Below are positions 1 through 30,499 of a stretch of DNA of 30,499 bases, one piece after another (positions within the stretch are counted from its first letter, which is position 1; every line of letters begins with the position of its first letter). The notes beneath the pieces are model-generated. The model worked only from the letters and a program-made list of their open reading frames with translations, did not search any database and was not told the DNA's origin. The DNA is from a virus. The stretch is from positions 1-30,499 of IMG/VR virus record IMGVR_UViG_3300035663_000070. One strand, written 5' to 3'. The position numbers and the translations under genes were made by a program.

Positions 1-1278
1 ATCAAGCCATCCAACTTGCTTTTCTGTTGCCTGAAGAATACCAGTCACAGATTGACCGAGGCGACCATTCTTGTGAACAATAGTGTTTGTCTTCTCGTAT
101 GGATATGAAAGCCTTGTAATTTGTTTCTGAACCATATACAGGAGTCTTGAAATCTCAAGCATTTGAGCCAATGACTCAATGTTTGGCAAAAAGATTGTAG
201 AGAGGTTACAAGATTCACCATCTGATAACGCAATTTCTGCGCATGGATTAAATCCTTCAACTGTTGGATCTGGTGACTTCTCACCCAATCTTCCATATGT
301 TCTTGCCATCTTTCTGTTTAGCAAACCGTATGGTTCACCAGTCCCGTCATAACCCTTCCAGAATTCTGGAACAATTTCATCATAGGAGTCTGCGTAAATA
401 CTGTTATTGCTATTTGATCTCCAAGCTGGAACATTACCGCTTCCCCAGTTTTTTGCACGAAGGAATAGCATGTCATCAGGATCGCCAATAGCAATCTGTG
501 CTGAACGGCGTGAAGAGCCAGAAATTACGATACGACCAATGATGTTGCAAATATCCAACACATCAATTGAACGAAGTTTTTTCCCAACACGATTATCAAG
601 AACTTTGCCAATATCAACAAGACCCTCTACGAGAGCTCCTGGACCAGAGGCAATACCACCAAATGTCTTTAGTGGTGCTCCATACTCACGAATAAGAATT
701 GTTGAGTATGTAAAGGATTTTCCAGTAACAAAATAAGATTCAAGAACCTTGTGGAGAAGTTCTCTCCAGCCCTGTCTTGAGTCTGGAACAATGAAGTCAG
801 CATCTGCTGTTCTTTCTGCTGTAATGTAATTGACTTTTTTAATCTTTGGCAGATCATGAATCTTTGAGCGCTCAACAGAAAAGCCAACACCACCACCAAG
901 CATCAAGTAATCAAACAAGAGTTCAAAGTCTTCAATCTTTTCAATGTTTGTATAAAAACAATTGTTAAGTGAAGTTCCAGAAAACTTACTTACAAGAGGT
1001 GTACCGAGCTGCCAGAGGGCTCTGCCAGAGACTGAGCACCTAAGATTAAACATGTGATCAAATAGTTTCTCTGCTTCTTCCTGAGAGAAAGGAACTCCGA
1101 TTTCAATAGCGCCATCAATAATTCTTTTTATAGTTTGAACCCAAGACTCTGTTGAGTCAGTTCCTTCAATCTTGCGACTGTATGTCCTAAGGAACACAAC
1201 CTCTCCAAGTCCACCAAAACCCCAAGGCGGGGTCTTTGAACCATAACTAGCAATAAAATCATTTGACAACAGCGACAT
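1..1278 (-). CDS. nrdJ: Class II (adenosylcobalamin-dependent) ribonucleoside-triphosphate reductase, N-terminal part
   Basis: Reduces ribonucleotides to deoxyribonucleotides with a B12-derived thiyl radical, supplying DNA precursors. The frame is open for 426 codons from the ATG to the window edge, so the C-terminus is missing. Visible family features are SVSGRALWQLGT near residue 90, the NNCFYTN segment with the first redox cysteine, the glycine-rich LGGGVGFSVE, SGSSRRSAQIAIGD, and FNPCAEIALSDGESCNLS, where the Cys of NPC is the thiyl-radical position. There is no N-terminal ATP cone. The closest pattern is the monomeric RTPR type, which needs no NrdB partner. A GGAGG Shine-Dalgarno at 1286-1290 fixes the start. 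Class assignment is from motif memory, not a search. Confidence 0.88.
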   Translation of the reverse strand, partial: MSLLSNDFIASYGSKTPPWGFGGLGEVVFLRTYSRKIEGTDSTESWVQTIKRIIDGAIEIGVPFSQEEAEKLFDHMFNLRCSVSGRALWQLGTPLVSKFSGTSLNNCFYTNIEKIEDFELLFDYLMLGGGVGFSVERSKIHDLPKIKKVNYITAERTADADFIVPDSRQGWRELLHKVLESYFVTGKSFTYSTILIREYGAPLKTFGGIASGPGALVEGLVDIGKVLDNRVGKKLRSIDVLDICNIIGRIVISGSSRRSAQIAIGDPDDMLFLRAKNWGSGNVPAWRSNSNNSIYADSYDEIVPEFWKGYDGTGEPYGLLNRKMARTYGRLGEKSPDPTVEGFNPCAEIALSDGESCNLSTIFLPNIESLAQMLEISRLLYMVQKQITRLSYPYEKTNTIVHKNGRLGQSVTGILQATEKQVGWLD

Positions 1279-1351
1279 CTACATACCTCCAAAAGTAAGA
1301 ACAACTAGTTTAGACGCTGAGCATAGCAGAGTCAAAGATTAGTACTTAGGA

Positions 1352-2365
1352 CTACGACAAAGAATTTTGATAAAAATCAAAACGATTCAAAATTTTATCA
1401 GCAACCGATGACCAAGACCACTCAGAGTGAATAATCCTTGCTGATTTAAGAGCATACTTTTTAAAGTCATCATACTCATTTACAACATTCTCCATTAAGT
1501 CAAGGAGTTGTTGGAAATTTGGGCTTGCCCATTCTCCAGTGTCACAATCATAGAGATGATCTTGCCAATCAGCTTTTACAAAACTAGCCTCAAGAGGAAT
1601 ACCGTATTTTGCAAAATCAGCACAACCAGTTAGGTTTGTGACAATTGTTGGTAGACCAGTTGCAATTGCTTCAAAAGGAATCATTCCAAAACCTTCACCC
1701 ATTGTTGGATAAACCATACAATGACATTTGTGATACAAAGATACTAAATCCTCTGTACTAAAATTATCTGGGATTCCAAGGATTTGAGGATGATTATAAG
1801 CTGGTACAAGTTGATCGTTAACATAACATTCTGCATAGCAGAACTTGTTATACTTTAGAACAAGTTGAAAATCCTCATTGCCATCATATAGCTCAAGAAA
1901 AGCATCAACAACCATTTGTGCGTTTTTTCTTTTTGAATCTCCACCAACATGTAAGAAGTTAAACTTACCAGTTAGCTCTCTTTCAAGTATAGAAAATTCT
2001 GGAGAGATACCGTGAGGAATAGTAAATACATTTGCATTAACATTATGTTTAATATAAATATCTCTGATGAAATCAGATGTAGCCCAGACTTCATCGCACT
2101 TGCGCATGTTGTCAATCCAGTGTGGAGGGATCTTGGTTGATTCCCAGGGGGTGTAACCAATATTGTATTTTGACTTCATCTGGTAATAAGTTGGGGGGCA
2201 GAAGTTAATGTGATATGGGATGTCTTCTCTTGTGTAAAAGACAGCGCATTCTTTTTCCTGCAAAGCTTTGATTGTAGAAAGGGCAGCGTTGTAGTAACCC
2301 TGGCTATACCAAGTGTCACCAGATGCATCCATATGATTTAAACTAAACCAGCTAATTTTTTTCAT
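1352..2365 (-). CDS. GT-B fold glycosyltransferase, family 4-like
   Basis: 337 residues. The C-terminal half has the classic GT4 donor-site pattern: KFNFLHVGGDSKRKN opens the second Rossmann-like domain, followed by LVSLYHKCHCMVYPTMGEGFGMIPFEAIATGLPTIVTNLTG, in which GEGFG plus the downstream E binds the nucleotide-sugar. The N-terminal part contains GYTPWESTKIPPHW, seen in many phage and bacterial GT4 enzymes. It would transfer a sugar from an NDP-sugar; the acceptor (DNA, virion protein or host glycan) cannot be told. It lies eight bases after the small gene 2374-2613 and about 75 bases upstream, in transcription order, of the ribonucleotide reductase, so the three may share a transcript. 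Confidence 0.82.
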   Translation of the reverse strand: MKKISWFSLNHMDASGDTWYSQGYYNAALSTIKALQEKECAVFYTREDIPYHINFCPPTYYQMKSKYNIGYTPWESTKIPPHWIDNMRKCDEVWATSDFIRDIYIKHNVNANVFTIPHGISPEFSILERELTGKFNFLHVGGDSKRKNAQMVVDAFLELYDGNEDFQLVLKYNKFCYAECYVNDQLVPAYNHPQILGIPDNFSTEDLVSLYHKCHCMVYPTMGEGFGMIPFEAIATGLPTIVTNLTGCADFAKYGIPLEASFVKADWQDHLYDCDTGEWASPNFQQLLDLMENVVNEYDDFKKYALKSARIIHSEWSWSSVADKILNRFDFYQNSLS

Positions 2366-2373
2366 TAAAGGTG

Positions 2374-2613
2374 TTACTCTTTTTCATTCTCCAGAACAGT
2401 TTTGTCTGATGACATAGACAAACATTTTACACCTTTTTGGATCAGCTCGTTGGCTGTTTCTTCAGATATTTCCACACTAATTGGCATGTTAGTAAAAACA
2501 CACCTAGTTGCTGCAAGATAGAAGTCGTCAAACTTGACCACACTGATGTGGTCGGGGTCAATAATTGCAGCAGGACCATAATCATCCGACTCAACAATAG
2601 CAATGATCTGCAT
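2374..2613 (-). CDS. Small acidic protein of unknown function
   Basis: 79 residues, no family recognised. The start has a usable ribosome site (AAGGTAGAAGT before ATG). The sequence alternates short hydrophobic stretches (MQIIAIVES, AAIIDPDHISVVKF) with an amphipathic C-terminal segment, SEETANELIQKGVK, and looks like a small alpha/beta domain. It is the first gene of the minus-strand block that continues into the glycosyltransferase and the ribonucleotide reductase. It faces the plus-strand block across an AT-rich intergenic region. Confidence 0.6.
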   Translation of the reverse strand: MQIIAIVESDDYGPAAIIDPDHISVVKFDDFYLAATRCVFTNMPISVEISEETANELIQKGVKCLSMSSDKTVLENEKE

Positions 2614-2809
2614 ACTTCTACCTTATCACCTTTTCCATTTGGAACATAGTGTCCGTATGCTTAGTATACCAAGTATATAAGTATATATAGTTTATAAGTA
2701 TATTAGTATGCTAGGTTTACCCGCATGCCCGCATGCGAAGCATATCATGAATTCTGAGAAAAAGTTTGCGCAAATGATTTTTTTTTAATTTTTCTGATAT
2801 GCTCTCTAC
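2614..2809. promoter_or_regulatory. Divergent AT-rich promoter region with short repeats
   Basis: This gap separates the minus block (starting 2613) from the plus block (starting 2810), so promoters for both should lie here. It holds a run of AGTATA/TAGTATAC-type repeats between about 2658 and 2712, then a tandem CCCGCATG pair whose GCATGC palindromes overlap. A TGATATGCT element ending about 12 bases before the 2810 ATG is a reasonable extended -10 for the plus strand. No strong -35 is visible. The repeats could be operator half-sites; that is inference. Confidence 0.45.
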
Positions 2810-3034
2810 ATGTCAAATTTTATATTCTGGGCAATCTGGTTAACTATATCCGCTCTTGGAGTAAAATACTCTGCGGACAAGCTACTTAATGAAAGCATTA
2901 CTTTTCAAACAAGCATTATACTTATGCTTATTTACCAATGGATTAGGTTTGCTAAACCATTAGATAAAACTAATAACGATAAAGCTAAAACACTACCTCC
3001 ACCAAATACAGTTAATAGAAATAAGCGTAAATGA
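2810..3034 (+). CDS. Small membrane protein
   Basis: 74 residues. FIFWAIWLTISALGV (about residues 4-18) and a second stretch, SIILMLIYQWIRF (about 35-47), look like two membrane segments. They are followed by a lysine/proline-rich tail ending in NRNKRK, presumably cytoplasmic. No family recognised. It is the first gene of the plus-strand block, and its stop overlaps the next start in an ATGA arrangement, so the two are probably translationally coupled. Confidence 0.65.
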   Translation: MSNFIFWAIWLTISALGVKYSADKLLNESITFQTSIILMLIYQWIRFAKPLDKTNNDKAKTLPPPNTVNRNKRK

Positions 3035-3309
3035 GAATAACTAGTTTTAACTCTGATATTAATCTAGAAGATATTGAGTCTCTCCAGATTATAATTAAGG
3101 CTGTGCCTTTTGAAGATAGTTATGTACCAGCATTTGTTATAATGTCTCCAGAAGATAAATATGAAATGACAATTGATGAACTTAACTCTTTGATGGATGG
3201 CATAGAAATAGCAAGAAACAAAGTTGATGAAATCATTACATATATTTTAAGAAAAAAAATATTTAATGAAAATGGAGAAGATAGATATGATTTTGGGACA
3301 GATAATTAA
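3031..3309 (+). CDS. Hypothetical protein
   Basis: 92 residues, unknown. It starts inside the stop of the upstream membrane-protein gene (ATGA). It contains acidic and amphipathic stretches, such as MTIDELNSLMDGIEIARNK, that predict a helix after a short beta-rich N-terminus. It overlaps the next gene's start by about two dozen bases. Its coding nature is supported by the tight overlaps and by codon use like its neighbours. Confidence 0.6.
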   Translation: MRITSFNSDINLEDIESLQIIIKAVPFEDSYVPAFVIMSPEDKYEMTIDELNSLMDGIEIARNKVDEIITYILRKKIFNENGEDRYDFGTDN

Positions 3310-3574
3310 AGACTTCCCGTATCCGACAAGAACATGTCCATACTGTAATAAAAATCTAGTTGTTGTTAATGCAGTGCATTGGCATGAAGATAGATATCAA
3401 TATAAAGCTCTTTATTTTTGCTCTTATGCTAAATGCCCTGTTTATGACGAAGGTGCTAAGAAAGCATATGCAAGAATCGTATACTCATCCGAAGATGCTG
3501 CCGCTTACTTCTGGAGGGTACAAATCCCAGTCCAGCGCTGGGAGCAGGCTGATGTTGTGAGCATTTATGAATAG
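3287..3574 (+). CDS. Small zinc-ribbon-like protein
   Basis: About 95 residues from the ATG at 3287, chosen because GGAGAAG sits just upstream. ATGs at 3266 and 3272 are also in frame but lengthen the overlap with the previous gene. It has CPYC near the N-terminus and CSYAKC about 30 residues later, a four-cysteine layout expected to bind one zinc. Histidines (HWHED) lie between the pairs. Function unknown; phage zinc ribbons of this size often bind nucleic acid or other proteins. Confidence 0.65.
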   Translation: MILGQIIKDFPYPTRTCPYCNKNLVVVNAVHWHEDRYQYKALYFCSYAKCPVYDEGAKKAYARIVYSSEDAAAYFWRVQIPVQRWEQADVVSIYE

Positions 3575-3593
3575 CATGGTAAAATTGTAGATT

Positions 3594-4424
3594 ATGTCAG
3601 TAAATAACAACCCTGAAAATACTCTGTCAGAAGAGGAAATTGAATACGCAATTAAATCATTGAAAGAATGGTTTAAAGAAAAATGGGTTGATATTTCAAG
3701 ACCAAAAGCTGGTGGTGGATTTGAGCCATGTGGTCGTGCAGACGCAGAGTCTGGTAAGTACCCAAAATGTGTCCCTGCCTCAAGAGCAGCAAGAATGACA
3801 CCAGAGCAGATTCGTTCTGCAGTGCAGAGAAAACGAAGAGCTGAGTCTACTGAAACTAGAGAGGACAAGAAACCAATTAATGTTTCAACAGATGTAGAAA
3901 AAGCAACAAGAAATGTTCCAACCAACCCAGCGCTATATGCAAGGGTTAAAGCTGAAGCGAAAGCTAAGTTTGATGTTTACCCATCTGCCTATGCAAATGC
4001 TTGGTTGGTTCGTGAGTATAAAAAAAGAGGTGGAGGTTATAGAACAGTGAGTAAAGCGTTTGATATTTCAAAAATTGCTGAAGATCTTGCAGAAGAAGAG
4101 GCAGCTCTTGCTGATGCCTTAGTAACAATTGCCAGGAAATTTGGAAAGTTTAATGAAGACGAAACTGGCATTTGGGCTGGCTATGAAAGTGCAGAAGAAA
4201 ATGATGTTAAAGATATTGGTGTAAAGTGTGCAAACTGCGTTTTGTATGAAAAAAATGGAGTGTGCATGATAATTGCCCAAAAAGTTGAAGATGAAGGAAT
4301 GTGCAGATTTGCCATTATTCCAGATGGAGTCGTAACTCCAGAAGGGGATGATGACATGGAAGAAGAAATGGATAAAAATGTCGGAATCAGCATTGCTGAT
4401 GAGGTTATAAAAAATTTACTATGA
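3594..4424 (+). CDS. DUF5872-like multidomain phage protein
   Basis: 276 residues. Residues about 33-75 (WVDISRPKAGGGFEPCGR through YPKCVPASRAARM and MTPEQIRSAVQRKRR) match the DUF5872 pattern known from phages and viruses. A second related stretch, NPALYARVKAEAKAKF with a following GGGYR, is near 112-150. A third segment near 208-245 has four cysteines (VKCANCVLYEKNGVC ... GMCRFAIIPDG), a possible metal or disulfide site. The C-terminus is acidic. No Shine-Dalgarno is obvious. The DUF has no assigned function known to me; a role in virion assembly or packaging is only a guess. Confidence 0.7.
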   Translation: MSVNNNPENTLSEEEIEYAIKSLKEWFKEKWVDISRPKAGGGFEPCGRADAESGKYPKCVPASRAARMTPEQIRSAVQRKRRAESTETREDKKPINVSTDVEKATRNVPTNPALYARVKAEAKAKFDVYPSAYANAWLVREYKKRGGGYRTVSKAFDISKIAEDLAEEEAALADALVTIARKFGKFNEDETGIWAGYESAEENDVKDIGVKCANCVLYEKNGVCMIIAQKVEDEGMCRFAIIPDGVVTPEGDDDMEEEMDKNVGISIADEVIKNLL

Positions 4425-4461
4425 TATGCTAGTTAGTATATCTTTAATACAAGGAGAATAT

Positions 4462-4842
4462 ATGAAAGACAATATGAAGAAAATGGTCTCTGACCACAAC
4501 TCAATGAAGTCTTGGCACGAAACTGCTGCAAAAACTGCCGCAGAACAAATGCAAGATCACATTAAGGCTGCCGCATGGCATAATTCGCAAGTTGATATTA
4601 TCAAGGGAATGATTAATGAAGTTCCTCTTGATCCAGAAAAGAAGGTAAGTTCAGTCCCAACAGCTGGTTCTGCATCAACACCAACATCTGGTGCTGGAAA
4701 GACATCAGGCACAAAAGAAGTCCCTCTTGACCCAAAAACAGTTAAGAAGAGCGATCTTGTTACGGCACTCTCTTCTTTTGAAGAAGAGTTTGGTAAGTTT
4801 GATATGTCAGTAGAGGATATTGCAAGCTTTCTGCTTGCATAA
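4462..4842 (+). CDS. Hypothetical protein with duplicated EVPLDP motif
   Basis: 126 residues from the ATG at 4462, chosen because AAGGAG at 4451-4456 sits at proper distance; the upstream ATG at 4426 lacks a ribosome site. The N-terminal 50 residues are helical and rich in H, K, A and Q. A Ser/Thr/Gly/Ala-rich linker is flanked on each side by EVPLDP, and a C-terminal acidic helix ends in EDIASFLLA. The preceding DUF5872 gene carries a similar ALVTIARKFGKFNEDE-type segment, so the two may interact or share a domain. Function unknown. Confidence 0.68.
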   Translation: MKDNMKKMVSDHNSMKSWHETAAKTAAEQMQDHIKAAAWHNSQVDIIKGMINEVPLDPEKKVSSVPTAGSASTPTSGAGKTSGTKEVPLDPKTVKKSDLVTALSSFEEEFGKFDMSVEDIASFLLA

Positions 4843-4854
4843 TAGTGAGGGTTG

Positions 4855-5097
4855 ATGGAAGCCGTAACTGTTGCTCTAATTGCTGCTGTCGGGGGAATCC
4901 TGGTAGCTTTGGTACAAAAAGGAAGAGTGGAAAACAAAAACGATCATGGCGTAGTCGCTTCTTTACTAATGGATCTTCATAATGATGTTGAGGTTGTAGA
5001 AAACAAACTTGATAAACACATTGAATCACACAATCCAAAACAAGAAACAAAGCCAGTAACAACTAAAGCTGTTAAAAAAGTATCAACTAAAAAATAA
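4855..5097 (+). CDS. DUF2746-like small membrane protein (holin candidate)
   Basis: 80 residues from the ATG. One membrane segment (TVALIAAVGGILVALVQ) is followed by GRVENKNDHGVVASLL and a coiled coil with ...KLDKHIESH, then a lysine-rich tail. The layout of an N-terminal membrane helix, a short N-x-x-DHG segment and a coiled coil closely resembles the DUF2746 proteins of actinophages, which often lie near lysis genes and are sometimes called holins. No endolysin is adjacent here, so a lysis role is inference. It is the last gene before a strong hairpin. Confidence 0.65.
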   Translation: MEAVTVALIAAVGGILVALVQKGRVENKNDHGVVASLLMDLHNDVEVVENKLDKHIESHNPKQETKPVTTKAVKKVSTKK

Positions 5098-5101
5098 ATT
5101 T

Positions 5102-5175
5102 AAACGGGCATCTTCAGGTTTATAGTATTCCGAAAGGTTATTATAAATGTGTGAGGATGCCCGTTTTTATTTTTA
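5102..5175 (+). terminator. Terminator-like nested stem-loop
   Basis: A perfect 11-bp inverted repeat (AAACGGGCATC at 5102-5112 with GATGCCCGTTT at 5156-5166) closes a 43-nt loop and is followed by a T-rich tract. Inside the loop, TTTATA pairs with TATAAA around CCGAAAGG, a GNRA-type tetraloop. It follows the 4855 gene directly and fits a transcription terminator. The internal helix makes it more elaborate than usual, so it could also be a processed RNA end. Confidence 0.7.
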
Positions 5176-5247
5176 AAATAATCATTTATCCCGTTGATTT
5201 TGTTTTCTAAAAATGATAGTCTCTTCATACCTAGAGAAAGGCTATAC

Positions 5248-5703
5248 ATGTCAGAAGAAAACATCAACGAAGAAGATTCTGGATTTACTGCAACAAAAGA
5301 GTTCAGTGTAATTTTTGACAAGCTTATTGGCTTGATCCCAGTCTCAGACCACAGAGAAGCCGCTTCTGTTATTTACGGTCATTATAAAGGTTGGTCTCCA
5401 TCAAAGACCATCAAGTATTACAACATTGATGAAAAATCATATTCAACATACGCTGAGCTTTTTAAGTTCAAAGAAAAGGTGGTAAATCAAGTGAGTGGAA
5501 GAAAGTCAAAGCAAGATAATATCGTTAGTTTCCTTAGTGGAAATGTTGGTAAGGTTATTACACCTGTGCAGCTTGCAACAGATGTAGAAATCTCACTTCC
5601 AACTTTTTACAACTTCTACAATGCAAATCGTTCTTACTTCAAGAAGGTAAAGCGTGGACATTTTGAAATTGTAGATCCAAAGGTTGAGCGAGCAAATAGC
5701 TAA
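5248..5703 (+). CDS. Probable winged-helix/HTH DNA-binding protein
   Basis: 151 residues from the ATG at 5248, preceded by GAGAAAGG. The ORF extends upstream to 5194, but without a ribosome site and through the likely promoter region. A helical N-terminal region (REAASVIYGHYKGWSPSKTIKYY) looks like a helix-turn-helix. The C-terminal third (GKVITPVQLATDVEIS, LPTFYNFYNANRSYFKKV and KRGHFEIVDP) has the order of helices and the basic wing expected of a winged-helix domain. No family name recognised; role as regulator or DNA adaptor is inference. Confidence 0.62.
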   Translation: MSEENINEEDSGFTATKEFSVIFDKLIGLIPVSDHREAASVIYGHYKGWSPSKTIKYYNIDEKSYSTYAELFKFKEKVVNQVSGRKSKQDNIVSFLSGNVGKVITPVQLATDVEISLPTFYNFYNANRSYFKKVKRGHFEIVDPKVERANS

Positions 5704-5705
5704 TT

Positions 5706-6347
5706 ATGGAAAAATTGGTAGTTGTGCGAAATATGAAATCATGGGAATTCTGTGCGGAAGAAGCCGTAAAAGATTTGTTTTGGTTCGTAGACAGGTTTGA
5801 TATAACTGGCATGACTACTGAATGTGGTACCTCTTGGAAATCACGGATGAGTAATTTCTACTGGGATAATTTAAATATTAATTTGTCAGGCGATCATATT
5901 AGTAATATTAAAAACATTATTGATTGGTGCATTGACAATAAGACATGGGAAAGTGATCCGCATTATTACAAAGATAGCAATGAAGATAAGTTAATGTATT
6001 GTCGGCAGTACCATAGCTGGCTGTGGTCAATGATTGGTGCTGCCGCTTTGCATTACTGTAAGATAAATGGTATCTCTTTAGATAAAGAAATGCTTATATC
6101 TACTTTAATTAAAAAACAAAAAGATTATGGTCCAAAAAATATTGAAAGATTTGGTCTTAATGGCTTGACAATCAGATTGCATGATAAAGTTGCAAGATTA
6201 GAAAATCTTTTATCAAAACCAAAAGGAGTTGCTAATGCAGTCTCAGATGAAAGCGTTTATGACACATTGCTTGATATTGGCGGTTATGCTGCGATTGCAT
6301 TGATGTGGATTCGTGGAGAGTTTCTTCTACCAATGGAAACTCCGTGA
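5706..6347 (+). CDS. Nmad1/DUF1599-like protein with extra N-terminal domain
   Basis: 213 residues. The C-terminal half, KKQKDYGPKNIERFGLNG through TIRLHDKVARLENLL to DTLLDIGGYAAIALMW, matches the DUF1599 (nucleotide modification associated domain 1) pattern. These all-alpha proteins, found in phages, are related in fold to MazG-type NTP pyrophosphohydrolases. The N-terminal 100 residues (rich in W, D and N) are not recognised. The likely role is handling of a nucleotide, either in modified-base metabolism or in cleaning up an NTP. Its stop overlaps the next start (GTGA). Confidence 0.7.
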   Translation: MEKLVVVRNMKSWEFCAEEAVKDLFWFVDRFDITGMTTECGTSWKSRMSNFYWDNLNINLSGDHISNIKNIIDWCIDNKTWESDPHYYKDSNEDKLMYCRQYHSWLWSMIGAAALHYCKINGISLDKEMLISTLIKKQKDYGPKNIERFGLNGLTIRLHDKVARLENLLSKPKGVANAVSDESVYDTLLDIGGYAAIALMWIRGEFLLPMETP

Positions 6348-6568
6348 GTAATCAGGCGTGGTCATGGTTGTTAGCAGCTATGGGAATTGTAGGGATGTTT
6401 TTCATTGGTAAGAAAAAATGGGAAGCTTTCCTGTGGATGATCTGTGTAGAGTGTTGCTGGACATACTACGCAGTAATCACAAAGCAATATGGTTTCATAC
6501 TTGGATCATTTGCATATAGTATTGTTTATTTAAGAAACGCTTTTGTATGGAGGAAAAATGACAGATAA
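6344..6568 (+). CDS. Small membrane protein, PnuC-like repeat unit
   Basis: 74 residues from a GTG start that overlaps the previous stop (GTGA); upstream in-frame codons lie deep inside the 5706 gene. Three hydrophobic stretches are visible: WSWLLAAMGIVGMFFIG, AFLWMICVECCWTYYAV and YGFILGSFAYSIVYLRNAF. The last resembles one helix pair of PnuC-type nicotinamide riboside transporters, and small proteins of this kind are common in actinophages. Whether it transports anything is unknown. Confidence 0.62.
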   Translation: MSNQAWSWLLAAMGIVGMFFIGKKKWEAFLWMICVECCWTYYAVITKQYGFILGSFAYSIVYLRNAFVWRKNDR

Positions 6569-6818
6569 TTTTAATGACCCAGAAAAAAATTTTAATCCAT
6601 TTTTTGGAACAATGGAAGTAAATTTTGAGCAATGGATTACTACTGGAATAGATAATGGCTGGATCAGTAGACCAGTGTGTTCAACACATGATGGTGTTCC
6701 AACCACGCATGATGAGGATGTGGAGTGGGAAGAGGGCGGGGATCCATGTATCTACGCTGTTCGCCTATTTGCAGATGATGAAGAAAGAAAAGCTGTACAG
6801 GACAACTGTGGTATATAA
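6558..6818 (+). CDS. Hypothetical acidic protein
   Basis: 86 residues from the ATG at 6558, chosen for GGAGG at 6549-6553. It overlaps the preceding gene by 11 bases. The central part, DNGWISRPVCSTHDGVPTT, with cysteines here and in GGDPCIYAVRLF and DNCGI, resembles a conserved small actinophage protein that I know only as hypothetical. It is strongly acidic. Function unknown. Confidence 0.68.
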   Translation: MTDNFNDPEKNFNPFFGTMEVNFEQWITTGIDNGWISRPVCSTHDGVPTTHDEDVEWEEGGDPCIYAVRLFADDEERKAVQDNCGI

Positions 6819-6819
6819 A

Positions 6820-7311
6820 ATGGCAAGACAGCCTGCGAAAGTTGAAGAGATGGATGCCTGGGTTATTCGCTATGTAAACAAGCTTAAGAATATGATGGGG
6901 TTATCTCACTGGACAATTCTTGTGCAAGCAAAGCCTTGCAGCCCAGATGCACTTGGAGAAACAGAGGTTGTTCATGGTCAACATCTTGCAAAAATGTATT
7001 TACACAAAGACTTCAGGAAAGATACACCAGAAGATGTTCGTGCAACAATCGTTCATGAGTTACTACATTGTCATATGGCAGTAATTGAAGAAGCTGTTAA
7101 TGAAATGCTAAAACCAGATTCAGATGACCAGAAAAGTAAGGCTGTCCATAAAATGGTGACATCTTTGATTGATTACGAGTGTGAAAGAATTATTGACAGT
7201 CTTGCTGAATCAATGGGTAAGTGGATGCCAGTTCCTGATATGCCTAAGCCGAGAGTTCAGAAAAAAATTGTGAAGAAAGTGGTGAAAAAACAGGTGAAGG
7301 GTAAGAAGTGA
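6820..7311 (+). CDS. HExxH zinc metallopeptidase-like protein
   Basis: 163 residues from the ATG at 6820, two bases after the previous stop; longer in-frame versions would run through the upstream gene. HELLH at residues 79-83 inside TIVHELLHCHMAVIEE is a zincin HExxH signature, and the two histidines plus a downstream acidic residue could bind zinc. The tail is a repetitive Lys/Val stretch (KKIVKKVVKKQVKGKK), likely to bind nucleic acid or membrane. SprT-like or minor zincin families are the nearest idea. The substrate is unknown. Confidence 0.7.
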   Translation: MARQPAKVEEMDAWVIRYVNKLKNMMGLSHWTILVQAKPCSPDALGETEVVHGQHLAKMYLHKDFRKDTPEDVRATIVHELLHCHMAVIEEAVNEMLKPDSDDQKSKAVHKMVTSLIDYECERIIDSLAESMGKWMPVPDMPKPRVQKKIVKKVVKKQVKGKK

Positions 7312-7907
7312 TGCAAATTCCAGACAATATGGCTAAGCATATTCAAAAAATATTTGATGGTGAATATGATGTTCCATATGAAAATCCAAATCCAGTAATT
7401 CTAGATATCGGTGGTAATGTTGGTGGTTTTTGTTTATGGGCTAAAAAGCGTTGGGTTAATTCAAAAATCTATTCATATGAACCAATTAAAAAAAATTTTG
7501 AGTATTTAAAAACAAACACAAAAGATCTTGAAAATATCATGGTTATGAATCTTGCAATAGGTTCAAAAACAGAACAAAGAAGAATGTATTATGGAGCTCA
7601 TAATGTTGGTGAGTGCAGTTTTCAACACGGCGCTGAGCAGATTGAAGAAGGCGAAGATGTTTCTGTTATAGCAGCAAGCTTGCTGCCAAAAGCAAACATT
7701 GTGAAAATTGATACCGAAGGTGCTGAGATTGAGATACTAGAAAACATGGTTATCAAACCAGATGTTTATTTGATTGAATATCACTCAGCATATAACAGAA
7801 GAAGAATTGATAATATACTGTATGACTACACTTTAATAGATGCAGATATTGCTCATCCAGACTATGGTATTGTAAAGTATGCTTTATCAAGTAAATTGAT
7901 AGTGTAG
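7311..7907 (+). CDS. FkbM-type SAM-dependent methyltransferase
   Basis: 198 residues. The SAM site VILDIGGNVGGFCLW (residues about 29-43) is followed by the acidic loop YSYEPIKKNFEYL and by the FkbM hallmark VKIDTEGAEIEILENM. The ATG at 7311 shares its A with the previous stop, with AAGGG upstream; an alternative GTG lies three bases earlier. Family members methylate hydroxyls on sugars or small molecules. With the oxygenases nearby and the glycosyltransferase at 1352, it fits a set of genes that modify a glycan, a base or a protein. The substrate is unknown. Confidence 0.82.
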   Translation: MQIPDNMAKHIQKIFDGEYDVPYENPNPVILDIGGNVGGFCLWAKKRWVNSKIYSYEPIKKNFEYLKTNTKDLENIMVMNLAIGSKTEQRRMYYGAHNVGECSFQHGAEQIEEGEDVSVIAASLLPKANIVKIDTEGAEIEILENMVIKPDVYLIEYHSAYNRRRIDNILYDYTLIDADIAHPDYGIVKYALSSKLIV

Positions 7908-7912
7908 AAGTC

Positions 7913-8491
7913 ATGATTGATATTGTTAATAATTTAATACCAATTGAGCAACAGTTAAAAATTAAAAATGTTACTGAGTCAATGGATTTTCCTTGGTGTT
8001 ACAATTCTAGAATTGCATCGGCACCAAGTGTTGATGAAAAAAATTTCATTATAAAAAATTTAAATTATCAAACCAGTTATGCGTTTTCTCATATCTTGTA
8101 TTACGATGCAAAACCTACATCTGAATTTTTTGAATTGTTCATACCTGTTTTAAACGCAATTGCTTTACACATAGATAGACCATTTACTTTGGTCAGAGCT
8201 GCGTTAAGACTTCATACATCAATATCTGATAAACCCGTTGTGGAAAGACCTCATATTGATTATACAAATGACAATATTAAAGCACTTGTTTACTATGTTC
8301 ATGACTCAGATGGTCCAACAGTTGTGTACGATAAAAAACACACAGATGATAAAGATGTGTTTTTAAATACACAAAATATTAATAAAGCAAGTCAAGGCGA
8401 TGCTATTATTTTTGACGCAAATCAGTATCACTCATCCTCACACCCTGGAGTGACTGATTCAAGAATTACTTTGAATATTAATTATTTTTAA
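7913..8491 (+). CDS. 2OG-Fe(II) dioxygenase-like protein
   Basis: 192 residues. Iron ligands are visible as H114-x-D116 (RPHIDYTND) and H173 (DANQYHSSSH), with R184 in RITLNINYF expected to hold the 2-oxoglutarate carboxylate. ALVYYVHDSDGPTVVYD is the strand pair between them. It is a paralog of the gene at 9367, sharing YY(V/I)(H/N)DSDGPT and AIIFD. The family hydroxylates proteins, bases or small molecules. It is AT-rich, unlike its paralog. Its 3' end overlaps the convergent gene 8478-9074 by 14 bases. Confidence 0.78.
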   Translation: MIDIVNNLIPIEQQLKIKNVTESMDFPWCYNSRIASAPSVDEKNFIIKNLNYQTSYAFSHILYYDAKPTSEFFELFIPVLNAIALHIDRPFTLVRAALRLHTSISDKPVVERPHIDYTNDNIKALVYYVHDSDGPTVVYDKKHTDDKDVFLNTQNINKASQGDAIIFDANQYHSSSHPGVTDSRITLNINYF

Positions 8492-9074
8492 GCATTGAAT
8501 TAAAAGAGATTGAAACTCTTTCTTCATCTGTTTTATTTGGCAAAACAAAGTGTTTCTGCCAACCAGGAAACAGAAGTAGTCTTCCAGTAATTGGCTCTGC
8601 AAAGAATGTATTGGAGTTAAGGTCATTAAAATCATTGATAGCTTCGTATGGATAGTGATATCCTTTAATTTCAGAACTACTAGCATAGTCAAAGCCAATT
8701 AATCCTTGATCTGCGCCATGCGCTTTCAAATACAGAACACCAGATATCATTGAATGAGCATGAAGATGCCCTGTGTTGTAATCACCTTTATTATTAATAT
8801 TAGCCCAAGCATAACTCAGATCAGCTGATACATTTTGATGGAACCCATAATCTTTAATTACATCATTAATTTTTTTTTGGATTAAAGAAAAGCATTCTTT
8901 AAATGACTCATCTTCTAATATCCCAGAGCTCTGCCAACCACCACGATTGCTTTTTTGTGTATTTATATTTTCATTATTTTTAATTTGATGAGTTCTATCT
9001 ACCAGTGCAGAATAATCTAAACCATCCAATGTGTCTTCCCAAATACAATCTCTAAAAATTGTGTGTTGAATCAT
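8478..9074 (-). CDS. TIGR02466-like 2OG-Fe(II) oxygenase
   Basis: 198 residues. The sequence GHLHAHSMISGVLYLKA has histidines at 103, 105 and 107. Then come H175 in GWQKHFVLPN and R186 in ERVSISFN. This matches the pattern of TIGR02466 putative 2OG-Fe(II) oxygenases common in marine and freshwater phages and their hosts. It is only distantly similar to the two other oxygenases here. It is transcribed toward them and overlaps the 7913 gene end to end by 14 bases. The substrate is unknown. Confidence 0.76.
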   Translation of the reverse strand: MIQHTIFRDCIWEDTLDGLDYSALVDRTHQIKNNENINTQKSNRGGWQSSGILEDESFKECFSLIQKKINDVIKDYGFHQNVSADLSYAWANINNKGDYNTGHLHAHSMISGVLYLKAHGADQGLIGFDYASSSEIKGYHYPYEAINDFNDLNSNTFFAEPITGRLLLFPGWQKHFVLPNKTDEERVSISFNSMLKNN

Positions 9075-9117
9075 ACATACATGATACCATGCTGTATTAT
9101 GATATTGCTATAATAAC

Positions 9118-9189
9118 GCCCCTTTAGCTCAGTGGTAGAGCACTTCACTTGTAATGAAGCGGTCCTCGGTTCAAGTCCGAGAGGGGGCT
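9118..9189 (+). tRNA. tRNA-Thr (anticodon UGU)
   Basis: The acceptor stem GCCCCTT pairs with AGGGGGC (one G-U), the anticodon stem CTTCA/TGAAG encloses the loop CTTGTAA, and the T-stem CTCGG/CCGAG encloses TTCAAGT. The discriminator is T and no CCA is encoded. A TATAAT with an upstream TG (about 9106-9114) ends only three bases before the mature 5' end, and a second -10-like TATTAT lies at 9095-9100. The latter is the better-spaced promoter. Confidence 0.93.
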
Positions 9190-9201
9190 CTAGGAGGAAA
9201 T

Positions 9202-9282
9202 ATGTCAAAACAGGATAAAATTACACACGCAATTTATTTTACGCTTCATGCAATTACAATTGCTATTTTGCTGCTAAAGTAA
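9202..9282 (+). CDS. 26-residue membrane micro-protein
   Basis: The ATG at 9202 has an ideal AGGAGG site, and the frame reads 26 codons to TAA. The second half, FTLHAITIAILLLK, forms one short hydrophobic helix. It sits between two tRNA genes and probably shares their transcript. Function unknown. Support is the strong ribosome site and the membrane-like composition, as for other micro-ORFs in this window. Confidence 0.5.
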   Translation: MSKQDKITHAIYFTLHAITIAILLLK

Positions 9283-9291
9283 ATAGCACAA

Positions 9292-9367
9292 TGGCGAGTA
9301 GCTCAGTTGGCAGAGCAAGGGACTGTTAATCCCTGGGTCGTAGGTTCAAACCCTACCTCGCCAGCCA
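9292..9367 (+). tRNA. tRNA-Asn (anticodon GUU), CCA encoded
   Basis: The acceptor stem TGGCGAG/CTCGCCA, D-arm AGCTCAGTTGGCAGAGC, anticodon stem AGGGA/TCCCT around CTGTTAA, and T-stem GTAGG/CCTAC are all intact. The discriminator is G and CCA is encoded at 9365-9367. The A of that CCA is also the A of the ATG of the next gene, so tRNA and coding sequence overlap by one base. Confidence 0.94.
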
Positions 9368-9921
9368 TGTTTATTATTGACAACTATGTATCTATAGAGG
9401 AACAGTCGTATCTTTACGATTACTTCACTAACCCTAAAGTTCCTTACCGCTTCTACCGCAGCCATATTTACCATGAAGATAGTAAGTGGTCACATGCACC
9501 AATGCAGATGTCTCATCACCTGTATGAGTCGGAATCAGACATTGCCTCAACTCACCTTCCAGCAATTCAGAAGCTTGTAGGTAATCTAGCAGATAAGTTT
9601 GGAAATATCAACCTATTGCGGGCTAAGGTAAATGTTACATCCCCTTACCCTCCAATGATGCACTACGAGCCCCAAGTTCCTCATGTTGATTTAGAGTACG
9701 ACAATGGCGAGCCCGTTGACCACAAAGTTCTTCTATATTACATAAATGACTCAGATGGACCAACTTACTTTTTTAACGAAGCACACGAGCTCCAAGACAC
9801 CGTATATCCAAAGCCAGGGCGAGCTATCATCTTTGACGGTAGCAACATCCATGCCGCTTCAAATCCCGTTCGCTCTCCGTTTAGGTTGGTTGTCAATATT
9901 GACTTCCAAACATACAGATGA
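9367..9921 (+). CDS. 2OG-Fe(II) dioxygenase-like protein, paralog of 7913
   Basis: 184 residues from the ATG at 9367; a longer reading would translate the tRNA and is rejected. Iron ligands are H106-x-D108 (VPHVDLEYD) and H162 (GSNIHAAS); R173 (PFRLVVNIDF) is the 2OG anchor. The shared segment YYINDSDGPT makes it a paralog of the 7913 gene, but its codons are more G+C-rich. No Shine-Dalgarno is present because the tRNA body occupies that space, so translation must start on a processed leaderless or near-leaderless message, or by another route. Its stop overlaps the next start (ATGA). Confidence 0.78.
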   Translation: MFIIDNYVSIEEQSYLYDYFTNPKVPYRFYRSHIYHEDSKWSHAPMQMSHHLYESESDIASTHLPAIQKLVGNLADKFGNINLLRAKVNVTSPYPPMMHYEPQVPHVDLEYDNGEPVDHKVLLYYINDSDGPTYFFNEAHELQDTVYPKPGRAIIFDGSNIHAASNPVRSPFRLVVNIDFQTYR

Positions 9922-10127
9922 ATTATTTTTTTTGGATATGGTGGTTATTTGAATTATGCCTGCTATTCTTAGCGGATATGGCATACTACATTCTTGGAAT
10001 AATCTTATTGGGGTGGGTGGCAAAAATCGGACTAAGCCAAAGGCATCGTCAGCAAAAGCTTATGAGATATAGGCTTTTCCAAGACCGCTTTCATGAAGAT
10101 CGTTTTCGCAAGTCTTTTGACGAGTGA
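9918..10127 (+). CDS. Small membrane protein
   Basis: 69 residues. Two hydrophobic stretches (FFWIWWLFELCLLFLADMAY and YYILGIILLGWVAKIGL) are followed by a very basic tail, QRHRQQKLMRYRLFQDRFHEDRFRK. It starts within the stop of the oxygenase gene. Its stop directly abuts the stop of the convergent nuclease gene, with no base between them. The basic tail could bind nucleic acid or phospholipid. Family unknown. Confidence 0.65.
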   Translation: MNYFFWIWWLFELCLLFLADMAYYILGIILLGWVAKIGLSQRHRQQKLMRYRLFQDRFHEDRFRKSFDE

Positions 10128-10541
10128 CTACTTCTTCTTGGAAAAGGATTCTCGCTTAGCGAGCAAAGCGTCAAAGTCTTTGATCTTGGTTTCGCCCATG
10201 TATCCCCAAGCATAACCCTCATCAATGAGTTGTTCATTGATTGACTTGGCAGATCCATCAAGGTATACCCAACCCAAGATGCGCCCGTACTTTTCGGAGC
10301 TATCAGGGAGTTCGGTCTTCACGACTACATCTTTGGCAGCGTCAATTGCTTTCTTCAGCTTGTCTTTTACCTCAAGCCCCAATGCCTTCTCTCGTGCGTC
10401 TTTTGTGCGAGATTCAGGGGTATCAATTCCCGCCAGTCTAACTCTTTGGGTGTAGGAGATATTAAACCCCAGATCAATATCCACATCAATGGTATCTCCG
10501 TCAACAACTTTCAAAACTTTCTTAATTCTATATTCGTACAT
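10128..10541 (-). CDS. SNase-like (thermonuclease family) nuclease
   Basis: 137 residues covering one SNase domain. KVVDGDTIDVDIDLGF carries the calcium-binding aspartates, and QRVRLAGIDTPESR provides R35, D40 and E43. KYGRILGWVYLDG provides R87, so all catalytic residues are present. The family cuts DNA and RNA to 3'-phosphate ends with calcium. There is no signal peptide, so it probably acts in the cytoplasm or is released on lysis. The promoter -10 is only five bases from the ATG, suggesting a leaderless transcript. Confidence 0.87.
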   Translation of the reverse strand: MYEYRIKKVLKVVDGDTIDVDIDLGFNISYTQRVRLAGIDTPESRTKDAREKALGLEVKDKLKKAIDAAKDVVVKTELPDSSEKYGRILGWVYLDGSAKSINEQLIDEGYAWGYMGETKIKDFDALLAKRESFSKKK

Positions 10542-10555
10542 GTAATATTATATCA
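10542..10555 (-). promoter_or_regulatory. Extended -10 promoter for the nuclease gene, leaderless
   Basis: Read on the minus strand, TGATATAAT is followed by ATTAC and then the ATG at 10541. That is a TGn-TATAAT extended -10 with five bases to the start codon, so transcription should begin at or next to the A of ATG. The same bases contain TGTAATATTA (10541-10550, plus strand), a match to most of the 12-bp palindrome that fills 12.9-18.6 kb. Confidence 0.55.
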
Positions 10556-10558
10556 TGA

Positions 10559-11170
10559 TTAACTATCTATATAAAACCCAAGCCTATTGGTATCTTCAGC
10601 TTTAACAAACCTCATTGATTGTGGAGGGTTAATCTCTTCTCCTTCCCACACGGGTATTGCAATATTATTACCGTACACAAAGTCAGGATTGCCTCGTAGA
10701 TGTATCTCAATTAACTTACCCCCGATAAATTCACAGTTGATTGTTTTGTAAAAGAGTGGTATCTTACCCAACATCGCAGGTTGCGGAATAGATATTTCTA
10801 ACTTCTCCCATTTTATAAATTTTGAATGAGGTGCATTCGGGTGTGGAGTACCTTTAACAGTCAACACAGGCTTGTACAGGTGGTAATCAACGCTAATGTG
10901 ATCCCCCGTGAAGAACTCACACCAGAACTCTCCAGGATGCAGATCCAAGGTGCAATAATCCAGCCAGACCTTGCGAGCTCCAATCCCCATACCCTCAAAG
11001 TTAGAGATGGGTCTCACCATATAAAAATCGGGTTTGGGAACGGGCATACCTCGTGGTCCGCACAGATGACCAGCTCTCCTTGCTACAATGAGCTTATCAA
11101 ACACCCAGAGGTGGTCATGTTCAGCAATTGACCACATCTCATAATCGTTACGCACACTCAATTTTATCAT
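10559..11170 (-). CDS. Conserved-looking phage protein of unknown function
   Basis: 203 residues from the ATG at 11170, chosen for GGAG at 11177-11180; an upstream ATG at 11194 lacks a ribosome site. It is rich in aromatic residues: AEHDHLWVFDKLIVARRAG, CGPRGMPVPKPDFYMVRP, GMGIGARKVWL and PGEFWCEFF. The N-terminal third recalls hypothetical proteins I associate with cyanophage-like viruses, but I cannot name the family. No catalytic signature is clear. It sits between the nuclease and the ferredoxin on the same strand. Confidence 0.62.
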   Translation of the reverse strand: MIKLSVRNDYEMWSIAEHDHLWVFDKLIVARRAGHLCGPRGMPVPKPDFYMVRPISNFEGMGIGARKVWLDYCTLDLHPGEFWCEFFTGDHISVDYHLYKPVLTVKGTPHPNAPHSKFIKWEKLEISIPQPAMLGKIPLFYKTINCEFIGGKLIEIHLRGNPDFVYGNNIAIPVWEGEEINPPQSMRFVKAEDTNRLGFYIDS

Positions 11171-11223
11171 TAGTGGCTCCGAAAGTACTAACAACCAAAC
11201 CTTGCCTGCTTTTGTTTGTGAGT

Positions 11224-11469
11224 TTAAGGTTCAATGAAAATACATTCGCCAGGGCATTCCTCGGCGGCTTCAATGACATCTTCCAACCGATCATCAGCGA
11301 AAGAAGCTAAGCCAGCTGCGCCTTCGGGGTTTCCCACAGAGGAGGCAAATATTTTGTCTCCTTCTCGTACATACGCCAAACCATCGGGCATCATCGTAAA
11401 CACATCGGGTGCTATCTCGGCGCACAGACCATCTCCAGTACATAAGTCTTGATCAATCCAAACTCTCAC
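11224..11469 (-). CDS. 3Fe-4S type ferredoxin
   Basis: 81 residues from a GTG start. C10-x5-C16 (DLCTGDGLCAEIAPDVF) and C72 in ECPGECIFIE are the three cysteines of the actinobacterial 3Fe-4S ferredoxins that donate electrons to cytochromes P450 and other oxidases; C76 is an extra cysteine. The small acidic electron carrier would act in the cytoplasm. It may serve a host or phage oxygenase; no P450 is present, and the 2OG oxygenases nearby do not require a ferredoxin. A TATACT box ends seven bases before the GTG, so the message is probably leaderless. Confidence 0.82.
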   Translation of the reverse strand: MRVWIDQDLCTGDGLCAEIAPDVFTMMPDGLAYVREGDKIFASSVGNPEGAAGLASFADDRLEDVIEAAEECPGECIFIEP

Positions 11470-11506
11470 AATAGGAAGTATACCATCCTTACGCTATAAT
11501 GGGAAC
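11470..11506. promoter_or_regulatory. Divergent leaderless promoter pair
   Basis: Only 37 bases separate the GTG of the ferredoxin (minus) and the ATG of the FmdB-like gene (plus). TATACT (minus, 11482-11477) ends seven bases before the GTG. TATAAT (plus, 11495-11500) ends six bases before the ATG. Neither gene has a Shine-Dalgarno. The two promoters overlap, so RNA polymerase binding at one should hinder the other. Confidence 0.6.
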
Positions 11507-11683
11507 ATGCCACAATACAACTATCGCTGTTCTAATGGACACACTCATGAAGAGTTTAGATCCATTCTGGAAGATAGGAAGATAGATGTTTGCCCCGAAT
11601 GCAACGCTACGCTAAAACAAATCTATTCCCCGCCGATGATAGAACTCAAAGGCAGTGGATTCTACCGCAACTCTAAAAAGTAG
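11507..11683 (+). CDS. FmdB-type zinc-ribbon protein
   Basis: 58 residues. YRCSNGHTHEEFRSI and VCPECNATLKQIYSPP follow the FmdB/CxxC_CxxC_SSSS layout, with C-x3-H replacing the first C-x2-C, then a basic tail. FmdB-like proteins are small zinc ribbons found in bacteria and many actinophages, with regulatory roles proposed but little shown. The start follows a TATAAT by six bases, so it is probably leaderless. It is divergent from the ferredoxin. Confidence 0.75.
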   Translation: MPQYNYRCSNGHTHEEFRSILEDRKIDVCPECNATLKQIYSPPMIELKGSGFYRNSKK

Positions 11684-11705
11684 CTCTCTAAAAATATCTA
11701 CAATG

Positions 11706-11714
11706 TGATATAAT
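11706..11714 (+). promoter_or_regulatory. Extended -10 promoter of a probable small RNA
   Basis: TGATATAAT matches the TGn-TATAAT extended -10 consensus. No ORF follows, and a strong terminator lies about 110 bases downstream. Transcription should start near 11721. No convincing -35 is visible, as is usual for extended -10 promoters. Confidence 0.55.
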
Positions 11715-11720
11715 TTCCTT

Positions 11721-11852
11721 GGCACCCTAAAAGTGTCAAGCGGCAATCGTGATCTGCACTATCACCAGAGCAGAACGAATTTCGCTATCTTAGGACCGTT
11801 ATAGTTAACACACTGAGAAGAAAGAGAGACCGCCCGCAAAGCGGTCTCTTTT
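11721..11852 (+). ncRNA. Probable structured small RNA (about 130 nt)
   Basis: The segment lies between an extended -10 and an intrinsic terminator and contains no ORF. From its 5' end GGCAC pairs with GTGTC (11721-11725 with 11733-11737). AGCG (11739-11742) can pair with CGCT (11783-11786). Inside this, GTGAT/ATCAC (11749-11753 with 11761-11765) interleaves with CTGC/GCAG (11754-11757 with 11770-11773), an H-type pseudoknot arrangement. I do not recognise it as 6S, tmRNA, RNase P or a known riboswitch. It could act as a regulatory RNA or a decoy. Confidence 0.55.
11822..11852 (+). terminator. Strong intrinsic terminator of the small RNA
   Basis: GAGACCGC (11826-11833) pairs with GCGGTCTC (11841-11848) around a 7-nt loop, extended by A-T pairs on the outside and followed by TTTT. 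The GC-rich stem and U-tract are textbook. Confidence 0.85.
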
Positions 11853-12160
11853 CTATTCTCCCGCATTTTAAACCAGCTCCCGCCCATTTCCCGCCCACGC
11901 CATTTTTTAGAAAAATTGAGTATATAATCCAAGCATGTAATGCTATGCTTTTGGCGTGTGCGTAATCCTGTGTCGGGTAGGGTCAAACCTTTACATGACC
12001 CAATTTCCCGCAATTTTTTGACCCAATTCCCAAACTTTTTTTTTGACCCTTATTCCATAAGGGTTTGCGGGGATCTAGGATTACACCGACCCCCGATCCG
12101 TTTGATATCGTTGTTTTTAGCGGGGATCAACGGGATCCCCCAAAACCGAAGGGGTCAGAA
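11853..12160 (+). promoter_or_regulatory. Promoter and long structured leader of gene 12161
   Basis: TATAAT at 11923-11928 gives a transcript with a leader of about 225 bases. It contains GTAATCCT/AGGATTAC (11962-11969 with 12077-12084) as an outer pair. Inside are GGGTC/GACCC (11980-11984 with 11997-12001) and ACCCTTAT/ATAAGGGT (12046-12053 with 12057-12064). GGGGATC/GATCCCC (12122-12128 with 12134-12140) lies just before the AAGGGG ribosome site. GACCCAATT occurs twice (from 11997 and from 12020). The layout suggests control at the leader, possibly autoregulation. No known riboswitch class is recognised. Confidence 0.5.
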
Positions 12161-12640
12161 ATGGCAACGAAAAAAGCAAGCGCAAAAATCACGGTCAAGG
12201 TTTCGGCAAAAACCGAAATGACCAAAATCACGGGCAAAAACACCAAAAACGCTACAGCAGGGGTCAAGCAATTTTACACCGACAAGCCTGCCGAATTGTT
12301 GATCGGTTTGCTCGCCAGCGTTTCGGGTCAAAAAATCATTGACAAGGATCTACGGGTCGCCAGCAAAAATAACGCCAGCGCTCGCCGATCATGGTGTGTC
12401 ATGAATAAGGCTGTGAAGGTTGATTGGCTCGCTGTTCAGAAAATTGACGGTGTGAAGGCTGGCAAGGCTACGCCAGCAGATCGCCCCGACAATTCGGTAC
12501 GGGCTCGGATCCATTCCCTACGCTCGGTGATCCCAAACGCCAAAAAAGTGGGCTATGTCCGAGTGCTTGACGCTTACACCGCCAAGAAAAACCCGACACA
12601 CCCCGACAGCCAAAAGGTGTATGTCTATCGGATCGCTTGA
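12161..12640 (+). CDS. Basic protein, paralog of 13234 (family A)
   Basis: 159 residues from the ATG at 12161; the ORF extends upstream to 12065, but only this ATG has an AAGGGG site and matches the paralog. The N-terminus is Lys/Ala/Thr/Val-rich and low complexity (KKASAKITVKVSAKTE). The conserved part includes GVKQFYTDKPAELLIGLLA, RVASKNNASARRSWCVMNK, DRPDNSVRARIHSL and KKVGYVRVLDAYTA, ending VYVYRIA. The basic, Arg-rich blocks suggest nucleic-acid binding. The codon use is clearly G+C-richer than in the flanks. No named family recognised. Confidence 0.7.
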   Translation: MATKKASAKITVKVSAKTEMTKITGKNTKNATAGVKQFYTDKPAELLIGLLASVSGQKIIDKDLRVASKNNASARRSWCVMNKAVKVDWLAVQKIDGVKAGKATPADRPDNSVRARIHSLRSVIPNAKKVGYVRVLDAYTAKKNPTHPDSQKVYVYRIA

Positions 12641-12712
12641 TCCGATAGATCGGGGGGCGGGCAACCGCCCCCCAAACACCCAGCCAACCTTACGCTAGGT
12701 TGGTCTCATTTT
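12625..12712 (+). terminator. Three consecutive hairpins at the end of gene 12161
   Basis: CTATCGGATC/GATCCGATAG (12625-12634 with 12639-12648) spans the stop codon. GGGGGGCGG/CCGCCCCCC (12652-12660 with 12665-12673) has a GCAA loop. CCAACCT/AGGTTGG (12684-12690 with 12697-12703) is followed by TCTCATTTTT. The last is the likely terminator; the first two may protect the 3' end or slow polymerase. Confidence 0.7.
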
Positions 12713-12764
12713 TAGTGAGTGCTTGAATAACCTTTATAAACAACAACAACAGAAGGGAAAACCA

Positions 12765-12857
12765 ATGGATCTAAACATAGACCCGCTAACCGCAATTGCG
12801 ATCATCAGCATTTGGGGGTTGGTCAAAATGATTACCGTTTATTTCAAAACCAACTAA
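12765..12857 (+). CDS. 30-residue membrane micro-protein
   Basis: The ATG at 12765 is preceded by AGAAGGGAAAACC, and the frame reads 30 codons. PLTAIAIISIWGLVKMITVYF forms one membrane helix. It stands alone between a terminator upstream and a strong hairpin just after its stop, so it seems to be its own transcription unit. Function unknown. Confidence 0.5.
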   Translation: MDLNIDPLTAIAIISIWGLVKMITVYFKTN

Positions 12858-12868
12858 TCGCAAGCAAG

Positions 12869-12899
12869 CCCGAGACCTAACCCCTGGGTCTCGGGTTTT
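12869..12899 (+). terminator. Intrinsic terminator after micro-ORF 12765
   Basis: CCCGAGACC (12869-12877) pairs with GGTCTCGGG (12887-12895) around a 9-nt loop and is followed by TTTTG. Nine perfect base pairs, GC-rich. Confidence 0.85.
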
Positions 12900-13188
12900 G
12901 CTTTGCACCAAGCCGACCATGTGGTTACATGTGTGTAATTTTAGTGCGTGAAATCTTTATGGGAGCGTAAAATTACACGAGTGTAAAATTACACGGCGGG
13001 CGGGTGTGGAGCTCCCCAAGTATGTAGGAGATCACACCCGTTGCGATATCGCAACACTATGTACCATTTTTAGTACACGATTGTAATGTTACATGAGTGT
13101 ACCTTTACGGGTACATTATGTAATATTAGATTGCGTTGCCTTTACGCAACACATGTGTTGTGATTATGCAACAACGCATATAAAAAAA
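12900..13188. repeat. Intergenic repeat region: 12-bp palindromes and GTTGC palindromes
   Basis: No gene. The left part holds TGTAA-N2-TTACA sites: 12934 (variant), 12966 and 12982 (16 bp apart, the second perfect), 13082 (perfect) and 13119 (variant). CGGGTGTG and CACACCCG (about 13010-13040) form a loose hairpin. The right part has a second family: GTTGCGATATCGCAAC (13040-13055), a perfect 16-bp palindrome; GTTGC/GCAAC (13135-13139 with 13146-13150); and CAACACATGTGTTG (13147-13160), also perfect. CTTTATGGG (12955-12963) recurs in later gaps. These look like binding sites for two different proteins. Confidence 0.6.
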
Positions 13189-13212
13189 ATACGGGGCATC
13201 TCTGCCCCGTAT
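13181..13212 (-). terminator. Intrinsic terminator of gene 13234
   Basis: ATACGGGGCA (13189-13198) and TGCCCCGTAT (13203-13212) form a 10-bp stem with a TCTC loop. On the minus strand it is followed by eight T residues. It ends the minus-strand gene 13234. Confidence 0.87.
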
Positions 13213-13233
13213 CTTATTTGCAACGCCTAAGCG

Positions 13234-13689
13234 TTACGCAATGCGGTATAGATATACCTTGTCTATGTCTGCATGCTTTGGGTTACGACTTGCAGTGTAT
13301 GCGTCAAGCACACGCACATAGCCGACACGCTTTGCACTTGCGTCTACTTTGGCAAGTGAGATAAGTCGTGCTCTCACTGCATTGTCTGGTCTATCGCCTT
13401 GTACCTTGTGTGTCACATCGGCACGAGATACCACTACTGCCTTGTTGTCAATGCACCACTGCCTACGGGCTTGTGCATTGTTCTTAGTTGCAACACGCAA
13501 CTCCATAGGGATTAGTGGTGACTTGACTACCAATGCTAAGAGTTGCCAGAATGCAACGGCTTTCGCATCGGAATAGTGTTGCTTCACGCCTTTGCGGGCA
13601 TTAGTGGTACGGGCTTTGTCTACCTTGTTTGCAGTAGCCGACACTGCAACTTTCACCGACACTTTGGCTTTCGCCTTACTTGTAGCCAT
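13234..13689 (-). CDS. Basic protein, paralog of 12161 (family A)
   Basis: 151 residues from the ATG at 13689, chosen for AAAGG upstream and agreement with the paralog; the ORF runs on to 13764 without a ribosome site. It shares GVKQ(F/H)Y, RVA(S/T)KNNA.ARR.WC, DRPDN.VRAR and VGYVRVLDAYTA..NP.H with 12161, ending VYLYRIA, but lacks an 11-residue insert. The N-terminus is the same Lys/Ala/Val-rich low-complexity type. It faces 12161 in convergent orientation. Probable nucleic-acid binding is inference; no named family recognised. Confidence 0.7.
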   Translation of the reverse strand: MATSKAKAKVSVKVAVSATANKVDKARTTNARKGVKQHYSDAKAVAFWQLLALVVKSPLIPMELRVATKNNAQARRQWCIDNKAVVVSRADVTHKVQGDRPDNAVRARLISLAKVDASAKRVGYVRVLDAYTASRNPKHADIDKVYLYRIA

Positions 13690-14095
13690 TGGACTACCTT
13701 TCATTACTGGTTGAGCGGAATTGCCCAACAACCAAATACTACTACCTTGTAAGACCAGGCGCAACCTTATTATTTATGCATTACCTTGCATAATTATTCA
13801 CTCTAATATTACATGGGCATACATGGTACACCGTGTAACATTACACCAGTGGTTGCATTACTCCGCTGTAACATTAGTTTAATAAATCTTTATGGGGCGG
13901 TCAGGCAGGTGTAAGTTTAGGCGCTATGCTAAACTTACACCTGCTGTAATATTAGACACCATGCCTTTATGTGGAGTACATATTTCTACCTGTAACTTTA
14001 GAAGCTTGTAACTTTACGAAATCTAATCTTACCAACCCCGAAAATAGGCTCAAAAATAGTCTAAAATTACCTCTATTATTACACGAGGATTTGAT
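13690..14095. promoter_or_regulatory. Divergent regulatory region with operator-like array, unit A
   Basis: It lies between minus gene 13234 and plus gene 14149. On the 13234 side TTATGCA/TGCATAA (13774-13780 with 13787-13793) forms a 7-bp inverted repeat. Toward 14149 there are 12-bp sites at 13802, 13834 (perfect), 13867, 13945, and 13991 and 14007 (16 bp apart). A perfect 16-bp inverted repeat, GCAGGTGTAAGTTTAG (13905-13920) with its complement (13929-13944), has an 8-nt loop. CCTTTATG follows at 13963. The last 42 bases (14049-14090) are nearly repeated at 15389-15430. Confidence 0.6.
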
Positions 14096-14152
14096 ATGCT
14101 CATTGTGTCGGTAATAATGCCGACCAATAATCCGAAGGGTAAAATTACATGA
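14096..14152 (+). CDS. Possible 18-residue leader peptide
   Basis: The ATG at 14096 follows GAGGAT, and the frame reads 18 codons (MLIVSVIMPTNNPKGKIT) to a TGA that overlaps the ATG of gene 14149 (ATGA). Translation of this short frame would carry ribosomes straight onto the 14149 start and through the 12-bp site that sits between. Short frames arise by chance, so this is a weak call resting on the ribosome site and the exact overlap. Confidence 0.3.
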   Translation: MLIVSVIMPTNNPKGKIT

Positions 14153-14505
14153 CCACCGAATTCCAAAAGAAAATGCTCTACCTAAATGAGAGCCTTTGCA
14201 CCGTTACAGAAATTTTCACTACTGTAACTTTTGACATACTGGAAATTGACTTTGACTATGTGACTGACGGTTGCGACTATGCCGATAGCGTTACCAACCT
14301 TGCAAAATTACTGGAGGGTAAAGTTACAGCAGACGATATGCCTATGGATAATCGTGACTGGGTATCCACCGTGTTAGTCAATTCACTTGACCTAGTGATT
14401 AGCCTTGACCGCATGAGTGAAAAAGTTTCGCACATTGTCGGGCAGGACTTGTCTTTGCCAACTGACGCATTTCGCCAACTAATCGCAGAATTAGCCAACT
14501 CATAA
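14149..14505 (+). CDS. Acidic helical protein of unknown function
   Basis: 118 residues, acidic, mostly helical, with repeated hydrophobic heptads (ESLCTVTEIFTTVTFDILEI and STVLVNSLDLVISLDRMSEKV). No family recognised. GAAGGG lies upstream of the ATG, and between them is a 12-bp site (GGTAAAATTACA, 14138-14149) ending on the A of the ATG. Two more sites fall inside the coding sequence (14223 and 14317). It ends with ATAAATTACAAG immediately at the stop. It is the first of the plus-strand single-gene units. Confidence 0.62.
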   Translation: MTTEFQKKMLYLNESLCTVTEIFTTVTFDILEIDFDYVTDGCDYADSVTNLAKLLEGKVTADDMPMDNRDWVSTVLVNSLDLVISLDRMSEKVSHIVGQDLSLPTDAFRQLIAELANS

Positions 14506-14526
14506 ATTACAAGGGAGTAAAATTAC

Positions 14527-14619
14527 ATGAGCATCATCAAAATTATCTACGGGGTATTAGTCCTTTGGTCATGGCTAATCCTGCCAGTAGCACTTGCGTG
14601 GTACTTTGAGCGAGACTAA
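14527..14619 (+). CDS. 30-residue membrane micro-protein
   Basis: MSIIKIIYGVLVLWSWLILP and then VALAWYFERD: nearly the whole protein is one membrane helix. AAGGGAG precedes the start, and a 12-bp site (AGTAAAATTACA, 14516-14527) abuts the ATG exactly as in genes 14149 and 14895. The stop is embedded in another site (CTAAAGTTACA, 14616-14626). Terminator 14641 follows. It may be co-transcribed with 14149. Confidence 0.6.
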   Translation: MSIIKIIYGVLVLWSWLILPVALAWYFERD

Positions 14620-14640
14620 AGTTACAAGCAAGTAAGATAA

Positions 14641-14666
14641 GCCCCCGCCAAAAGCGGGGGCTTTTT
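14641..14666 (+). terminator. Intrinsic terminator after 14527
   Basis: GCCCCCGC (14641-14648) pairs with GCGGGGGC (14654-14661), loop CAAAA, then TTTTTC. Confidence 0.92.
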
Positions 14667-14894
14667 CTTTGCCTGGTCTAAAATTACACGGCTGTAAAAT
14701 TACAGGCAGGTGTAACTTTTGCGCTTCTCTAAAAGTTACACCTGCTGTAATATTACAAAGCTAACCTTTATGTTGAATATGCTTATGTAAAGTTACATAC
14801 CTACCCAAAAACAAATACAAAAACTAATCCAAATACCTGCTATGCTGTACTTGTTGCTCACGAGAGCGACACTTACACAGAAGGGTAAAGTTAC
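14667..14894 (+). promoter_or_regulatory. Operator-like array, unit B, upstream of 14895
   Basis: Sites at 14677 and 14693 are 16 bp apart. A perfect 15-bp inverted repeat follows: GCAGGTGTAACTTTT (14706-14720) with its complement (14731-14745) and a 10-nt loop. A perfect 12-bp site at 14746 comes next, then CCTTTATG (about 14765) and TATGCT (about 14778-14783, a good -10). A perfect site at 14786 lies where the transcript would start. A last site, 14884-14895, ends on the ATG. Sites thus flank and overlap the presumed promoter. Confidence 0.6.
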
Positions 14895-15155
14895 ATGAAC
14901 ACTTACGAGGTTAGTTTCCAGTTTGAGCAAGGTGAGTTGGAATGGTGCGACAGCATGCTTTACGATGCATCGGACATCAAGGACTTGATCAAGGAAGTCC
15001 GCAAAGACATCAACGCATTCAAGGCAGACTTCAAGGGTCGGAAGGGTTACTCAATGAAGGTGATCTTTGCACAGCAACACGAAGAAGAAGGTGTACTGGA
15101 AGAAGGCGAAGAAGACATCACCGATGAGTTTCCAGAGTCAATGCTCGCTGACTAA
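14895..15155 (+). CDS. Small acidic protein of unknown function
   Basis: 86 residues. The N-terminal half (NTYEVSFQFEQGELEWCDSM) predicts beta-strands, a central helix is rich in K and D (IKDLIKEVRKDINAFKADF), and the tail is very acidic (EEEGVLEEGEEDITDEFPES). The charge pattern recalls DNA-mimic or protein-inhibitor proteins, but no family is recognised. Start: AAGGG plus a 12-bp site abutting the ATG. The stop is followed at once by another site and by terminator 15173, so it is a single-gene unit. Confidence 0.65.
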   Translation: MNTYEVSFQFEQGELEWCDSMLYDASDIKDLIKEVRKDINAFKADFKGRKGYSMKVIFAQQHEEEGVLEEGEEDITDEFPESMLAD

Positions 15156-15172
15156 AATTACAAGCGAGTAAG

Positions 15173-15203
15173 AAAACCCCTGCGCCCTCCGCAGGGGTTT
15201 TTC
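15173..15203 (+). terminator. Intrinsic terminator after 14895
   Basis: CCCCTGCG (15177-15184) pairs with CGCAGGGG (15190-15197) around CCCTC, extended by A-T pairs and followed by TTTTTC. Confidence 0.9.
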
Positions 15204-15440
15204 TTTGCCCCCGTTTTCTAAAGTTACATGCCTGTAAAATTACAGGCGGGCGTAATATTTGAGCTTCACCAAATATTACGCCCGCAGTAACATTAGACCC
15301 TTGTAAGATTAGTTTAGTGTAAGTTTATGAAAGTAATATTACCAACCATGTTTTATCGTAATAGTAATGTTACTTAGCCTTTATATACCTCAAAAATTGC
15401 CTAAAATTACTTCTATTATTACACGAGGATAGGTTAGTAT
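15204..15440 (+). promoter_or_regulatory. Operator-like array, unit C, upstream of 15441
   Basis: Sites at 15217 and 15233 are 16 bp apart. A perfect 16-bp inverted repeat, GCGGGCGTAATATTTG (15246-15261) with its complement (15270-15285), has an 8-nt loop. Variant sites follow at 15286, 15302, 15318, 15332 and 15363, some again 16 bp apart. ATTAGTTTAGT (15308-15318) recurs upstream of 16403. The last 42 bases before the ribosome site (15389-15430) match 14049-14090 at 39 of 42 positions. Confidence 0.6.
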
Positions 15441-15938
15441 ATGGTTATGACTAATTATCAGAGAAACCCATACCCTTATATTACAGCCGACCTTGTAGAT
15501 GATATCTGCGAGATGTATGACGATGGCGTACCGCCTGCAGAAATTGCCGACTGGTTCGGTCTGCGTAAAGTTACAGTCAAGGAACTTTTGAAAGATGTAT
15601 TCCCTACCGATATTTACGGCAACCTATTGGTTATAGGTAGGGGTAAAGGTGGGCGAGTAGTCCTGCCTAAAATTACAGAGCCCGACATTTTCGCTTGTCA
15701 ATTAGCGTTGCTGAAATCTATCGGGGATAATGCGGTGCATGAATTCTTTGAGAAGGTTAGGGAAAATTACCCTACAGTAACTTTAGCAATAGAGAATACG
15801 CCTGTCTATAACGATTTCTACACTACGCCTGAATTAGAAATTGAGACCGACATAGAGACCGACTGGGTATATGGCAAAGAGGGTGGGCTATCATGGGCGC
15901 TAGAGCATAGCCAGGAATACAGCGAACGGCTCGTGTAA
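15441..15938 (+). CDS. Putative helix-turn-helix DNA-binding protein
   Basis: 165 residues. LVDDICEMYDDGVPPAEIAD followed by WFGLRKVTVKELL (about residues 18-50) is a clear helix-turn-helix of the kind seen in phage regulators and resolvase C-termini. The C-terminal part is acidic and not recognised. Two 12-bp sites lie inside the gene (15564 and 15666), and one (15934) spans its stop. As the only obvious HTH protein inside the repeat region, it is a candidate to bind the palindromes. That is inference. An in-frame ATG six bases downstream is also possible. Confidence 0.65.
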   Translation: MVMTNYQRNPYPYITADLVDDICEMYDDGVPPAEIADWFGLRKVTVKELLKDVFPTDIYGNLLVIGRGKGGRVVLPKITEPDIFACQLALLKSIGDNAVHEFFEKVRENYPTVTLAIENTPVYNDFYTTPELEIETDIETDWVYGKEGGLSWALEHSQEYSERLV

Positions 15939-16402
15939 AGTTACACACGAGTAAAGTTACACACCAGTAAAGTTACCAAGCTGTAAAATTACAGAGCTTG
16001 GGGCTGGTGTAAGTTTTGCGCTCTACTAAAACTTACACCAGATGTAATATTACCCGTGTGTATCATTAGTTTAGTATGTTTTATGGATGTAACATTACCT
16101 GATCTCACCTTTACGGAGATGTAACTTTACACTCGTGTAACTTTACGACCCCCGATCTAGGCGATCTCGCCGCTCTGTGTAACATTAGCCCCGATCATGT
16201 AATATTAGAATTTCTCGTGTAACAATAGACTTGTAACCATATTGTAACAATGTCGGTGATATATCTCATATGGGCATTGGGTTTGCGGGCATTGTTACGA
16301 TCTGATTACCTTGCGATCTATTGCCCTATCCATTATCGTAATGAATGTCAAAGCAATACCGCCGAGACACACTCTACGGAGTGAGATCACTAAGGAATAA
16401 CC
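15934..16402 (+). repeat. Operator-like array, unit D: four tandem 12-bp sites at 16-bp period
   Basis: Sites start at 15934, 15950, 15966 and 15982, an exact 16-bp period. CTGGTGTAAGTTTT (16004-16017) and its complement (16028-16041) form a 14-bp hairpin with a 10-nt loop. Sites follow at 16043, 16088, and 16120 and 16136 (16 bp). Those at 16178, 16198 and 16218 are 20 bp apart. Near the 16403 start CACTC/GAGTG (16370-16374 with 16379-16383) encloses TACG, a UNCG-type loop, then AAGGAAT. No terminator is seen right after 15441, so the HTH gene may read into this region. No other gene is seen here. Confidence 0.62.
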
Positions 16403-16684
16403 ATGTCAGCATTTGAATTTGAATTCATTGACGAAGGTTCAATGGAATTCACCCAACGAGGTCGCAAGTCTAATGTTCCACCAGCATTGGTTGAAGCGAT
16501 CAAGACCATGCCAAAGGGCAAGGGCGTTCGCCTGTCAGCCTTGAAGGTCAATGTCAAGTCAGCAACGGTCAAGACCGATAAGGCTCGGATCGGCGCAACC
16601 ATTCGCTCGGCAAGTGTTCAAGCGAAGGTCAAAGTGCAAATTCTCTGGTCGCCAGATGGTGTGCCGCAGATCGTGCGCAAGTAA
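16403..16684 (+). CDS. RGRKS-family small basic protein (paralog 1)
   Basis: 93 residues. The N-terminal FEFEFIDEGSMEFTQRGRKS is shared with the proteins at 17254 and 18049. The middle is basic (KGKGVRLSALKVNVKSATVK), then KARIGATIRSAS, then a beta-rich end, VKVQILWSPDGVPQIVRK. RGR is the core of AT-hook-like minor-groove motifs, so DNA binding is plausible, but no family is recognised. The start has AAGGAAT. The stop is followed by a 12-bp site and terminator 16709: a single-gene unit. Confidence 0.68.
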   Translation: MSAFEFEFIDEGSMEFTQRGRKSNVPPALVEAIKTMPKGKGVRLSALKVNVKSATVKTDKARIGATIRSASVQAKVKVQILWSPDGVPQIVRK

Positions 16685-16708
16685 CTAAAGTTACACGCCC
16701 GTAAGAGT

Positions 16709-16739
16709 AGCCTGTCTCGTAACCCCTGCGAGACAGGCT
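16709..16739 (+). terminator. Hairpin terminator after 16403
   Basis: AGCCTGTCTCG (16709-16719) pairs perfectly with CGAGACAGGCT (16729-16739), 9-nt loop, followed by CTCTATTATT. The T-tract is weak, so termination may be partial. Confidence 0.75.
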
Positions 16740-17090
16740 CTCTATTATTACACGACAGTAAAATTACATGGTTGTAATTTTTTTTGCCCAAAGTCCGTGT
16801 AATATTACAGGCGGGGCGGGTGTAACTTTTGCTCTCCACTAAAAGTTACACCCGTTGTAATATTACAGGAGCTCTCACTATTTTTAGTAACATTACGGAA
16901 CACCGCCTGGGCTCTCTGTAACTTTACAGGAATGTAATTCTAGACCTTTATCTTTACGGTATAAGCTTCTGTAACATTAGATGTAACTTTAGGGGATTAT
17001 GTCCCCAAATAGACCCGAAAAAAAGTTCTGTAATATTAGAAAAGCTGAGTTTTTGGGTTCGGCATTGGCTAGCCTTTGGGTTAGCGGTTG
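16740..17090 (+). promoter_or_regulatory. Operator-like array, unit E
   Basis: CTCTATTATTACACGA (16740-16755) repeats the core of the 42-bp element. 12-bp sites start at 16757, 16773 (16 bp), 16798 and 16856 (both perfect), 16886, 16917 (perfect) and 16933 (16 bp), 16970, 16982 and 17029. The hairpin CGGGTGTAACTTTT (16817-16830) with its complement (16841-16854) has a 10-nt loop. CCTTTAT at 16945 is followed by TATAAGCTT, aligning with the -10 region of unit B. No ORF is seen. Confidence 0.58.
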
Positions 17091-17163
17091 ACCCCAGCCG
17101 TGAGGTACGGCAAGTCGGTAATTTTAGACTTGTAGGCTCACGGTGTCCGCACTGAAGTTGGGG
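17091..17163 (+). ncRNA. Candidate structured RNA or leader element
   Basis: Nested pairings enclose one another: CCCCA/TGGGG (17092-17096 with 17159-17163), CCGTGAG/CTCACGG (17098-17104 with 17137-17143) and CAAGTC/GACTTG (17111-17116 with 17127-17132). The innermost loop holds a 12-bp-type site (GGTAATTTTAGA). GCCGT/ACGGC (17097-17101 with 17107-17111) is an alternative. It lies about 90 bases before the 17254 ATG. It could be a leader RNA structure or a DNA-level operator. Confidence 0.4.
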
Positions 17164-17253
17164 ATGGGTAGGTAGTGTACCTTCCAAAAATTACACTGAG
17201 GTAACACTAGGCATAGTGTTATTGCCAAATCAAAACTTACAAGGATGTAACTA

Positions 17254-17550
17254 ATGGCTGACGATTTCTCGTTTGAGTTCATTGGTGAAAACGAACTTGA
17301 GTTTACTAGCCGTGGTCGTAAGTCAACCGTTCCACCTCAACTTGTTGAGGCGTTGCGTAAACTTACACCAAAGCAAGCGCTCAAGTTGACTTCCTTTTCG
17401 GTTGACATGAAGTCTGCCAAAGCAAAGACTGATAAAGCCCGTTACGGTGCTATTATCCGTTCTGCCAGCAAGCAGGCTAATGTTACAGTAACCATCATGT
17501 GGTCGTCATCAGGCGTACCGCAAGTGGTTCGCACCGAAAAGCGCAAGTAA
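17254..17550 (+). CDS. RGRKS-family small basic protein (paralog 2)
   Basis: 98 residues. FSFEFIGENELEFTSRGRKS, then TVPPQLVEALRKLTPKQALK, KARYGAIIRSASKQA and VTIMWSSSGVPQVVR align end to end with the 16403 protein. There are no indels of note in the core. A pair of sites (17230 and 17246, 16 bp apart) covers the ribosome-binding region, with AAGGA between them. Two sites fall within the gene (17356 and 17476) and one spans its stop (17546). Function unknown; probable DNA-binding protein by its basic charge and RGR motif. Confidence 0.68.
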   Translation: MADDFSFEFIGENELEFTSRGRKSTVPPQLVEALRKLTPKQALKLTSFSVDMKSAKAKTDKARYGAIIRSASKQANVTVTIMWSSSGVPQVVRTEKRK

Positions 17551-17626
17551 AGTTACACCATAGTAACTCAACTCTGAGCGTCTGACGGTAAGTACGGAGC
17601 GTCTAAAATTACGCTTGGCAACAGAA

Positions 17627-17718
17627 CCCCAGCAAGCGGGCATAATATTCCAGCCCTGTAACAGTAGGCATACTGATTACAGCGTTGTCTGAATAACCCC
17701 GCTTGTTGGGGATATTTT
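17627..17718 (+). terminator. Long-loop terminator after 17254
   Basis: CCCCAGCAAGCGGG (17627-17640) pairs with CCCGCTTGTTGGGG (17698-17711), 13 pairs plus one G-T, and is followed by ATATTTTTTT. The 57-nt loop contains two imperfect 12-bp sites (17641 and 17657, 16 bp apart), so protein binding could affect folding or termination. Confidence 0.7.
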
Positions 17719-17989
17719 TTTGCCTACCCTAAAGTTACACGGCTGTAAAGTTACAGAAGCTACCTGGTCGTTCTAAAGTTACACGGGGCTGCCTGGCTGT
17801 CCTGTAATATTACAGCGGGCGGGTGTAATTTTTGGTCTATTCAAAAAATTACACCCATGTAATATTACACGAAACCTTTATCTAATTGAGTATGCTTATC
17901 TGTATCTTTACATTAGAACAAATCCAATTCCGAATTCTAATTCAAATCTTTATGTGAACCTTTATGACAACCTTATTTTTAGACAAAAA
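17719..17989. promoter_or_regulatory. Operator-like array, unit F
   Basis: Sites start at 17728 and 17744 (16 bp), 17772, 17803 (perfect), 17842 and 17858 (16 bp, the second perfect). The inverted repeat GGGTGTAATTTTT (17821-17833) with its partner ending in ACACCC (about 17843-17856) is the same kind of element as in units A-E. CCTTTATCT (17876-17884) then TATGCTTATC (17890-17899) aligns with unit B. No plus-strand gene follows; instead the minus gene 18049 converges from the right. The array may therefore be a remnant of a lost unit, or may act at a distance. Confidence 0.55.
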
Positions 17990-18021
17990 AATAAGGCTTA
18001 GGTTTTACCCTAAGCCTTATT
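17984..18021 (-). terminator. Bidirectional-looking terminator of gene 18049
   Basis: AATAAGGCTTAGG (17990-18002) and CCTAAGCCTTATT (18009-18021) form a 13-bp stem with a 6-nt loop. On the minus strand it ends in a run of T. It closes the 18049 gene. Confidence 0.87.
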
Positions 18022-18048
18022 GAAATGAGAGACTATAGTTTTAGCTAT

Positions 18049-18384
18049 TTATTTAGTTTTACCCTTAACTGAAGTAAAACGAATAGCTGGAACTGTTTCC
18101 TTATGCCAACGGATTTCTGAACCATAACCCAAATTCTTAGCCAATGTACGAAGCATTGCTGCAACTTTAGCCTTATAGTTTTTGATATCCTTAATGTCAG
18201 TCAAATCCGAAGGAATTGCCAAACTTGAAATGATAACAAATTGCTTTTTTGCAACTGAATCATTTTTCTTGATCATTTCCTTAACTGAATTAACAAACTT
18301 TTCGTCAAGATTAGATTTACGCCCTCTCTTAGCGAATTCCATTTCATTTTCGTTAATAAATTCAAATTGCATTTCTTGTTCCAA
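18049..18384 (-). CDS. RGRKS-family protein (paralog 3), AT-rich and divergent
   Basis: 111 residues from a TTG at 18384. The TTG is chosen because AGGA lies seven bases upstream and because the resulting N-terminus (ten residues through FEFI) matches the length in the 17254 paralog; an ATG at 18372 is the alternative. FEFINENEMEFAKRGRKS is shared with 16403 and 17254. The rest is longer and diverged (a 15-residue insert, KKQFVIISSLAIPSDL), with IRWHKETVPAIRF in place of the WS.DGVPQ end. Its base composition is that of the AT-rich right flank, unlike its paralogs. Confidence 0.66.
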   Translation of the reverse strand: MEQEMQFEFINENEMEFAKRGRKSNLDEKFVNSVKEMIKKNDSVAKKQFVIISSLAIPSDLTDIKDIKNYKAKVAAMLRTLAKNLGYGSEIRWHKETVPAIRFTSVKGKTK

Positions 18385-19104
18385 TGTTTTATCCTATTCT
18401 TTGTTTAATTGTTTATTTGATTATTTATTTATTTGAGAAATTAATCTCTCATTTCGTTAACCATTCTATCGTCTAATCCAATGAAAACCAACCTTGCCCA
18501 AAAATTAACCTGAAAAATATTAGATCAGTGATCTATTGTTTTACCCATTTTTTTATCCGTTTGTTGCCCTGTAATATTACACACCATTGTAATAATACGC
18601 CCTTGTAATATTACATGGAGTATATATAAAAAAATAGGTAAAGGTTTATCTAATCTTTTAGATAAACCAATACCTTTATGGGACATCTATTATTCAACTA
18701 GTTATCTGAGGTCTTACATCATTGTAATTTCAAGCTAATGCCTGATCTATTAGGCAGACCTAATTCACCCCCAAATTCAATTACGAATTCTTGGATATAA
18801 TTGTTCACTAATATCCTCTTGATATATCACACTAAATAATTTACATAGATGATGATATAAATTTTGGGGAATATATATATTTATCTTTCTAGAACCTTTA
18901 TAAGGGGCTATATAGGGTCTCATTGTATGTCGCATATAAAAATCCTAAGGAAATAGGGTATATTTACCTTATTTTGTATGGTTTTCGTATAAAACACCTA
19001 TGTATTTAATAGATTTTACACCTTTATTGAGCGTTTACCACAACAAGTTAGGTATACGGTATGGCTTTCTTTAGGTATACGGGTAGCTTATTCCTAGACA
19101 ATTC
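18385..19104. promoter_or_regulatory. AT-rich intergenic region with last palindrome array
   Basis: No gene is supported. 18570-18615 holds three sites (18570 and 18604 perfect, 18588 imperfect; the last two 16 bp apart). A hairpin follows, GGTTTATCTAA/TTAGATAAACC (18643-18653 with 18658-18668), extended by AGGTA/TACCT outside. Then comes CCTTTATGGG, the same order as in units A-F. Beyond 18700 the sequence is AT-rich; TTAGGTATACGG occurs twice (about 19048 and 19070) as a direct repeat. Promoters for the minus gene 18049 should lie near 18390-18450. Confidence 0.5.
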
Positions 19105-19296
19105 CTATTTGATAGACCAATACCATTCATCTTCCTTATCCCAATCTATCTCTTCTCCTACCGTATCCAGAGTGTCCAACAGTTTCTTTTCTCTGAGGTA
19201 ATCCTTTAGTATCTCTACCATAGTGATCAATAGATATACCCCGCCAAATATCGCAAGATACGAGGCAACCATTTTTAGAAACAGATCCGTAGTCAT
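19105..19296 (-). CDS. Small single-span membrane protein
   Basis: 63 residues from the ATG at 19296, preceded by AAGGAT; a longer reading to 19329 has no better site. LFLKMVASYLAIFGGVYLLI is the membrane helix, followed by a charged stretch (EILKDYLREKKLLDTLDTV) and an acidic tail, EEIDWDKEDEWYWSIK. Unknown. It is the last gene of the minus-strand micro-gene run; no clear terminator follows. Confidence 0.58.
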   Translation of the reverse strand: MTTDLFLKMVASYLAIFGGVYLLITMVEILKDYLREKKLLDTLDTVGEEIDWDKEDEWYWSIK

Positions 19297-19300
19297 ATCC

Positions 19301-19492
19301 TTATCCCTTCTCAATCGTAAAGTGAACAATATGCCAATCTGGGAATTGATCTCTAACCATCATGTGATCTATGACCTCATCCAGTTCTAATTCCCGCTTG
19401 CATTTCTTACAATAAACCAGAACCTTTTCCCCGTCTTTTAAAACACTCAAAGGGAAGTTCCCATACTTTTCCATAAGTTCATTGGCACTCAT
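19301..19492 (-). CDS. Small protein with CxxC motif
   Basis: 63 residues from the ATG at 19492, chosen for GGGG seven bases upstream. SVLKDGEKVLVYCKKCKREL has a single CKKC pair and ends in a His-containing segment (HMMVRDQFPDWHIVHF), so one zinc could be bound by C2H2-type ligands. Unknown function. It overlaps the end of the 19479-19649 gene by 14 bases. Confidence 0.55.
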   Translation of the reverse strand: MSANELMEKYGNFPLSVLKDGEKVLVYCKKCKRELELDEVIDHMMVRDQFPDWHIVHFTIEKG

Positions 19493-19649
19493 GTCCATAC
19501 CCCATCTCATTCTCATCTAATAACATCTCACACTCATCACAAACATCATAATAAAGCGTACCTGTTTCTGGATCTTGAATTACCCGAATTCCCCCAATTT
19601 TTAGGCGAGCCATATTAGCCACATCTGATAAATATTTAACCTTAGTCAT
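19479..19649 (-). CDS. 56-residue zinc-ribbon-like protein
   Basis: The ATG at 19649 overlaps the stop of the upstream gene by eight bases and reads 56 codons to TGA at 19479. ARLKIGGIRVIQDPETGTL is followed by YYDVCDECEMLL and GYGHEC, giving a C-x2-C ... H-x-C set able to bind zinc. The overlap with both neighbours and the motif support it as real. Function unknown. Confidence 0.55.
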   Translation of the reverse strand: MTKVKYLSDVANMARLKIGGIRVIQDPETGTLYYDVCDECEMLLDENEMGYGHECQ

Positions 19650-19782
19650 TTTTTGCCACCTGGTCCTTTTCTATGATTAACTTCATTCGTTCCACTATTT
19701 TCTTAACTTCTGTATAATGCCATCCTGGTCTATCAACATAGCCATTTTCTAATTGAGATAGTACCCTAATAACCCATTCCAT
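19642..19782 (-). CDS. Hypothetical 46-residue protein
   Basis: From the ATG at 19782 it reads MEWVIRVLSQLENGYVDRPG and WHYTEVKKIVERMKLIIEK, two predicted helices joined by a short turn. The frame is open back to 19866, but that would overlap the preceding gene by 74 bases, so the shorter form is preferred. Its ribosome site is weak. Unknown. Confidence 0.45.
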   Translation of the reverse strand: MEWVIRVLSQLENGYVDRPGWHYTEVKKIVERMKLIIEKDQVAKND

Positions 19783-19792
19783 ATCTTGGCTA

Positions 19793-20005
19793 TTAATCAA
19801 GATAATCCTCTTTCCATTGCTGAACAAGAGCTTTGAGGTTATCAAGGATCTTATAGATTTGCCCAAAGTCAGGGTGATCTTTTATAATAATCCCGATCCT
19901 GGTATGTTCCATATCCTCAACAAAACCCCTAACGGTTTCTACACCTTTCTCTAATTCTTCAAGGGTCAAATCCATAGCCATTGCTTTAGCTATCTCCTGT
20001 TCCAT
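19793..20005 (-). CDS. Hypothetical helical protein
   Basis: 70 residues with AGAGGAT just before the ATG. Acidic and helical throughout (LTLEELEKGVETVRGFVEDM and FGQIYKILDNLKALVQQ). No family recognised. It overlaps the membrane micro-gene 19990-20127 by 16 bases. Confidence 0.55.
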   Translation of the reverse strand: MEQEIAKAMAMDLTLEELEKGVETVRGFVEDMEHTRIGIIIKDHPDFGQIYKILDNLKALVQQWKEDYLD

Positions 20006-20127
20006 TTATCCTCTTCTTTCCATTGAGTTCCATATTGATCATGCTTTTCAATTGCTCTTTTAACCACATGAATATGAAACTGAATGCCAGTAAATACACC
20101 AACTGCTAGTGCCAATATTGTCTTCAC
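19990..20127 (-). CDS. 45-residue membrane micro-protein
   Basis: A GTG start at 20127 has GGGAG six bases upstream. KTILALAVGVFTGIQFHIHV is a membrane helix, and the rest (KRAIEKHDQYGTQWKEEDK) is charged. It begins next to the stop of the 24-residue ORF 20129-20203 and overlaps the following gene, as expected for an operon of coupled genes. Confidence 0.5.
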   Translation of the reverse strand: MKTILALAVGVFTGIQFHIHVVKRAIEKHDQYGTQWKEEDKWNRR

Positions 20128-20128
20128 C

Positions 20129-20203
20129 TTAACTCCCTACTACTACTAGTATTATAATAAAACCCATAATTGCTAACATTACCCTAACTTCATCAAAACC
20201 CAT
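20129..20203 (-). CDS. 24-residue membrane micro-protein
   Basis: The ATG shares its A with the stop of the 20203 gene (TAATG), with CAGGAG upstream. The peptide MGFDEVRVMLAIMGFIIILV plus VVGS is one hydrophobic helix. Its stop falls just before the GGTG start of the next gene. Very short, so support is the coupling and ribosome site only. Confidence 0.4.
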   Translation of the reverse strand: MGFDEVRVMLAIMGFIIILVVVGS

Positions 20204-20532
20204 TACAACTCCTGTTTCTTCAAACCAAAACCACGAACATCATCATATTCAATGATCTGATTCAAGCCATTTTTGATAACCTTTGTCTGATGCAAAGCGC
20301 AACAATAATCCTGGTTATACCTGCTTAGTTTAGTCTCACATTCAACATAACAGCAAATCCCAGTATTTACCTTTGTCACATCAAAATCAATAGCCAAAAA
20401 GCGATTAGTTATCCTGCGCTTTCTTGACTCTTGCCTTTTACGATTTGCTTCAGTCCGAAAGTTAGGATCAACCTTCATCAGCTCTTTTTTCTTTTCGTAT
20501 TTCAATTTTCTTGACTCTGGACTGTATGCCAT
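20203..20532 (-). CDS. Small basic protein with cysteine/histidine cluster
   Basis: 109 residues with AAGGGAAT before the ATG. The N-terminal half is very basic (RKLKYEKKKELMKV and RTEANRKRQESRKRRITNRF). The C-terminal half has a metal-site-like cluster, CCYVECETKLSRYNQDYCCALH. The form resembles the small zinc-binding accessory proteins found beside phage HNH nucleases. A related basic/cysteine N-terminus occurs in the HNH protein at 27324. DNA binding is plausible; family unknown. Confidence 0.58.
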   Translation of the reverse strand: MAYSPESRKLKYEKKKELMKVDPNFRTEANRKRQESRKRRITNRFLAIDFDVTKVNTGICCYVECETKLSRYNQDYCCALHQTKVIKNGLNQIIEYDDVRGFGLKKQEL

Positions 20533-20591
20533 TTATTCCCTTTTATATATGATAAAAATATTGTTGATATATTACTTTTTCCTAATGATAA

Positions 20592-21140
20592 TTACAGCTC
20601 AATCTTAGGATAGTTTCCTAAGTTATATTCATTCAAATCTAGTTGATCTTTAAACCTTGTTAATGTCTGAGCATAAGGCGTAGCTGATTCTGAACTCATT
20701 ATTGATCTACCATCAAATTCATCTAAAATCTGTCTTCTGACATAAAGGAAATTACTTTCCCATTTCTCAGGCTCAATCATATCGTGAATCCTTTGAAGGA
20801 CTTTTAACATACCCAATGAGTTATCTGTAACTTCCCAGTTTTCACAAGATACTTTTACAGCATCAATTACAAATGTATTATCAACAGTTTGTGATTCCAA
20901 TTGCTCGTCATAAACTTCATCACTAATGATATGACCAACGGCACACTTAAGGGTATCAATAATCTGACCGTCATCATTTCTTATAAAACCACGGTAAGAA
21001 CAATCTCCACTCTCTTCATATTCGTCAGTATCATAATTCATGAAACTCTCAACTGATTTCTTATTTTGCTTCAAAAGCTTTGTAACAATATAATCCATCA
21101 CCTGCATATCATTTTCTAAATCACTCAATTCAATAGCCAT
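20592..21140 (-). CDS. Hypothetical protein, KCAVGH family (paralog of 23670)
   Basis: 182 residues with GGAGG upstream. DYIVTKLLKQNKKSVESFM, CSYRGFIRNDDGQIIDTLKC, CAVGHIISDEVYDEQLESQ, then NWEVTDNSL and IHDMIEPEKWESNF align in order with the protein at 23670-24068. It has about 40 extra C-terminal residues. Proteins with a C-x-x-G-(H/C)-(I/L) core of this sort are common in phages as hypotheticals. The cysteines may bind a metal. Function unknown. Confidence 0.65.
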   Translation of the reverse strand: MAIELSDLENDMQVMDYIVTKLLKQNKKSVESFMNYDTDEYEESGDCSYRGFIRNDDGQIIDTLKCAVGHIISDEVYDEQLESQTVDNTFVIDAVKVSCENWEVTDNSLGMLKVLQRIHDMIEPEKWESNFLYVRRQILDEFDGRSIMSSESATPYAQTLTRFKDQLDLNEYNLGNYPKIEL

Positions 21141-21191
21141 TTTAAAATGCCTCCATTTAGCTCTATTTGGCTCTATTTTCGTTTTTAAAGG

Positions 21192-21227
21192 TTAAATACC
21201 CCAGATATACTTACCTGGGGTATTTAA
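21192..21227 (-). terminator. Terminator between 21234 and 20592
   Basis: TTAAATACCCCAG (21192-21204) and CTGGGGTATTTAA (21215-21227) form a perfect 13-bp stem with a 10-nt loop. The flanks are T-rich on the minus strand. It should end transcripts of the 21234-25465 gene run. Confidence 0.82.
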
Positions 21228-21233
21228 CAAAGA

Positions 21234-21431
21234 TTAAGCTTTTATATCGGCTTGATATTCAGCGTGAATATATTTCCAATATTTCTTTAATTCTGCATTT
21301 GTAGCTTCAGATGAATCTATGCCGTTAGATACAGTATGTTGGAAATCTAAAAGAATTTCAGCATAATCATCATCACATCCAAGTGCATCTTTTACCATAC
21401 TTCTCCAATAGGCTGGATATTTATTTTTCAC
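21234..21431 (-). CDS. Hypothetical 65-residue protein
   Basis: It starts with GTG overlapping the stop of the upstream gene (GTGA). YPAYWRSMVKDALGCDDDYA and AELKKYWKYIHAEYQADIK are amphipathic and aromatic. No family recognised. Last gene before terminator 21192. Confidence 0.55.
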   Translation of the reverse strand: MKNKYPAYWRSMVKDALGCDDDYAEILLDFQHTVSNGIDSSEATNAELKKYWKYIHAEYQADIKA

Positions 21432-22057
21432 GATACTACCGCTTCTTTCTTAATGTAATAAGGTTGCTTCATTTCGTCACAAGCCAAACCAATTTCTTCA
21501 TTCAGAATTCTAGTCAATACATCTATTGCCATAAGGTAATCAATAGTATTAAAGTTAATCTGAAGATCTTCGGCATCCCATTCGTAACCTTCATCTTCAG
21601 CATCATCCATTGAACTAAACTCTTCCAATTCCAATTCAGGATATTTACCTGGCTCATGCTTCATTAGCCATTTCCAAATACAACCACTATCTCCGAAGTA
21701 AATATTTCTACCTTCTTCTCGTGTAAACCCTAAGAATTCATTTGCCGTTTGTTCAAAAGAATAAACATGATCTGAATGACTATCTATTGATAACCACGAA
21801 GGCGCTTTCCATTCATTAGCAATTGCTGTAGCAAATCCTGCAATACAACCCATTGATGTACAATTAAAAATATCTGTACCTTCATCAATACGAGTAACTC
21901 TTGTTGCTGGATATCCACTTGCTAATTCATCATCTTCAAACACATAAGTTTCATGATGTTCATGATTGAGTTTGCCAATAAAAACATTCATGTTGAATTT
22001 TTTTCTACCATCAAACTTAATAGCATCAATTACTCTTTGCAGATTTTCCTTATTCAT
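21428..22057 (-). CDS. Hypothetical protein with CTSMGCIAG core
   Basis: 209 residues. FNCTSMGCIAGFATAIANEW resembles the Cys-x4-Cys-I-A-G core of a group of phage hypotheticals, followed by an aromatic, acidic C-terminal domain with a second cysteine region (FGDSGCIWKWLMKHE). It may belong to the same broad group as the 20592/23670 proteins, which share a C-x-x-G pattern. The ATG overlaps the preceding stop (ATGA). Function unknown. Confidence 0.62.
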   Translation of the reverse strand: MNKENLQRVIDAIKFDGRKKFNMNVFIGKLNHEHHETYVFEDDELASGYPATRVTRIDEGTDIFNCTSMGCIAGFATAIANEWKAPSWLSIDSHSDHVYSFEQTANEFLGFTREEGRNIYFGDSGCIWKWLMKHEPGKYPELELEEFSSMDDAEDEGYEWDAEDLQINFNTIDYLMAIDVLTRILNEEIGLACDEMKQPYYIKKEAVVS

Positions 22058-22200
22058 TTTAGCTCCTTGTAATTTCCGTTTGTTGTTTCTTTTAGGTTTG
22101 TATAAATAATAACTTGACCTTCATTATCTTCATCAAAAGAACAATTAGGCAAAAGCTTTTCTATCTTTGACCGTAATTGATTTCCATCTATTTTACTCAT
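22054..22200 (-). CDS. 48-residue hypothetical protein
   Basis: The ATG at 22200 overlaps the end of the 22193 gene by eight bases, and the stop overlaps the next start in ATGA. The peptide (SKIDGNQLRSKIEKLLPNCS then DEDNEGQVIIYTNLKE) looks like a helix plus beta-hairpin. Its last codons contain AAGGAGC, which serves as the ribosome site of gene 21428. Unknown function. Confidence 0.52.
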   Translation of the reverse strand: MSKIDGNQLRSKIEKLLPNCSFDEDNEGQVIIYTNLKETTNGNYKELK

Positions 22201-22435
22201 TTGTAACCCATCCATCATATTCGTTGATTGTATCTACAATTTGATCATATATTCTTGCTTGTATATGCTCAGTCATATCGTCAAACTCATTGACTACTTT
22301 TGACCAAGCTTCTTCTTTTATTTCTTGATCATATGCGCTTTCAAATAATTCTTTACCCCAGTATGCAATACAAATTTCTTCATCTTGGTCTAAATAATCA
22401 TTTAGCATCTTGATCGCTTCTTTTACTGTTGTCAT
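22193..22435 (-). CDS. Hypothetical 80-residue phage protein
   Basis: From the ATG at 22435, which overlaps the preceding stop (ATGA); the longer frame to 22489 lies inside the neighbour. TTVKEAIKMLNDYLDQDEEI and CIAYWGKELFESA form a pattern (helix, then a short strand with YWGKE) that I associate with small phage hypotheticals. Acidic. Unknown function. Confidence 0.58.
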   Translation of the reverse strand: MTTVKEAIKMLNDYLDQDEEICIAYWGKELFESAYDQEIKEEAWSKVVNEFDDMTEHIQARIYDQIVDTINEYDGWVTNE

Positions 22436-22758
22436 GCTATAAACTCCAATGCATTCTCTACTCTTAGGAAATCTAAAACCTGGAGCCATTTCTCATCCTT
22501 AAGCGCACCCAAATCATAGAAGTCTTTCTCCAGCTTATCGTTCAACCCAAGATCAGCTAATTCCTTTATACAAGAAACGAACTCAGGCTTATTAGTTTCA
22601 AAATGAGTAATTTTGCCTGTAAGTGGATTTCTTACATAAACAAATTTTGCATCCTGACAAGGAATCAATAAGCTATAATTTCCATTAATCGCTCCTTGAA
22701 TCAATTGTTCTTGCTCTGTCTTTTTGTCTAGCTTTACTGCAGTCTTTTTAGTTGCCAT
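22432..22758 (-). CDS. Hypothetical 108-residue protein
   Basis: A basic N-terminus (ATKKTAVKLDKKTEQEQ) is followed by a beta-rich core (YSLLIPCQDAKFVYVRNP, TGKITHFETN) and a helical C-terminus. It overlaps its upstream neighbour by 11 bases and its downstream one by four. No family recognised. Confidence 0.58.
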   Translation of the reverse strand: MATKKTAVKLDKKTEQEQLIQGAINGNYSLLIPCQDAKFVYVRNPLTGKITHFETNKPEFVSCIKELADLGLNDKLEKDFYDLGALKDEKWLQVLDFLRVENALEFIA

Positions 22759-22999
22759 TATTAATACTCAATCTTTCTTGTAGTAGTTGTAACATTCTTG
22801 TATCTTGTTCCATGATCTTATCGTTATCTAATTTCACCCATTCACCAGTACCCATATTAAAAACTGGGGTTGGATAAAATACTTCAACATTTTCCATGTC
22901 TAGATCAAAATTGATTTTATCATCTTTATCAAGCCAAGCTTTTACAATAAAGTGATGTTCTTTTCTATGGATATCTCCGTGTCTAATGTCTCTCGTCAT
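22748..22999 (-). CDS. Hypothetical 83-residue protein
   Basis: From the ATG at 22999, with AAAGGAAAG upstream; the ORF runs to 23020 with no better site. RHGDIHRKEHHFIVKAWLDK is histidine-rich and could bind a metal. DMENVEVFYPTPVFNMGTGE follows, then a C-terminal helix. Unknown function. Confidence 0.56.
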   Translation of the reverse strand: MTRDIRHGDIHRKEHHFIVKAWLDKDDKINFDLDMENVEVFYPTPVFNMGTGEWVKLDNDKIMEQDTRMLQLLQERLSINNGN

Positions 23000-23387
23000 A
23001 ATCTTTCCTTTGCATATCAATAAGTATATTCTTGGCTATGTCCATAGCTTCATAGATATCATAAAGAACAATATCCAAGTGTTCCCCATCTTGATCATAA
23101 AGATCAAACCAGGGATTCATTTGAACCTTATTCTGATCGTATAATTCATTTAAATCATCATCGGTTTTAATATCATTGTTGATCAGCTCAATATAATCTG
23201 CAATCTGTTCTCCATTGTGATTGATACGCATTTCACCATCACAATAGATACTAATAGATTTACCTTTAAGGTCTGCATTACTGACAGTAATTGCTAAATT
23301 AGACCCCAAGCCTTCACAAAAGAATTCTGGATTCTTTTGATCTTCAGATATATCAAATCTAGTTTCATACATTGTTATTGCGCTCAT
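22983..23387 (-). CDS. Hypothetical acidic protein
   Basis: 134 residues with AAAGGATAACTG before the ATG. Acidic and mixed alpha/beta (LAITVSNADLKGKSISIYCD, then PWFDLYDQDGEHLDIVLYDI and a C-terminal helix). No family recognised. It overlaps both neighbours by 17-23 bases. Confidence 0.58.
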   Translation of the reverse strand: MSAITMYETRFDISEDQKNPEFFCEGLGSNLAITVSNADLKGKSISIYCDGEMRINHNGEQIADYIELINNDIKTDDDLNELYDQNKVQMNPWFDLYDQDGEHLDIVLYDIYEAMDIAKNILIDMQRKDYDERH

Positions 23388-23667
23388 CAGTTATCCTTTC
23401 AATAGCTTCATGAAATGCAATCAGTTTTTTTGCAACCGCTTCTATTTCTTTCTGATTTAAGATTTCAACAGATTCATTAAATGATTCAATCAATCGCTCG
23501 GCATCTGATAAATAGATACCGTCACCTTGATATTCACTTATATACTCTTCATATTTAGTATTAAATACTGTTTTTCCATCCATAAAATCAGACTCAGCTT
23601 CAACATTATGAAACCAAGTATTGTCAGTAGTATCATAACCTAAAATGTAATTATATATTAATGCCAT
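23365..23667 (-). CDS. Hypothetical acidic protein
   Basis: 100 residues. YNYILGYDTTDNTWFHNVEA then a long acidic helical half (LSDAERLIESFNESVEILNQ and EIEAVAKKLIAFHEAIERI). It follows the 23670 gene by two bases. Unknown function. Confidence 0.56.
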   Translation of the reverse strand: MALIYNYILGYDTTDNTWFHNVEAESDFMDGKTVFNTKYEEYISEYQGDGIYLSDAERLIESFNESVEILNQKEIEAVAKKLIAFHEAIERITDERNNNV

Positions 23668-23669
23668 AA

Positions 23670-24068
23670 CTAACCTGCCTGTATATATTCACCGATAGGG
23701 CTAAAGTAACCTTCAAAGTGATCCAACTTCAAACCCCATTGATCATTTTCATATTCATCATGAATGTGCTGTAATTCATTTAACATATTGTCATTCACTA
23801 CCCAATTAGTAATTGAACCTGAAACAGCTCTCATAACATCTTGATTACTTGCAGAAAGGTTTTCAATCTTTTCTGAATACCAATCCTCATCTATTAGACA
23901 ACCAACAGCACACATCAATACTTTACCGCTTTCATTTTGAGAACGGTATTGACATTGTAATGACCAAGGGTCTAATGATCTTTCATTTTGTTTTAAAAGA
24001 TGATCTTTAACATATTGAAATACATCGTAATCAGTCTTCAATTCATTTAGATTTTTGTTTACCATCAT
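23670..24068 (-). CDS. Hypothetical protein, KCAVGH family (paralog of 20592)
   Basis: 132 residues. DVFQYVKDHLLKQNERSLDP, CQYRSQNESGKVLMCAVGC, NWVVNDNMLNELQHIHDEYE and DQWGL align with the 20592 protein. Conserved cysteines are in CAVGC (CAVGH there). The start at 24068 overlaps the preceding stop (ATGA), with a second ATG immediately after. Function unknown; two diverged copies in one operon suggest partners or a duplication. Confidence 0.63.
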   Translation of the reverse strand: MMVNKNLNELKTDYDVFQYVKDHLLKQNERSLDPWSLQCQYRSQNESGKVLMCAVGCLIDEDWYSEKIENLSASNQDVMRAVSGSITNWVVNDNMLNELQHIHDEYENDQWGLKLDHFEGYFSPIGEYIQAG

Positions 24069-24385
24069 GACTTAACCTTCCCATATTTAATTTTTGTAAC
24101 AATATCGTTAGCCCATCTATTAGCGTCAGCTTCAGCTGTTTCACCAAGAAATGCATCTTCCCAAAAATTACCTGTTAGTTTGTCAGTAATTTCAACTCTT
24201 TGATATGCACCACCCATAATGTGTTTTTTATCTGAACCATAAGCGTATTCCGCATCTGCTTCAAAATAAACAACCTCTATATACCATTTATCAAACACCG
24301 AGTTTTCTCGGTGTTCAATAACATTAGTTTCATACCAATTTGAAACTCTTGGATACATATTTATTTGACTTGGTTTAATACTCAT
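24065..24385 (-). CDS. Hypothetical 106-residue protein
   Basis: Aromatic and acidic (NMYPRVSNWYETNVIEHREN, DKWYIEVVYFEADAEYAYG), ending in a helix (TAEADANRWANDIVTKIKYG). Overlaps both neighbours by four bases. No family recognised. Confidence 0.58.
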   Translation of the reverse strand: MSIKPSQINMYPRVSNWYETNVIEHRENSVFDKWYIEVVYFEADAEYAYGSDKKHIMGGAYQRVEITDKLTGNFWEDAFLGETAEADANRWANDIVTKIKYGKVKS

Positions 24386-24831
24386 GCGAATACTTCCTTT
24401 TCAAATTGTTCTTCTAGTTTCTTTAAACGATATTGCATTTGTGTAGATGTAAGATCAACTCTTTGATTACGAATTACATTCTTAATCCATTGATTTCTAG
24501 TAATGGTTGAATGGTTTGTATGCAAACCAATATACTTAACCAATTCTTTTGCTTCTAACGGCTTGTCTACATAACTGTCTACTTCTTCATTATACTCAGT
24601 TGTAAGAAAAGTCTTATACATTTCTTCACACAATTTCAATCTTGCATACCATTCACCTACATTTTTATAAGTAATTGAACCAAGCGCAACCATACCGCCA
24701 GCAAAAATCAAACCCTTAAGAAATGGTTTTACATCCTTATAGGTATCTCCAAACTGTTTGTATTCTGTATACGCTTCATCATAGTTATCTTTGTACATTG
24801 CAATATCTGATATATCGTAATTTAATGGCAT
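24382..24831 (-). CDS. Hypothetical protein with one membrane-like segment
   Basis: 149 residues. FLKGLIFAGGMVALGSITY (about residues 37-55) is hydrophobic enough for a membrane span. The C-terminal half is basic and helical (HSTITRNQWIKNVIRNQRVD, TSTQMQYRLKKLEEQFEKE) and might bind nucleic acid. The start lies just behind the preceding stop. Unknown function. Confidence 0.58.
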   Translation of the reverse strand: MPLNYDISDIAMYKDNYDEAYTEYKQFGDTYKDVKPFLKGLIFAGGMVALGSITYKNVGEWYARLKLCEEMYKTFLTTEYNEEVDSYVDKPLEAKELVKYIGLHTNHSTITRNQWIKNVIRNQRVDLTSTQMQYRLKKLEEQFEKEVFA

Positions 24832-24832
24832 T

Positions 24833-25078
24833 TTATTTTCCTTCTTTGTTTTGTTGATCGTATTCTTCTATTACTTTAGGTAAAAGCACATTGATATCAT
24901 GTGCTTTCATGAATCCAACTAAATTGTAATCCCCGCTATTTGGTAAATAGTCACCTTCACTATTTGCCATAAGGTTTGTAACGCCTCTCACTTCATCTAA
25001 TGTTGATGTTATTGAACTAACACCTACTACCTTCTCTTCTTTATAAAAAAGAATTGCATATTCATTATTGTCTGTCAT
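24833..25078 (-). CDS. Hypothetical 81-residue protein
   Basis: NNEYAILFYKEEKVVGVSSI, then an acidic helical part and a beta-rich end (NSGDYNLVGFMKAHDINVLL). It begins directly after the stop of the DUF3846-like gene. No family recognised. Confidence 0.57.
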   Translation of the reverse strand: MTDNNEYAILFYKEEKVVGVSSITSTLDEVRGVTNLMANSEGDYLPNSGDYNLVGFMKAHDINVLLPKVIEEYDQQNKEGK

Positions 25079-25465
25079 TTATTTATTCTCATCTTTCTGT
25101 GATAGAACTTTGTGTGCAAATACAAATGCTTCAAAATCAAGAATATCGTTTTCAGTTAGTGAACATTGCTCCCTTTCATCATCCAATTTTGTGTAAATAA
25201 CATCGCCTGAAACGAAATCATTAAATCCTTTTAGGCTGTCTCTTTCCTTAAGAATATTCCAATACCACCATTTAGTAGCAAGGTCATTCATTCCCTTATT
25301 AAATTTGCCTTCCTCATTCAGCCAATAACCAGTGTTATTTTTTGGATCAATCGTAATCCATTGAATAAAACCCCCAACATGTTTTTGTAGTTCTTGAAGT
25401 GTCATTTTTTCATTTTTGAAAATCATTTCTATTTCACTATTTTCTTTAATTAATATGTATTTCAT
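25079..25465 (-). CDS. DUF3846-like protein
   Basis: 128 residues from the ATG at 25465 with AGGAG upstream; the frame extends to 25522 into the terminator-like hairpin, which is less likely to be coding. TLQELQKHVGGFIQWITIDP, GYWLNEEGKFNKGMNDLATK and FNDFVSGDVIYTKLDDE follow the DUF3846 pattern (vGG.ie..., neeGk...N..At, GdVv). DUF3846 proteins are common in phages and conjugative elements; function is not established. First gene of the 21234-25465 run. Confidence 0.72.
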   Translation of the reverse strand: MKYILIKENSEIEMIFKNEKMTLQELQKHVGGFIQWITIDPKNNTGYWLNEEGKFNKGMNDLATKWWYWNILKERDSLKGFNDFVSGDVIYTKLDDEREQCSLTENDILDFEAFVFAHKVLSQKDENK

Positions 25466-25502
25466 GTTTATGTAGCTCCTAATTTGTGTTTGTATATAGA
25501 AA

Positions 25503-25635
25503 AAGACATAGGCGAAAAACATTTATGAAGTACCAATGAAACTAAAAACTCCATATTTGACATTTCCCATTCATACCCCAAATGAGCAAATGCATATTTT
25601 TCTTAACCCGAAAGGTTGGGCTTAGCCTATGTCTT
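25503..25635 (-). terminator. Long-range inverted repeat downstream of tRNA-Arg
   Basis: AAGACATAGGC (25503-25513) and GCCTATGTCTT (25625-25635) are perfect 11-bp complements 111 nt apart. On the minus strand the second arm to be transcribed ends in GTCTTTTTC, so the structure can end the tRNA transcript. Inside, AACC/GGTT around CGAAA forms a small hairpin. No ORF fills the loop, so it could also be a small RNA cut from the tRNA transcript. Confidence 0.5.
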
Positions 25636-25637
25636 AG

Positions 25638-25711
25638 CGTATCCGATAGGAATTGAACCTATAACCTACAGATTAGAAGTCTGTTGCTCTATCCAATTGA
25701 GCTACGGATAC
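25638..25711 (-). tRNA. tRNA-Arg (anticodon UCU)
   Basis: On the minus strand: acceptor GTATCCG/CGGATAC, D-arm AGCTCAATTGGATAGAGC, anticodon stem ACAGA/TCTGT around CTTCTAA (anticodon TCT), T-arm ATAGG/CCTAT with TTCAATT. The discriminator is G; CCA is not encoded. It reads AGA, a codon used often in the AT-rich genes here but probably rare in a G+C-richer host. Confidence 0.93.
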
Positions 25712-25784
25712 ATAAACATATTGGTTAAACTCGGCTTTTGCATATGTTAGACAAATAGTTTTTTCCAGGCTTTAACCAAACCTG

Positions 25785-26022
25785 TTTTTAATATCAGAGT
25801 ATAATCAGATATGAGGATTATACATACTATTACAATGACCAAAAAGAACAGCATTTCCTGATATTAAAAAATTGGTATTAGAATATAACCTTATACAAAG
25901 GCTATACCAGAATAGTAAAACCGTTCCCACTAGAATTACTATTCTGTTTCTAATACCAAAACTTAAGTTGATGTTTCTTCAGCGTAAAAGATCAGATAAT
26001 CTTTTGCATAAAGAAACACCAA
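25785..26022. ncRNA. Cluster of three nested stem-loops, possible structured RNAs
   Basis: No ORF. Unit 1: TTTTTAATATCAG/CTGATATTAAAAA (25785-25797 with 25858-25870) encloses GTATAATC/GATTATAC (25799-25806 with 25816-25823). Unit 2: TTGGTATTAGAA/TTCTAATACCAA (25872-25883 with 25948-25959) encloses two hairpins. One is TATA-CCTT/AAGG-TATA (25884-25906). The other is CAGAATAGTAA/TTACTATTCTG (25908-25918 with 25936-25946). Unit 3: TTGATGTTTCTT/AAGAAACACCAA (25968-25979 with 26011-26022, one mismatch) encloses AAAAGAT/ATCTTTT. The strand is uncertain; neighbours are on the minus strand. No known RNA family is recognised. Confidence 0.5.
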
Positions 26023-26084
26023 CAATCTTTTAATCAATCTATACTAAAGTTGAGTGCATTTATTTTCATAAGAAACTCTTTCTA

Positions 26085-26621
26085 CTAGTTAGATATTTTC
26101 CAATTCATTAGCTTGCCTTTTGAATTGTCCATGATATATTTTGCAACACTCAAATTGCAATCTATGTCTAATAGACCATCCAAATCTGTACCGCAAACAT
26201 TTTTAGTTACTGTTTTCCATGAACTATTAATTTGAACCAATCCTCTGTCAATAGAACCATTCTTATTCAAAGTCCAAATAACCTTTCCATTTGAATCAAA
26301 TTTTGCATTTATTGCTTTAGGATTACAACCACTTTCTCTCCAAGCAATATATGAAAATACTTGTACAGGTAATCCATACTCTCTAAATTTAGCGTGATGC
26401 TGAGGACAACGCTTTTTCTTATCATCAGGTACTCTATGATCTAACCACTCAGGTCTATCAATAGCCATTGGTTTACTATTAACCTCAGCTATATCAATAA
26501 CTACTGAATATGAATTTGTATTAACATAATTCACTTCACCACTAGAAGCGTAAGCAATTGAGCCTACGATTCCTATATACATACTTATAATTACACTTAT
26601 TAAAGAACTTTTTGTCTTCAT
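26085..26621 (-). CDS. Secreted lysozyme-like (SLT-type) protein
   Basis: 178 residues with GGAGG before the ATG. A signal peptide is clear: basic start, ISVIISMYIGIVGSIAYA, likely cut after A25 (A-Y-A). The mature part has FSYIAWRESGCNP, with E96 the catalytic glutamate of the lysozyme-like/transglycosylase fold, then GLVQINSSW and CNLSVAKYIMD, which are typical of SLT domains. It would cut peptidoglycan outside the membrane. It may be an endolysin exported by the host Sec system, or a wall-remodelling enzyme. Two cysteines (C72 and C148 region) could form a disulfide. Confidence 0.8.
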   Translation of the reverse strand: MKTKSSLISVIISMYIGIVGSIAYASSGEVNYVNTNSYSVVIDIAEVNSKPMAIDRPEWLDHRVPDDKKKRCPQHHAKFREYGLPVQVFSYIAWRESGCNPKAINAKFDSNGKVIWTLNKNGSIDRGLVQINSSWKTVTKNVCGTDLDGLLDIDCNLSVAKYIMDNSKGKLMNWKISN

Positions 26622-26767
26622 TTTGCCTCCATAGTTTAGGTTTTGCGATTAGTTCGCATTAGCATAGCTTTAGATGCAAAACGAGGGCAATCTACAAATT
26701 TGCTCACTCGCTTTACAGATTTTTTATCTTATAAAGTAATCTCCATCCTCATTAAATGCAATAAAAA

Positions 26768-27118
26768 TTATTCGCCTTGAGCGATCTTCTTATACATTTC
26801 TTTTGCAATATCTTGATGTAATGCAGGGATTTTAGCCATTTGTTCTCTAAATTGAAGGTTATAAACACTTGCGTAATGCGTTAATGCTTCTTCAGTGGAA
26901 ATATTTGTACTATCTGCAATCGCAGACAATAGTATTGCCATATGCATCATTGATGCAAATATCAATCCAGGCATAAATGTCGGGTCATCATCATTAGATA
27001 ATGCATAACCGTTTATTAATTCTGATGTTACTTCTTTATCTCCATTTATATATGCAGAAAGCATTTGCAAAGCAATATCGGTGTACAACTCATCATTAAT
27101 ATTCAATTCATCTTTCAT
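26768..27118 (-). CDS. Hypothetical helical protein
   Basis: 116 residues with GAGGATTTGAA before the ATG. Acidic N-terminus (KDELNINDELYTDIALQML), a methionine-rich hydrophobic centre (PGLIFASMMHMAILLSAIAD) that might be a membrane span or a buried helix, and a helical end. Unknown. The 146-base gap to the lysozyme gene holds GTTTTGC/GCAAAAC, a weak hairpin. Confidence 0.58.
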   Translation of the reverse strand: MKDELNINDELYTDIALQMLSAYINGDKEVTSELINGYALSNDDDPTFMPGLIFASMMHMAILLSAIADSTNISTEEALTHYASVYNLQFREQMAKIPALHQDIAKEMYKKIAQGE

Positions 27119-27193
27119 TTCAAATCCTCATCTGGCTAGTAGCCCGTTAAATAACATTCATCTATCATATCATACATTTTCTATTTTAGAAAG

Positions 27194-27331
27194 TTAAACG
27201 ATAACCGCAGCTATCATAAGAATCAAAATGATTGGAAGTGTAATAATAATAATAGGTAATGCAATTATTGATGTTATTCCAAGTACAATACATATCCAAA
27301 CAATCCAAAGCCAATATTTTGTTTTAGACAT
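27194..27331 (-). CDS. 45-residue two-helix membrane micro-protein
   Basis: The ATG at 27331 overlaps the stop of the HNH gene by eight bases. YWLWIVWICIVLGITSIIAL and IIIITLPIILILMIAAVIV are two hydrophobic stretches with a proline between them, forming an almost wholly membrane-embedded peptide. Ribosome site weak, so probably coupled to HNH translation. Function unknown. Confidence 0.5.
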   Translation of the reverse strand: MSKTKYWLWIVWICIVLGITSIIALPIIIITLPIILILMIAAVIV

Positions 27332-27752
27332 TGATTAAAACTCCTTTAGTGTAATCTGTAAACAATTTGACAAAATTTTCTGATCCTTCTTGGTGAACTT
27401 TTACATGACAATTAGCACATAAAGTAATCAGATTGGTTAGCTCATCTCCACCGCCATCTGAAACTGGAACTATGTGATGAACAGTTAGATAATCTGATTT
27501 TGCAGAACAAGTCTTGCAAGAATTCTCATCTCTTTCAAGAACAATACTCTTAAGGTCAGAACGAACTCCTCTCCGATGTGTTCCATTAGCAAATTTCCTA
27601 CGCTGTTTCAAATAATTTCTGTGCTTTATTTTTGTGTCAATAACCGTAATACAATCATCTAAACCACAACATCTTTTGTTGCGATAAAAATGAGTTTTTT
27701 CTGCTTGATATATTTGACTACATCCAGCACAAATTACTTTCCTATTTGCCAT
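27324..27752 (-). CDS. HNH endonuclease with N-terminal zinc ribbon
   Basis: 142 residues from the ATG at 27752, one base after the preceding stop and behind GGAAGAGA; the longer frame lies in the neighbour. Cysteines 8, 11, 28/29 and 34 form an N-terminal zinc site. The HNH domain has C79-x2-C82, H92-H93 (TVHHIVPVSDGGGDE), N107 (LTNLITL) and C112-x2-C115 followed by H116/H120: complete. It nicks or cuts DNA. In phages such genes are homing endonucleases or packaging partners; no intron is visible here, so a free-standing homing or defence role is open. Confidence 0.83.
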   Translation of the reverse strand: MANRKVICAGCSQIYQAEKTHFYRNKRCCGLDDCITVIDTKIKHRNYLKQRRKFANGTHRRGVRSDLKSIVLERDENSCKTCSAKSDYLTVHHIVPVSDGGGDELTNLITLCANCHVKVHQEGSENFVKLFTDYTKGVLINV

Positions 27753-27753
27753 G

Positions 27754-28092
27754 TTAGTTCTCTTCCAGAAGTGTTTTAATAATTTTCTTATTATTCTTTT
27801 TAAGATCTGGAGATAAACCTTTATGAACCATCTCACTGAAATATTGGATATTCTTACTTATTTCACGATGTGTTGCCGAATGAGGATTGTAAAAATATTC
27901 TTTAACATGACCTACTTCATCAGTTCCAGTCTGATACTCAAATATTCTTGCATACCAATTATCAGGCTTAAACCCATGTTGATTCTCACATATTTGTCCA
28001 GCAATACTCAAAGCTTCTTGAATTGTATTTACTGTATCAACTTGGATCGGAAACCTAAACTCAACAACAAAATAATTTCCGTACTTTGGCAT
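27754..28092 (-). CDS. Hypothetical 112-residue protein
   Basis: AAGGAG precedes the ATG. A beta-rich N-terminus (YGNYFVVEFRFPIQVDTVNT), a helix (QEALSIAGQICENQHG), an aromatic middle (DNWYARIFEYQTG) and a basic end (LKKNNKKIIKTLLEE). No family recognised. It lies eight bases after the large GHKL-like gene, so probably co-transcribed. Confidence 0.58.
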   Translation of the reverse strand: MPKYGNYFVVEFRFPIQVDTVNTIQEALSIAGQICENQHGFKPDNWYARIFEYQTGTDEVGHVKEYFYNPHSATHREISKNIQYFSEMVHKGLSPDLKKNNKKIIKTLLEEN

Positions 28093-28100
28093 AATTCTCC

Positions 28101-29732
28101 TTAGTGAATAATACTAATAGTAAATGGTTCAGTAATTTCAATAAAGAAGCGTGTGCCGTTATCAATTGCAATTGCGCAACCAATTCCAGTATCTAATCCA
28201 TGTGAATGGATTTTATAAGCTCTTTTACCGATTGACATAATATAGCATTCTAATGCTTTTGACCACTCAATGTTATATTGAATCCCACCCAATTCAGAAA
28301 TACTTTCCAATGGGATATATATACCATCTTTTCCAACTTGAATCAAATCAGGGCGATAAAATTCGCACATCATTTTTCCAATTCTGCGATCAGCCAAATC
28401 CCTAAACTTTCTGCCAATCAAATCACCATCTGAATAGCCAGTTTCATAATGATCATATTCATGAATAACAGTCGCTACCAATTCATTTAGCTCACCGTTA
28501 AGCGCATGATTTTTGTCAATCAGAATCTGTTTGTCTTTTGTATTTGGATTGATAACCACACCCAAATAGTGATCTTTTTGTTTAGGAACAAAGCAAGCAA
28601 TTGGTTTTTCTAATTGCAATAAGCCTGGTTCAAATCTTGCTGCAATTTCAATTGCCTTGATCAACTTTGGATAGTTATAAATGTCACTATCAATTTCATA
28701 GTTGATTGATTCACTAGCAATATCTTCAACTGTTTGAACACCAGCTTTCTTCAAAATCCAAAAGAAAAAGCTAGAGCTAATTGTTTTAAAGTCAAGACCC
28801 TTTTCTTTAATAAAAGAAACATATGCCTGATTTAGAGATTCCTCAGGTGTAACCATAATGCAATCCTCATCATAAAGATCAATCCAAGCATCTTTCCAAT
28901 TACGATCTACATCATGTAATGAACCACTACATTCAAATTCAAAGTAATTCTTATCAGTGTTTGCTGACTTAATAAATTGCTTAATGATTGCAACATCATT
29001 ACATTCACATATAGCCTGGGCAATTCTATAATTCATTGACCATTCATCTGCTACTGTTCGCATTTCATTTAGTTTTAGATTCTGAATCTCATAGTCAAAT
29101 ATTGATGTGTAATCTTCATTTTCATAAACCATTACTTGCTTATGATAAACATGAACATTTTTGTTAATAGGCTTATAAAACGCAACCTTGTGATGACCTG
29201 ATTTATTTTCAAATAACGGTGTACGATTTTCAAGGAAATACTTATCGTGATCGTTATAGATTTCCATCATATTTGGTGACGCAGTGATATAAACAGAAAA
29301 TTCATTCAGATTAGATTTCACATCTTTTGCATCAACTATTTCACGACTCCATGTCGTTCCTGAAGTCTTAGCTTCATCCATAGCATTTGCAATTGCTTCT
29401 CTATAGACCTGAAATTCATCTTCCCAACTCAATACACCAGCATCAACCGTAAACGAAGATGATTTCTTGTAATCACCGTAATCATAAACGATACAGTCAA
29501 CACCATCTTCTTTCTCTACTTTATACTTAAGGATATACTGACCCTTATCATCTTGACCAGTAAAAATCCAATCCAATCCCATACGCAAAGCTGCAATCGG
29601 AGCATATTTAATACCTGAACCGAATTGACCAATCGTATCTGGATCGTTTCTTTTAGTAGATAGCCCTAGTTTTTCTAGGGCTATCCGACTAACATTCTCT
29701 GATTGATTAGAAATTTTAATGTACTTTGACAT
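28101..29732 (-). CDS. GHKL/Hsp90-like ATPase with HExxH motif
   Basis: 543 residues from the ATG at 29732, with AAAGG upstream. TIGQFGSGIKYA (residues 33-44) is almost the Hsp90 glycine-rich lid motif. YREAIANAMDEA (110-121) matches the GHKL N-box E-x3-N-A-x-D. The normal order is N-box first, so the motifs appear rearranged. HEYDH at 424-428 (ATVIHEYDHYETG) is a zincin-like HExxH. DTGIG at 514-518 resembles the GHKL G1 box, but may be chance. ATP-dependent remodelling, T4 rIIA-like, plus peptidase activity are possibilities, not demonstrated. Confidence 0.7.
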   Translation of the reverse strand: MSKYIKISNQSENVSRIALEKLGLSTKRNDPDTIGQFGSGIKYAPIAALRMGLDWIFTGQDDKGQYILKYKVEKEDGVDCIVYDYGDYKKSSSFTVDAGVLSWEDEFQVYREAIANAMDEAKTSGTTWSREIVDAKDVKSNLNEFSVYITASPNMMEIYNDHDKYFLENRTPLFENKSGHHKVAFYKPINKNVHVYHKQVMVYENEDYTSIFDYEIQNLKLNEMRTVADEWSMNYRIAQAICECNDVAIIKQFIKSANTDKNYFEFECSGSLHDVDRNWKDAWIDLYDEDCIMVTPEESLNQAYVSFIKEKGLDFKTISSSFFFWILKKAGVQTVEDIASESINYEIDSDIYNYPKLIKAIEIAARFEPGLLQLEKPIACFVPKQKDHYLGVVINPNTKDKQILIDKNHALNGELNELVATVIHEYDHYETGYSDGDLIGRKFRDLADRRIGKMMCEFYRPDLIQVGKDGIYIPLESISELGGIQYNIEWSKALECYIMSIGKRAYKIHSHGLDTGIGCAIAIDNGTRFFIEITEPFTISIIH

Positions 29733-29743
29733 TTTCAACCTTT

Positions 29744-30403
29744 CTATTTTTCCATTAATCTTGCAAGGACACGATTCTTATTGTATTCAGTATACTGAAG
29801 GCTATCTAGAACCTCTTTAATTTCTAGAATACTAAATGAACGAAGAACAACATCATTATTCTCAGCAATTGCTACTTCTGGAATAATATTTGTTTGCTTC
29901 TTCATATAGCCTTCAATAATTGATTCTACTGACTTAATGAATAAGCTACCAACATGGCAAGGTGATGAATATTCAAAAGATGTAAGCAATTCCTCAGCCA
30001 ATGACATAGCATCAACTGGATCTAAATGATCTTTGACTTCACGAGCAATATCGTTATAATCAAGGCTTTCAATTACATTGGTTGCAATCGTATCCATATC
30101 CAAATAATCTTCTACATCAATAGAATTAAGGACATTTTCAACTTCATCATTCCAGTCATGATTGCTAAGACCTGATTCAATTACATCTTCAAAGTCGTAA
30201 CCTGCAATCAATTCCTCAACTTGCTCTCCAGTCATTGTGTAGTCTTTAAACATCTCAATTAACTGTTCTGCTGGGAATGTCATTGTTGCAACAACATCCT
30301 TATTCTTTTCTTGTACTGGTTCCATATTTATCTTTTCTCCTGTTTTAGTTGTGTATATAGTATTTCCTGCTGTATCTGTTCTTTCAAGAAATTCTTGAGT
30401 CAT
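29744..30403 (-). CDS. Hypothetical acidic helical protein
   Basis: 219 residues from the ATG at 30403, which shares its A with the preceding stop (TAATG) and has AAAGG upstream; the frame runs to 30427 without need. After a short beta-rich start the protein is very acidic and helical, with repeated VEDYLDMD and VIESLDYND-type segments (about residues 85-140). These are related to one another in a loosely repeated pattern. A C-terminal helix follows. No family recognised. It lies 11 bases before the GHKL-like gene. Confidence 0.6.
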   Translation of the reverse strand: MTQEFLERTDTAGNTIYTTKTGEKINMEPVQEKNKDVVATMTFPAEQLIEMFKDYTMTGEQVEELIAGYDFEDVIESGLSNHDWNDEVENVLNSIDVEDYLDMDTIATNVIESLDYNDIAREVKDHLDPVDAMSLAEELLTSFEYSSPCHVGSLFIKSVESIIEGYMKKQTNIIPEVAIAENNDVVLRSFSILEIKEVLDSLQYTEYNKNRVLARLMEK

Positions 30404-30499
30404 TACATGTACCTTTCTGCTTCCCATTGAACATACCTAAACATTGCTGAATCATCGTGAATTTTTCTTTCTGCAGAATCCCACCAATCTGTGAAGTGA
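30403..30499 (-). CDS. C-terminal fragment of a gene running off the window
   Basis: The last 31 codons (DWWDSAERKIHDDSAMFRYV and so on) are open to the window edge and end in TAA overlapping the next ATG. Aromatic and charged. The start is outside the window, so length and family cannot be judged. Confidence 0.5.
   Translation of the reverse strand, partial: HFTDWWDSAERKIHDDSAMFRYVQWEAERYM

What the first reader, a model, noticed from the sequence alone, without database searches (positions are those of the whole stretch)
15934..15993. Palindromes are phased at exactly 16 bp
Four sites start at 15934, 15950, 15966 and 15982. The same 16-bp step separates pairs at 12966/12982, 13991/14007, 14677/14693, 15217/15233, 16120/16136, 16757/16773, 16917/16933, 17230/17246, 17728/17744, 17842/17858 and 18588/18604. 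A second spacing of 20 bp occurs at 16178/16198/16218. Sixteen bp is about one and a half helical turns, placing neighbours on opposite DNA faces, which suggests a cooperative polymer of dimers. The strict spacing with variable 4-bp linkers argues for selection on the site grid.
Basis: seen in the sequence. Interest (0 to 1): 0.75.

Follow-up and report, generated by a model that had tools for sequence, protein, structure and literature searches.

The report
Phased palindrome array in uncultured phages
A group of uncultured bacterial viruses, probably of actinobacteria, packs tens of copies of one short palindromic DNA word, often exactly 16 bases apart, around a block of small unknown genes; it looks like a landing strip for a virus-made DNA-binding protein that packs side by side, although that protein has not been identified.

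Summary
The window has 68 STAANNTTAS palindromes; 66 lie in 12.9-18.65 kb. Ten strict pairs are 16 bp apart (0.8 expected; no random placement exceeded 6). Five of the listed pairs have decayed partners. The 20-bp spacing is not significant.

Relatives extend the pattern. A protein search and an independent DNA-only search reached the same phage group. Each record has one cluster together with 2-3 copies of an unknown ~95-aa "RGRKS" protein. TAA/TTA cores are conserved (0.3% versus 5% substitution); centres and linkers drift. In one set of genomes TTAC-N6-GTAA is nearly as sharp a signal (128) as the palindrome (154), giving the 16-bp repeat. A second set (L126, L127, L133) keeps the palindrome but spaces neighbours 17-19 bp apart. 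So the grid is lineage-specific, not universal. The base next to TAA is lineage-specific too (G in 26/27 L132 sites, 5/66 here).

Best reading: an operator array for a cooperative dimeric phage regulator, covering an early small-gene region like the terminal repeat of Stanwilliamsviridae. Sites in convergent gene gaps, strand-polar CTTTATG and covarying hairpins show that simple promoter operators are not the whole story. The binder is unidentified.

The parts
12935..18614 (.). cluster of 66 STAANNTTAS palindromes (first core to last core)
   Evidence: 66 of 68 sites of the window; single cluster per genome in relatives
15934..15993 (.). run of four palindromes at exact 16-bp steps, the first overlapping the stop codon of the HTH gene
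   Evidence: sequence; run conserved in L125 at 7532-7580
12966..12993 (.). strict 16-bp pair
13991..14018 (.). strict 16-bp pair
14677..14704 (.). strict 16-bp pair upstream of a hairpin
15217..15244 (.). strict 16-bp pair upstream of a hairpin
   Evidence: cores 15287 and 15303
16120..16147 (.). strict 16-bp pair
17728..17755 (.). strict 16-bp pair, in the convergent gap between RGRKS 2 and RGRKS 3
13905..13944 (+). hairpin with GTAA/TTAC arms
14706..14745 (+). hairpin with GTAA/TTAC arms
15246..15285 (+). hairpin with GTAA/TTAC arms
16004..16041 (+). hairpin with GTAA/TTAC arms
16817..16854 (+). hairpin with GTAA/TTAC arms
17817..17856 (+). hairpin with GTAA/TTAC arms
12161..12640 (+). RPENxVR-family protein A, basic N-terminus, unknown function
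   Evidence: family in every lineage examined, beside the array
13234..13689 (-). RPENxVR-family protein B
15441..15938 (+). 165-aa protein with a weak helix-turn-helix match; in window and L125, no counterpart seen in the clusters of L126, L132 and L133
16403..16684 (+). RGRKS protein 1 (93 aa)
17254..17550 (+). RGRKS protein 2 (98 aa)
18049..18372 (-). RGRKS protein 3 (107 aa)

Best explanation
The cluster is a multi-site operator array for a sequence-specific DNA-binding protein, probably phage-encoded. One dimer covers one TGTAA-NN-TTACA palindrome. Neighbouring dimers touch when sites are 16 bp apart in the window's relatives and about 17-19 bp in another set, so runs of 2-4 sites are filled cooperatively. 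The array occupies nearly every intergenic region of a block of small early-type genes, several with their own terminator, and would let one protein shut off or coordinate the whole block, including its own gene. Shown: site clustering, phase, selection on the core, recurrence of the spacing, association with the RGRKS and RPENxVR protein families. Inferred: dimer binding, cooperativity, a regulatory role, and that the binder belongs to one of those families (RGRKS preferred, about one chance in three).
For: 66 of 68 sites in one 5.7-kb block; 16-bp pairs 10 against 0.78, and significant in each of nine records. Pooled over six less redundant records, GTAA-N2-TTAC 154 and TTAC-N6-GTAA 128 against mostly 0-13 at nearby gaps. 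Core substitution 2/645 against 94/1840. Site density 1.3-2.8 per 100 bp in most gaps against 0.2 in coding DNA. Lineage-specific base after TAA across all sites of a genome, chi-square p 5e-15 window against L132, as expected when one trans-acting protein reads all sites. A DNA-only scan returns site-rich contigs of this phage group only; RGRKS genes in 10 of 10 records. A satellite triplet lies about 300 bp upstream of an operon elsewhere in the genome, conserved in several contigs.
Against: Sites are also dense in the convergent gap between RGRKS 2 and 3, which holds no annotated gene start. CTTTATG is strand-polar, 105 to 6, regardless of gene direction, and hairpin arms covary; neither is explained by operators. 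No protein of the block has a recognised DNA-binding family except a weak HTH match in one lineage. Promoter-like sites are not enriched. No binding data.
Confidence: 0.55

Rival explanations
1. The array is a centromere-, origin- or chromatin-like element: a protein spreads along the sites to pair, segregate, protect, condense or replicate phage DNA, and the small genes are incidental.
For: One dense cluster per genome at a conserved place; sites in convergent gaps; strand-polar CTTTATG independent of gene direction; two exact DnaA boxes beside the cluster in L126 and L127; a perfect parS in the L133 cluster and near-parS palindromes in L150 and L170.
Against: No ParA-type ATPase in 10 records (several are fragments). 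DnaA boxes are absent beside the other clusters. Sites avoid coding DNA and recur per gene module, which segregation does not need.
Confidence: 0.22
2. What matters is folded single-stranded DNA or RNA: hairpins flanked by palindromes, one polarity, act as 3'-end RNA structures, single-strand promoters or recombination sites that shuffle gene cassettes; the palindromes are parts of larger stems.
For: 44 hairpins with 18-20 nt between arms, inner pairs 78% formed with several pair types; folds far more stable than shuffles, flanking palindromes pairing with each other; gene gain and loss between L126 and L127 and between window and L125 breaks inside the modules.
Against: Most palindromes are not beside a hairpin and are conserved as a 10-bp core with a free centre, which is typical of protein sites. 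No tyrosine integrase in 10 records. Any two copies of a palindrome pair with each other by construction. Breakpoints in repeats are also expected from ordinary homologous recombination.
Confidence: 0.12
3. The sites and their phase are a by-product of recent duplication of intergenic modules, without function in the spacing.
For: Some modules are recognisable copies (families D3, D4 and D15).
Against: Linkers differ in nearly every pair; the phase recurs in lineages whose cluster is mostly not alignable with the window; the core is under strong selection.
Confidence: 0.04

Closest known systems
Stoperators and operators of Cluster A mycobacteriophages L5, Bxb1 (PMC6550527)
   Same: 20-30 copies of one repressor site per genome, site consensus specific to each lineage, tracking repressor divergence
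   Different: There the 13-bp sites are spread through the genome and oriented with transcription; here palindromes, one dense cluster, phased at 16 bp; repressor unknown here
SAS and ESAS elements of Cluster K mycobacteriophages (PMC3203893)
   Same: Repeated short elements with inverted repeats placed in intergenic regions of many small phage genes, with subcluster-specific bases
   Different: SAS is an asymmetric 13-mer next to start codons, ESAS a 17-bp imperfect inverted repeat with variable spacer; here sites also follow genes and fill convergent gaps
Early small-gene terminal repeat of Stanwilliamsviridae (Streptomyces phage Yaboi)
   Same: Same order glycosyltransferase, reductase, portal; small genes with terminators and a repeat in many gaps
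   Different: Yaboi's repeat is GCCGCCCCGGC, and it has only 3 STAANNTTAS sites
Conserved inverted repeats of phage phiC31 and its repressor (own knowledge, not tested)
   Same: Many palindromic repressor sites in the early region of an actinophage
   Different: Different sequence and fewer, dispersed sites as far as I recall
MetJ/Arc-type tandem operators (own knowledge, not tested)
   Same: Short palindromic boxes in tandem at fixed spacing, bound cooperatively by neighbouring dimers
   Different: Met boxes repeat at 8 bp and are few per promoter; here a 16-bp period and up to 76 sites in one locus

Membership tests
Cluster A stoperator system | many copies of one lineage-specific site per genome | tested here: met
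   15-76 sites per locus, lineage-specific base after TAA
Cluster A stoperator system | asymmetric site oriented with transcription and dispersed through the genome | tested here: not met
   palindromic sites, one cluster
Cluster A stoperator system | cognate repressor and lysogeny | tested here: inconclusive
   no tyrosine integrase in 10 records, several of them fragments; repressor not identified
SAS/ESAS | site immediately upstream of start codons | tested here: not met
   three genes have a site between ribosome-binding region and ATG (14139, 14517, 14885), but sites equally follow genes and fill convergent gaps
ParABS partition | ParA-type ATPase encoded with the sites | tested here: not met
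   PF13614: 0 of 10 records while all 14 controls match; other partition ATPases were not searched
Iteron origin with DnaA boxes | DnaA boxes and a Rep gene beside repeats | tested here: inconclusive
   exact DnaA boxes beside the cluster only in L126 and L127; Rep gene not searched
Integron gene-cassette array | tyrosine integrase | tested here: not met
   PF00589: 0 of 10 records
Lsr2 proteins (for RGRKS) | Lsr2 C-terminal domain with RGR motif | tested here: inconclusive
   hhalign aligns RGRKS...PALVEAI with RGRISSEILEAY of Yaboi gp8 at 2% probability; no Pfam match
Stanwilliamsviridae | related terminase and conserved gene order | tested here: met
   terminase about 42% identical; glycosyltransferase, reductase, portal in the same order
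Stanwilliamsviridae | long terminal repeat holding small early genes | not testable with these tools
   contigs are fragments without end repeats

The most novel reading that the evidence does not exclude
RGRKS proteins, with or without the RPENxVR partners, are a new kind of phage DNA-organising regulator that assembles side by side on a lineage-coded palindrome array, with inter-dimer spacing itself an evolving part of the code (16 bp in one set, 17-19 bp in another), coupling silencing of an early gene block to DNA architecture or inheritance.
Probability: 0.25. Interest if true: 0.8.

Novelty: new variant of a known kind. Interest (0 to 1): 0.55.

Why it matters
It is a natural series of related genomes in which site sequence, site number and inter-site spacing have each shifted together across tens of copies, next to a small set of unknown proteins. 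That makes it a tractable system for asking how a cooperative DNA-binding protein and its array co-evolve, and it suggests a function for two unnamed protein families of uncultured phages. The open library searched holds no phage paper with the site TGTAATATTACA.

Tried and rejected
A loose spacing scan of all viral contigs was swamped by chance matches. A search of bacterial genomes with RGRKS protein 2 found nothing. Pfam, PHROGs and PADLOC gave no family for the cluster proteins, and named phages hold no relative of RGRKS protein 2 or of the block's DNA. The RGRKS model (pLDDT 81) and RPENxVR model (pLDDT 82) gave no convincing structural relative: no Foldseek match below E 0.1, best VIA Z 5.7 for RGRKS; the absence of a family from these lists excludes nothing. 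The 165-aa helix-turn-helix protein was dropped as common binder because it was seen only in window and L125. A K-to-R/Q change in RGRKS seemed at first to track the new site centre in L132, but L150 and L170 keep K with the same centre. TAATATTAC resembles the geminivirus nick site (own knowledge), but it is not in a hairpin loop and other centres are as common, so it was set aside. DnaA boxes, ParA and integrase were sought and do not support origin, ParABS or integron readings in general. Host not determined; terminase and reductase hits include many phages of actinobacteria. One script read the wrong protein file for P0006-P0008; that part of its output was ignored.

Full report
Observation. 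The window is a 30.5-kb virus record, probably a fragment. STAANNTTAS occurs 68 times, 66 of them in 12.9-18.65 kb. Ten strict pairs are exactly 16 bp apart against 0.78 expected; 5000 random placements never gave more than 6 at that spacing or 7 at any spacing up to 60 bp. The run at 15934 is as described. Five of the listed pairs have one or two decayed members, one strict pair (15286/15302) was missed, and the 20-bp spacing is not significant.

Relatives. Searching with a small protein from the block found L125 (85-93% identical DNA over most of the shared region) and the more distant L126 and L127; an alignment added L128-L133. A DNA-only scan for two palindromes close together, with no protein information, returned 41 stretches. 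Those with ten or more sites belong to this group by RGRKS or RPENxVR genes or by being pieces of contigs already found; the others have at most six sites, and several of these are the 14-bp triplet of the same phages. Each of ten records tested carries two or three RGRKS genes, and the second family is present in the lineages examined. In the whole contigs the sites form one cluster.

Spacing. 16 bp is the commonest spacing in nine records, some of them near-duplicates. In six less redundant ones GTAA-N2-TTAC occurs 154 times and TTAC-N6-GTAA 128 times, with nearby gaps at most 16 and mostly below 6. TTAC-N6-GTAA is often intact where an outer half-site has decayed, as expected if the inner halves of neighbouring dimers matter. 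L126 and L133 keep N2 (59) but use N7-N8 rather than N6, intervals 17-19. L163 is mixed. A triplet about 300 bp upstream of an operon near the terminase gene is spaced 14 bp and conserved in several contigs. The spacing is therefore a lineage property, not a universal grid. I did not build a tree, so 'sets' here means shared spacing, not proven clades.

Selection. Between window and L125, TAA/TTA positions changed in 2 of 645 against 94 of 1840 in other intergenic DNA; centres (5.6%) and linkers (5.0%) changed like background. Over longer times the base after TAA is lineage-specific: a site with G there is seen in 26 of 27 in L132, 5 of 66 in the window, 5 of 63 in L133. Alignable flanks of L132 and window are 82-92% identical while most of the cluster is not alignable. 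A shift shared by all sites of a genome is what one trans-acting protein would impose, although gene conversion among modules could contribute.

Anatomy. Genes in the block are small and several are followed by a terminator. The recurrent intergenic module is: terminator, one or two palindromes, hairpin GGYGTAA...TTACRCC, palindrome, CTTTATG. The 44 hairpins found by their outer arms alone all have 18-20 nt between arms although 12-33 was allowed, and inner pairs covary. CTTTATG is on one strand 105 times and on the other 6 in nine clusters, also beside genes of opposite direction. Sites occur in the convergent gap between RGRKS 2 and 3, which has no annotated gene start, in all 11 loci examined. 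Promoter operators alone therefore do not explain the array.

Context. The terminase is about 42% identical to Streptomyces phages of the Yaboi and Coruscant type; glycosyltransferase, reductase and portal occur in the same order as in Yaboi. In Yaboi the corresponding end of the genome is a terminal repeat (the same gene set recurs at both ends) of small genes with terminators and a shared GCCGCCCCGGC repeat in many gaps. The cluster here is plausibly the equivalent early region; this is inference. No integrase or ParA-type ATPase was found.

Mechanism. I favour a cooperative dimeric regulator on a multi-operator array (0.55). Shown: sites, phase, selection, association. Inferred: dimer, cooperativity, regulation, identity of the binder. 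The main alternatives are an architectural, replication or inheritance role (0.22) and folded nucleic acid (0.12). The RGRKS proteins are modelled as a small alpha/beta domain after a less certain N-terminal arm bearing RGR; the RGR motif recalls Lsr2, but the profile comparison does not support membership.

Novelty. Phage genomes with tens of copies of one repressor site are known, as are repeated intergenic elements with inverted repeats in mycobacteriophages. The density, the exact and lineage-dependent phase, and the association with two unnamed protein families are, as far as the searched library shows, not described. I therefore call it a new variant of a known kind.

Noticed in passing
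L133:7957-7972; L150:131-146; L170:10704-10719: Perfect bacterial parS palindrome TGTTTCACGTGAAACA inside the L133 cluster, just upstream of RGRKS 1, and parS-like TGTTCCAYRTGGAACA palindromes at the RGRKS 3 end of the L150 and L170 clusters. It could let the phage use host ParB.
   Followed up: partly
L138:2413-2450 (G001:97412-97449) and same place in L141, L145, L148, L151, L166, L167, L168, L175: Three palindromes at exact 14-bp steps about 300 bp upstream of an operon of unknown genes, conserved across contigs.
   Followed up: partly
all clusters, e.g. window 12955, 13888, 13965, 14766, 17948, 17960, 18674: CTTTATG (ACCTTTATGG) is strongly enriched on one strand only, 105 to 6, regardless of the direction of neighbouring genes.
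   Followed up: partly
NC_048730.1 (Streptomyces phage Yaboi) 1-11800: GCCGCCCCGGC-type repeat follows terminators in many gaps between small genes of the terminal repeat, perhaps the counterpart of the modules here.
   Followed up: partly
window around 18711-18730; same place in L126, L132, L133: ATTACANCATTGTAAT, a TTAC-N6-GTAA element, is kept just right of the cluster in the lineages read, including those that otherwise avoid N6.
   Followed up: no
L126:10828 and 10840; L127:11250 and 11262: Two exact DnaA boxes (TTATCCACA) 12 bp apart just right of the cluster, not seen in the other lineages.
   Followed up: partly
L138:938-1390: A more distant RGRKS-like protein (RAGRKS) is encoded near the terminase gene, next to the 14-bp triplet.
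   Followed up: no
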